Source: Lysobacter spongiicola DSM 21749
GTDB lineage: Bacteria > Pseudomonadota > Gammaproteobacteria > Xanthomonadales > Xanthomonadaceae
Assembly: GCF_900167055.1 (NCBI RefSeq)
Contig: NZ_FUXP01000017.1
Span: 1-41,752 of the forward strand
Reading direction: 5' to 3'
Length of the DNA: 41,752 nucleotides
Shown here: positions 1 through 41,752 of the stretch, piece after piece
How positions within the stretch are numbered: position 1 is the first letter of the stretch
Layout of the letters: every line of letters starts with the position of its first letter
The notes under the pieces: model-generated
Told to the model about the DNA's origin: nothing
What the model saw: the letters and a program-made list of their open reading frames with translations, nothing else
Database searches by the model: none
Made by a program: the position numbers and the translations under genes

Positions 1-210
1 ATACCCCGCGTACCAACGGCAAGGCCGAGCGGCTGGTCCAGACCTGCCTGCGCGAATGGGCCTACGCACGCTCCTATGCCAACTCCGAACAGCGCGCAGG
101 CGCCCTCCCGGGCTGGCTGCACCACTACAACTGGCATCGGCTACACGCCAGTCTTGGCTACAAGCCGCCCATTACCCGCATCCCGCTGAACAACGTGCTG
201 GGTTTACACA
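1..210 (+). mobile_element. IS481-family insertion sequence, 3' end (partial)
   Basis: Right-hand end of an IS481-family element that continues off the window. The terminal bases CACA (207-210) mirror the TGTG that opens the other IS copy at 41428, and they are followed directly by ACTAGC (211-216). IS481 elements are known to target NCTAGN, so the outer boundary is placed at 210. The element carries the transposase 3' end. Confidence 0.85.
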
Positions 211-215
211 ACTAG
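3..215 (+). CDS. IS481-family DDE transposase, C-terminal fragment
   Basis: The last 70 codons of a DDE (rve-fold) transposase are visible, starting off the window. The fragment holds the NGKAER motif, whose Glu is the third catalytic residue of the DDE triad, and the family's C-terminal WLHHYNWHRLHASLGYKPP signature. The protein ends LGLHN. The TAG stop (213-215) lies inside the CTAG target, so the host site supplies the stop codon and part of the last Asn codon. The upstream catalytic Asp residues and the N-terminal helix-turn-helix lie outside the window. The 5' part of a similar transposase is at the other end in the same orientation. Family assignment is confident; whether the copy is intact cannot be seen. 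Confidence 0.93.
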   Translation, partial: TPRTNGKAERLVQTCLREWAYARSYANSEQRAGALPGWLHHYNWHRLHASLGYKPPITRIPLNNVLGLHN

Positions 216-222
216 CCGTCTC

Positions 223-247
223 GCACGGGAGCCTGTTGCTCCCGTGC
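223..247. terminator. 9-bp perfect hairpin overlapping the lipoprotein GTG start
   Basis: GCACGGGAG (223-231) pairs with CTCCCGTGC (239-247) across a 7-base loop. No T-run follows. It sits just outside the IS right end and contains the GTG (244-246) chosen as the start of the next gene. It could be the terminator of a gene that lay upstream before the IS inserted, or a structure affecting initiation. Confidence 0.45.
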
Positions 248-834
248 GTCGCTCCAGCTTGATGCTTTGCCTATGCATGACCGTGGCTCTCGCGGCCTGC
301 GACGCTTCGGAGGGCCCGACGGGCGTGGCAGCGAGCCCCGAGATATCCGACGAGGGCCCGGGTACTGCGGAACCGCCGGCCGCGCCGATTGCGGAGCAGG
401 CCACGGCGCCGGCCACACCCACCAGCGCCGCTGGCGACACCGTCGGCGGTGACGGATCGCAGATCGTGCTGGAAGGCCTGGCGCCGGAGCACCTGGAGAG
501 CGTGGAGCTCGCGGGCGAGTTGGCCTGCGGCTTCGCCGATACGGAAGGCAGGTCGCTGCTGGTGGCGAAAGCCGATGTGGTGCCGGACGGCGCGGTGCGG
601 GCCGTGGTGAACCACAACGGCTATGTCGAACTGCTGGGCAACGGGCGTGCCGGCGGCTTCAATGACCTCTCCGACGGAATCACCCTGTCCGGCAAGGGCT
701 TGACCCTCGTACTCGAGCGGGGCGAGCGCGTGCCCACCGGCAACGAAAGCACGGAGCATGCGGCGACGCTCAAGGTGCAGCGGGCGGATGGCGCCGAGCG
801 GGTCTATCCTGGCAAATGGACCTGCGGTCCCTGA
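244..834 (+). CDS. Small secreted lipoprotein, unknown function
   Basis: A 196-residue protein that I do not recognise. The N-terminus (MRRSSLMLCLCMTVALAAC) is a lipoprotein signal peptide with a lipobox ending LAAC. A disordered Pro/Ala/Thr/Glu-rich linker runs to about residue 75, then a globular domain containing two Cys (near ELACGF and the terminal WTCGP) that could form a disulfide. GTG at 244 was chosen because it gives a basic n-region; ATG at 262 would remove it. No good ribosome site precedes it. The IS ends only 34 bases upstream and the frame stays open across the junction, so the native promoter or even the true 5' end may have been lost. Confidence 0.6.
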   Translation: MRRSSLMLCLCMTVALAACDASEGPTGVAASPEISDEGPGTAEPPAAPIAEQATAPATPTSAAGDTVGGDGSQIVLEGLAPEHLESVELAGELACGFADTEGRSLLVAKADVVPDGAVRAVVNHNGYVELLGNGRAGGFNDLSDGITLSGKGLTLVLERGERVPTGNESTEHAATLKVQRADGAERVYPGKWTCGP

Positions 835-881
835 AAGATGCGCAATGGCCGGCTGAACCATTCAGTGCCGGTCGGCCCCAC

Positions 882-919
882 TCCGGACTCCGTCTCACAG
901 GTTGAGACGGCTCTCCGGA
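882..919. promoter_or_regulatory. Stem-loop touching the ribosome site of the radical-SAM gene
   Basis: CCGTCTCA (890-897) pairs with TGAGACGG (903-910) around a 5-base loop. An outer TCCGGA/TCCGGA pair (882-887 and 914-919) lies across a small internal loop. The GGAAG ribosome site of the downstream gene (about 917-921) overlaps the outer stem. It may be a terminator for the upstream lipoprotein gene, although no T-run is present, or a leader structure that gates translation. Confidence 0.45.
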
Positions 920-929
920 AGATGGCCCC

Positions 930-2156
930 ATGCAACTGAGCGAGAAACTGGGGCTGCTTGCGGATGCGGCCAAATATGACGCGTCCTGCTCGTCCAGCGG
1001 CGGCCGAAAGCGCGACTCCCGCGGCACGGGAGGCATCGGCTCCAACGAGGGCATGGGTATCTGCCATGCCTACGCCCCGGACGGTCGCTGCATCTCGCTG
1101 CTGAAGATCCTGTTGACCAACTTCTGCATCTACGACTGCGCCTATTGCATCAACCGGCGCAGCTCCAACGTGCGCCGCGCCCGTTTCAGCGTGGAAGAAG
1201 TGGTCCGGCTGACGATGGACTTCTACCGTCGCAACTACATCGAAGGCTTGTTCCTCTCATCGGGGATCATCCGCTCCGGCGACTACACCATGGAGCAGCT
1301 GGTCGAAGTGGCTCGGCGGCTTCGCCAGGAAGAGCGCTTCGCCGGGTATATCCACCTCAAGACCATCCCCGATGCCTCCCCCGAGCTGCTTGCCGCCGCA
1401 GGCCGCTGGGCCGACCGCCTGAGCATCAACGTGGAGCTGCCGACCGAATCCGGCCTGAAGGCGCTCGCACCGGAAAAGGACCAGCGCGACATCCGCAGGG
1501 CGATGGGCCGGTTGCGGCTGGGCATCGACGAGGCGAAGGCCGAGCGCAAGGCACCGCGCTTCGCGCCGGCGGGGCAGAGCACGCAGATGATCGTCGGCGC
1601 CGATGACGCCAGCGACCGCGATGTGCTCGAGGCCAGCGGCACGCTCTACGCGAACTACCGCTTGAAGCGCGTGTACTTCTCGGCGTTCAGCCCGATTCCC
1701 GACGCCTCCCGGGCGCTGCCACTGCGGGCGCCACCACTGGTGCGAGAGCATCGCCTCTACCAGGCGGACTGGCTGATGAGGTTCTACGGGTTCGACGTGG
1801 GCGAGATCGCGCCGGCGGGTACGGATGGGATGCTCGACCTGGAGGTCGACCCCAAGCTTGCCTGGGCACTGCGGCACCGGGAGCGGTTCCCGGTCGATCT
1901 CAACACGGCGCCGCGCGAGACTCTGTTGCGGGTGCCCGGCCTCGGCGTCGCGACGGTGAAGAAGTTGCTCGCGATGCGGGTGCAGCGCCGCGTGCGGTTC
2001 GACGACCTTGCAAAGCTCGGCGTGTCGGTACGCAAGGTGGGGCCGTTCGTGGTGACCGCCGACCATCGGCCGCGCGGCGACGTTGAAAGCGCGAGACTGC
2101 GGGCGGTGCTGGTCGACAGCGCGCCGCCGCGCCAGCCTGATCTGTTCGGCCACTGA
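930..2156 (+). CDS. Putative DNA modification/repair radical SAM protein (UdgX partner)
   Basis: A 408-residue radical SAM enzyme. The cluster motif C66-x3-C70-x2-C73 (CIYDCAYC) binds the 4Fe-4S/SAM centre. The N-terminal GGRKRDSRGTGGIG and GMGICHAYAPDGRC stretches match the family described as 'putative DNA modification/repair radical SAM protein' (TIGR03916 type). A helix-hairpin-helix region (about residues 318-365, VDLNTAPRETLLRVPGLG) suggests DNA binding. Its stop overlaps the start of the UdgX gene by one base (TGATG), a pairing known for this family. The substrate and reaction are not established. Acting on uracil- or base-damaged DNA with UdgX is inference from the pairing. Confidence 0.9.
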   Translation: MQLSEKLGLLADAAKYDASCSSSGGRKRDSRGTGGIGSNEGMGICHAYAPDGRCISLLKILLTNFCIYDCAYCINRRSSNVRRARFSVEEVVRLTMDFYRRNYIEGLFLSSGIIRSGDYTMEQLVEVARRLRQEERFAGYIHLKTIPDASPELLAAAGRWADRLSINVELPTESGLKALAPEKDQRDIRRAMGRLRLGIDEAKAERKAPRFAPAGQSTQMIVGADDASDRDVLEASGTLYANYRLKRVYFSAFSPIPDASRALPLRAPPLVREHRLYQADWLMRFYGFDVGEIAPAGTDGMLDLEVDPKLAWALRHRERFPVDLNTAPRETLLRVPGLGVATVKKLLAMRVQRRVRFDDLAKLGVSVRKVGPFVVTADHRPRGDVESARLRAVLVDSAPPRQPDLFGH

Positions 2157-3598
2157 TGCACGCGGTGTTCCTGGCGGACGGCGCCGACCTCGCCGAGTGG
2201 CGGGCCCAGGCGCGTGCGCTGCTGGCGGCGGCGGTGCCACCCGACGCGGTGCAGTGGCAGGCCGGGGCACAGGGCGACCTGTTGGGCGCGGGGGCGGGGG
2301 AAGGTGCGCCATCGCCGTCTTCCACGGGAGCCGTGGCGCGCGTACCGCGCGATTTCGTCGCCCTTGCAACGCTGGTACTTGCGCACTCCGACCCCCGGCG
2401 ACACGCGGTGCTCTACCGGTTGCTGTGGCGAATTACCCATGGAGAGCGCGCGCTGTTGCGCATCGCCACCGACGACGACGTGGCCTGGGCCGAACGTGCC
2501 GCCCGCGCGGTGCGTCGCGAGAAACACAAGATGAAGGCCTTCGTGCGCTTCCGCGAAGTCGCCGGAGCGCATGGGCCGGTGTTCATCGCGTGGTTCGAAC
2601 CCGAGCACGACGTGCTCCCCCAGGTGGCGCCGTTCTTCTCCCGCCGCTTCGCCGGCATGCGCTGGTCGATCCTCACGCCACTGCGCAGCGTCCACTGGGA
2701 CGGGAGCGTCCTGGTCAACGGTCCCGGCGCGCAGCGAAGCGATGCCCCCGGCGCCGATGAACTGGAAAATCTCTGGCGCACCTACTACGCGAACATCTTC
2801 AACCCGGCGCGGCTGAAGGTGGGTGCCATGGTGCGGGAGATGCCGGTGCGGTACTGGAAGAACCTGCCGGAGGCCGAGTTGATCCCGGGCCTCATCCGCC
2901 GTGCCGGCGCACGCATGTACGCGATGGTGGGCGCCGCGCCGACCCGGCCACGCAAGATGTTCCCGGCGCCCAGCGTGGAGGCCGCCGCCCCCGCCAGCGT
3001 CGGCACGCTGGAGGCGTTGAGGGACGAGGTCCTCGGGTGCCGCGCCTGCCCGCTCTGGGAGCCGGCGACGCAGGCCGTGTTCGGCGAAGGGCCCGCCGAT
3101 GCCCGGGCAATGGTGGTGGGCGAGCAACCGGGGGACCAGGAGGACCTGCACGGACGGCCGTTCGTCGGCCCCGCCGGACAGCTGTTCAACCGAGCACTGG
3201 CGGAGGTGGGCATCGACCGCGGCACGCTCTACATCACCAATGCCGTGAAGCACTTCAAGTTCACCCCGCGCGGAAAGCGCCGGCTGCATGAGCGCCCGTC
3301 GGCGCAGGAGCAGGCGGCATGCCGGCCATGGCTGGAGGCCGAATTGGCGCGCGTGCGGCCCCGGTTCGTGTTGTGCCTGGGGGCCACCGCGGCCCGGGCG
3401 GTGCTTGGGCCGGGCTTCCGGCTGATGGAGCACAGGGGGCGCTGGCAACCCATGGGCGAAGGCGTGCAGGCACTTGCCACGGTCCATCCGTCCTGGCTCC
3501 TGCGGCTTCCCGCCGGAGAGCGGGAGGCCGCATGGCCCGCGTTCGTCGCCGACCTGGCACACCTGCGCGATGCAATGGAGCAGGCGCGGTCCGCTTAG
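2156..3598 (+). CDS. UdgX-type uracil-DNA glycosylase fused to a TIGR03915 domain
   Basis: A 480-residue two-domain protein. Residues 1 to about 260 match the TIGR03915/DUF4130 domain that accompanies the radical SAM partner. Residues from about 283 on form a family-4-like uracil-DNA glycosylase with GEQPGDQED, a Cys-x2-Cys (CRAC) plus two later Cys spaced 17 residues apart for the 4Fe-4S cluster, and HPSWLLR. The loop GKRRLHERP carries His378, equivalent by motif to the UdgX His that forms a covalent bond with the uracil site in mycobacterial UdgX. The protein is therefore expected to crosslink to uracil-containing DNA instead of turning over. It is translationally coupled to the upstream gene. 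Confidence 0.92.
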   Translation: MHAVFLADGADLAEWRAQARALLAAAVPPDAVQWQAGAQGDLLGAGAGEGAPSPSSTGAVARVPRDFVALATLVLAHSDPRRHAVLYRLLWRITHGERALLRIATDDDVAWAERAARAVRREKHKMKAFVRFREVAGAHGPVFIAWFEPEHDVLPQVAPFFSRRFAGMRWSILTPLRSVHWDGSVLVNGPGAQRSDAPGADELENLWRTYYANIFNPARLKVGAMVREMPVRYWKNLPEAELIPGLIRRAGARMYAMVGAAPTRPRKMFPAPSVEAAAPASVGTLEALRDEVLGCRACPLWEPATQAVFGEGPADARAMVVGEQPGDQEDLHGRPFVGPAGQLFNRALAEVGIDRGTLYITNAVKHFKFTPRGKRRLHERPSAQEQAACRPWLEAELARVRPRFVLCLGATAARAVLGPGFRLMEHRGRWQPMGEGVQALATVHPSWLLRLPAGEREAAWPAFVADLAHLRDAMEQARSA

Positions 3599-3649
3599 CT
3601 GACGCAAGCAAGCTGACGGCTGCCGGATCGACCATTGGCGTGCCGATCC

Positions 3650-4405
3650 TCAGGAAGCGACAACCTCCCTCTCGAGCGTGTCACTCAGCCGTTGCTCGAT
3701 CCGGCCCACGGCGGCATCCAACTGCTGGTGCAGCAAGTCGCTGAGTTGCAGGCACCACGTGTCCATCTCTTCCACCAGGTTGCGGTCCTCCCCCGAAAGC
3801 GTCGGGGAGGTGCGCAACAGGTACAGAGAGGTCAGGATCGGCTGGAACACATCCCGGATATCCCGCTCGGTCTCGGTGACCAGTGCCTGCCGGAACTGCA
3901 CGTTGCGCAGGCGCGTGCGGGCGGCATCCAGGTCGTCGATGAGCTCCAGTTGCATGCCGATCATCTCCGCGAACAGCTGCAGCGACTTCAACACCCGGGT
4001 GTTGTCCACTGCCGCCGGACGGCTGTCGATGGCGCACAGGGTGCCGAAGAACTCGCCGCTGCCGCGGAAAATGGGCACGGACACGTAGCTCTCCAGTCCG
4101 TACTGGAGCGGGGTGTGGTGCCGGGAGAAGACCGGGTGCTCGCTGGCGTGGTCGAAGGCGACCGGCTGCTGGTGCTGGCGGATCTCGTCGCAGATCGTGG
4201 TCTGCAGCTCCAGGTCCCCGCCGGGCTCGAGCCCGAAACCGAGTTCGTCGAGCACCGCGCAGGCGGTCCAGCGTGTTTCCGTCACCCGGGCCACCGCGGC
4301 GAAGCGCATGCCGGTGATCTCCGCCACGGCCTTCAGAATGCGGGGCACCGCCTCCATCCGCTGGATACGGTCGACGTCGGCGTTCGTGGTCGTGTGTCCG
4401 TGCAT
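3650..4405 (-). CDS. GAF domain sensory protein without output domain
   Basis: A 251-residue cytoplasmic protein. Residues about 15-150 form a GAF domain; the YVSVPIFRGSGEFFGTLCAIDSRP stretch is the typical GAF core found in phytochrome-like and histidine-kinase sensors. A long helical, probably coiled-coil C-terminus (about 155-250) resembles the dimerisation segment that precedes a kinase, but no HATPase, GGDEF or other effector domain follows. It may act by protein-protein contact, or be a kinase stripped of its catalytic half. It is convergent with the UdgX gene (51 bases apart) and divergent from the serine hydrolase. The ligand is unknown. Confidence 0.82.
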   Translation of the reverse strand: MHGHTTTNADVDRIQRMEAVPRILKAVAEITGMRFAAVARVTETRWTACAVLDELGFGLEPGGDLELQTTICDEIRQHQQPVAFDHASEHPVFSRHHTPLQYGLESYVSVPIFRGSGEFFGTLCAIDSRPAAVDNTRVLKSLQLFAEMIGMQLELIDDLDAARTRLRNVQFRQALVTETERDIRDVFQPILTSLYLLRTSPTLSGEDRNLVEEMDTWCLQLSDLLHQQLDAAVGRIEQRLSDTLEREVVAS

Positions 4406-4568
4406 GGGGCCGGTCCGGGTGGGGCAGGGGCAAAGATACCCGAACCGCTCTTGGGCGCCCCCTCAGGTGCATGGCCAAGTCCTGGAATTGCCACCTCGCC
4501 GGAGCGCCAAGCCTCCGGATCAGACCACTCCACGACGCCGCGTCCACGCGTCTCTGCGACCATGGGCC

Positions 4569-5669
4569 ATGTCCTGGCGCTCGTCCACCCTTCTGTTACT
4601 GACCCTGTTTGCGACGATACCCGCGTGTGGCCAGCCGCCGGGCGTGCTTCCGAGCGAGAATGCCGACCGCGTCGCCACCGACCGCGCCGCCACGTCCTCG
4701 GTCCCCGCGATACCACGCGAGCCGCGACCGTCGGTCCAGGCGCTGCTTGAAGAAGCCGCCGCCATCGAGCCCCTGAAGGCGGTGGTGGTAGCGCGCGACG
4801 GTGAGGTCGTCGCCGAACGCGGCTATGGCGGGACGGAGCCGGGGACTCCCGCCAACATCAAGTCGGCATCGAAGACCGTGATGTCTGCGCTGGTCGGGAT
4901 CGCGATCGACAAGGGCGTGCTGGAAGGCGTCGACCAGCCGATCGCGCCGTTGCTGCGGGATGAACTGCCGCCCGACCCGGATCCGCGGCTGTCACGCGTG
5001 ACCATCGGCCACCTGCTGTCCATGCAGGCGGGCCTGGAACGCACGTCAGGGCCTTACTACGGGCGCTGGGTAACAAGCCAGAACTGGGTCCGGTCCGCAC
5101 TGGCGCGGCCGTTCGTGGACGAGCCGGGTGGGGCGATGCTGTACTCGACCGGTTCGACCCACCTGCTCTCGGCCATCCTCACCCGCGCCTCGGGCCGGTC
5201 GACACGGGCACTGGCGCGCGAGTGGCTGGGGCCGCAGGAGGGTTTCCAGATCACCAGCTGGGACCGTGATCCGCAGGGCATTTACTTCGGCGGCAACAAC
5301 ATGGCGATGAGCACGCGCTCGCTGCTGGCTTTTGGGGAGCTGTACCGCAACGGTGGTCGCGCGCGGAACGGCGAGCGCCTGTTGCCCACCCAATGGATCG
5401 ACGCATCCTGGGAGCCGCGCACGGCGTCGCGCTTCACGGGCGACTCTTACGGTTACGGCTGGTTCCTGCGCGACATCGCAGGCGAGCCGGTGAAATACGC
5501 GTGGGGATACGGCGGACAGATGCTCTACGTGGTGCCGTCGCTGCAACTGACGGTCGCCATGACATCGGACGACAGTGAAGCGTCGGCACGGACCGGCCAC
5601 CGGGACGACCTGCACCGGCTGATGGCCGGGATCATCGAATCGGTGCGGGCGGAGGCCGCCACAGGCTGA
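4569..5669 (+). CDS. Serine hydrolase of the beta-lactamase/class C family, lipoprotein
   Basis: A 366-residue protein with signal peptide and lipobox IPAC (Cys20), so probably membrane-anchored in the periplasm. It has the penicillin-binding/beta-lactamase fold. The SxxK nucleophile motif is S99-A-S-K102, a Tyr motif appears as YSTGS, and the C-terminal HxG/KTG-like strand is WGYGGQ. This is the esterase/peptidase-like group of COG1680 rather than a proven beta-lactamase. ATG 4569 was chosen because it starts the signal peptide; the frame runs open far upstream but that part overlaps the GAF gene on the other strand. Substrate is unknown. Confidence 0.88.
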   Translation: MSWRSSTLLLLTLFATIPACGQPPGVLPSENADRVATDRAATSSVPAIPREPRPSVQALLEEAAAIEPLKAVVVARDGEVVAERGYGGTEPGTPANIKSASKTVMSALVGIAIDKGVLEGVDQPIAPLLRDELPPDPDPRLSRVTIGHLLSMQAGLERTSGPYYGRWVTSQNWVRSALARPFVDEPGGAMLYSTGSTHLLSAILTRASGRSTRALAREWLGPQEGFQITSWDRDPQGIYFGGNNMAMSTRSLLAFGELYRNGGRARNGERLLPTQWIDASWEPRTASRFTGDSYGYGWFLRDIAGEPVKYAWGYGGQMLYVVPSLQLTVAMTSDDSEASARTGHRDDLHRLMAGIIESVRAEAATG

Positions 5670-5696
5670 GCGGCCGCGGCAATGGTCCGGCGAGGC

Positions 5697-6797
5697 CTAC
5701 GCCCGCCGCTTGTGGAAGTACACCTTCTCGGCCGCCCAGCGCAGCGGGGGCGAATGCAGCAGCAGGTCGAACGGCCAGTCGAACTGCAGGCGGTCGTAGG
5801 CCCAGCGCAACGCGCGCTTGGCGCGGAAGCGGGGGGCGGCGTCGATGGCGAGGGGTTCCGCCGGTGGCCCCCCGTCCCTCAGGTGGCCTGCGATGGCACG
5901 GCCGACGGTCCAGCCATGCTCCCAGGCCGAATGGATGCCGCCGGCGGTGACCGGGGAGACGATGCCGGCGGCATCGCCGATGAGGATCACCCGGTCGCGA
6001 GCCATGTCGAACACCGGCCCTCCGCACGGGATAAGCCCGGCACGGGTGTGGCCGGGCTTCAGCCGGCGCGGCAGTCCGCCGGCCTGGCCGACGCGCAACA
6101 GGAAGCCATCGATGTCCGGCACGCGTGCGTTTTCGGGGTCGTGCCGCAGGGCGAGCCCGGCCTGGATCCCGGTAGGGCTCTGGGCGATCCATCCGATGTA
6201 GCCGGGCGCATAGCGCTTGCTGATGAAGCAGTGCAGGGCACCAGGGTGCTCCAGGGTGGCGCCGGGGAACTCGTATTCGATGCCGTAGAGGAACTGGCGT
6301 ACCTCGCCCAGGCCGCAGCGTTTCGCCACGCGGGACCTGGCGCCGTCGGCGCCGACGAGATAGCGGGTGGCACCGACCCCCGCGACCTGCCAACCGTTCG
6401 GCGTGGGCTCGGCACTGGTGAACGAAGTGCCGAGCCGGAGGTCCACCCCATGGCTGCGCATCTGCCCGGCCAGCCATCGCATCACCGCGGGGGTGTCGGT
6501 GGTGAGGAAGTAGTAGCCCGGTGCGGCCAGCGCCACCTGCTTCAGGCTCGGCGCGTACAGGCGCACTTCCTCGATGCGCCGTGTCATCGATGACGGCACC
6601 TGGTTGAGCAGGGTCTGCTCGGCGGCCTCCTTGACGATGATCCCGGTGGTGCGGAGCTTCTCTCCCGGGTCCTGCTTGCGCTCGAGCACGCACACGCGCA
6701 GGCCGCGCTGTACAGCAGCGATCGCGCAGGCCGCGCCAGCGAAGCTGGCACCAACGATGACGACGTCGAAGTCTGGGGATGGGTCCGGGTTATGCAT
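5697..6797 (-). CDS. FAD-dependent oxidoreductase, geranylgeranyl-reductase-like
   Basis: A 366-residue flavoprotein. The N-terminal Rossmann motif (DVVIVGASFAGAACA) binds the FAD ADP moiety, a PxGEKLRTTG stretch follows, and the distal FAD motif RVILIGDAAGIVSPVTAGGI is characteristic of the p-hydroxybenzoate-hydroxylase fold, GGR/FixC branch. Such enzymes reduce isoprenoid or other hydrophobic chains, or hydroxylate aromatics; the substrate cannot be told here. ATG at 6797 is chosen because it places the Rossmann strand about ten residues in; the longer open frame adds an Arg-rich, unlikely leader. It lies 113 bases from the alpha/beta hydrolase gene transcribed in the same direction, possibly the same unit. 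Confidence 0.88.
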   Translation of the reverse strand: MHNPDPSPDFDVVIVGASFAGAACAIAAVQRGLRVCVLERKQDPGEKLRTTGIIVKEAAEQTLLNQVPSSMTRRIEEVRLYAPSLKQVALAAPGYYFLTTDTPAVMRWLAGQMRSHGVDLRLGTSFTSAEPTPNGWQVAGVGATRYLVGADGARSRVAKRCGLGEVRQFLYGIEYEFPGATLEHPGALHCFISKRYAPGYIGWIAQSPTGIQAGLALRHDPENARVPDIDGFLLRVGQAGGLPRRLKPGHTRAGLIPCGGPVFDMARDRVILIGDAAGIVSPVTAGGIHSAWEHGWTVGRAIAGHLRDGGPPAEPLAIDAAPRFRAKRALRWAYDRLQFDWPFDLLLHSPPLRWAAEKVYFHKRRA

Positions 6798-6909
6798 GGC
6801 GTCCGCGTGTCCTGGAGTGCCACGACGATGACGACGGCATGCGGGGCGACGATGGCGCCAATGTGAAGCGAGGGCGAAGTGGATGCCGTCGCCGCGGCGA
6901 GGCGTCGGC

Positions 6910-7971
6910 CTACCCGGCGGCAACCAGGGCGGAAGTCGGGCACGCCGGTTGTTCCAGCCACTCGACGATGGCCGGCGTCAGCAGGTCGAGCCGCATCGGC
7001 AGGCTGAGGTGATCCTCGCCGGGGATTTCGAGGTAGCGGGCATGCGGAGCAGCGGCCGCGAGGGCGCGCCCGTGGCTCACCGGCACGTGGCGATCGGCGT
7101 CACCGTGGACCAGGAGCGGGCAGGGCACCCGGGCGAGCGCGGCGCCGACGTCCACCTCGTCGAGTGGCAGCTCCAGACTCCGGCCCGCCTGGGCCACGGC
7201 CTCGTCCAGCACGTCGGCGTCCAGCCGCCAATGCATCCATTGCCGCGCCAGCCAGCCGGAAGGGGGGGCGGGTGCCTCCGTGAGCATGTAAGGAACCATG
7301 TCCCGGATCGCAGTGCCGGCCGCCGAGAACGACTCGAGAGCGACGATACGCCGGGCGTTCAGGCGTGGGTCGGCGCCAGCGAAGATCGCGGTCGCCGCAC
7401 CATAGGACACTCCGAGCACGTGCAGTGGGCCGACGATCTCGCCGCGTTCGCGCAGCGCCACCACGACATCGACCACGTCCGCGGCTTCGCGCGTGCCATA
7501 GCCTGCCGGAGCCTCTCCCGAGCGACCGTGGTTCCGCAGGTCGATCGAGATGGTGCGGTAGCCCGCTTCGCCCAGGCGCAGGGCCCAGGGCAGCATCGAA
7601 TCGCCGTGCATCATCCAGCCGTGCAGGAGCACCACCGTGCCACGGGGGGCAGGGGGCTGTCCGGCGGGAACGTTGAACTGCAGGTCCGGGAATCCATCGG
7701 CTGCGGACTGTCCTGCCGGCCATGACATGCGCAGGCCGTAGTCGCCCGGATCGATCGCGCGCCAGAACACATCGACACCCGCTCGCGTGGAGACGTGGCC
7801 GCCACGATCTGGCAAGCGTGCGAGGGCCGCATCGATCGGGCCGGATGGCAACAGGGGCGATGTGCCTCCCGGCGCTACCAGGTGGCCGGCGAGGGCACCG
7901 GCAAGCCCGGGCCAGGCAGAGAATCCCGCCACGAGCAGGCAGGCGGCAAGCAGGAAGGCAACGCGCAGCAT
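6910..7971 (-). CDS. Alpha/beta-fold hydrolase with N-terminal membrane segment
   Basis: A 353-residue protein. One hydrophobic N-terminal segment (residues about 3-30) is a signal or anchor, so the catalytic domain is probably periplasmic. The oxyanion-hole motif is LLHGWMMHG, the nucleophile elbow is GVSYG with Ser189, the acid is probably the Asp in HGDADRHVP, and the catalytic His is in GEDHLSL. The layout matches monoacylglycerol-lipase/esterase-like hydrolases. The substrate is not predictable. It precedes the FAD oxidoreductase gene on the same strand. Confidence 0.88.
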   Translation of the reverse strand: MLRVAFLLAACLLVAGFSAWPGLAGALAGHLVAPGGTSPLLPSGPIDAALARLPDRGGHVSTRAGVDVFWRAIDPGDYGLRMSWPAGQSAADGFPDLQFNVPAGQPPAPRGTVVLLHGWMMHGDSMLPWALRLGEAGYRTISIDLRNHGRSGEAPAGYGTREAADVVDVVVALRERGEIVGPLHVLGVSYGAATAIFAGADPRLNARRIVALESFSAAGTAIRDMVPYMLTEAPAPPSGWLARQWMHWRLDADVLDEAVAQAGRSLELPLDEVDVGAALARVPCPLLVHGDADRHVPVSHGRALAAAAPHARYLEIPGEDHLSLPMRLDLLTPAIVEWLEQPACPTSALVAAG

Positions 7972-8181
7972 GGAAGGTATGTCTGGGATGGCCGGGCAGG
8001 CTATCGGCGTGGCGCGCGAGCGCGCTACCGCATCATGATGACATTGGCATGACAGGAGGGCGTCGGTTCAGGGACAGCCTCGCGCGCGCCAATGCCCGTG
8101 TGCGGTCTACGGTGTCCTGACGTGCCGCCCACGGGCGGTACCCCAGTCTTGGGCGCGCCCTGTCTTGATCGCGAGTTGTAC

Positions 8182-8283
8182 ATGCCCCCGAGGATCCGCA
8201 CGTCCGGTTGCCTGATCAGCATCGTCGCTTCGATTGTCCTGACCGTGGCGTTGAACCTGTTGCTGCGGGCGTGCACGGGATGA
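8182..8283 (+). CDS. 33-residue single-pass membrane peptide
   Basis: A very short protein: MPPRIRTSGC, then a strongly hydrophobic helix (about residues 11-28), then a short polar tail ending RACTG. ATG 8182 starts it. Its stop codon overlaps the start of the DUF72 gene (ATGA at 8280-8283), which supports real translation and coupling. Basic residues before the helix suggest the N-terminus stays in the cytoplasm. I know of no function. A longer open frame from 8092 exists but its first 30 residues look non-coding. Confidence 0.6.
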   Translation: MPPRIRTSGCLISIVASIVLTVALNLLLRACTG

Positions 8284-9062
8284 TGGCTCCAGGGGAGCGA
8301 CGCGCCCCTCGGGTCCGCATCGGTTGCGCCGGCTGGTCCATACCTTCGCGTCACCGGTATCTCTTCGGAGAAGGCGACAGCCATCTCTCGCGCTACGCCA
8401 CGCGATTCGACGTCACCGAAATCAACTCGACGTTCTATCGGCCACACCAGTCGCGCACGTTCGAGCGATGGGCCGCAAGCGTTCCCGCACGGTTCCGCTT
8501 TTCGCTGAAGTTGCCCCGGCAGATCACGCACGAGGCGCGGCTCCTGCAGACCGGCGACGCACTGACCCGGTTCTTCGACGATGTCTCGGGGCTTGGCAAG
8601 AAGCTGGGTGGGGTGCTGGTCCAGCTGCCGCCGAGCCTGGCTTTCGATGCGCGGGTCGCCGACCGGTTCTTCGGCATGGTGCGGCGCCGCTGCGATGCAC
8701 CGGTGGCGTGTGAGCCGCGCCATGCCAGCTGGTTCGAACCGGGCGTCGATGCACTGTGGGATCGCTATCGGGTGGCACGTGTTGCCGCTGATCCGGCCCG
8801 ATTGCCGGCTGCGGCCTTGCCGGCTGGCGCCCGCGGCCCGGCGCGCTGGAGCTACTGGCGCTGGCATGGATCGCCGCGCATCTACTACAGCCGCTACGAC
8901 GACGAGACCCTGCAGTCGCTGGCCCACGACCTGTGCGGGCAGGGAAGGCCGCGGTCACCGGCGTGGTGCATCCTCGACAACACGGCGCATGGACACGCGA
9001 TCGAGGATGCCGCCCGCCTGCAGGACCTGATCCACGGCATCATGGCTGCCTCGAGCCCGTAA
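8280..9062 (+). CDS. DUF72 (YecE-like) family protein
   Basis: A 260-residue protein with the DUF72 TIM-barrel signature: IGCAGWSIP near the N-terminus, FDVTEINSTFYRPHQ, FRFSLKLPRQITH, and the C-terminal CILDNTAHGHAIEDAARLQ. The family is widespread (E. coli YecE) and its biochemical role is unresolved. Start is ATG 8280 or 8283 (tandem ATGATG); both overlap the stop of the 33-residue peptide gene, so the two are co-translated. The next gene follows after 10 bases, suggesting a three-gene unit. Confidence 0.92.
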   Translation: MMAPGERRAPRVRIGCAGWSIPSRHRYLFGEGDSHLSRYATRFDVTEINSTFYRPHQSRTFERWAASVPARFRFSLKLPRQITHEARLLQTGDALTRFFDDVSGLGKKLGGVLVQLPPSLAFDARVADRFFGMVRRRCDAPVACEPRHASWFEPGVDALWDRYRVARVAADPARLPAAALPAGARGPARWSYWRWHGSPRIYYSRYDDETLQSLAHDLCGQGRPRSPAWCILDNTAHGHAIEDAARLQDLIHGIMAASSP

Positions 9063-9072
9063 GGCCATTCGG

Positions 9073-9603
9073 ATGCCGTTGATCCTGTTGTTGCCACTTT
9101 TCTTGCCCTTGCTGCTCGCGCTGGCGGTGCTGCTGATGCCGCTGTCGATGGTCCAGCGCTATCGCCGCGGGCGTGCCCGGCGCCGCGTGCAGCCGTGGGT
9201 AGTCTCGGCGAACGCGTGGCTGCTTGCGGTCTCGGTGCTGGTATTCCTGGCCGGTGCCGCGGCAATCGGCTATTGGGTGGCCGATGCGTTGAGGGATGCG
9301 GCGGTGGGGCTGCTGGTGGGCATCCTGGTGGGCATGGCTGGCCTGAGGCTGGACAGGTTCGAGATCCAACCGGAGGGGCTGTTCCGTACGCCCAACCGCT
9401 GGCTGGTCCTCGGGCTGTCGCTGCTGTTGGTGCTGCGCATCGTGCTGGGGATCTGGCTCGCCTGGGGTGACGCGCAGGCCGACACCGGCGCACTTGCGTT
9501 GATCACCCGCGGTGGCTTGCTGGCGGTCGGTGGCGTCCTGTTGGGGTTTGCGCTGGCGACAGCATGGGGGCTGCGTGCACGGGTCTCCCGGCTGCGGCGC
9601 TGA
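9073..9603 (+). CDS. Multi-pass membrane protein, DUF1453/CcdC-like
   Basis: A 176-residue integral membrane protein with about five hydrophobic segments (residues 3-25, 46-68, 74-92, 107-126, 140-162). The middle RLDRFEIQPEGLFRTPNRWLVLGLSLLLVLRI resembles the CcdC/DUF1453 family found in Xanthomonadaceae; the assignment is tentative. The gene begins 10 bases after the DUF72 gene. No catalytic residues are visible. Function unknown. Confidence 0.75.
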   Translation: MPLILLLPLFLPLLLALAVLLMPLSMVQRYRRGRARRRVQPWVVSANAWLLAVSVLVFLAGAAAIGYWVADALRDAAVGLLVGILVGMAGLRLDRFEIQPEGLFRTPNRWLVLGLSLLLVLRIVLGIWLAWGDAQADTGALALITRGGLLAVGGVLLGFALATAWGLRARVSRLRR

Positions 9604-9676
9604 AGGACGCGCGACAGGCACTCGTTTGCGGCATGGGCCAGGCGGATAATGTCCGGCCCCGCGCCACGGCACTCCC

Positions 9677-10630
9677 ATGTCCGATCCAGCCACCCCCGCC
9701 GTCGTGACGACTCCGGCCCCCGAATCGCCATGGTTCGAGCCGCGGATACTCATCCCGCTCGCGCTGCTGACGCTCTACCTGGTGTGGGGCTCCACCTACC
9801 TGGGCATCATCATTGCGCTGGAAAGCTATCCGCCGTTCCTGCTGGCGGGGGTGCGCTTCATATGCGCCGGCGTGGTGCTGTACGGGTTCCTCCGCTGGCG
9901 GGGACACGCGCCGCCGACCCGGTTGCAGTGGCGCAACGCGGCCATTACCGGCGTGCTGCTGCTGGGCTTCGGCAACGGGCTGGTCTGTTTCGCGGAAGAG
10001 CGGGTGAGCTCCGGCATCGCCGCCGTGGCGGTGTCGAGCATGCCCCTGTTCGCGGCCTCCTTCGGGGCGATGTATGGGCAGTGGCCAACGCGACGGGAGA
10101 TGGTCGGCCTGCTGGTGGGGTTCGCGGGCGTCATCGTGCTCAACCTGGGCAGCGGGCTGTCGGGGGAAACCATCGGCGCCATCGCGTTGCTGACGGCGGC
10201 GATGTGCTGGGCCTTCGGCTCGGTCTGGAGCAAGCGCCAGGACATGCCGTCGGGGCCGATGAACACCGCTGCGCAGATGCTGTGCGCCAGTGTTGCGCTG
10301 CTGGGGGTCGGTTTCGCCACGGGCGAGGAGCTGCCGTCGGATCCGACCCTGCGGGCCACGTTGGCCCTGGCTTACCTGGCGGTGTTCGGGTCGATCCTGG
10401 CGTTCAGCGCGTATCTGTACGTGCTCAGGCACGCCCGGCCGGCGGTCGCGACCAGCTATGCCTATGTCAATCCACCGGTAGCGGTGTTGCTGGGCGTCGT
10501 GCTGTTGGGGGAGACCGTCGGGCCGTTCGATCTGGCGGGCATGGCGATCATCCTGGTGGGCGTCGCCGTGATCACGCTCGCCCGGCAAAAGAAGGGCGCT
10601 CCTCCAGGGAGCGCCCCGCGTGTCTCCTGA
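9677..10630 (+). CDS. EamA/DMT-family exporter, YedA-like
   Basis: A 317-residue transporter with ten predicted helices in two EamA halves. It follows E. coli YedA closely: WGSTYLGI in helix 1, PPFLLAGVRFICAG, the second-half SWAFGSV-like region (CWAFGSVWSKR), and RPAVATSYAYVNPPVAVLLG near the end. Such proteins export amino acids, drugs or metabolites by proton exchange; the cargo here is unknown. The C-terminal tail (KKGAPPGSAPRVS) is encoded by DNA that also forms the terminator hairpin of the convergent azurin gene, which may explain its odd sequence. Confidence 0.93.
   Translation: MSDPATPAVVTTPAPESPWFEPRILIPLALLTLYLVWGSTYLGIIIALESYPPFLLAGVRFICAGVVLYGFLRWRGHAPPTRLQWRNAAITGVLLLGFGNGLVCFAEERVSSGIAAVAVSSMPLFAASFGAMYGQWPTRREMVGLLVGFAGVIVLNLGSGLSGETIGAIALLTAAMCWAFGSVWSKRQDMPSGPMNTAAQMLCASVALLGVGFATGEELPSDPTLRATLALAYLAVFGSILAFSAYLYVLRHARPAVATSYAYVNPPVAVLLGVVLLGETVGPFDLAGMAIILVGVAVITLARQKKGAPPGSAPRVS
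10594..10616 (-). terminator. Rho-independent terminator of the azurin gene, inside the exporter gene
   Basis: GGGCGCTCC (10594-10602) pairs with GGAGCGCCC (10608-10616) with a 5-base loop. Read on the minus strand it is followed by TTCTTTT, the usual terminator tail, and it lies 41 bases past the azurin stop. It is located within the last codons of the convergent exporter gene. Confidence 0.82.
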
Positions 10631-10657
10631 GCACCCGGAAGTGCTGCGGCCGCAGTG

Positions 10658-11281
10658 CTATCCGACCTGGATCGAGCCGCGCATGACCGCCCAGTGGCCC
10701 GGGAAGCTGCAGAAGAACTCGTACGGGCCATCGCCCTGAATGTCGCTGACCGGGAACGTGACCGAGGTGCTCTCGCCGCCACCGATCAGCTCGGTGTGGG
10801 CGATGACTCGCTCGTCGTTCGGATCCACGTAGTCGCCGTCCACGCCTGCCGACATGCCGGCCTGGGCAACGGCCTCGCGGTCGGCAGCCTTCGAGATCAC
10901 CACGTTGTGACCCATCGCGGCCACCGGCATCTGTCCGGTGTGCTCGAGGGTGATGGTGAACTCGCTGCACGACGAGGGCACGGTGATCGACCCGACGTCG
11001 AACTGCATGGCGTCGTTGCCTTCGATGGTGGTGCTGCAGTCGTTGACCACGGCGGCGGGCTTGCCGTTGTCGGCCGGCGCCGGGGCGCTGGCGGCAGGCG
11101 TTGCGGTGCCAGCATCCGCTGGAGTGGCAGCGGTCGGCGGCGCGTCCGTGGATGCCGTGTCCGGGGCCGTGGTGGTGGCCGGTGCAACCGGCGGATCGGA
11201 AGCCGGCGGCGCGTCGTTCCCACAGGCGGCCAGTCCGAACAGGCAGGCGGCGGCAAGAGCGGTGATCTGGGTGTTGTTCAT
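10658..11281 (-). CDS. Lipid-anchored azurin (type I blue copper protein)
   Basis: A 207-residue protein. The signal peptide has lipobox LAAC (Cys20), so it is membrane-anchored. Residues about 21-75 are an Ala/Pro/Thr-rich flexible linker, as in the Neisseria Laz type. The azurin domain has the complete copper site: Gly124-His125, Cys191, His196 and Met200 (FFCSFPGHWAVM), plus Cys82-Cys105 for the structural disulfide. It carries electrons in the periplasm, for instance to cytochrome c peroxidase or nitrite reductase in relatives; neither is in this window. It has its own terminator. Confidence 0.95.
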   Translation of the reverse strand: MNNTQITALAAACLFGLAACGNDAPPASDPPVAPATTTAPDTASTDAPPTAATPADAGTATPAASAPAPADNGKPAAVVNDCSTTIEGNDAMQFDVGSITVPSSCSEFTITLEHTGQMPVAAMGHNVVISKAADREAVAQAGMSAGVDGDYVDPNDERVIAHTELIGGGESTSVTFPVSDIQGDGPYEFFCSFPGHWAVMRGSIQVG

Positions 11282-11491
11282 GTGGAAGTGCCTCCATCAG
11301 GTCTTCAGGTGGTGCCGGGCGCCTGGAGTCAGGCCCGCCCGGCGGCGAAGCGGGTCCGTTGTAACGTCGTGGCTGTAAGGCCGAGGTGAGCGCTGCGCAT
11401 GTGTCGCGCGCGTGTTTTGCGGGGCAGTGGCTTGGCCGCGGCGTTGGCCCCCTTCATCATGGGCGGCCCTCGATACCGCGGAACCTTGACC

Positions 11492-12421
11492 ATGGCCCAC
11501 GCATCACCGTATCCGATCGGCACCCCCGGCACCCCTTGGGGTGGTGCCGAGTGCGCGGAATGGCTGTCGCGCCAGAGCCGCCAGCGCAGCTACAGGGAAG
11601 ATGTCCTGGCGCCGCTGGAGCAACTGGAAGGGCGCTTCGAGGTGCTGGAGTACGGCCAGCTCGACTATCCGCCCGAATCGTTGCCGCTGGTCGCGGTGAG
11701 GAGCCTGGAATGGCGCGACGACCTGCCGATCGCACTGGTGACGGGTGGCGTACACGGCTATGAAACCAGCGGCGTGCATGGTGCGTTGCAGTTCCTCCGG
11801 GATCGGGCCGCAGGCTATGCCGGCCGCCTCAACCTGCTGGTCGCGCCTTGCGTCAGTCCATGGGCTTACGAGCGCATCCACCGTTGGAACATGCACGCGG
11901 TGGATCCGAACCGCTCCTTCGTCACCGACAGCCCGGCCATGGAGTCCGCCGCGTTGATGGCACTGGTAGCGCCGCTGCAGGATCGGGTGCTGGTGCACGT
12001 GGACCTGCACGAGACCACCGACAGCGACGAATCCGAGTTCCGGCCGGCGCTGGCAGCCCGGGATGGCAAGCCCTACGAGCCGGGGGAGATTCCCGACGGC
12101 TTCTACCTGGTGGGCGACAGCGTGGACCCGCAGCCGGAATTCCAGCAGGCAGTGATCGATGCGGTGGCGAAGGTGACACACATCGCTCCTGCCGATGCCA
12201 ACGGGGAGATCATCGGCTCGCCGGTGGTCGGGCGTGGCGTCATCAACTATCCGGTCAAGCAGCTGGGGCTGTGCGCAAGCCTGACGGATGCGCCCTACAG
12301 GACCACCACCGAGGTCTACCCCGACAGCCCGAAGGCGACGCCACGGCAGTGCAACGACGCGCAGGTCGCGGCCATCTGTGCCGCGCTCGACTTCGCATTG
12401 GCCCATCCGCGCGGTAGATGA
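11492..12421 (+). CDS. M14-family zinc metallocarboxypeptidase
   Basis: A 309-residue protein of the succinylglutamate desuccinylase/M14 peptidase type. Zinc ligands are visible as His88 and Glu91 (GGVHGYET) and His173 (HVDLHETTDS). The substrate-binding NPNRSF-like element appears as VDPNRSF, and the probable catalytic Glu lies in TTEVYP. No signal peptide is present, so it is cytosolic. ATG 11492 begins MAHASPYPIG, as in related proteins; an in-frame ATG at 11459 is possible. It could trim peptides or deacylate amino acids. Confidence 0.9.
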   Translation: MAHASPYPIGTPGTPWGGAECAEWLSRQSRQRSYREDVLAPLEQLEGRFEVLEYGQLDYPPESLPLVAVRSLEWRDDLPIALVTGGVHGYETSGVHGALQFLRDRAAGYAGRLNLLVAPCVSPWAYERIHRWNMHAVDPNRSFVTDSPAMESAALMALVAPLQDRVLVHVDLHETTDSDESEFRPALAARDGKPYEPGEIPDGFYLVGDSVDPQPEFQQAVIDAVAKVTHIAPADANGEIIGSPVVGRGVINYPVKQLGLCASLTDAPYRTTTEVYPDSPKATPRQCNDAQVAAICAALDFALAHPRGR

Positions 12422-12486
12422 CCACGCTGCGTGGACGCCTGCTGGCGTAACAGGGGCTGCTCAGGTCTTTGGGCAAGGAGCTCCCC

Positions 12487-15048
12487 ATGTACTCCGGACA
12501 ACGTTCCCCCGCGCTGATGGTGACAGCGGCCCTGATGGTCGCCATTGGCCTTGTCCTGCTCGTCGGGGGCATCCAGTTGATCGCGCTCGGGGGTTCCTGG
12601 TACTACGCGATCGCAGGTGCCGGTTTCCTGGCAACCGGCGTGCTGTTGCTGGTGCGCAAGCCCGCCGCACTGTGGCTTTACGCCGTATTGCTGCTCGGCT
12701 CGCTGGCGTGGGCGTACTGGGAGGCCGGGCTGGACTGGTGGCCGCTGGCCGCGCGCCTGGGCGTGCCGTTCCTGCTGGGCTGTTGGCTGCTGACACCGTG
12801 GCCGCGAAGGGGCCTGTTCGACAGGCGCAATAGTCCGGAGCCGGTGCAGCATCGTGCGAGGTCGAAGGGCGGTTGGGGCGCGGTGTTGGTTGCCGCCGGG
12901 CTGGTGCTCGCAGTATCGATCGCCTCATGGTTCAACGACCCGCATCGCATCGAAGGCGTCGTGCCGCAGGTCGCCGACGGCCCGCCCGCCGTTACCGAAG
13001 GGGTGCCGGCGGGGGAGTGGCACGCCTACGGCAGGACCGGCCATGGCCAGCGCTACTCGCCGCTCGACCAGATCACGCCGGAAAACGTGGACGAGCTCGA
13101 AGTCGCCTGGGAATACCGCACCGGAGATGTCCGCGGACAGCCGGGCGACCCGGTGGAGACGACCTTCGAGGTCACTCCGCTGAAGATCGGTGATCGCCTG
13201 TACCTGTGCACGCCGCACCAGTCGATCATCGCGCTGGATGCCACCACCGGCGAGGAAGTCTGGCGGGTCGACCCGCAGATCCAGGGCGAGCTGGCATTGC
13301 AGCACCTGACCTGCCGCGGGTTGTCCTACCACCCGGGGCCGACGAGCGACGCCTTGGCGGCGGGCGAGGAGCCCAGCGTGAACGCAGCCACGCCCCAGGA
13401 CGCTGCACCGACCAGAGCGGTCGAAGACGCTCCGGCCGCGGCCACCACCCGCCAGACGCCCTCCGGCGCGCCGGTTGCCGCCTTCGACCTGCCCACCACC
13501 GACGATTGCACCGCCCGCCTGTTCATGCCGACCGCGGACGGACGCGTGATTGCGCTGAACCCGGACGACGGCCGCATCTGCCGCGGGTTCGGCAACGGCA
13601 CGGGGCAGATCGACCTGTGGGCGAACATGCCGCACGTGAACCCCGGTTCGTACTACTCGACCTCGCCGGCGGTGGTCACCGAGTCGCTGCTGATCATCGG
13701 CGGCACGGTGCTCGACAACGTATCCACCACCGAGCCCTCCGGCGTCATCCGTGCATTCGACGTGGATACCGGCGAGCTGGTGTGGAACTGGGATCCGGCC
13801 AATCCCGGCCAGACCGACCCGCTGCCGGACGGCCAGACCTACACGCCCACCTCGCCCAACAGCTGGTCCATCTCCAGCGTCGACGAGAAACTGGGCCTGG
13901 TCTACGTGCCGATGGGTAACCAGCCGCCCGACCAGTGGGGCGGCAACCGCAGCCCCGAGGTCGAGCGGATTTCGTCCTCGGTGGTGGCCCTGGACCTGGA
14001 AACCGGCGCGCTGCGCTGGGTCTTCCAGACCGTGCACCACGACCTCTGGGACTACGACGTGCCCTCGCAACCGTCCCTGATCGACCTCACCATCGACGGA
14101 CGGCAGGTGCCTGCGCTGGTGCAACCGACCAAGCAGGGCGAAGTCTTCGTCCTCGATCGCCGCAGTGGAGAACCGCTGCTGCCGGTGACGGAAAGGCCGG
14201 TGCCGCAGGGCGCGGCGGAGGGTGACTGGGCGGCGCCGACCCAGCCGGTCTCCGCGCTGTCCTACGATCCGCCACCACTCCAGGGCCGTGACATGTTCGG
14301 CGCCAGCCTGTTCGACCAGATGGCCTGCCGCATCTCGCTGCACAAGCTGCGCTATGAAGGTCGCTACACGCCGCCCAGCGTGGAAGGTTCGCTGATCTAC
14401 CCGGGCAACTTCGGTGTGTTCAACTGGGGCAGCGTGGCGGTCGATCCGGTGCGGCAAGTGACGTTCACCACGCCGGCGCGGCTGGCATTCGTGTCCAGGC
14501 TGATCCCGCGCGAGGACGACTCGACGCTGTACGTCAACGAGCCGGCGGATGCCAAGGACGCGCCGCCGCATAGTGCGCTGCCCAACCTCAACGAGAACTT
14601 CGGTGCGCCCTTCGCGGTGGAGATGGGACCCTTCACCTCGATGCTCGGGCTGCCCTGCCAGGAGCCACCGTGGGGTTTCGTGGCGGTATCGGACCTCACC
14701 ACCGGCGAGCACATCTGGCGCCACAAGAACGGCACCGTGCGTGACGCGTCGCCGCTGCCGCTCCCCTTCGAGATGGGCGTGCCCAGCCTGGGCGGCCCGA
14801 TCATGACCGCAGGTGGGGTCGCCTTCCTTTCCGGCACGCTCGACTACTACGTGCGTGGCTATGACGTCGATAACGGCGAGGAGCTGTGGCGTGCACGCCT
14901 GCCGGCTGGCGGACAAGCAACGCCGATGACCTACCTGGGCAGTGACGGCCGGCAATACCTGCTGGTCATCGCCGGTGGCCACGGGTCCATCGATACCAGG
15001 GCGGGGGACCACGTGATCGCGTACGCCCTACCATCGGTCCAACGTTGA
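12487..15048 (+). CDS. gcd: Membrane-bound PQQ-dependent dehydrogenase, glucose/quinate/shikimate type
   Basis: An 853-residue quinoprotein. Four or five N-terminal helices (to about residue 150) anchor it in the inner membrane. The periplasmic beta-propeller has repeated tryptophan-docking motifs (for example LDATTGEEVWRVD, VDNGEELWRARLP) and TVHHDLWDYD. It oxidises glucose or a related polyol at the periplasmic face and passes electrons to ubiquinone; gluconate or quinate metabolism is the usual role. The start has AAGGAG six bases upstream. A Pro/Ala/Thr-rich insertion at about residues 283-334 separates two blades. Glucose versus quinate specificity cannot be settled by eye, so the symbol is provisional. 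Confidence 0.88.
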   Translation: MYSGQRSPALMVTAALMVAIGLVLLVGGIQLIALGGSWYYAIAGAGFLATGVLLLVRKPAALWLYAVLLLGSLAWAYWEAGLDWWPLAARLGVPFLLGCWLLTPWPRRGLFDRRNSPEPVQHRARSKGGWGAVLVAAGLVLAVSIASWFNDPHRIEGVVPQVADGPPAVTEGVPAGEWHAYGRTGHGQRYSPLDQITPENVDELEVAWEYRTGDVRGQPGDPVETTFEVTPLKIGDRLYLCTPHQSIIALDATTGEEVWRVDPQIQGELALQHLTCRGLSYHPGPTSDALAAGEEPSVNAATPQDAAPTRAVEDAPAAATTRQTPSGAPVAAFDLPTTDDCTARLFMPTADGRVIALNPDDGRICRGFGNGTGQIDLWANMPHVNPGSYYSTSPAVVTESLLIIGGTVLDNVSTTEPSGVIRAFDVDTGELVWNWDPANPGQTDPLPDGQTYTPTSPNSWSISSVDEKLGLVYVPMGNQPPDQWGGNRSPEVERISSSVVALDLETGALRWVFQTVHHDLWDYDVPSQPSLIDLTIDGRQVPALVQPTKQGEVFVLDRRSGEPLLPVTERPVPQGAAEGDWAAPTQPVSALSYDPPPLQGRDMFGASLFDQMACRISLHKLRYEGRYTPPSVEGSLIYPGNFGVFNWGSVAVDPVRQVTFTTPARLAFVSRLIPREDDSTLYVNEPADAKDAPPHSALPNLNENFGAPFAVEMGPFTSMLGLPCQEPPWGFVAVSDLTTGEHIWRHKNGTVRDASPLPLPFEMGVPSLGGPIMTAGGVAFLSGTLDYYVRGYDVDNGEELWRARLPAGGQATPMTYLGSDGRQYLLVIAGGHGSIDTRAGDHVIAYALPSVQR

Positions 15049-15061
15049 GCGGGAATCGAAC

Positions 15062-15331
15062 ATGAAGAAGGCGACCGGCGTCATGTTGGTACTTGCGGCG
15101 GTGTCGGCGTTACTCGCCGGCGCGTCGTTATGGTGGTGGATCCAGCTGATGCAGGCGGACCTGCCGGCCTGCATGGCCGAGGCGACACCCATCGGCGTGG
15201 ACTGCACGCACGCCCCGCAGCTGCTGGCGGCACTGGTTTTCACCGTGTTGTGCCTGAGCCTGCTGCTGGCGCTGTTCATCCGCCACGTGCGCGTGCGGAT
15301 GGCGCGGATGCGGGAGGAGAACCGCCTATGA
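15062..15331 (+). CDS. Small two-helix membrane protein
   Basis: An 89-residue protein with two hydrophobic segments (about residues 6-28 and 52-74), a short periplasmic loop with Cys at ACMAEATP and VDCTH (possible disulfide), and a basic cytoplasmic tail RHVRVRMARMREENRL. It begins 14 bases after the PQQ dehydrogenase gene and its stop overlaps the next start by four bases (ATGA), so the three genes probably form one transcript. I do not recognise a family; a role with the dehydrogenase is only suggested by position. Confidence 0.72.
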   Translation: MKKATGVMLVLAAVSALLAGASLWWWIQLMQADLPACMAEATPIGVDCTHAPQLLAALVFTVLCLSLLLALFIRHVRVRMARMREENRL

Positions 15332-15843
15332 AGATCGAAGGTTCCTGCCACTGCGGACAAGTCCGCTTCAGATGCGAGGCGTACGCGCCCGTGCCGTTCA
15401 TGCAGTGCTACTGCTCGATCTGCCGCAAGACGGCAGGCGGCAGCGGTAGCGCGATCAACCTGGGTGCCTACGCCGACACCTTGCAGGTCGAGGGGAAGAA
15501 GCACCTGGGCGTCTACCACGCCCGAATCCCGGAAGAGGACGGGGGCTGCCGTATCAGCTCGGGCCAGCGGCACTTCTGCACCGGATGCGGCAGCGCGCTT
15601 TGGCTGTACGACCCGGAATGGCCGGAGCTGGTGCACCCGCATGCCTCGGCCATCGACACGCCGTTGCCGGCGGCCCCTGAACGCGTGCACATGCTGCTCG
15701 ACTCGAAAGCGAACTGGGTGCTGGTGCCTGACGGGGAGGATGACCGGCATTTCGATCACTTCCCGGAGGAGTCGCTGGAACAATGGCATCGCCGCCAGGG
15801 CCTGCTGGACGCGCGTGGCGGGGACGGAAAGCCGGGGCCGTGA
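15328..15843 (+). CDS. GFA/CENP-V family zinc protein
   Basis: A 171-residue protein with the GFA (glutathione-dependent formaldehyde-activating) fold. Zinc-binding Cys sets are visible as SCHCGQVRF near the N-terminus, CYCSICRK, and FCTGCGSALW. Most family members have no proven reaction, and their role in formaldehyde detoxification is disputed. Start ATG 15328 overlaps the stop of the small membrane protein gene, showing translational coupling. Confidence 0.92.
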   Translation: MKIEGSCHCGQVRFRCEAYAPVPFMQCYCSICRKTAGGSGSAINLGAYADTLQVEGKKHLGVYHARIPEEDGGCRISSGQRHFCTGCGSALWLYDPEWPELVHPHASAIDTPLPAAPERVHMLLDSKANWVLVPDGEDDRHFDHFPEESLEQWHRRQGLLDARGGDGKPGP

Positions 15844-15914
15844 CTGTCCGGGTTCACTACGCTTGAACCCCGCGCTCCCTAGGGTGTGGCCTCCCCCGCA
15901 ACAGGAGCATCCAC

Positions 15915-16442
15915 ATGGCTGGATCCAAGCGAATCGCCATCCTCGCCACCGACGGTTTCGAGCAGTCCGAGCTGATGGAGCCGCGCAAGCGCCTCAAGGA
16001 CGCAGGCTTCGATGTCGATGTCATCTCACCCAAGTCCGGCGAGATCCGCGGCTGGAAGGAGAAGAACTGGGGCGACACCGTGCCGGTGGACGTGGAGCTG
16101 TCAAAGGCCTCGCCCGGCGACTACGACGCGCTGGTGCTGCCCGGCGGCCAGATCAATCCGGACCTGCTGCGCATGGAGTCTGCTGCCGTGGATTTTGTCC
16201 GCGCTTTCGACAAGGCCGGGAAGCCGCTGGCCGCCATCTGCCATGGTCCGTGGTTGCTGGTGGAGGCGGGTGCCGCCAAAGGGCGCGAGGTGACGTCGTG
16301 GCCGTCGGTCAGGACGGATCTGGAGAACGCCGGCGCCCGCTGGAAGGATGCGGAGGTGGTGACGGACGGTCACCTGATCACCAGCCGCAAGCCCGACGAT
16401 ATCCCGGCTTTCAGCGACGCGGTCGCCAACGCACTGCGCTAG
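15915..16442 (+). CDS. DJ-1/PfpI family protein (putative deglycase/chaperone)
   Basis: A 175-residue protein of the PfpI branch. The nucleophile elbow is AAICHGPW with Cys109-His110; the acidic partner is in GFEQSELMEP near the N-terminus, and PGGQINPDLLR forms the glycine loop. Members are reported as glyoxal/methylglyoxal deglycases, proteases or stress chaperones (E. coli YhbO-like). No signal peptide. Standing alone between the GFA gene and glutaminase, its exact activity is uncertain. Confidence 0.92.
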   Translation: MAGSKRIAILATDGFEQSELMEPRKRLKDAGFDVDVISPKSGEIRGWKEKNWGDTVPVDVELSKASPGDYDALVLPGGQINPDLLRMESAAVDFVRAFDKAGKPLAAICHGPWLLVEAGAAKGREVTSWPSVRTDLENAGARWKDAEVVTDGHLITSRKPDDIPAFSDAVANALR

Positions 16443-16543
16443 GTGGCCACGGGCGGCAGCGGCTAGCGACGCAGCTGCCGCCGCGCACGCGCACCTGGGT
16501 CGACACCTGCTAACGTTGCCGACCGGATAACAAGGAATCGCCC

Positions 16544-17497
16544 GTGCACGAACCCATCCAGAACCAGTTCGACATCACCGAGCTCGACCTGCCCGACATC
16601 CTCGGCACCATCCACGAGGAGGTCCGGGCGCGGTTCGGCGAGGGCAAGGTGGCCAACTACATCGATGCGCTGGCCCATGTTCCGCTCGACCAGTTCGGCA
16701 TGGCGCTGGTGACGCGCGAAGGTCACGTGTTCGAGGTCGGCGACTCGCGCGAGGCGTTCTCGATCCAGAGCATCTCCAAGGTGCATACGCTGACGATGGC
16801 GCTGGATGCGGTCGGCGACGCGCTGTGGGAGCGGGTGGACCGCGAACCGTCCGGCGACCCGTTCAATTCGCTGATCCAGCTCGAGTACGAGAAGGGCATC
16901 CCGCGCAATCCCTTCATCAACGCCGGTGCACTGGTGGTGGCCGACGTGATCCTGTCGAACTACGACAAGCCCGAGGAGGCGCTGCTGAAGTTCATGCGTG
17001 CGCGTTCCGGCAGCGAAGACGTGGGCGGCGATGAAGTGGTGGCGAAGTCCGAGCGGGAGAGCGGCTATCGCAACATCGCCACCGCCAACTTCATCCGCAG
17101 CTACGGCAACATCAAGAACGATGTCGATGCGGTGCTGGACCTGTACTTCCTGCAGTGCTCGTTGCGCATGAACTGCGTGGAGCTGGCCCGCAGCGTGAGC
17201 TACCTGGCCGGCAAGGGGCGCTGCAACGTGTCGGGTGAGCAGGTGGTGAGCTGGCAGCTTGCCACCCGCATCAACTCGCTGATGATGACCGCCGGCACCT
17301 ATGACGCGGCTGGCGATTTCGCCTTCTATGTCGGGCTGCCCGCCAAGAGCGGCGTCGGTGGCGGCATCGTTGCCGTGGTGCCACACGTCATGAGCCTTTG
17401 CGTGTGGTACCCGGGGCTGGATGATCAGGGCAATTCGATACTTGGGCGCTTCGCGCTGCATCGTTTCGCCCAGATGACCGGGTTGTCGGTGTTCTGA
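16544..17497 (+). CDS. glsA: Glutaminase
   Basis: A 317-residue glutaminase of the serine-dependent beta-lactamase-like fold (GlsA/GlsB, about 310 residues). The nucleophile motif QSISKVH is present, as are NPFINAGAL, the SER-rich region around residues 165-175, and the C-terminal PAKSGVGGGIVAVVP. It converts glutamine to glutamate and ammonia in the cytosol. The start is GTG 16544, preceded by AAGGAA at a suitable distance. The gene stands alone and converges with the WYL regulator gene. Confidence 0.95.
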   Translation: MHEPIQNQFDITELDLPDILGTIHEEVRARFGEGKVANYIDALAHVPLDQFGMALVTREGHVFEVGDSREAFSIQSISKVHTLTMALDAVGDALWERVDREPSGDPFNSLIQLEYEKGIPRNPFINAGALVVADVILSNYDKPEEALLKFMRARSGSEDVGGDEVVAKSERESGYRNIATANFIRSYGNIKNDVDAVLDLYFLQCSLRMNCVELARSVSYLAGKGRCNVSGEQVVSWQLATRINSLMMTAGTYDAAGDFAFYVGLPAKSGVGGGIVAVVPHVMSLCVWYPGLDDQGNSILGRFALHRFAQMTGLSVF

Positions 17498-17503
17498 GCC
17501 GGG

Positions 17504-18454
17504 TCAACAGCCGAGCGCTGCGCCGACGCGCGCGTGTGCGGCCTTGATGTCCGGCAGGCTGCCTCCACCATCGACCAGTTCGAACGGGCGGCCGATGATG
17601 CACAAATGGGCCAGCAGCGACTCCGGTGATTCGCCACCGACATCAAGGAGCGTGGTCTCTGCGGTCTCCGCCACCAGCACGCCGCACCACTCGGGGATCG
17701 CCGCGGCGAGCTCTTCCACGCCACCCTGCAGCCGCACGGTGATGCGGTGGTCGAATGGTGACCAGGCGACGGCGCGGCGGATGTGCGTCAGGAAATCGTA
17801 GCCGGCATCGCGAGATGTGAAAGCCGGGCCGATGGTGATCGGCGCGGCGATGCGATCGGTGCGGAAGGTGCGCCAGTCGTCGCGGTCGCAATCCCACGCG
17901 GCCAAGTACCAGCGTCGCCCGTAGTTGATCAGCCGGGCCGGCTCGACCTTGCGGTCGCTCTCGCTGCCGTCGTGGCTGCGGTATCGGAACCGCAACTGGA
18001 GGTGGTCGCGACAGGCGGCGGCGATGGTGGCGAGCACGTCGGCATTCACGAGCGGCCCCGACACGTCGACCGACATCGTCACTTCATGCAACGCGCTGGC
18101 ACGACGGCGCACGCGCGCGGGCAGCCACTGGTCGAGCTTGGCCAGCAACTCGCGGGCCGGCTCTTCGATGCCGGCCATCGTCGCGCTTGCCGCACGCAGG
18201 GCGACCGCGAGCGTCACGGCTTCGGTGTCATCCAGCGTCAACGGTGGCAGGATGGCACCGCGGCCGAGCGAATAGCCACCGCCACGGCCGGACGAGGCTT
18301 CGAGCGGGTAGCCGAGGCTGCGCAGGCGGTCGATGTCACGCCGCAACGTGCGGGCGTCGATCCCGAGGCGCGCGGCCAGCTCCGGGCCGGGCCAGTGGCA
18401 CCGGGACTGGAGGAGTGAGGCAAGCCGGAGCAGGCGGGCAGAGGTGGACAGCAT
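17504..18454 (-). CDS. YafY/WYL-family transcriptional regulator
   Basis: A 316-residue regulator. It has an N-terminal winged helix-turn-helix (residues about 1-60, ELAARLGIDARTLRRDIDRLRSLGYPLEA), a WYL ligand-sensing domain (about 135-215, containing RRWYLAAWD and TFRTDRI), and a WCX C-terminal extension. It is divergent from the glutathione transferase gene; the intervening region holds a perfect palindrome (18488-18502) that is a probable operator for both genes. Effector ligand unknown. Confidence 0.92.
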   Translation of the reverse strand: MLSTSARLLRLASLLQSRCHWPGPELAARLGIDARTLRRDIDRLRSLGYPLEASSGRGGGYSLGRGAILPPLTLDDTEAVTLAVALRAASATMAGIEEPARELLAKLDQWLPARVRRRASALHEVTMSVDVSGPLVNADVLATIAAACRDHLQLRFRYRSHDGSESDRKVEPARLINYGRRWYLAAWDCDRDDWRTFRTDRIAAPITIGPAFTSRDAGYDFLTHIRRAVAWSPFDHRITVRLQGGVEELAAAIPEWCGVLVAETAETTLLDVGGESPESLLAHLCIIGRPFELVDGGGSLPDIKAAHARVGAALGC

Positions 18455-18487
18455 GGGATCGCTTCGGTCGGTTCCGACGACTATGGA

Positions 18488-18502
18488 GGACAGTATCTGT
18501 CC
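18488..18502. promoter_or_regulatory. Probable operator of the YafY/WYL regulator
   Basis: GGACAG-TAT-CTGTCC is a perfect 6+3+6 palindrome, centred between the divergent regulator (start 18454) and glutathione transferase (start 18555) genes. A dimeric regulator is expected to bind such a site; assignment to the neighbouring WYL protein is inference from position. Confidence 0.7.
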
Positions 18503-18554
18503 TTGATGGCCGATAGGGTGGCGTCATCCAACCCACCACCGCAAGGAGCACCAC

Positions 18555-19169
18555 ATGGCACTGACCCTCTACCACCACCCGCACTCCCGCTCTGCCGGTA
18601 TCCGCGTGATGCTGGAAGAGCTGGGCGTCGATTACGAAGCAAAGCTCGTGGACCTGCAGGCGGGCGAGCAGCGCAGGCCTGAATTCCTCGCGCTCAACCC
18701 GCTCGGCAAGCTGCCGACGCTGGTGGACGGCGACACCGTGGTGACCGAGCAGGTGGCGGTCTACCTGCACCTGGCCGATCGCTTTCCGGAAGCCGGTCTC
18801 GCGCCCGCCATCGGCGATCCCGAACGCGGGAGCTACCTGCGCTGGTTGGTGTACTACGCCTCCTGCTTCGAGCCCGCCGTGGTCGATCGCTCACTCAAGC
18901 GGGGCCCGGCCGAGCCCAGCGTGTCCCCGTACCGTGACTTCGACTCGATGCTCGGCGCGATCGAAGCACAGATCGAACGCGGGCCATGGGTACTGGGCGA
19001 GCGCTTCAGCGCGGCGGACGTGCTCTGGGGTACCGCCCTGAACTGGACGACGCAGTTCGGGCTGGTGCCGGAAACGCCCGTCATCAAGGACTACATCCAG
19101 CGCACCCAGGCGCGTCCGGCATTCCAGCGGGCGAAGGAGCTGGATGCCGCGTTGCTGGCGGCGGCATAG
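18555..19169 (+). CDS. Glutathione S-transferase family protein
   Basis: A 204-residue cytosolic protein. The N-terminal thioredoxin-like domain begins TLYHHPHSRSAGIRVMLEELG, with a Ser at the usual glutathione-activating position. NPLGKLPTLVDGD holds the cis-Pro, and VVTEQVAVYLHLADRFP contacts glutathione. An all-helical C-terminal domain with FSAADVLWG follows. It conjugates or reduces electrophiles. The start has AAGGAG upstream. Expression is probably controlled by the divergent WYL regulator through the palindrome between them. Confidence 0.93.
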   Translation: MALTLYHHPHSRSAGIRVMLEELGVDYEAKLVDLQAGEQRRPEFLALNPLGKLPTLVDGDTVVTEQVAVYLHLADRFPEAGLAPAIGDPERGSYLRWLVYYASCFEPAVVDRSLKRGPAEPSVSPYRDFDSMLGAIEAQIERGPWVLGERFSAADVLWGTALNWTTQFGLVPETPVIKDYIQRTQARPAFQRAKELDAALLAAA

Positions 19170-19177
19170 GCAATTTT

Positions 19178-19201
19178 CCGGCGTGGCCAATGCCACGCCG
19201 G
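19178..19201. terminator. Ten-bp hairpin between convergent genes
   Basis: CCGGCGTGGC (19178-19187) pairs with GCCACGCCGG (19192-19201) across a 4-base loop, between the ends of the GST and TPR-protein genes. An A/T patch (GAAAATTG read on the minus strand) follows only on that side, so it fits best as terminator of the TPR gene and may serve both. Confidence 0.65.
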
Positions 19202-19226
19202 CTGCATCGGCCGCCGGTGCTGCGAA

Positions 19227-20930
19227 TCAGAACCGCGAAGCCACGAGCTCCACGTCAGCATTCGACCACGCCGTTTCGAACTCGGTGGTGGCGCCGTCCG
19301 CCTCACGCCGGCGCCCCTGCGCCTCCAGGCTTCGGGCCAGTCCCTGCAATGACCATCCATTGCCGGGATTGCGCCGCAGCTCCTCGCGGTAGACCACTTC
19401 GGCCTGCGCGGCTTCGCCGGCATCAAGCAATGCGGCCCCCAGCGCATGGCGGGTGGGAGCATGCCATCCCGGGGGTTCGTCGTAGGGGATGCGGTCTTCT
19501 ATCGTCACCGCTTCGCGCAGCGCGGCGATTTCCTTGTTGGCATCCCCCGTGGCCCGCGCCAGGCCCGCGGTCAGGCTGCGTTCGGCGATCCGTACCGCAT
19601 GCGCGAGCGGGTAGCGCTCCCACACCATCATCCGGTCCATCGCGGGATCCGCGGCCAAGGGCCGCAGGGCCGAAAGGTGCGCACGCGCGTCGTCAGTGCG
19701 CCCCTGTCGGGCAGCCGCGGTGCCCTGCGCGTAGTGCCAGATCGCGGTGACGTAGGGCAGGTCCGGTGCTGGATTGGGCATGGCCGCGATCTCCTCCCAG
19801 CGTCCGAAGCGCACGTGGTCGAACACCGGTGTCATCCAGTAGTGCTGCAGGCCCTCGAAGCCGGGTTCGCGCAGCATCCCCGTGCCGATGATGCGTTCGG
19901 CGGTGGTGGTCGCGGCGCCGCGCGCGATGCCGCTGGCCCCTTCCATGCTGGCCGCGAACCACAGGAAGTGGTGGTTGTGCGGCACGTAGCCGAGCGGGTA
20001 CACGCCGCGCGCATTGGCACCGCATAGCGCGAGGTAGGCGTCGTCCGCTTCCACCGCCCGCTGGTTGGCGATGACCGCATCGTGCCAGCGGCCGACGCGC
20101 GCGTAGATGTGCGCGGGCATGTGCACCAGGTGTCCCGATCCAGGTACCAGGTCCCGCAGCCGGTCTGCGGCCGCTGCTCCACGTTCCGGGGCGTCGGAGG
20201 CCTCGACTGCATGCACGTAGAGATGCAGCGCGCCGGGATGGTCCGGATTGCGTGCCATGACCGACTCGAGCGTCGAGACGATCTCCCTGGTGTGGCCGAC
20301 CGGCTGGTGCTGTTCGTCGTAATAGGACCAGGGCTGCAGATCCATCAGGGCTTCGGCGTGCAGCACCGCGGCATCGAGGTCGTCCGGGCGGGAGGCGGTC
20401 AGCTGGCGGGTCGCGTCGGCCCACGCACGGTCGAGTGCGGTGCGGTCATCGGGTGGCGCATCGGCATAGCGCGCGGCCAGGGCCTGGATGAACGCCTGTG
20501 CCCGCGCATCCGCCTTCGGCACCAGCTCCAGGGCCTTCTGCGTGCGCTGCCAGGCGTCGTCGTTGTCGACGGGGTCCATGCCCGCGTTGACATGGGGACC
20601 GAGCACGTAGGCCGCGCCCCACCAACACATCGCACATTCCGGGTCGAGCTCGGTGGCCCTGACGAACGCGCGTTCGGCGGCGTCGTGGTTGAAGCCGTAC
20701 GCCAGCATCAGTCCCTGGTCGAACCATCGCTGTACCTGCGGGTGGTCGCTGTCGATGGGGAAGGAGTGGTCGCCGAGGCCATCCAGAAGGGTGGTGAGCA
20801 GTGCCGCTTCCGGCGGCGACACCGATGGTTGGGTGGCCGCGACGTCGTCGCGGGTGGTGCAGGCGGTGGCGGCAAGGCATGTCGCGACGGCAGTCGCGAG
20901 CATCGTGGTTCGGGTGGTGGCACGGGACAT
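19227..20930 (-). CDS. TPR-repeat lipoprotein
   Basis: A 567-residue exported protein. The signal peptide ends at lipobox ATAC. The region from about residue 50 reads FPIDSDHPQVQRWFDQGLMLAYGFNHDAAERAFVRA, a TPR start typical of this family, and further TPR-like helical pairs recur to the C-terminus (for example AEVVYREELRRNPGNGWSLQGLARSLEAQGR). Conserved CAMCWWGAAYVLGP and HLVHMPAHIYARVGRW lie between. The family is common in Gram-negatives and lacks a defined role; a periplasmic scaffold is likely. ATG 20930 has a strong AAGGAGG upstream, and the open frame extending beyond it is spurious. Confidence 0.88.
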   Translation of the reverse strand: MSRATTRTTMLATAVATCLAATACTTRDDVAATQPSVSPPEAALLTTLLDGLGDHSFPIDSDHPQVQRWFDQGLMLAYGFNHDAAERAFVRATELDPECAMCWWGAAYVLGPHVNAGMDPVDNDDAWQRTQKALELVPKADARAQAFIQALAARYADAPPDDRTALDRAWADATRQLTASRPDDLDAAVLHAEALMDLQPWSYYDEQHQPVGHTREIVSTLESVMARNPDHPGALHLYVHAVEASDAPERGAAAADRLRDLVPGSGHLVHMPAHIYARVGRWHDAVIANQRAVEADDAYLALCGANARGVYPLGYVPHNHHFLWFAASMEGASGIARGAATTTAERIIGTGMLREPGFEGLQHYWMTPVFDHVRFGRWEEIAAMPNPAPDLPYVTAIWHYAQGTAAARQGRTDDARAHLSALRPLAADPAMDRMMVWERYPLAHAVRIAERSLTAGLARATGDANKEIAALREAVTIEDRIPYDEPPGWHAPTRHALGAALLDAGEAAQAEVVYREELRRNPGNGWSLQGLARSLEAQGRRREADGATTEFETAWSNADVELVASRF

Positions 20931-21035
20931 CGGGGACCTCCTTGGGAAGTCCGGGGCTCCCGTTGTGGACCTGCCCCATGGCCCCGTCAAGTGCCATGTG
21001 TTGATACCGTAGGCGACCTTCTGCAGGAGTCCCGG

Positions 21036-22139
21036 GTGCGCATGTCCCTTACCGTCCGTTGGCTGCGACTTTGCGCGTTTGCATGTCTGGTGGTGCTCTC
21101 CGGCTGTGCCACGGTGGCGCCTCCACCAAGTGGACCCGGCCCCGGCGTGGTGAGGGCGGACATCGCCAGGCGGATGCCCGCGCACGTGGATGACCGGGCG
21201 GGCTGGGCAGCGGACATCCAGATGGCCTTCCAGGCGCTGGAGATCACTCCCAATCCCGAGAACATCTGCGCCGTGCTGGCGGTGACAGAGCAGGAGTCCG
21301 GCTACAAGGCCGATCCGCCGGTAGCGAACCTGCCTGCCATTGCGCGAAGGGAGATCGAACGCAGGGCCGCCGAGGTGCACGTTCCGCGGTTCGTGGTGGG
21401 GCAGGCACTGAAGCTCAAATCCTCTGACCGCCGCAGCTACGAGGAGCGGCTCGCCACGGTGCGAACCGAGCGCGAGCTCAGCGAGCTCTACGAGGATCTG
21501 ATCGGCAAGGTGCCGCTGGGCGGCAGGCTGTTCGACGGGTTCAACCCGGTGGAAACCGGCGGGCCGATGCAAGTGAGCATTCCGTTTGCCGAGGCCAATG
21601 CGGACCGCTATCCGTACCCCGTGCACGCCAGCATCCGCCAGGAAGTGTTCACCCGGCGCGGCGGAATGTACTTCGGGATCGCCCACCTGCTGGGCTACCA
21701 GACGCCGTATACCCGCAAGGTGCATCGCTTTGCCGACTTCAATGCCGGCTGGTACGCCAGTCGCAATGCCGCCTTCCAGAATGCGGTGGCGGTGGCTACC
21801 GGGCGGGAGCTCGCGTTGGATGGCGACCTGCTGGTGCCGGGGGCACCGATGGAGCGGCCGGGCGAAACCGAACGCGCGGTGCGCTCGCTGGCGAATGAGC
21901 TGGGCATGGACGAACGCAGCATCCGCTCGGCGCTCGAGGGTGCCGACCGGCTGGACTTCAACGACTCGTGGCTGTTCAAGCGTGTGTTCGAGCTGGCCGA
22001 AGCCCGCGGTGGCCGGCCGCTGCCGCGGGCGATGATCCCGGGCATCAAGCTCGACAGCCCCAAGATCACACGCGAGCTCACGACGGAGTGGTTCGCCACG
22101 CGAGTGGATGCGCGCTACCGCCGCTGCATGGCGCAGTAG
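21036..22139 (+). CDS. DUF1615 family lipoprotein
   Basis: A 367-residue exported protein. The signal peptide has lipobox LSGC. The body matches the DUF1615 family, which has a lysozyme/transglycosylase-like look: AVTEQESGYKADPPVANL (with a Glu at the usual catalytic place) and NPVETGGPMQVSIPFAE, then FADFNAGWYASRNAAFQ. A cell-wall hydrolase role is inferred from those motifs. GTG 21036 is preferred because AGGAG lies six bases upstream; ATG 21042 is the alternative. It is divergent from the TPR lipoprotein gene. Confidence 0.85.
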   Translation: MRMSLTVRWLRLCAFACLVVLSGCATVAPPPSGPGPGVVRADIARRMPAHVDDRAGWAADIQMAFQALEITPNPENICAVLAVTEQESGYKADPPVANLPAIARREIERRAAEVHVPRFVVGQALKLKSSDRRSYEERLATVRTERELSELYEDLIGKVPLGGRLFDGFNPVETGGPMQVSIPFAEANADRYPYPVHASIRQEVFTRRGGMYFGIAHLLGYQTPYTRKVHRFADFNAGWYASRNAAFQNAVAVATGRELALDGDLLVPGAPMERPGETERAVRSLANELGMDERSIRSALEGADRLDFNDSWLFKRVFELAEARGGRPLPRAMIPGIKLDSPKITRELTTEWFATRVDARYRRCMAQ

Positions 22140-22154
22140 CGTCTCCGCTCCCGC

Positions 22155-22227
22155 TGTAGGAGCGACTTCAGTCGCGACCGCGCAACCTCATCTCCCGACC
22201 GTGGTCGCGACTGAAGTCGCTCCTACA
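22155..22227. repeat. REP/BIME-type inverted repeat (GTAGGAGCGACTTC variant)
   Basis: Two 25-base arms, 22155-22179 and 22203-22227, are exact inverse complements around a 23-base centre. Each arm begins TGTAGGAGCG and contains the smaller palindrome GCGACTTCAGTCGC. This is the REP type common in Pseudomonas/Xanthomonadaceae intergenic regions. It lies between the ends of two convergent genes. A sister copy with GCGGCTTCAGCCGC is at 25041-25117. Confidence 0.92.
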
Positions 22228-22233
22228 AAGGCG

Positions 22234-22698
22234 CTAGCCGGAGCGGCGCTGCTCCACCCGTTCCTTCACCAGCAGCTTGCGGCGGATGAACTCGCTGTGG
22301 GGGACGTGCAGCAGATCCGCCACGCGGCGGACCAGGTGTTCCTCGTGCATGTCCAGCCGGGCATCGGCGAACGCCACTTCCCATAGCCACTCCACCAGCT
22401 CCGCCCGCTGATCCGCGTCCAGACCGGCACGCAGGTCCTTGGTGAGGTCGTAGGTGGACACCGCCTGTCGGCGCGCATCGTGCGCCTCATGCAGCAGGTC
22501 TTCGCGCTCTTCGGGCGAAATGCCGAATGCCTTGCCAATGGCCTCATGGACGATGGCCATCTCCACCTGCTCGCCGCCCTCGTCGGTGACCGACATCTCC
22601 AGCAGCAATGCGGCGGCTGCGCGGGGCAGGGCATGTGGATCGTCGGATGGCTCGTACCGGTTGACGATGCTCTTGAGGTTCTCGAACCAGGAGGTCAT
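22234..22698 (-). CDS. TerB-family protein
   Basis: A 154-residue all-helical protein with the TerB/tellurite-resistance fold: AAAALLLEMSVTDEGGEQVEMAIVHEAIGKAFGIS and LVEWLWEVAFADARLDMHEEHLVRRVADLLHVPHSEFIRRK carry the repeated acidic metal-binding-like helices. Members bind divalent metal or act in membrane stress; most are not resistance genes as such. ATG 22698 follows a good GGAACCTG-type leader and the longer open frame is spurious. It is divergent from the M13 peptidase gene. Confidence 0.88.
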   Translation of the reverse strand: MTSWFENLKSIVNRYEPSDDPHALPRAAAALLLEMSVTDEGGEQVEMAIVHEAIGKAFGISPEEREDLLHEAHDARRQAVSTYDLTKDLRAGLDADQRAELVEWLWEVAFADARLDMHEEHLVRRVADLLHVPHSEFIRRKLLVKERVEQRRSG

Positions 22699-22857
22699 GT
22701 TCAGGTTCCTGTCGCGCGGTGAGCACTTGGAACTGGGGGCGCAGGGCGCGGTGTCAACCCGCCGGCCGCCCGAGTCCGCACTGCAGGCGGTTCCGGACTG
22801 GGGTACAAATAAAGGGTTGCCCCGAGGGGCCGACCGACTGAACCGGAGAACCAAGCC

Positions 22858-24978
22858 TTGAAGAAGACCCTGCTCTGCGTCGCGACCGCCGTCGCGCTTT
22901 CCGTGGCGGCCCCGCTGGCCGCCCGCGATATCGACCGCTGCCAGGATGGCGCCTGCGATCTCCAGCCCCTGTTCCAGGCCGACACCGACGCCGCGGGCGG
23001 CGGCGATGCCATTCCTGCCGCACGCATGGGCGAGTGGGGCATCGACACCGACGGCATGGACACCACCGTCGACCCCGGCGACGACTTCTTCGCCTACGTC
23101 AGCGGCAACTGGGCCGAGAACACCGAGATCCCCTCCGACCGCTCCATGTACGGCTCCTTCCTGGTCCTGCGGGACCTGTCCGAGGCGCGCCTGCGCCAGT
23201 TGGTCGAGAGCTACCCGGCAGGCGATCCCGCCACCGGCGGCGATGCCGCGAAGATCGGCTCGCTCTACCAGGCATTCATGGACGAGGCGACCATCGAATC
23301 GCTGGGCGCCAAGCCGCTGCAGCCGCACCTTGACGCCATTGCCGCAGCGGAAAGCAAGGAAGACATGGCCCGCCTGATGGGCGAGGCACATGGCGGCTTC
23401 GGTGCCAGCCTGTTCGGCGCCTACGTCTCAGACGACCAGCGCAACCCGGACAGCTACGCGCTGTACCTGAGCCAGTCCGGCATCGGCCTGGGTGACCGCG
23501 CCATGTACCTGGACGAGAAGTTCGAGCCGCAGCGCGAGCGCTATGTCGAGTACATCGCCCAGATGCTCGAGCTGGCCGGCTGGGAGGAGCCGCAGCAACG
23601 CGCGGAAGACGTGATGCGCATGGAGACCCGCATCGCCGAGGCGCACTGGACCCGCGCCGACAGCCGCGACCGTTCCAAGACCTACAATCCGGTCGCGCTG
23701 GAAGAATTCGATACCACCGCGCCGGGCTTCCCCTGGTCGACCTTCTTCAACGCCGCCGGCGTCGACTACGCCGAGCAGGCCGTGGTGCGGCAGGACAGCG
23801 CATTCCCGGAGATGGCGAAGGTCTTTGCCGACACCGATCTCGACACGCTCAAGGCCTGGCAGGCCTTCCACGTGGTGGATGAAGTCGCACCGCTCCTGTC
23901 GAAGGAGTTCGTCGACGCCGAGTACGAGTTCCGTGCCAAGTTCCTGTCCGGCCAGCCCGAGCAGCGCCCGCGCTGGAAGCGGGGCGTCGGCTTTGCCCAG
24001 GATGCGATGGGCGAGGCGATCGGCCGCGACTTCGTCGAGCTGTATTTCCCGCCCGACGCCAAGGCCAAGATGGACGAGCTTGTCGCGAACGTGAAGGCGG
24101 CCATGGGTGCGCGGCTCGACCAGCTCGACTGGATGGGGACGGAGACCAAGAAGGAGGCCCGCGCCAAGCTGGAGAACTTCGGCCTGAAGATCGGCCATCC
24201 CGACAAGTGGCGTGACTACGCCGACCTGCAGGTCGTGGCGGGAGACGTGGTCGGCAATGCCGAACGTTCGCGTGGATTCGAGTGGGATTACGACCGCGTG
24301 CGCATCGGCAAGCCGGTGGACAAGGACGAGTGGGGCATGACGCCGCAGACGGTCAACGCCTACTACTCCTCGGTCAAGAACGAGATCGTGTTCCCGGCCG
24401 CGATCCTGCAGCCGCCGTTCTTCGATCCCGATGCCGACCCGGCGGTGAACTATGGCGCTATCGGCGGCGTGATCGGCCACGAGATCATCCACGGCTTCGA
24501 CGACCAGGGCCGCAAGTCCGACGGCACCGGCCTGCTGCGTGACTGGTGGACCGCAGAGGACGCGGAGCAGTTCGAGGCTGAAGCTGCAAAGCTCGGTGCG
24601 CAGTACGAGAGCTATGAGTTCTCGCAGCTGCCGGACATGCACATCAACGGCGCCGTCGCGATGGGCGAGAACATCGGCGATCTCGGCGGCCTGACCATCG
24701 CGCTGGAGGCCTATCGCCGCTCTCTGGATGGCAAGCCGGCACCGGTGATCGACGGCTTCACCGGCGAGCAGCGCCTGTTCATGGGCTGGGCGCAGGTCTG
24801 GCGCACCCTGTGGCGCGACGACGCACTGCGCCAGCAACTGGTGAACGGCACCCACTCGCCGGGGCACATCCGCGCCTTCGCACCGCTGCGCAACATCGAT
24901 GCCTGGTACGACGCCTTCGAAGTGACCGAAGACGACAAGCTGTGGATCGCCCCGGAAGACCGCGTCCGCATCTGGTAA
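22858..24978 (+). CDS. M13-family metallopeptidase (PepO/neprilysin-like)
   Basis: A 706-residue secreted zinc peptidase, usual length for M13. A signal peptide (MKKTLLCVATAVALSVAAPLAA) exports it to the periplasm. The zinc site is His541-Glu542-x2-His545 (GHEIIHGFDDQGRKSDGTG), with the third ligand Glu604 in GENIGDLGG. NAYYSS and the C-terminal PLRNIDAWYDAF are family features. It cleaves peptides. The start is TTG 22858, with GGAGA about eight bases upstream; no ATG fits the signal peptide. It is followed by a strong terminator. Confidence 0.95.
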   Translation: MKKTLLCVATAVALSVAAPLAARDIDRCQDGACDLQPLFQADTDAAGGGDAIPAARMGEWGIDTDGMDTTVDPGDDFFAYVSGNWAENTEIPSDRSMYGSFLVLRDLSEARLRQLVESYPAGDPATGGDAAKIGSLYQAFMDEATIESLGAKPLQPHLDAIAAAESKEDMARLMGEAHGGFGASLFGAYVSDDQRNPDSYALYLSQSGIGLGDRAMYLDEKFEPQRERYVEYIAQMLELAGWEEPQQRAEDVMRMETRIAEAHWTRADSRDRSKTYNPVALEEFDTTAPGFPWSTFFNAAGVDYAEQAVVRQDSAFPEMAKVFADTDLDTLKAWQAFHVVDEVAPLLSKEFVDAEYEFRAKFLSGQPEQRPRWKRGVGFAQDAMGEAIGRDFVELYFPPDAKAKMDELVANVKAAMGARLDQLDWMGTETKKEARAKLENFGLKIGHPDKWRDYADLQVVAGDVVGNAERSRGFEWDYDRVRIGKPVDKDEWGMTPQTVNAYYSSVKNEIVFPAAILQPPFFDPDADPAVNYGAIGGVIGHEIIHGFDDQGRKSDGTGLLRDWWTAEDAEQFEAEAAKLGAQYESYEFSQLPDMHINGAVAMGENIGDLGGLTIALEAYRRSLDGKPAPVIDGFTGEQRLFMGWAQVWRTLWRDDALRQQLVNGTHSPGHIRAFAPLRNIDAWYDAFEVTEDDKLWIAPEDRVRIW

Positions 24979-25000
24979 CAAGTCGTCCGCTCCACAAAAG

Positions 25001-25029
25001 CCCCCCGGCTACCCGGGGGGTTTTCTTCT
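25001..25029 (+). terminator. Rho-independent terminator after the M13 peptidase gene
   Basis: CCCCCCGG (25001-25008) pairs with CCGGGGGG (25013-25020) across CTAC, followed by TTTTCTTCT; an A4 run before the stem makes it partly bidirectional. It is 23 bases past the peptidase stop. Confidence 0.93.
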
Positions 25030-25040
25030 CAGTGAGCCCC

Positions 25041-25117
25041 TGTAGGAGCGGCTTCAGCCGCGACCAGAAACCGTCCTTCCGCGGCATTCCCCAATCGCGG
25101 CTGAAGCCGCTCCTACA
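25041..25117. repeat. REP/BIME-type inverted repeat (GTAGGAGCGGCTTC variant)
   Basis: Two 23-base arms (25041-25063 and 25095-25117) are exact inverse complements around a 31-base centre. Each starts TGTAGGAGCGGCTTC and holds the palindrome GCGGCTTCAGCCGC. It is the same element class as at 22155-22227 but with a compensated base pair change (GGC..GCC for GAC..GTC), as expected for RNA/DNA hairpins under selection. It lies just after the peptidase terminator. Confidence 0.92.
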
Positions 25118-25180
25118 ACCGCATCACGTCTTCCAAAGGCACTGGGCACGGCGATGCAGCCGGCTTCGGCCACATACAAC

Positions 25181-25198
25181 AGCCCGCCGAAGCGGGCT
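25181..25198 (-). terminator. Possible terminator of the small membrane protein gene
   Basis: AGCCCGC (25181-25187) pairs with GCGGGCT (25192-25198) around CGAA. Read on the minus strand it follows the 25222 gene and is followed by GTTGTATG, a weak T-rich tail. Confidence 0.55.
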
Positions 25199-25221
25199 CA
25201 TCGCCAAGGCGTTGCCGCGAC

Positions 25222-25575
25222 CTATTCGAGGACCGCGACGGCCAATGCAATGACGAACACCGCCATGGCGGGTGATCCGACGGCGATCAATTCCAGTCGT
25301 CGCGGTAGCGGGCGCGGTGCCGTCAGCTGCAAGTAGCTCAGAATCCCTGTGATCCCTGCAAACAGTGACAACGCGAAGCAAACCGCGAAGCAGAGCATTA
25401 TCGCGCCGAGCAACGGCATCCCGCAGAACTCGGCGTCCCGGGACGGATTTGGATGCAGGAATTCGACGCGCATATAGGTGAAGAACGCGGCCGGAACGAG
25501 AACCGACATCGCGCCCAAGGTCAGCGAGGCCGTGCGCCATCCGCCGTGCGCTCTGGAGTCAATGGTCACAGGCAC
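25222..25575 (-). CDS. Three-helix membrane protein downstream of a PAAR fragment
   Basis: A 117-residue membrane protein that I do not recognise. Hydrophobic segments lie near residues 17-36, 52-80 and 95-116, with a loop containing FLHPNPSRDAEFCG. The GTG start (25575) lies six bases after the stop of the truncated PAAR gene on the same strand, so the two are probably co-transcribed. Genes right after PAAR genes are often immunity or accessory proteins; that role here is an inference with no family match. Confidence 0.68.
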   Translation of the reverse strand: MPVTIDSRAHGGWRTASLTLGAMSVLVPAAFFTYMRVEFLHPNPSRDAEFCGMPLLGAIMLCFAVCFALSLFAGITGILSYLQLTAPRPLPRRLELIAVGSPAMAVFVIALAVAVLE

Positions 25576-25581
25576 CAGGAA

Positions 25582-25761
25582 TCACTCGCCGCACGCGCGC
25601 GCTTCGGCGCCGCCTGTTGGTGAACCGGCACCAGCACCCGCACCGCCACCGGCATCCACGAGCGCGGCCGGCTGGCCATCAATGTCCGTAAAGGGTGATC
25701 CGCTGACCACCCGGCCGCCGCTCGAGGTGGCGTCTCCGAGTACAACCCACATCCTTGTCAT
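25582..25761 (-). pseudogene. PAAR-domain gene with internal deletion (59 codons left)
   Basis: The open frame starts MTRMWVVLGDATSSGGRVVSG and continues SPFTDIDGQP, aligning over about 31 residues with the intact PAAR protein at 30184-30879. At residue 31 it jumps to a Gly/Ala-rich tail (VDAGGGAGAGAG...ARACGE). The middle of the PAAR cone, including the metal-binding Cys/His segment (KATCPKHQG...ACGC) of the intact copy, is missing. The reading frame is kept and a GGAGAAAAC ribosome site remains. It cannot fold as a PAAR tip. It may be a deletion remnant that still drives the membrane protein gene behind it. Confidence 0.8.
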
Positions 25762-25909
25762 GTTTTCTCCGTGTCCTTCGACCTGTGAAGTCTAGCGGAG
25801 TCGCGGATCGGCGCTGTTGGTCCGGAGCTCCTTCTCGCATAACCTGCAGATTGCAGTACGCACTCCGGGGATGGAGCCTGCGTGTCATCGATGCCAAAGA
25901 GGTTGTCTG

Positions 25910-26356
25910 ATGCGAAATGCACGACTCGTTCTCGCCCTGGTTGTTGCAACGCTCGCCCCCATTGCCGCATGCACGCAACCGACCCCGGGTGAGGCGGACG
26001 TGTTGCTGCCCAAGCTGCCGCCGCTGCCGCCGGGAGCGGATGACGCGAGGTTTGCAGCCCTGCTTATCGGTCGCCCCGTGGTGCACGACGGGTGCGTGAA
26101 GGTCCGGGATTCGACTGGTGGACTGCGTACCGTCCTCTGGCATCCGGAAACCGAGCTGGAAGAACGGGAAGGGAAGTTCTTCCTCAGGAACACGCTTTCC
26201 GGGAAAGCCTACGCGTTCGGGGAGCAGTTGCGCGGCGGCGGTGGCGAAGTGCCTGCGGCCAACGTGGCGCAGCAGTACCCCGAGATTGCGGCCCGCTGCG
26301 GCCCGCCGTACTGGATTGGTTATCTTCCGTATCCAATCCAGACGCCGCCCAAGTAA
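25910..26356 (+). CDS. Small lipoprotein, paralogue 1 of the DGCV/GGGE family
   Basis: A 148-residue exported protein: signal peptide with lipobox IAAC, a Pro-rich linker (LPKLPPLPPGADD), then a compact domain. It shares with the proteins at 28204-28614 and 29548-29949 the pattern ALLxGxPVV-x-DGCV-K/R-V, RTVLWH, FLRNTLSGKAY-FG, GGGE, and a C-terminal YPEIAxRCGPPYW. The two conserved Cys (in DGCV and RCGPPY) probably form a disulfide. I know no named family. It lies close to the PAAR fragment, so a role in the same cargo is possible. Start ATG 25910 has AAGAGG upstream. Confidence 0.82.
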   Translation: MRNARLVLALVVATLAPIAACTQPTPGEADVLLPKLPPLPPGADDARFAALLIGRPVVHDGCVKVRDSTGGLRTVLWHPETELEEREGKFFLRNTLSGKAYAFGEQLRGGGGEVPAANVAQQYPEIAARCGPPYWIGYLPYPIQTPPK

Positions 26357-26387
26357 GCACGCACGCCGCGGATACCGTCGTGGCTGG

Positions 26388-26893
26388 TCAATCCGTCGCG
26401 GGCGGGGAGTGTTCTGCCCGGTGCGTACGGAGCCATGCCAACCCGGACCTTGGATCGCTGGCAGGGCCAGTCAGGCTGCACCGCCCGGCATGCAGTTCCC
26501 CTTGGTGCTCGGTCGCATACACCACGTACTGCTGGCCCCTTTTGAAACGATAGCCGCACGATGCCCCGTCGGCTGCGGAAACGACAACCACGGTGTCCGC
26601 GTGTGCACCCGTGAAGGGCTCCAGAACACGGAACGTGTAATCAATGGGACGGGCACTGCTCATGGTCGTGGGGTCAGGCCGACCCCCAAACGCCACAGAA
26701 GCCGGTTCCACCACGTATTGGGCGGCTGCGAATCCTCGACGCGGATGACTTCGCCCATGAACACATCCGATGCCCGCGCAGCCTCTTCCGCCGGACTACC
26801 AGGGGGCGCGCAGGAGCAGGCAGTCGCATGAAAGGGATGGAGCGCTGCGAGGACCAGCAGAGCGGCGATGCTGATTTTCATGAAGACCTTCAT
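26388..26893 (-). pseudogene. NTR/TIMP-like secreted protein gene broken by a frameshift
   Basis: The first frame (from 26893) encodes a signal peptide followed by ACSCAPPGSPAEEAARASDVFMGEV, the start of bacterial netrin/TIMP-like domains, then runs into a stop near 26660. The second frame continues with YTFRVLEPFTGAHADTVVVV and CGYRFKRGQQYVVYA, then CSLTG, the usual second half with its paired Cys. The two frames overlap around a run of five C (26683-26687 on the plus strand). One extra base there would join them into a protein of about 168 residues; one fewer would not. It is either a real frameshift or a sequencing indel. Confidence 0.8.
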
Positions 26894-27024
26894 TCGGGCA
26901 GTAGATCACGGCCTCCCGTCAACGCCCCGTATCGGACGGCTGCGCCAGTGTTCTTCCTCAAACCGGCGACCGGCTGACGTATCCTGCAGCCTGCATCACG
27001 CGCAGCAGGGCAGGGGGCTCAAAC

Positions 27025-28157
27025 GTGGCCGACGCAGACACCAAGTCCCTTCTTCCGTCTGGGGGAGAAGGTGCCCGAACGACGAATCAGGGCAGCCCGG
27101 GCGACACAGCCGAGGCCAACGCCGCTGCCGATGCCTTCATCGAAAAGTGGCGAGGCGTCAAAGCGTCGGAGCTCTCCACCTCCCAATCCTTCCTGATCGA
27201 CCTCTGCCACCTGCTGGGCGCCGAGACGCCGCATCCCACGGCCGATCAGGACTACATGTTCGAACGGCCGATCACCTTTGCCCACGGCGACGGCAGCAGC
27301 AGCGCCGGGCGCATCGACCTGTACCGCCGCGGCGCTTTCGTCCTCGAATCCAAGAAGCTCAAGCAGGCCGCTCACACCAAGGGCTTCGACGATGCCCTGC
27401 TGCGCGCCCGCAGCCAGGCCGAGAACTACGCCCGTGCGCTGCCCGCCGCCGAGGGCCGGCCGCCGTTTGTGGTGGTGGTCGATGTCGGCCACCGCAGACC
27501 CTGACCGGCATGTACAACGTGCTGGAGAAGCTGCGCAGCGGCGAACCTCTCACAGCCAAGGAGCGCACCGTCCACGAACAGGGCCTCGTCTCCGTCCTGC
27601 GCCAACTACACGACGAGCTCGACGAAGCCGTCCTCCACGCCTACGGCTGGGGCGACCTGCTGCCCGCGCTGCGCATCGCCCACGGCAATGACCAGCCAGC
27701 CGAAGGCCAGACCCGCGACGACGCCAAGCGCGCCTTCGACGAAGCCATCCTCGAACGCCTCGTCGCCCTCAACGCCGAGCGCGCCGCCGAAGAAGCCCGC
27801 GGCGAAATCCGCTGGCTGCGCCCCGAGTTCCAGAACCCCGACGCCGCCCGCGACCGCGCGCCCGAGCAGACCCGCCTCGCCACCGACACCGCCGGCGAGG
27901 AGCAAGCCGACCCCGACGCCACCCCCGTACCGCTGCCGCCCAATACCAAACCGCAACCCTGGCCGAAGGACACCGTTGACCAGGTCCGCGCCGTCGCCGA
28001 CCTCCTCGCCGCCAGCCCTGTTCCCCTGTCCATTGACGAGATTGGCGCTCGGTTTACCGCCCGCGGCCCATGGAAGAAGCGGTTGCCCAAGCTGGTGGAA
28101 ATGCTCGTTGCGTTGGGCAGGGCACAGGAGCAGGACGGGAAGATCGGATCGGCTTGA
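27025..28157 (+). pseudogene. Remnant of a type IIL (MmeI-like) restriction-modification gene
   Basis: The 5' part (27025-27504, 159 codons) is the N-terminal nuclease region of MmeI-like fused restriction-modification enzymes: FIEKWRGVKASELSTSQSFL, and the PD-(D/E)xK catalytic set as GRIDLYRRGAFVLESKK. It stops at FVVVVDVGH. From about 27495 a different frame (to 28157) encodes the enzyme's C-terminal end: LTGMYNVLEKLRSGEPLTAKE, DELDEAVLHAYGW, and ILERLVALNAERAAEEARGEIRWLRPEFQ. The SAM-binding methyltransferase and target-recognition domains between them, usually several hundred residues, are absent and the halves are out of frame. No functional enzyme is expected. Confidence 0.87.
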
Positions 28158-28203
28158 TGTGGTATTTCGTATTCCCGATCGGCAACAGGTGGAGCGGGTG
28201 TAG

Positions 28204-28614
28204 ATGAAGCTTTTCGGGAGCCTTGTTTTCATGTTGTTCGCCGCTGCCGGCTGTGCGACACCAGGCGGGTCGGGCGATCCTTTCCTGCCGCTTCTGGATC
28301 AGGTACCCGAGGGGCAAGACGAGGTTTTCCTGACGGCGGCGTTGGGCGGAGTCCCCGTCATCGAGCACGGCTGCGTCCGGATTGCCAGCATTGATGGCGA
28401 AACCCGGACTGTACTGTGGCATCGAGGCACAGAACTCGGCCGGGACGCCACCGGCTATTTCCTGCGCAACACCGTGACCGGCACGGCCTACCACTTTGGC
28501 CAGCAGATGGTTTTTGGCGGCGGAGAAATGCCCAAGAACTGGGCTGAGCGCGGCTATCCGGAAATAGCCAAGCGTTGCGGCCCGCCCTATGCCTCAGGCT
28601 GGCTGCCGCGGTGA
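28204..28614 (+). CDS. Small lipoprotein, paralogue 2 of the DGCV/GGGE family
   Basis: A 136-residue exported protein with lipobox AAGC. The mature part reads AALGGVPVIEHGCVRI, TRTVLWHRGTELG, FLRNTVTGTAYHFGQQ, FGGGEMP and GYPEIAKRCGPPY, closely matching the protein at 25910-26356. The Asp of DGCV is His here (HGCV). It begins 46 bases after the restriction gene remnant, and its stop overlaps the GTG of the next lipoprotein gene by four bases. Function unknown; the tandem suggests a small operon of surface or periplasmic proteins. Confidence 0.82.
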   Translation: MKLFGSLVFMLFAAAGCATPGGSGDPFLPLLDQVPEGQDEVFLTAALGGVPVIEHGCVRIASIDGETRTVLWHRGTELGRDATGYFLRNTVTGTAYHFGQQMVFGGGEMPKNWAERGYPEIAKRCGPPYASGWLPR

Positions 28615-29228
28615 CTCGGGTGGCGGGTGAGGCAGTCGAAAAGGCCACGAGGACGAGATCACGCGCATCTGCTTGCCGCAATTGGCGCCAAGCGCTTCTT
28701 GTGCTTGCAGTGTTGGGAAGCGCGGCCTGCAGCCAGTCCACGCGGCCGTCCCGGTCTTTTGATGGCGCCATCTCCGCGGAGGAAGTTGTTGCCAGCGCCC
28801 GGCCCGCTGACACTATCGCGACCGCGAGTCTGGAAGACGTGCGCTACGAGAAGTATGCAGACACGATGGACGGCACCATGGTGTGGAGGATTGCGCAGTG
28901 CCACGCCGGGGCATGCGTTGTGGGGGAACAGCTGAAGACACGTTTCAGTGCTCCGTTCTCAACGAGCGGAGAATTCTGCGCCGCGCGCGAGGGATGTCTG
29001 AAGCGCGATTCGCTGGCGAGCTACCGCGGTGAGATGTTCCTGACCACCTTCACGCGCGCGCCGTATCTGGGGCAGGTGGCAGCCAGACGGGGAGTTCCCC
29101 TGGAGGGGTATTCCAGCCTGAATCGTGGGTACTACCTCATATACCGAGGCACGCTCTTCCATAACGATAGACACAGGTTGGTTGATGCCGATTACGAGGA
29201 GGTAACGCGGCTGCTGAAGCAAGAGTAG
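28611..29228 (+). CDS. Exported lipoprotein, unknown family
   Basis: A 205-residue protein starting at GTG 28611 (GTGA overlap with the upstream stop). A long basic n-region precedes a hydrophobic stretch and lipobox SAAC. The mature part has four Cys in WRIAQCHAGACVVGEQ and FCAAREGCLKRD, suggesting two disulfides, then a Tyr-rich C-terminus (GYSSLNRGYYLIYRG). No relation to the DGCV/GGGE family is evident. Codon use includes ATA and other A/T-ending codons rare elsewhere in the window, in line with acquired DNA. I do not recognise it. Confidence 0.7.
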   Translation: MTRVAGEAVEKATRTRSRASACRNWRQALLVLAVLGSAACSQSTRPSRSFDGAISAEEVVASARPADTIATASLEDVRYEKYADTMDGTMVWRIAQCHAGACVVGEQLKTRFSAPFSTSGEFCAAREGCLKRDSLASYRGEMFLTTFTRAPYLGQVAARRGVPLEGYSSLNRGYYLIYRGTLFHNDRHRLVDADYEEVTRLLKQE

Positions 29229-29304
29229 GAGTGCGACTGGCCCCGTTGGATATCTTCCGCTCCTTTGACTCCGGTTTAATGCGGCGCCGTTCTATCACAC
29301 TGGC

Positions 29305-29763
29305 ATGGCGTTCGAAGGCTACGAGCCCGCCCTCAAGCTCGGAATCGATAGTTTTCTACAGCACGGAAAGCAAGAATCCCTCACCGATCTCGCACCGTAT
29401 CTTTGCGAGGGCTACGCGCGAACCCGCGAGGAGAGCCCCCTTGATTGGCCCGAGGCCAGCGATGTCGTGGCCGCCGCTTGTGGCGCCTTCACGATCGGAG
29501 CTGACCTGCGATTTCAGGATGGGCTCCTCATAGCGGCGCGTGCCCGGTTAGGGGGCAACAATCCAGTAGGGCCCTTCGCATCGCCCCATGTCGGTAACCT
29601 CGTTCACTGGAATTGCTTCGAGTTCCCCACCGCCGATATTTCGCGGCGATGTAGTGGCGCCCCAACGCCTCCCGCGGTCGTCAAGCACCACGAAGCCCTC
29701 GTCAGCCGCCTCAATGGCGAATCCATAGGGGAAAACGCCCAGATATCCGACTCTGGTCTCTGA
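29305..29763 (+). CDS. Doubtful open frame, probably a gene fragment at its 5' part
   Basis: The first 80 or so codons (MAFEGYEPALKLGIDSFLQHG to about residue 85) look protein-like: balanced acidic and hydrophobic residues and a helical pattern. The rest overlaps the lipoprotein gene on the other strand (29548-29949) and reads as antisense. I see no signal peptide and no family. It may be the start of a gene cut off when the neighbouring lipoprotein gene arrived, or a chance frame. Apart from this the 320 bases between 29228 and 29548 hold nothing clear. Confidence 0.3.
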   Translation: MAFEGYEPALKLGIDSFLQHGKQESLTDLAPYLCEGYARTREESPLDWPEASDVVAAACGAFTIGADLRFQDGLLIAARARLGGNNPVGPFASPHVGNLVHWNCFEFPTADISRRCSGAPTPPAVVKHHEALVSRLNGESIGENAQISDSGL

Positions 29764-29949
29764 ATCCGGAACCACGCGCACGCAGCCATCGATCACAGAC
29801 AGGCGGGCTTGGCTGAGGAGGGCGGTCATGTGCACGACTTCGCCTTCAGGCGGCCGCTTTATCGTCACCAGCAAAGGCTTGTCCTGTTGCCCACACGCGG
29901 CCAGCAGACAAGTTGCCGCCGCCAGAAGTCCGGCCTTGAAGCTGCCCAT
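29548..29949 (-). CDS. Small lipoprotein, divergent paralogue 3 of the DGCV/GGGE family
   Basis: A 133-residue exported protein with lipobox LAAC (Cys19). The domain keeps ALLSQARLSVIDGCVRVV, a Gly-rich centre, NIGGGELEAIP and the ending GRCEGPYW, so the two Cys and GGGE positions match the paralogues at 25910 and 28204. The TVLWH and FLRNT motifs are lost. It is oriented away from the PAAR gene, 234 bases upstream of it. No function is known. Start ATG 29949 begins the signal peptide; the open frame extends further but is unlikely to be coding. Confidence 0.78.
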   Translation of the reverse strand: MGSFKAGLLAAATCLLAACGQQDKPLLVTIKRPPEGEVVHMTALLSQARLSVIDGCVRVVPDSETRVGYLGVFPYGFAIEAADEGFVVLDDRGRRWGATTSPRNIGGGELEAIPVNEVTDMGRCEGPYWIVAP

Positions 29950-30183
29950 CGGGTTGCGCCATCCGTTCCAAAGTCCAAGCGAGCATAGCGACGCGACGTG
30001 GACAACATCTATCCGTGGGAACAGCCCGGTGGTCCGAAGCTTGCCCGCTGAGTCCGGAGAATGATGGGCGGTACCGTCTCCGGCTAGCCGCGATCGATCG
30101 GTAGCGGTCACGCCGGTTCCGCGTACCATCCTTAGCCGGCGCTGCGACAGGGACGTCGGCTGAACGTCACAAGGAGAACTGGC

Positions 30184-30879
30184 ATGACAAGGATGTGGGC
30201 GGTATTGGGAGACAGTACGTCGAGTGGCGGAAAGGTCGTCACTGGCAGCGCGTTTACAGACGTTGACGGTAAACCGGTGGCGCGGGTGACCGACAAAGCG
30301 ACCTGTCCGAAGCACCAGGGCACCTTCCCGATCGTGGACGGCGATCCGACCACGATCATCGACGGCCACCCGGTGGCCCTGCATGGGAGCAGGTTGGCGT
30401 GTGGGTGCGCGGTGCTGGCGGTGCAGCAAGTGCGCGTGGCGTTGCAGGCGGGTGTCGGCTCAGGCGCGCCGGCTGCCGCCGCCTCAGCCACCACCCCGAT
30501 GGCGTGGAATGGTGCCGGCAGCGTTGCCGAGAGTCGCGCCGACAATGGAAGCGACGCGGGTATCACCCATGTCCATTCCGATGATCCGTACCGCCGCCCG
30601 CCGGATCCCGAAAAGGCGCGTGAAGTGGTACGGGTGTCGGACGAGGCGCTGCTTCGTGCAGGTGCCTTTCGTCCCTACGGAACAGAGTTGGAGGCGGCGC
30701 AGGCATGGGCTGCCATCGTCGAACCGATTGCCAATTCGGTCGCGTTCGAAGTCGAGGTAGGTTCAAACATCAGCCGGGTCTGGCGCCGATACCTCGAACT
30801 TCAGCATGCCGCGGCGGGTGCGAGCTCCCTGGGTTCCGGCTCGGCCGTTGAACTCGGAGCAGCGGAGACACGGCATTGA
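30184..30879 (+). CDS. PAAR-domain protein with C-terminal extension
   Basis: A 231-residue protein. Residues 1 to about 86 form a PAAR domain (MTRMWAVLGDSTSSGG, ARVTDKATCPKHQGTFPI, DGHPVALHGSRLACGC), the cone that caps the VgrG spike of type VI secretion systems, with Cys/His residues for the metal site. A Gly/Ala/Ser linker leads to a C-terminal region (about 145-231) with RPYGTELEAAQAWAAIVEPIANS and EVEVGSNISRVWRRYLEL. This weakly resembles the start of DUF4329-type domains found after PAAR and may be truncated. No other T6SS gene lies in the window. AAGGAG precedes the start, and its stop overlaps the next gene. Confidence 0.87.
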   Translation: MTRMWAVLGDSTSSGGKVVTGSAFTDVDGKPVARVTDKATCPKHQGTFPIVDGDPTTIIDGHPVALHGSRLACGCAVLAVQQVRVALQAGVGSGAPAAAASATTPMAWNGAGSVAESRADNGSDAGITHVHSDDPYRRPPDPEKAREVVRVSDEALLRAGAFRPYGTELEAAQAWAAIVEPIANSVAFEVEVGSNISRVWRRYLELQHAAAGASSLGSGSAVELGAAETRH

Positions 30880-31754
30880 GGCGCTTGGCATTCATCGCAT
30901 TGATGGTGTGCGCGGGTTGCGTAAAGAACTCACCCGTCACCCCCGGATCAGCCGCCACGAGTCCGACCGACCCTTTGCCGTGCGCCGAGGAGGACCGTAG
31001 GAGAATCGACCCCTGCCGCGTTGGCATTGCGGATCTTCCGCGCGTGAGCGGCCACGACGAGCGCATCGTGCAGGTTACCGGCGGACTGCTGGTGCGGCGC
31101 GATGGCCTTCTGCTGGTGATGGCCGGTGACCAGCCCGAAGCGCCATTTGTCGTGCTCGATCCGACGCCGGCACTGGCGCAATGGCCGGGCATGGACGTGG
31201 ACGACTTTGTGGACTATCGGGTCCAGATCACTGGCCGTTACACCTCCGTCGATGTTCGGGCGCCTGCGGTGCAGGGGGCCGGTGGAACACTGTCAGCGGA
31301 GCGCATCGGGCGTCATGCGCTTCTGACGCCGTATGTCGGTAAGGACGATCCCCGTTATCCCAATGGGAAATCTCCCTACGAGAGGGCCTGTTTCCCTTGG
31401 GCCGGAGCGGCAGACGAGATCTGCCGATACGAGATCAGCGGGGTAGTTCAAATGGGCGATTACGCGCCGCGTAACGTCCAGACCATCGGGTTCGTGCGGC
31501 TGGTTGATGGTCGGCCGGTGATCTCCGAATGCGAAGGCTGGCCTGCCGCCGCCGCATGGATCGAGGGCGACCCGGCCGTCACCGCGGAACTGGCCACGAG
31601 GGCGGGGCAGTGGGTCGAGGTCACCGGCCGCTACGAGAGCAATCAGCGCGGCGATCGTGTCCCTCCCAACGTCATGGGATGGCTCGCAACGGAATCGGCT
31701 GATACCGCACAGAGGCCCGCGACTCTGTCCAGCTATTGCGCGGAGCTGGACTGA
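30876..31754 (+). CDS. Lipoprotein coupled to the PAAR gene
   Basis: A 292-residue exported protein starting at TTG 30876, which overlaps the PAAR stop (TTGA). The signal peptide has lipobox CAGC. Two similar beta-rich halves are suggested by VDYRVQITGRYTSVD and WVEVTGRYESNQ, each after a strand that begins VQVTG or YEISG, giving an OB-fold-like look. Two to four Cys could form disulfides. No known family. The coupling to a PAAR gene makes it a candidate immunity or adaptor protein; this is inference only. Confidence 0.75.
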   Translation: MRRLAFIALMVCAGCVKNSPVTPGSAATSPTDPLPCAEEDRRRIDPCRVGIADLPRVSGHDERIVQVTGGLLVRRDGLLLVMAGDQPEAPFVVLDPTPALAQWPGMDVDDFVDYRVQITGRYTSVDVRAPAVQGAGGTLSAERIGRHALLTPYVGKDDPRYPNGKSPYERACFPWAGAADEICRYEISGVVQMGDYAPRNVQTIGFVRLVDGRPVISECEGWPAAAAWIEGDPAVTAELATRAGQWVEVTGRYESNQRGDRVPPNVMGWLATESADTAQRPATLSSYCAELD

Positions 31755-31928
31755 ACGAGCTCCTCCGTCAGTACAACCCGACATCCTTTGTATGGCCGGA
31801 ATCACCGCGGATTCAGAATGCCGGCGACGGCGAGACGTTCAGCTTGAGGCGGCCGTCTCGACGCCGGCACGACGGGCCGCCGCCTATCGTGCGGGCTCCG
31901 GGTTGATTGACCCCAATGGCAGTAGCGC

Positions 31929-32678
31929 ATGTCCCGTACGACCTCCGCTTGTCCCGTCACGCTTGATCCTGCTACTTCGGCCACCGCGCCGGGCGCCAAC
32001 AACGAGGCGCTGTCCGACTCGCTCGCAGAGCACATCAAGGCCGCCGAATTTCCGTGTGTAGGCGCCAAGGCCGCACTGTCCCAGGGCGGACTGCGCTGCG
32101 TGACCCTCGGCCGTCTCGGCGATCGCGCCAACGATGCATTGCTGCTGGATGCCTTGGAGGGCTTTGCGGCAGAGCTGGACCAGTTGGATGGGGAAGACCT
32201 GACCCTGCATTCGCTGGCCGCGGTATTCGACGGTCCCGGCGACACTGACGAGCAGCGTTTCGAAGCCCTTCTCTGGTCGCAACTGCAGCGCTTGCACGCG
32301 CTGGACGTGCGGCGAGGCCAGGGCTGGTCGCCGGACGTTGGCCGTGACCCGGACGCTCCCGATTTCAGCCTGAGCCTGGCCGGGCATCCGTTCTTCGTGA
32401 TCGGGCTGCACTCTGGCGCCTCGCGCATTGCACGGCGGCTGCCGAACCCTGCGATGGTGTTCAATTCGCATAGCCAGTTCGACCGGCTCCGCGCGGACGG
32501 TCGTTACGCACGGATGCAGAAGGCCATCCGCCAGCGAGACACCGAATTGCAGGGCTCGATCAACCCCAATCTCGCCGATTTCGGCACCGCGCCAGAGACG
32601 CGCCAGTACAGTGGCCGGGCCGTGGAGAAGGACTGGCGCTGCCCCTTCCACGCCATGCAACCGACGAGGAAGAAGTGA
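31929..32678 (+). CDS. YqcI/YcgG family haem protein, GntA-like
   Basis: A 249-residue protein with the full YqcI/YcgG pattern: FPCVGAKAALSQGGLRCV near the N-terminus, HPFFVIGLHSGASRIARRLPNPAMVFNSHSQFDRLR, and RRD-like IRQRDTELQGSINPNLADFG, ending RQYSGRAVEKDWRCPFH. GntA of this family is a haem-dependent N-hydroxylase acting on a guanidino precursor in guanitoxin synthesis. The substrate here is unknown. It is the first gene of a three-gene overlapping operon with a DUF1989 protein. No signal peptide, so cytosolic. Confidence 0.9.
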   Translation: MSRTTSACPVTLDPATSATAPGANNEALSDSLAEHIKAAEFPCVGAKAALSQGGLRCVTLGRLGDRANDALLLDALEGFAAELDQLDGEDLTLHSLAAVFDGPGDTDEQRFEALLWSQLQRLHALDVRRGQGWSPDVGRDPDAPDFSLSLAGHPFFVIGLHSGASRIARRLPNPAMVFNSHSQFDRLRADGRYARMQKAIRQRDTELQGSINPNLADFGTAPETRQYSGRAVEKDWRCPFHAMQPTRKK

Positions 32679-33304
32679 CCCGGATGACTACGAAAGACAC
32701 CGAGGCGACCCGCATCGATCCATGTTCGGCACGGTCGGTTGACCTGGAGGCCGGCGACGAGCTGGTCATCATCGACCCGGAAGGACAGCAGGTCAGCGAC
32801 CTGGTCGCCTTCGCGCGCGACGACACGCGGGAGTACCTCTCCTCCGGCCGCTCCATCGACTATGCCTCCAGACTGTGGCTCACCACCGGCGATCTGCTGT
32901 ACTCGAATCGCAGCCGGCCCATGTTCGAGATCATCGAAGACACTTGCGGCCGCCACGACTTCACCCTCACTCCCTGTTCGAAGGACACGTTCTCGATCAT
33001 CTATGGCGAGACGGAGGGAAGGCCCGGCTGCGAGGGCAACTTGGCGTCGGCACTGGCACCCTATGGCATCGGGGTGGACCAGGTGCCGATCGCTTTCAAC
33101 GTGTTCATGCACGTGGCCGTGGACGCCGGCACCGGCCGCATCACCGTGGAGCCGCCGTTGAGCAAGGCGGGCGACCACGTGCGCCTGCGTGCGTTGATGC
33201 CAATGGTCGCGGCGATGACGGCGTGTTCGGCGGGGCAGTCGAACAATTTCCGATACAAGCCCATCGACTTCCGCGTCGAACGGGCGGCAAGGGAGAACAA
33301 GTGA
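32675..33304 (+). CDS. DUF1989 / urea carboxylase-associated family protein
   Basis: A 209-residue cytosolic protein of the DUF1989 family: GDELVIIDPEGQQVSDLVAF, SRPMFEIIEDTCGRHDFTLTPCS with metal-ligand-like Cys and His, GCEGNLASALAPYGI, and QSNNFRYKPIDFRV. Two DUF1989 proteins form the carboxyguanidine deiminase of guanidine-degrading bacteria, so a hydrolytic role on a guanidino or ureido group is possible. GTG 32675 overlaps the upstream stop (GTGA) with GAGGA just before it; ATG 32684 is an alternative. Its stop overlaps the next gene's start (TGATG). Confidence 0.88.
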   Translation: MTRMTTKDTEATRIDPCSARSVDLEAGDELVIIDPEGQQVSDLVAFARDDTREYLSSGRSIDYASRLWLTTGDLLYSNRSRPMFEIIEDTCGRHDFTLTPCSKDTFSIIYGETEGRPGCEGNLASALAPYGIGVDQVPIAFNVFMHVAVDAGTGRITVEPPLSKAGDHVRLRALMPMVAAMTACSAGQSNNFRYKPIDFRVERAARENK

Positions 33305-34119
33305 TGACGCTGCGCAAGGAACTCGTAAGGGCATCGACCGTGCTGCTCGCTGCCGGAGTGCTGGGCGGCTGCGGTGGGCAGGAAGCACCGACCGCGTCGG
33401 CGGATCCCGTTGGCGCGCCCGCTCCGCAGGAGGCAATGCCTGGCGACAACGACCCCGGCGACATCAAGGGGCAGGTCCCGACGGACCTGATCGTCTCCAC
33501 CAACGAACCGTTCTGGCAGGCACGCGCCGAAGACGGCGTGGTCGTGCTGGAGGGGGCTGGCGTAGAAGGACGGCGCATGCCGATCCACGCCTCGGACATC
33601 GATACGTCGACCGACCCCCAGACACGGCTGATCCGTGCCGGCGACGACGCGGGCAAGGTCGAGTTGCGCATCACGGACGCTGCCTGCCAGGACGACATGT
33701 CCGGCGCGAGCTTCCCGATGACGGGGACCTTGTCCATCGATGGCGGCGAACCGATCCGGGGCTGCGCGCGCCCGGCATCGATGCCGCCCCCGCGCCCACC
33801 GGGTGAGGATGCAGTTGCCGAATCAATCCCCGCACGTTTCACCGGCTACTGGGCGCCCGAAGATGCCAACTGCGACCGCCAGAGCGTCGGTGGCCTGGAG
33901 ATCACCGAACGTGAGCTGCGTTTTCACGAAAGCGTCGCGGTTCCGCAGTACTTGGAACTGCTGGACGACGACACGCTAGTGGTCACCGCCAGTTACAGCG
34001 GGGAAGGTCAGCAGTGGACCGAAGAGCGCACGCTGACGTTGTCTGGCGACGGGCAGCTGACCATCGAGGGGCCGGAAGGGGACGCCTTCACCCGGGTCCG
34101 TTGCCCGGGCGGCGGCTGA
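33304..34119 (+). CDS. COG3650-like lipoprotein, third gene of the GntA/DUF1989 operon
   Basis: A 271-residue exported protein with lipobox LGGC. The first domain (residues about 58-160) reads TNEPFWQARAEDGVVVLEG and ITDAACQDDMSGASFPMTGTLSIDGGEPIRGCA, the signature of COG3650-type domains. A second domain follows a Pro-rich linker and begins FTGYWAPEDANCDRQSVGG. ATG 33304 overlaps the preceding stop by one base, so it is co-translated with two cytosolic metabolic proteins, an odd mixture. The family has no defined function. Confidence 0.82.
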   Translation: MTLRKELVRASTVLLAAGVLGGCGGQEAPTASADPVGAPAPQEAMPGDNDPGDIKGQVPTDLIVSTNEPFWQARAEDGVVVLEGAGVEGRRMPIHASDIDTSTDPQTRLIRAGDDAGKVELRITDAACQDDMSGASFPMTGTLSIDGGEPIRGCARPASMPPPRPPGEDAVAESIPARFTGYWAPEDANCDRQSVGGLEITERELRFHESVAVPQYLELLDDDTLVVTASYSGEGQQWTEERTLTLSGDGQLTIEGPEGDAFTRVRCPGGG

Positions 34120-34162
34120 CGAGCGTCTGACAGCCGGTGAGGGCGCGGGCCTACCGCGGTGA

Positions 34163-34194
34163 CACATCCCGGCGCCGGCGGACGCCGGGATGTG
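34163..34194. terminator. Twelve-bp hairpin between convergent genes
   Basis: CACATCCCGGCG (34163-34174) pairs exactly with CGCCGGGATGTG (34183-34194) around an 8-base loop, between the lipoprotein gene end (34119) and the stress-protein gene end (34205). No T-run is seen on either side, but the position fits a shared terminator. Confidence 0.7.
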
Positions 34195-34204
34195 CGATCC
34201 ATGG

Positions 34205-34690
34205 TCAGCGCAGGTCGACCTCCCCGACCTTGTCCTGGTAGTCCTTCTTAGGGTCGACGCCCAGCAGCATCTTCACGCCCGCCAGCAGGCTGTGCTCGTT
34301 GAGCCAGACCTCGGCTTCGGTGGCGTCGAAGCGCAACAGCCTCAGCTTGGGGTCGTCCTTGCCACCTTCGAACCAGGCGGCGGTGAAGCGGTTCCACAAG
34401 CGGTCCACCACCGCGCGGTCGGTGTGGACCTGCAGGGTCCCGTGCATGGTGGCGAACAGTTCGTGGTCCTTGGAGGCGAAGGTGGCGAAGCCTTTGCGGG
34501 GGCTCGCCAGTTGCCGGGCCAGCTCGGTATCGCTGGAGGTGAAGAACCAGATCGGCGCGTGGTGGTCCTCCGACATGGCCGTCATCGGATGGATGTGGCC
34601 GCCGTCGTTGCCTTCGAGGCCCAGCATGACGGTGCGGTCGTCTTCGAGCGCATCCCAGAGCTTGGCTTCCAGTTCCTTCGGGCTGGTCAT
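34205..34690 (-). CDS. Pyridoxamine-5'-phosphate-oxidase-like FMN-binding stress protein
   Basis: A 161-residue protein of the general-stress-protein-26/PNPOx split-barrel family: RTVMLGLEGNDGGHIHPMTAM, IWFFTSSDTELARQL, GFATFASKDHELFATMHGTLQV, and DRLWNRFTAAWFEGGKDDPKLRLLRF. These small dimers bind FMN or a related flavin and are induced by stress; the true substrate is generally unknown. ATG 34690 has AGGAGA upstream. The longer open frame adds an unlikely leader. Confidence 0.92.
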   Translation of the reverse strand: MTSPKELEAKLWDALEDDRTVMLGLEGNDGGHIHPMTAMSEDHHAPIWFFTSSDTELARQLASPRKGFATFASKDHELFATMHGTLQVHTDRAVVDRLWNRFTAAWFEGGKDDPKLRLLRFDATEAEVWLNEHSLLAGVKMLLGVDPKKDYQDKVGEVDLR

Positions 34691-34861
34691 CGTTGTTTCT
34701 CCTGGTATGGGGGGAATGGCATGCCAAAGGCAGCGCCCCATTTACTAACCGAAGCCCCCTTAGAGGCGTGTGAGAGGTGCGTGCGGGTAATATCGGCGGG
34801 CGAGCCATGGGGCGTGGCCGGAATCCCGGATCCGCGGGCCGCTTTGTTCTGGGGGAAGGCA

Positions 34862-35995
34862 ATGGCGACATCATTTCTTGTGCTCGGCACCCTGGTGCTG
34901 GTGGCGGCCGGTTGCGCGGCGTGGCTGTTCCGGCGCCGCGGGCGTTCGCCGGGCCGGGTGTCCGGAACCAATGCGGCATCCCGCGTGGACGCGAGCGGCA
35001 CCGTCGATGCAGTGGCTCAAGACGGGTACGCGCCGGCAGGGGAGATACCCGTTTCCACGGATCTGTTGCCGGACGCCCTGCCGCATCGGCTGTATGCGCT
35101 GGCATTCGAGCAGCCGATGCTTGCGCGCCCCCCGGCAGCGCCAGGTTCCGCGCACGCCGAGGTGGCTGCAGCGGCGGCGGACCTGTTGTCCCGTATCGAC
35201 ACCCAGCGCAGGTACACACCTCGCAGGCCGCTCCTGCTGCCGCAACTGATGCGGACCATCAATGATCCGAGCGCGTCCGCACAGGCCATCGCGGCGATCA
35301 TCGGGCAGGATCCGGCGCTGGCAGCGAACCTGCTGCGGATCGCCGGCAGTCCGCTGTACCGGGTGCAGTCCAAGCCGGTGGACAGCATCGACCGGGCCGT
35401 GGCGATGGTGGGTACTGACGGGCTGCGGCAGATCATCTCCGCGGCGCTGGTACAGCCGGTGATGGGGTCCGGCAGTGGGGCGTTCGCCGGCTTTCCCGGC
35501 ACGATGTGGGAGCACGCGCTGATGTCCGCGGTGGCCGCGGCCGACCACGCCAAGCTCGTGGAGCGTGGCGACGCCTTTGCCGCGCAACTGGGCGGGCTCC
35601 TGCAGGGCTTGGCCGCGATCATCGTGGTCCAGGTGGTGCGGGACCAGTACGCCAAGCGGCCCGGCGTCGCGCCGCAGGTGGGGGTTGCCGTCGCCCTGCT
35701 GGACCGATGGACGGATCCGGTGGCGCGTCGCATTGCCGCGAAGTGGGAGCTGTCGGACGCGATCGCACAGGCGCTGGCGGAGCAGGGTGCCGCGGCACCG
35801 AAGCAGGGGGCACTGGCGAGGTCGCTCTGCTTTGGACGCAGCGCGGCGACCCTGGCGATGCTCTGCGCCCGCGACGCGGTGGCGGAACATGATGCCCTCC
35901 AGGCGCTGCACCTGATCGAAGGCAGGGGCGGCACGGCAGTGGATGGCATCTGGAGGCGCCTGCGGCGTGAAGTGGACGCCCAGGAGGCCGGCTGA
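34862..35995 (+). CDS. HDOD domain protein with N-terminal membrane anchor
   Basis: A 377-residue protein. Residues about 4-22 form a hydrophobic anchor followed by RRRGR, placing the rest in the cytoplasm. A linker leads to an HDOD domain (about residues 118-330): LPQLMRTINDPSASAQAIAAIIGQDPALAANLLRIAGSPLYR, DSIDRAVAMVGTDGLRQII, and WEHALMSAVAAADHAKL. HDOD domains resemble HD hydrolases but usually lack activity; they work in signalling. The HD catalytic pair is not evident. ATG 34862 is chosen because it starts the anchor; the frame stays open upstream. It is divergent from the stress protein gene. Confidence 0.87.
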   Translation: MATSFLVLGTLVLVAAGCAAWLFRRRGRSPGRVSGTNAASRVDASGTVDAVAQDGYAPAGEIPVSTDLLPDALPHRLYALAFEQPMLARPPAAPGSAHAEVAAAAADLLSRIDTQRRYTPRRPLLLPQLMRTINDPSASAQAIAAIIGQDPALAANLLRIAGSPLYRVQSKPVDSIDRAVAMVGTDGLRQIISAALVQPVMGSGSGAFAGFPGTMWEHALMSAVAAADHAKLVERGDAFAAQLGGLLQGLAAIIVVQVVRDQYAKRPGVAPQVGVAVALLDRWTDPVARRIAAKWELSDAIAQALAEQGAAAPKQGALARSLCFGRSAATLAMLCARDAVAEHDALQALHLIEGRGGTAVDGIWRRLRREVDAQEAG

Positions 35996-36200
35996 GCACA
36001 CTCGCCGGTTGCCCGGGAGCGCTTGCTGCTGCGGGCTTCGCCGTGCCCCACTCACCTCAGGTTAAGTAAAATCAATCACTTGCACGCGGTTTTTACGGGC
36101 GCCCTGAGAAACTACGGGCGTTCCGTTGGAACCACGAACCCGGACTGCGCGCCTCCGACGGAGTGAATGGCGCACCCGGATCAAGCGCAAGGAGAATTGC

Positions 36201-36665
36201 ATGAACAACAACATCCGAGAACAGAAGATCGAGACCCTCAACGAGCTGCTGGCCGTGACGCGCGACAGCGCCGAGTTCTACGAGGATGCCTCCACCAAGG
36301 CGAAGAACCCGCAACTGCAGACGCTGTTTGCCGACATGGCGCAGTCGAAGAACTCGCTTGTCGGCGCGCTTTCCAGCGAGGTGAAGCTGGAGGGGGCGAA
36401 GCCGGATACCGACGGTACCTTCCGCGGCACGCTGCATCGCATGTACGGCGACGTACGCGGGAAGATGGGCAGCGACGACTACGGTTACGTGGCCCAGCTG
36501 GAGGAATCCGAGGACCGGATGCTCCACGCGTTCAAGGACGTGCTGGAGGACGACGACGCCCCGGCCACCGTCAAGCAGGCCGTGCAGTCCTACCTGCCGA
36601 CGGTGAAGCAGCAGCACGACACCATGCGTGACCGGAAGTGGGCGATGGAGTCCACCCGCCACTGA
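36201..36665 (+). CDS. PA2169-like four-helix-bundle protein (DUF2383)
   Basis: A 154-residue, mostly helical protein: EQKIETLNELLAVTRDSAEFYEDAS at the N-terminus, then ADMAQSKNSLVGALSSEVKLEGAKPDTDGTFRG. These are hallmarks of the PA2169/DUF2383 ferritin-like family, often induced in stationary phase or stress, with no proven reaction. AAGGAG lies six bases before ATG. It is followed by a strong terminator at 36690-36721. The leader (about 36061-36115) is unusually A/T-rich for this genome, which suggests a regulated promoter, but I could not assign boxes. Confidence 0.9.
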   Translation: MNNNIREQKIETLNELLAVTRDSAEFYEDASTKAKNPQLQTLFADMAQSKNSLVGALSSEVKLEGAKPDTDGTFRGTLHRMYGDVRGKMGSDDYGYVAQLEESEDRMLHAFKDVLEDDDAPATVKQAVQSYLPTVKQQHDTMRDRKWAMESTRH

Positions 36666-36689
36666 TCGCGATGCCACATCGTGAGCACG

Positions 36690-36721
36690 AAAAGACGCCG
36701 GTCCCACCGGCGTCTTTTTTT
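36690..36721 (+). terminator. Strong rho-independent terminator
   Basis: AAAAGACGCCGGT pairs with ACCGGCGTCTTTT around a CCC loop, followed by more T. The A-run and T-run on both sides make it bidirectional, so it may also stop transcription from the minus-strand gene ending at 36780. Confidence 0.95.
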
Positions 36722-36779
36722 GGCTGGTTTATGGCTCCGGCACGTGCATCTGGGCGGAGCGGCGAGGCCAGTGGCGAAG

Positions 36780-37073
36780 TCAGTCCGATTTCCCGGCAGG
36801 GGTGCCGGCATCCGGATCGAGGGCCGCGTAGTCGGGGTCCTCGTTGTCGTGGACGTGGCCTAGCGCCTCGCACAGCCGGCGGTCCAGGCGATCGAGATCC
36901 AGGATGACCTTCTTGGAGTGCACGTCCCTGACGGCAGTTAACGGCACCACGAAATCGCCGGCGTTCTGGACGTTGATCACCATCTCCTGGTCGCGGACCT
37001 CGCGGACGGCCGCGACGCCCATTTCTCCATCGGCTACGAAGACCATGAATCCCGCTTCGATATCCTGCTGCAT
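36780..37073 (-). CDS. PRC-barrel-like small protein
   Basis: A 97-residue cytosolic protein. The core, FMVFVADGEMGVAAVREVRDQEMVINVQNAGDFVVPLTAVRDVHSKKV, resembles a PRC-barrel/DUF2171 beta-barrel, followed by an acidic helical tail (LDRRLCEALGHVHDNEDPDY). Such proteins often accompany stress genes in this group. The function is unknown. It is 76 bases downstream of the MBL gene on the same strand. Confidence 0.72.
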   Translation of the reverse strand: MQQDIEAGFMVFVADGEMGVAAVREVRDQEMVINVQNAGDFVVPLTAVRDVHSKKVILDLDRLDRRLCEALGHVHDNEDPDYAALDPDAGTPAGKSD

Positions 37074-37149
37074 GTCGGCTCCGGTGCTTTGGGTGGATAG
37101 CGATCATCGGGCGTCGCCGGTTCGGGACCGGTGAAGTCGTGCGGTTCGA

Positions 37150-38022
37150 TCAATGCCGGGCTTCGATGTCCCCGGCGGGCAGGCGCGCCGAGCGGCCACT
37201 GATTCGTTCGAACTCCAGTACATCGTGCGAGCAGAACAGGTCGAGCCTCGTGTCGGCACGATGGCGCAGTTCGCGCAGCCGGGCCTGGTTCCGCAGGCGC
37301 GCCTCCCGGTCTTTCTCCATCATCCACTGGTAGAGCCGCAGTCCGGGCGTGCAGCGCGGGTGGCCCGGGTCCATTTCGTCGCGATGGAAATAGGCGTCCC
37401 CGGCGAGGAGCCTCCAGCCTTCGCCGGTCTGGATGGCCACCCCTGCATGGCCGTGGGTATGACCCGGCAGCGGGACCAGCAGGATCTCGGGCGGAAGACC
37501 GTCCAGTCCGCGTACCGCACCGAACCCCATCCATTCCTCCCCGCGTGGGCCGTCGTAGACCTTCCAGTGCGGGCGAGTCGACCACTGCTGCGGACGGAAC
37601 CGCTGCCGGTCCAGCCAGGTCTCCTGCAGCAGTGCATGGTCACGCTCCCGCGCCATCATGTGCACCTGGGCCCGCGGGAAGTCGTCAAGGCCGCCAGCGT
37701 GGTCGAAGTCGAGGTGGGTCAGCACGATGTGGCTCACGTCCGCCGGGTCGAAGCCCAAATGCTGTATCTGTCTCACCGCTGTCATCTGCTCACGGAAGTC
37801 CGGTCGTACCAGCGCCAGGAAGAAGCGGCTCAGGCGCGAGTACGGATCGGCGACATCCCGCAGCCCGAGGCCGGTGTCGACCAGCACCAGCGACTCCGGG
37901 GTTTCCACCAGGATGCAGTGGCAAGCCAGGTGCCCGCGTTCGAACACGCCCGGTGTGAAGCCATCCTTGAGGCGACCGCCCAAAGGGCATGTGGAGATGC
38001 AGTTGAGGTGATGGAGACGCAT
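37150..38022 (-). CDS. MBL-fold metallo-hydrolase (AHL-lactonase-like)
   Basis: A 290-residue enzyme of the metallo-beta-lactamase fold. The metal motif HxHxDH appears as LTHLDFDHAGG, with the later His in LPGHTHGHAG, Asp in LLAGDAYF, and a final His in LFCSHDVLEF. This pattern groups it with N-acyl-homoserine-lactone lactonases and related hydrolases; the first motif has Leu-Asp-Phe in place of the usual His at the second position. The substrate is uncertain. ATG 38022 starts MRLHHLNC, as in that family. It is divergent from the large PAS-EAL gene. Confidence 0.87.
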   Translation of the reverse strand: MRLHHLNCISTCPLGGRLKDGFTPGVFERGHLACHCILVETPESLVLVDTGLGLRDVADPYSRLSRFFLALVRPDFREQMTAVRQIQHLGFDPADVSHIVLTHLDFDHAGGLDDFPRAQVHMMARERDHALLQETWLDRQRFRPQQWSTRPHWKVYDGPRGEEWMGFGAVRGLDGLPPEILLVPLPGHTHGHAGVAIQTGEGWRLLAGDAYFHRDEMDPGHPRCTPGLRLYQWMMEKDREARLRNQARLRELRHRADTRLDLFCSHDVLEFERISGRSARLPAGDIEARH

Positions 38023-38245
38023 GACGACGGCCCGGGCCGGGAACCCGGATTCTCCCGGGCCAGCGGTCCAAGCTACGTGATGTGCGGACTGTGTCGGCTG
38101 CGTCCCGCAAGGGTATCCATGGGTCCGCACCTTGACCGGTTTCACGGAACCTCCCGCGCGCGCGCCATAGGGTGGATCCGTCACGCGGTCCGCGCCGGAA
38201 GGCGCGGTCACTGCCTACCAGGGACGGGAAGCGGCGGGGCGTGCA

Positions 38246-41107
38246 ATGTCAGGGACAGGGGTGCCGATGAAAGAAGCTGCGTGGATGCTGGCTGGCCTCG
38301 AGCATGTCGAGGAGGCAGTGATGGTCACTGATGCGGACCTGCTCAACGGTCCGCGCATTCTTTACGTCAACAGTGCATTCGAATGCACGACCGGCTGGCA
38401 TCGTGCAGATGTCCTGGGCCGATCCTCAAGCATCCTCCATGGGCCGGACACCGACAGGCTCGAGCTCCAGCGCGTGCGCGACACCCTCGCCAAAGGCCGC
38501 GCAGTAAGGGCAACGCTGCTCCAGTACGCGCGCGACGGGCGCACGTACTGGAGTCGGTCGCGCATCCACCCGATAGCCGGGGAGGGAGGCGCATTCGAGG
38601 CATTCGTTTCCTTGCAGACCGACCTGACCGTCGAGCATCGGCTCAATGCCGAGCGGGGCCGGCTGGCGGAGTGGTTTGAACGCGGAGCGTCGGGCGCGCT
38701 CAGTGCGCTCTACATGCTGTCGCCGAGGCGCGACGGTGAGGGTCGGATCGTCGACTTCACCTGCGAATACTGCAACCCGATGGGTGGCCTACTGATGCGC
38801 CGCGATCCGCGCGCACTGGTGGGGCGAAGCGTTCGCGAAGCCGTGCCCGGCAGCCGGATCGAAAAGCTGGTCGCGCTGTGTCGGGAGGTGATGGATGACC
38901 AGCAGCCCAGGATCGAGGAGTACGAGGTGCCGGAGTACCCGGCCAGCATGCGCTGGCTCCGCCACCAGATCGTGCCCCTGAGCGATGGCGTGACCATCTC
39001 CGCCGAAAACATCACCGCGCGGAAGACCGCCGAGATCGAGCTGCGGCAGCGGGAAGGGATGCTGCACGCATTCCTGGAAAACTGCCCCGGGCTGGCGTGG
39101 ATCGCCGACGACAAGGGAAACATGCTGGCGGCCAATGCCGCCTACATCGAGCTGCTGCAGAGCATGGGCAGCCGCCCGCTTCCTGCGACGCTGTGGGAGT
39201 TGTATCCGAAGGAGCAGGCCGACCTCTACCTGCAGAACACCATCCGCGTGGCCGATTCCGGGCAACCGGAGCGGGTGCTCGAACCCAGCGTCAGGAGCGA
39301 TGGCTCGATGGGTCTGTTCGAGACGTTCAAGTTCCCGCTGGGGCCGCGGGGCGAGGTGCGCCTCGTGGGTGGCATCGCGATCGACATCACCGATCGCGAG
39401 GGCGAGCACCGCATTGCGGAGCGCCTGGCCAGCATCGTCCGGTCTTCCGGTGATGCCATCATTTCCCTGGATCCTGCGGGGCACATCCTGAGCTGGAACC
39501 GGGGTGCGGACGAGTTGTATGGGCATGCGGCAGAGGAGGCCATCGGATCGCACCTGTCGCTGTTGGTGCCGCCCGACCGGATCGCCGAGTCGGAGACGAT
39601 GATCGACCGCGTGCTGGCGGGCGAATCGCTGGTACGGTTCGAGACCGTCCGCATGCGCCGGAACGGCGGGCTGGCGCACGTGCAACTCTCGCTGTCGTCG
39701 ATCGCCGACCGGGACGGGCGCTGCGTCGGGATTTCCGAGATCGCCACCGATATCGGCGAACGCCACCGGCAGGAGGCGCAGAGCCGCTACTTCGCCGAGC
39801 ACGACCCGGTTACCGGCGCGCTCAACGAGCACGGGCTTCTGCTGGCCACTGCCCGGCGCATCCGCGAGCGGCCGGGCGACTGCGCGGTGATGTTGCGGCT
39901 TTCAATGGACCGCTATTTCGAGTTCCGCGATGTATTTGGTGCGACCCACGCCGCCGAGATGATGCGCCAGGTCATCAGGCGCCTGGAGCAGGCGGGGGAT
40001 GTCCAGCCGCAGGAGGTCGCGCTGGTCGGTCCGAATGAATTCGCGATGCTAGCCGGCTGTTGGGGCGGGGGCGAAGCCGAGTTGGCCGAACGGCTGGAGG
40101 CGTTGCAGGCGCACATGGGCCGGCCGCTGGAGGTAAAGGGGATCGAGGTCAGCCTGCGCGCTCAATGCGGAGGCGCGATGTTCCCGCGCCACGCCGACAA
40201 CGCGGAGGAGTTGCTGCGCTGTGCCGACCTCGCGCTGGGCATCTCGCGGCGGCGGGCCGATCGGCGTCCGGTGGTGTACGACCCGGCGATGGGCACCGAT
40301 GTCGCCTACCAGGTCCGGTTGCAGCATGAGCTGCGGCGCGCCGTCGAGCGCGGGCAACTGCGCGTGGTGCTGCAGCCCATCTACGACAGCCGCGGACCCG
40401 CGGCCCGGATCATCGGCATGGAGGCGCTCGCACGATGGACCCACCCGGAGCTGGGCGTCGTTCCACCGCAGCAGTTCATCCCGGTAGCCGAGGAATCCGG
40501 GCTCATCTGCGAGATCGGATCGTTCGTATTGAAGGAAGCCTGTCGACTCAAGGCCGCCGTGGACGCAGCCGGCCACGAGGAACTGTTCCTCAGCGTCAAC
40601 GTCTCCCGCGACCAGTTCCGCGCCGGTGGACTGCCGGAGGAGGTCGCCGCAGCGCTCGAGGCGAGTGGCGTGGCCGGGGACCGGCTGGAGCTGGAGATCA
40701 CCGAGAGCCTGTTGATGGAACACACCGCCGAGGGTGAGCAGCAACTGGCGCGGCTGGGGCGCATGGGCGTGGGCCTCGTGGTGGACGACTTCGGGACGGG
40801 CTACTCCAGCCTCGCCTACCTGCAGCGTTTTCCGCTCACCAAGCTCAAGATCGATCGCAGCTTCGTCTCTGGACTACCGCAAGACCGCGGCGCCAACGAG
40901 ATCGTGCGGACGATCCTCGCGCTGGCCGGATCCCTCGGGCTGAAGGCCGTGGCCGAAGGGGTGGAGACTGCCGAGCAGCACGATGCGCTGCAGCAGCTCG
41001 GGTGTCGCCAGTACCAGGGTTACCTGTTCAGCCACCCGCTCGAAGCCGGCGAGTTCAAGTCTTTGCTGGTTCGCCGCAACCAGGGCGGCGCTCCCAGCCA
41101 GGCTTGA
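38246..41107 (+). CDS. Multi-PAS protein with degenerate GGDEF and intact EAL (c-di-GMP phosphodiesterase)
   Basis: A 953-residue cytosolic signalling protein. It has PAS-like domains at about 15-130, 150-255, 270-385 and 390-510, a GGDEF-fold domain (about 515-680) and an EAL domain (about 695-945). GGDEF is replaced by GPNEF (residue 595 on), so no cyclase activity is expected; it may sense GTP. The EAL domain keeps EAL at 726, LSVNVS, EITES, DD at 847-848, LKIDRSF and EGVET, so it should hydrolyse c-di-GMP. It thereby favours motility over biofilm. ATG 38246 is used; ATG 38267 is possible. No membrane segment is seen. Confidence 0.93.
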   Translation: MSGTGVPMKEAAWMLAGLEHVEEAVMVTDADLLNGPRILYVNSAFECTTGWHRADVLGRSSSILHGPDTDRLELQRVRDTLAKGRAVRATLLQYARDGRTYWSRSRIHPIAGEGGAFEAFVSLQTDLTVEHRLNAERGRLAEWFERGASGALSALYMLSPRRDGEGRIVDFTCEYCNPMGGLLMRRDPRALVGRSVREAVPGSRIEKLVALCREVMDDQQPRIEEYEVPEYPASMRWLRHQIVPLSDGVTISAENITARKTAEIELRQREGMLHAFLENCPGLAWIADDKGNMLAANAAYIELLQSMGSRPLPATLWELYPKEQADLYLQNTIRVADSGQPERVLEPSVRSDGSMGLFETFKFPLGPRGEVRLVGGIAIDITDREGEHRIAERLASIVRSSGDAIISLDPAGHILSWNRGADELYGHAAEEAIGSHLSLLVPPDRIAESETMIDRVLAGESLVRFETVRMRRNGGLAHVQLSLSSIADRDGRCVGISEIATDIGERHRQEAQSRYFAEHDPVTGALNEHGLLLATARRIRERPGDCAVMLRLSMDRYFEFRDVFGATHAAEMMRQVIRRLEQAGDVQPQEVALVGPNEFAMLAGCWGGGEAELAERLEALQAHMGRPLEVKGIEVSLRAQCGGAMFPRHADNAEELLRCADLALGISRRRADRRPVVYDPAMGTDVAYQVRLQHELRRAVERGQLRVVLQPIYDSRGPAARIIGMEALARWTHPELGVVPPQQFIPVAEESGLICEIGSFVLKEACRLKAAVDAAGHEELFLSVNVSRDQFRAGGLPEEVAAALEASGVAGDRLELEITESLLMEHTAEGEQQLARLGRMGVGLVVDDFGTGYSSLAYLQRFPLTKLKIDRSFVSGLPQDRGANEIVRTILALAGSLGLKAVAEGVETAEQHDALQQLGCRQYQGYLFSHPLEAGEFKSLLVRRNQGGAPSQA

Positions 41108-41186
41108 CCGGGGCAGGCTTGACCCGGATCAGGGCAGCACGGAAGGGGCGGGGCGAAGATGGCATCGTCCCCGCTGGAGCAGGTGC

Positions 41187-41426
41187 ATGGAATACCACAT
41201 CGACATGGGCCGGCAGGTCCCGGACCTGGACCTCCTTGAGGATGCGGTCCTCGCCGAGGATCCGGCCGCCGTGGTCGACCTCGACCCCTCCGGCCAGGTG
41301 CTGCGCGTATCGACGTCCAGCGATACACAGGACCTGGTGCGGGTGCTGGTCGACGCCGGATACGCCGTCGGCCGCCGCAACGTCACCACCATCCCCTCCG
41401 TCTGCTGCGGGGGGTGCAGCGGCTAG
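41187..41426 (+). CDS. Small protein with C-terminal Cys cluster (HMA-fold-like)
   Basis: A 79-residue protein. The body (DAVLAEDPAAVVDLDPSGQ, VLRVSTSSDTQDLVRVLVDAGYAV) has the beta-alpha-beta-beta-alpha-beta pattern of heavy-metal-associated domains but lacks the usual N-terminal CxxC. Metal binding could instead use the tail VCCGGCSG (Cys73, 74 and 77). Its TAG stop is the CTAG at the IS481 boundary, so the element inserted at the very end of the gene and the native 3' flank is displaced. It lies 79 bases after the EAL gene. Confidence 0.75.
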   Translation: MEYHIDMGRQVPDLDLLEDAVLAEDPAAVVDLDPSGQVLRVSTSSDTQDLVRVLVDAGYAVGRRNVTTIPSVCCGGCSG

Positions 41427-41427
41427 C

Positions 41428-41752
41428 TGTGATCTCTCAGTAGGTTGTTCATCCGGGGTGGTCCCGGAAGACTGGAGGTGCGAATCAGCCACCCCTCCAG
41501 GAGCCCCGGATGAACCTGCATAAACATGCCCGCCTTAGCCCTCGCGGTCGAGCCCTGCTCGTGGACCGCATCTTGATTCAGGGCCTGCGCGTGGAAGAAG
41601 CCGCACACGCCGCCGGCGTGAGCGTTCGAACAGCGTACAAGTGGCTGAAACGGTTCAAGGAAGAAGGTTCGGGCGGGTTAACCGATCGATCCTCGAGACC
41701 GCGGCACTGTCCCCACGCGACAGCGCCACGGATCGTGGATCAGGTGCTGGAG
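41428..41752 (+). mobile_element. IS481-family insertion sequence, 5' end (partial)
   Basis: The left end starts TGTGATCTCTCAG right after GCTAGC (41422-41427). TGTG mirrors the CACA end at 207-210. An 81-base leader precedes the transposase ORF. The rest of the element is beyond the window. Same orientation as the copy at the left edge. Confidence 0.87.
41510..41752 (+). CDS. IS481-family transposase, N-terminal fragment
   Basis: The first 81 codons are present: MNLHKHARLSPRGRALLVDRI, followed by a helix-turn-helix (VEEAAHAAGVSVRTAYKWLKRFKEEG) and GLTDRSSRPRH, which are diagnostic of IS481 transposases. The HTH binds the terminal repeats. The catalytic domain lies beyond the window edge. 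The start ATG lies 82 bases inside the left IS end. Probably the same element type as the fragment at 3-215. Confidence 0.95.
   Translation, partial: MNLHKHARLSPRGRALLVDRILIQGLRVEEAAHAAGVSVRTAYKWLKRFKEEGSGGLTDRSSRPRHCPHATAPRIVDQVLE

Follow-up and report, generated by a model that had tools for sequence, protein, structure and literature searches.

As described in parts of the sources cited here, several systems resemble the locus under study. In Stenotrophomonas rhizophila, orphan paar-tse operons encode a PAAR-fused effector together with a downstream partner and lie away from the T6SS cluster (PMC13340143). In Snodgrassella alvi, immunity genes were orphaned after pseudogenisation of their toxins, which are Rhs toxins undergoing C-terminal displacement (PMC5727410). 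The T6SS immunity islet of Salmonella Typhi is a gene cluster in which orphan immunity genes are proposed to reside (PMC7400221), and Tox-JAB-2 (DUF4329) is found among the polymorphic toxins (PMC3482391). We analyzed a 41,752-nucleotide stretch of Lysobacter spongiicola DSM 21749 (the window) and identified by within-genus genome comparison an accessory patch at 25222-31754, which sits between an M13 peptidase gene and a PNPOx-like gene. The patch is an instance of an already known sort of gene-turnover site and not a new system. It probably represents what is left, after erosion, of genes for effectors, immunity and phage defence at the M13/PNPOx-like turnover site. Genes in the window and in its relatives were called with a simple, purpose-written codon-based caller, and genes of the relatives that lacked a cited Pfam match were named by eye. 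The features were as follows.

22858..24978, + strand: M13 peptidase, left flank (PF05649/PF01431); ortholog in 10/10 genus genomes
25041..25117, no strand: REP-like inverted doublet at the left patch edge; 23-nt perfect inverted repeat
25222..25575, - strand: MP, small membrane protein; 45% identity over 105 aa to locus L111, last effector-module gene in G009
25582..25761, - strand: PAAR stub, residues 1-36 followed by a short linker (profile fragment)
25797..26961, no strand: DNA absent from G009 at this site, separating the PAAR-side and MmeI-side halves of the spacer (flanking matches on either side)
25910..26356, + strand: LipA1 lipoprotein (family comparison)
26391..26893, - strand: secreted-protein gene, split between two frames (ORFs)
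27025..28157, + strand: MmeI-type restriction-modification pseudogene (profiles; G009 comparison)
28204..28614, + strand: LipA2 lipoprotein; 46% to LipA1
28632..29228, + strand: LipB lipoprotein; contig C10 carries a copy with 70% identity over 187 aa
29548..29949, - strand: LipA3 lipoprotein (family comparison); 58% to a copy on C10
30184..30879, + strand: PAAR2, full PAAR domain and remnant tail without the JAB-type core (PF05488; alignment)
30876..31754, + strand: LipC lipoprotein, probable JAB immunity protein (sequence comparison); overlaps PAAR2 by 4 bases
31929..33304, + strand: YqcI/YcgG (GntA-like) and DUF1989 gene pair, accessory (Pfam; same-genus distribution)
33301..34119, + strand: LipD, further lipoprotein-like gene (profile search, codon adaptation)
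34205..34741, - strand: PNPOx-like gene, right flank (PF16242); found in 9/10 genus genomes

Like the S. rhizophila operons, which come from the same bacterial family, the patch pairs a PAAR effector gene with a downstream partner remote from the T6SS (PMC13340143). However, both PAAR genes of the window are without a toxin part, and the site also holds a restriction-modification remnant and unrelated lipoproteins. The likeness to the S. alvi orphans, as given in the cited part of that work, is that an immunity gene stays where the toxin is broken; here, in contrast, the broken gene is a PAAR-JAB gene with an internal loss and the immunity role is one that we infer (PMC5727410). The patch is also, like the Salmonella Typhi islet, a gene cluster with proposed orphan immunity genes, but in the window only LipC, and putatively MP, can be tied to an effector (PMC7400221).

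The earlier note had described ordinary chromosome on both flanks, which held for the M13 side but not for the GntA-like side. The YqcI/YcgG (GntA-like) gene was present in three of nine same-genus relatives, at other sites there, and is therefore accessory too and not a true flank. LipD had no relative among the loci fetched from other genomes. The 22-mer of the REP-like doublet occurred 269 times across this genome. We found no tRNA genes in the window and noticed no integrase beside the patch when its gene calls were inspected by eye, so that the patch does not have the form of an island with its own integrase or tRNA site. The gene calls of the window likewise contained no T6SS genes, in agreement with the earlier statement that neither a T6SS structural gene nor VgrG is present; one TssC match (PF05943, on C24) and three VgrG-type matches (PF05954) lay on other contigs, indicating a T6SS in the same genome.

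The left part of the patch was compared with the same-genus genome G009, in which the corresponding module is whole and consists of an intact MmeI-type enzyme, a divergent PAAR gene, an amidase, an immunity-like gene and a membrane protein. The window kept the order and orientation of G009, with stubs remaining and the effector, its partner and the enzyme core absent. The PAAR stub fragment (25657-25740) covered only positions 1-28 of the 70 in the profile, and the expected membrane protein was present as a small membrane-protein-like ORF. The restriction-modification remnant was also borne out, with an MmeI_N match of 63.4 bits and N- and C-terminal pieces that matched positions 3-147 and 958-1132 of the 1136 in the type IIG profile. 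An MmeI-type (type IIL/IIG) enzyme has nuclease, spacer, methylase and target-recognition parts in one open frame, as in G009; the window copy, unlike it, retained only the two ends in a broken frame and had lost the spacer, the methylase and the bulk of its target-recognition region. These ends were 88-90% identical in DNA to G009, and 2539 bp of the G009 gene were absent at 27496/27497. A further difference of 1.17 kb between the window and G009 fits a gain in the window and a loss in G009 alike. By this comparison, a module like that of G009 would have lost its effector, its partner and the MmeI core in the window, and the PAAR stub and membrane protein fit a decaying, putatively spike-delivered effector-immunity module. 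G009 and the window together offer a before-and-after pair for the way in which effector, immunity and restriction genes can decay at one site. The gene at 26391-26893, first described as a frameshifted NTR-like gene, was indeed broken between frames, but its NTR identity was not supported: searches against Pfam, NCBIfam (C-terminal piece only) and PDB sequences gave nothing above noise, with TIMP-2 at an E-value of 0.62 among the PDB sequences.

In the right part of the patch, PAAR2 matched PF05488 with 85.5 bits against a cut-off of 27 and so has a PAAR domain, but it has no C-terminal toxin domain of the kind expected in a cassette. PAAR2 aligned to both ends of its intact relatives with the JAB-type core missing; the loss was in frame and the gene was open to its stop. 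It covered only positions 3-49 of the 176 in the JAB profile, and of the Tox-JAB-2 (DUF4329) residues E, H[ST]H, S and D only the E region was kept. The intact relatives at loci L018, L101 and L110 carried E, HTH and D, as do the polymorphic toxins in the cited part of PMC3482391. In contrast to those toxins, the Pfam DUF4329 match of the relatives was below the cut-off (16.4 bits against 28.6 in L018, no match in L101), and the window copy lacked the HTH and the later part. The JAB profile search also gave seven weak matches, of which L213 and L214 were inspected. There are accordingly two PAAR genes as the earlier note had claimed, but both rather than one are gutted.

LipC, the gene overlapping PAAR2, was open and resembled the genes that follow PAAR-JAB in L018 (33%) and L101 (29%). 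With a profile built from these three proteins, the best matches beyond the seeds among 17,250 frames were the genes following PAAR-JAB in L212 (E-value 0.016) and L211 (0.082), and the next match had an E-value of 1.6. The three strong matches are the profile seeds themselves, taken from loci fetched around PAAR genes, and the L212 and L211 matches are weak. LipC-type genes followed four of the five other PAAR-JAB genes, two of them through weak profile matches; in the fifth, L110, an unrelated protein was next. The genome of the window itself has an intact JAB-type gene on contig C16, with a lipoprotein gene downstream of it. Because its kin come directly after PAAR-JAB in four of these five cases, LipC is probably an orphaned immunity protein, as judged from sequence comparison, and its relatives make up a candidate family of immunity proteins against JAB-type effectors. 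In such a system, intact PAAR-JAB proteins would travel on the VgrG tip of a T6SS and exert their activity in the periplasm of rivals, where LipC-type lipoproteins would counter them. In the window, the second cassette would then have kept its PAAR domain and an open LipC after losing the JAB-type core in frame; the loss of the toxin may have been tolerated, and the immunity gene may still guard against kin that have the toxin.

It is conceivable, though rather unlikely, that LipC is the first of an undescribed family of periplasmic lipoproteins giving immunity to JAB-type T6SS toxins, and that PAAR2 became a harmless tip through an in-frame deletion and was kept with the immunity gene. The related proposal that selection keeps PAAR2 as a toxin-free spike tip with LipC as protection, making the right half a working rearrangement and not decay, appeared improbable to us. 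The complete PAAR domain, the frame that stays open despite the missing part and the intact LipC overlap agree with it, as do the stand-alone PAAR genes in relatives (e.g., 87 aa in L096) and the genome totals of only three PAAR matches above the cut-off for three VgrG matches. However, chance alone gives one in-frame event in three, nearby genes are clearly broken, and the codon usage is foreign.

We compared the interval between the flanking genes in ten genomes of the genus. M13 was followed by PNPOx-like in five of them: the gap was empty (~0.1 kb) in G003 and G004 and was 9-19 kb with differing genes in G000, G005 and G009, the last being the longest at 19 kb. The other five genomes were arranged differently, and the flanks are conserved only partly for that reason. 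Apart from M13, PNPOx, HDOD and a weak EAL match (G005), the sites in G005 and G009 contained none of the query window genes from outside the patch. Codon adaptation of 11 of the 13 patch stretches was below all 69 comparison genes, although these genes were picked with the codon-based caller, a bias that favours low ranks for the patch. A 152-aa ORF at 29305, which is among the 11, is probably no gene. The earlier suggestion of a turnover hotspot is thus upheld by the variable interval and the foreign codon usage and weakened by flanks shared in only half of the genomes.

These data could also describe a general insertion site at which any mobile cargo arrives and PAAR genes are incidental, with no link to interbacterial conflict. 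Its mixed content (the YqcI-DUF1989 pair, LipA, LipB and the split gene) and the arsenic-type genes that G005 and G009 carry there, as named by eye, would suit this explanation. We nevertheless consider it unlikely, as two distinct PAAR cassettes occur in one place, one of them in a module common to G009, and PAAR matches lie within ~14 kb of M13 in 8/10 genomes, several of which are close relatives sharing one event.

The remaining lipoproteins told a different story from LipC. Five ORFs of the patch had a signal peptide and lipobox-like cysteine as judged by eye, in line with the five small secreted lipoproteins noted before, and three of them (LipA1, LipA2 and LipA3, at 25910, 28204 and 29548) formed one paralogous family. 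The view of the patch as a decaying spike-effector and immunity island can be kept for the PAAR stub with MP and for PAAR2 with LipC, but is not supported for LipB or the LipA family, for which the loci compared showed little or no linkage to PAAR genes of the kind expected for T6SS immunity genes. That all five lipoproteins are a stockpile of immunity proteins against incoming effectors is very unlikely: they adjoin PAAR genes, and immunity arrays and islets are on record (in part of PMC7400221), but among 15 loci with LipA relatives in other genomes, only one had a PAAR gene in the fetched stretch and three had attC sites, and the one LipB relative adjoins a LipA-family member and a MobA/MobL (relaxase) gene. 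The neighbourhood of that relative, the only one in the fetched loci, gave no T6SS link. The attC sites lay on both sides of the LipA relatives in G006 and G343 and on one side in G335. No attC was detected beside the LipA genes of the window with a search pattern built on the G006 sites, so that other attC types could escape it. On their sequence context, LipA and LipB appear to be separate mobile cargo and a role as immunity proteins is unsupported. With attC as the marker, members of the LipA family are taken to be integron cassettes in some relatives, that is, lipoproteins travelling in integrons of the Lysobacter family.

The patch has foreign codon usage, lies at a variable site, shares a module with a same-genus relative (G009) and carries losses in three genes. 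The window is a complete contig (C22, 41,752 bases) of a 3.1-Mb genome, and from left to right the following features were read between the M13 peptidase gene and the PNPOx-like gene:

25041-25117, REP-like doublet, left edge of the patch and first element right of the M13 peptidase gene
minus strand, MP, small membrane protein gene
minus strand, PAAR stub, the gutted first PAAR gene
plus strand, LipA1, lipoprotein gene
minus strand, broken gene in two frames
plus strand, MmeI-type restriction-modification pseudogene
plus strand, LipA2, paralog of LipA1
plus strand, LipB, lipoprotein gene
minus strand, LipA3, third LipA paralog
30184-30879, plus strand, PAAR2, second PAAR gene
30876-31754, plus strand, LipC, lipoprotein gene
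right of LipC, YqcI/YcgG gene, DUF1989 gene and lipoprotein-like gene, then the PNPOx-like gene

The 22-mer of the REP-like inverted doublet (25041-25117) occurred 269 times in the genome (133 forward, 136 reverse), with ~53 bases separating paired copies for most of the copies listed. The earlier note had proposed examining codon bias by gene, and most patch genes had foreign codon usage: the codon adaptation of 11 of the 13 tested stretches, one of the 11 being probably no gene, fell below all 69 comparison genes (z -3.2 to -4.7), in a test that is biased because these 69 genes of the same genome were chosen by a codon-based caller. The MmeI pieces, at ranks 23 and 13 of 69, looked native; ranks of 12 and 2 of 69 were obtained for the DUF1989 and YqcI genes, which lie outside the patch. 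The latter two (31929-33304 in the window; L010-L016 in relatives) form a gene pair that adjoined in 7 of 8 relative loci, and its chromosomal position differed within the genus.

An M13 ortholog (~75-80% identity) was present in all ten genus genomes and the PNPOx-like gene in nine, G007 having no match. The distance between the two was 127 bases in G004, 126 bases in G003, 9.4 kb in G005, 19 kb in G009 and 9.2 kb in the window; in G001, G002 and G006 the PNPOx-like gene was 27-34 kb away on the opposite side of M13, and in G008 the two genes were on different contigs. Given this spread of distances and arrangements, the site is variable, as the earlier note had expected of a turnover hotspot, and its M13 and PNPOx flanks were conserved in half of the genomes. 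The PNPOx-like and HDOD genes remained linked in the window's own genome, G005 and G009. With other window genes as queries, no match was found further out in the fetched G005 and G009 stretches, except a weak EAL match in G005. At the M13-PNPOx site a PAAR gene was present in G009, and none was found in G005. A PAAR match lay within ~14 kb of the M13 ortholog, on either side, in 8 of 10 genus genomes, a count that takes in several close relatives with the same gene.

The G009 site held, in the same order and orientation as in the window, an MmeI-type enzyme gene divergent from a PAAR gene, followed by genes for an Amidase_2 protein, a small protein with a lipobox (judged by eye) and an MP homolog. 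The G009 enzyme has 1207 aa with MmeI N-terminal, spacer, methylase and TRD domains. Window positions 27119-27496 and 27497-28138 were 88% and 90% identical to its gene; between the aligned pieces 2539 bases of G009 were absent, a number not divisible by three, and the reading frame met a stop shortly past the junction. The PAAR stub matched the G009 PAAR protein at 83% across 36 residues, MP was 45% identical to its homolog, and the amidase gene and its neighbor were absent from the window. The PAAR-MmeI spacer was interrupted in the window by ~1.17 kb carrying LipA1 and the broken gene, a difference between two genomes that fits a change in either strain.

PAAR2 had a complete PAAR domain match. 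Compared with intact PAAR proteins (own contig C16; G009 contig C12), the first part of its tail was kept, as by eye were the last residues, and ~100 internal residues including the HTH motif were missing, although automatic alignment set part of the tail otherwise. In a 176-position profile built from three intact tails, only positions 3-49 were matched by PAAR2. Tox-JAB-2, in partial overlap with DUF4329, is described by residues E, H[ST]H, S and D (PMC3482391); the intact tails contained E, HTH and D, whereas their Pfam score for DUF4329 was under the cut-off. The JAB profile matched in 10 of 340 family genomes. Five of the matches were intact genes with a PAAR domain and one was the window remnant; a further seven were weak and lacked a PAAR domain within the fetched loci. 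One locus (L110, G009:C10:9000-23000) held a pair of PAAR effectors near each other, one JAB-type and one lysozyme-like by eye.

The PAAR2 and LipC reading frames overlapped by 4 bases. The N-terminal half of LipC was 33% (L018) and 29% (L101) identical to genes directly after intact PAAR-JAB genes. When a profile of these three proteins was run over the 340 genomes, its N-terminal half matched solely the three seeds; the remaining matches lay in the C-terminal half, in 45 genomes including the seed genomes, the profile there taking in a lipoprotein domain associated with PAAR-amidase genes. This C-terminal half in the L018 and L101 partners was like the lipoprotein domain adjoining amidase effectors, a likeness that was not clear in LipC. 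The domain, seen in L018:8526-9386 and its relatives, is widespread beside PAAR-amidase genes, and in two JAB partners it was fused to a LipC-type N-terminal half. Against 17,250 open frames of the fetched loci, the LipC N-terminal profile matched, after the seed copies, L212 (E 0.016) and L211 (E 0.082), both genes directly 3' of PAAR-JAB; the next match had E 1.6. Two weak, Rhs-type JAB loci (L213, L214) had a secreted or anchored downstream protein alignable with the LipC type by eye, which the profile did not match. At L110 the PAAR-JAB gene was followed by an anchored protein unrelated to LipC, which counts against an immunity role. Of the five intact PAAR-JAB genes found, four were followed by a LipC-type gene (two clear cases, these being the profile seeds, and two weak ones), and LipC is therefore likely an immunity protein, judging from sequence.

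A T6SS machine is present elsewhere in the genome: searches for TssC and VgrG gave a TssC match on C24, whose neighbors resembled TssB, Hcp, TssF, TssG, TssJ, TssK and TssL by eye, and three VgrG-type matches (C14, C17 and C20). G004 and G005 had PAAR and VgrG-type matches without a TssC match; a phage-like system or orphan T6SS components may account for these genes. Once loaded on VgrG, PAAR effectors would act in the periplasm, partner lipoproteins would neutralise them, and an immunity gene may remain after toxin loss. Such retention has been reported in Snodgrassella (PMC5727410), and a Salmonella islet is proposed as another case (PMC7400221). Orphan PAAR genes and PAAR-effector operons are on record in the same bacterial family (PMC6653060; PMC13340143).

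LipA1 and LipA2 were 46% identical and LipA3 was a distant third member; a fourth copy was found on C10, and C28 gave a weak fifth match containing internal stops. A sample of 345 genomes of the bacterial family gave LipA in 16, from 5 of 54 genera. A PAAR gene was found ~3.4 kb away in one of the 15 LipA loci fetched from other genomes, two of which reach, or nearly reach, the end of their contig. Sites of attC type adjoined LipA in three of these loci (flanking it in G006 and G343, on one side in G335) and were not found in the other 12, a Luteimonas locus, the C10 locus or the window. The G343 locus held ~26 attC sites within 12.5 kb, and the G006 array lay alongside a phage-integrase-family gene that we took for an integron integrase. 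LipA relatives are cassettes of chromosomal integron arrays at L161 (G006:C1:2805000-2817000), L165 (G343) and L168 (G335). Xanthomonas is described as having integrons whose cassettes are for the most part unknown; 11.6% of the cassettes have signal peptides (PMC12444791). The LipA family looks mobile. A second LipA-LipB pair was located on C10 (L020, G000:C10:84000-98000) alongside a MobA/MobL relaxase gene, and its codon usage was more foreign still.
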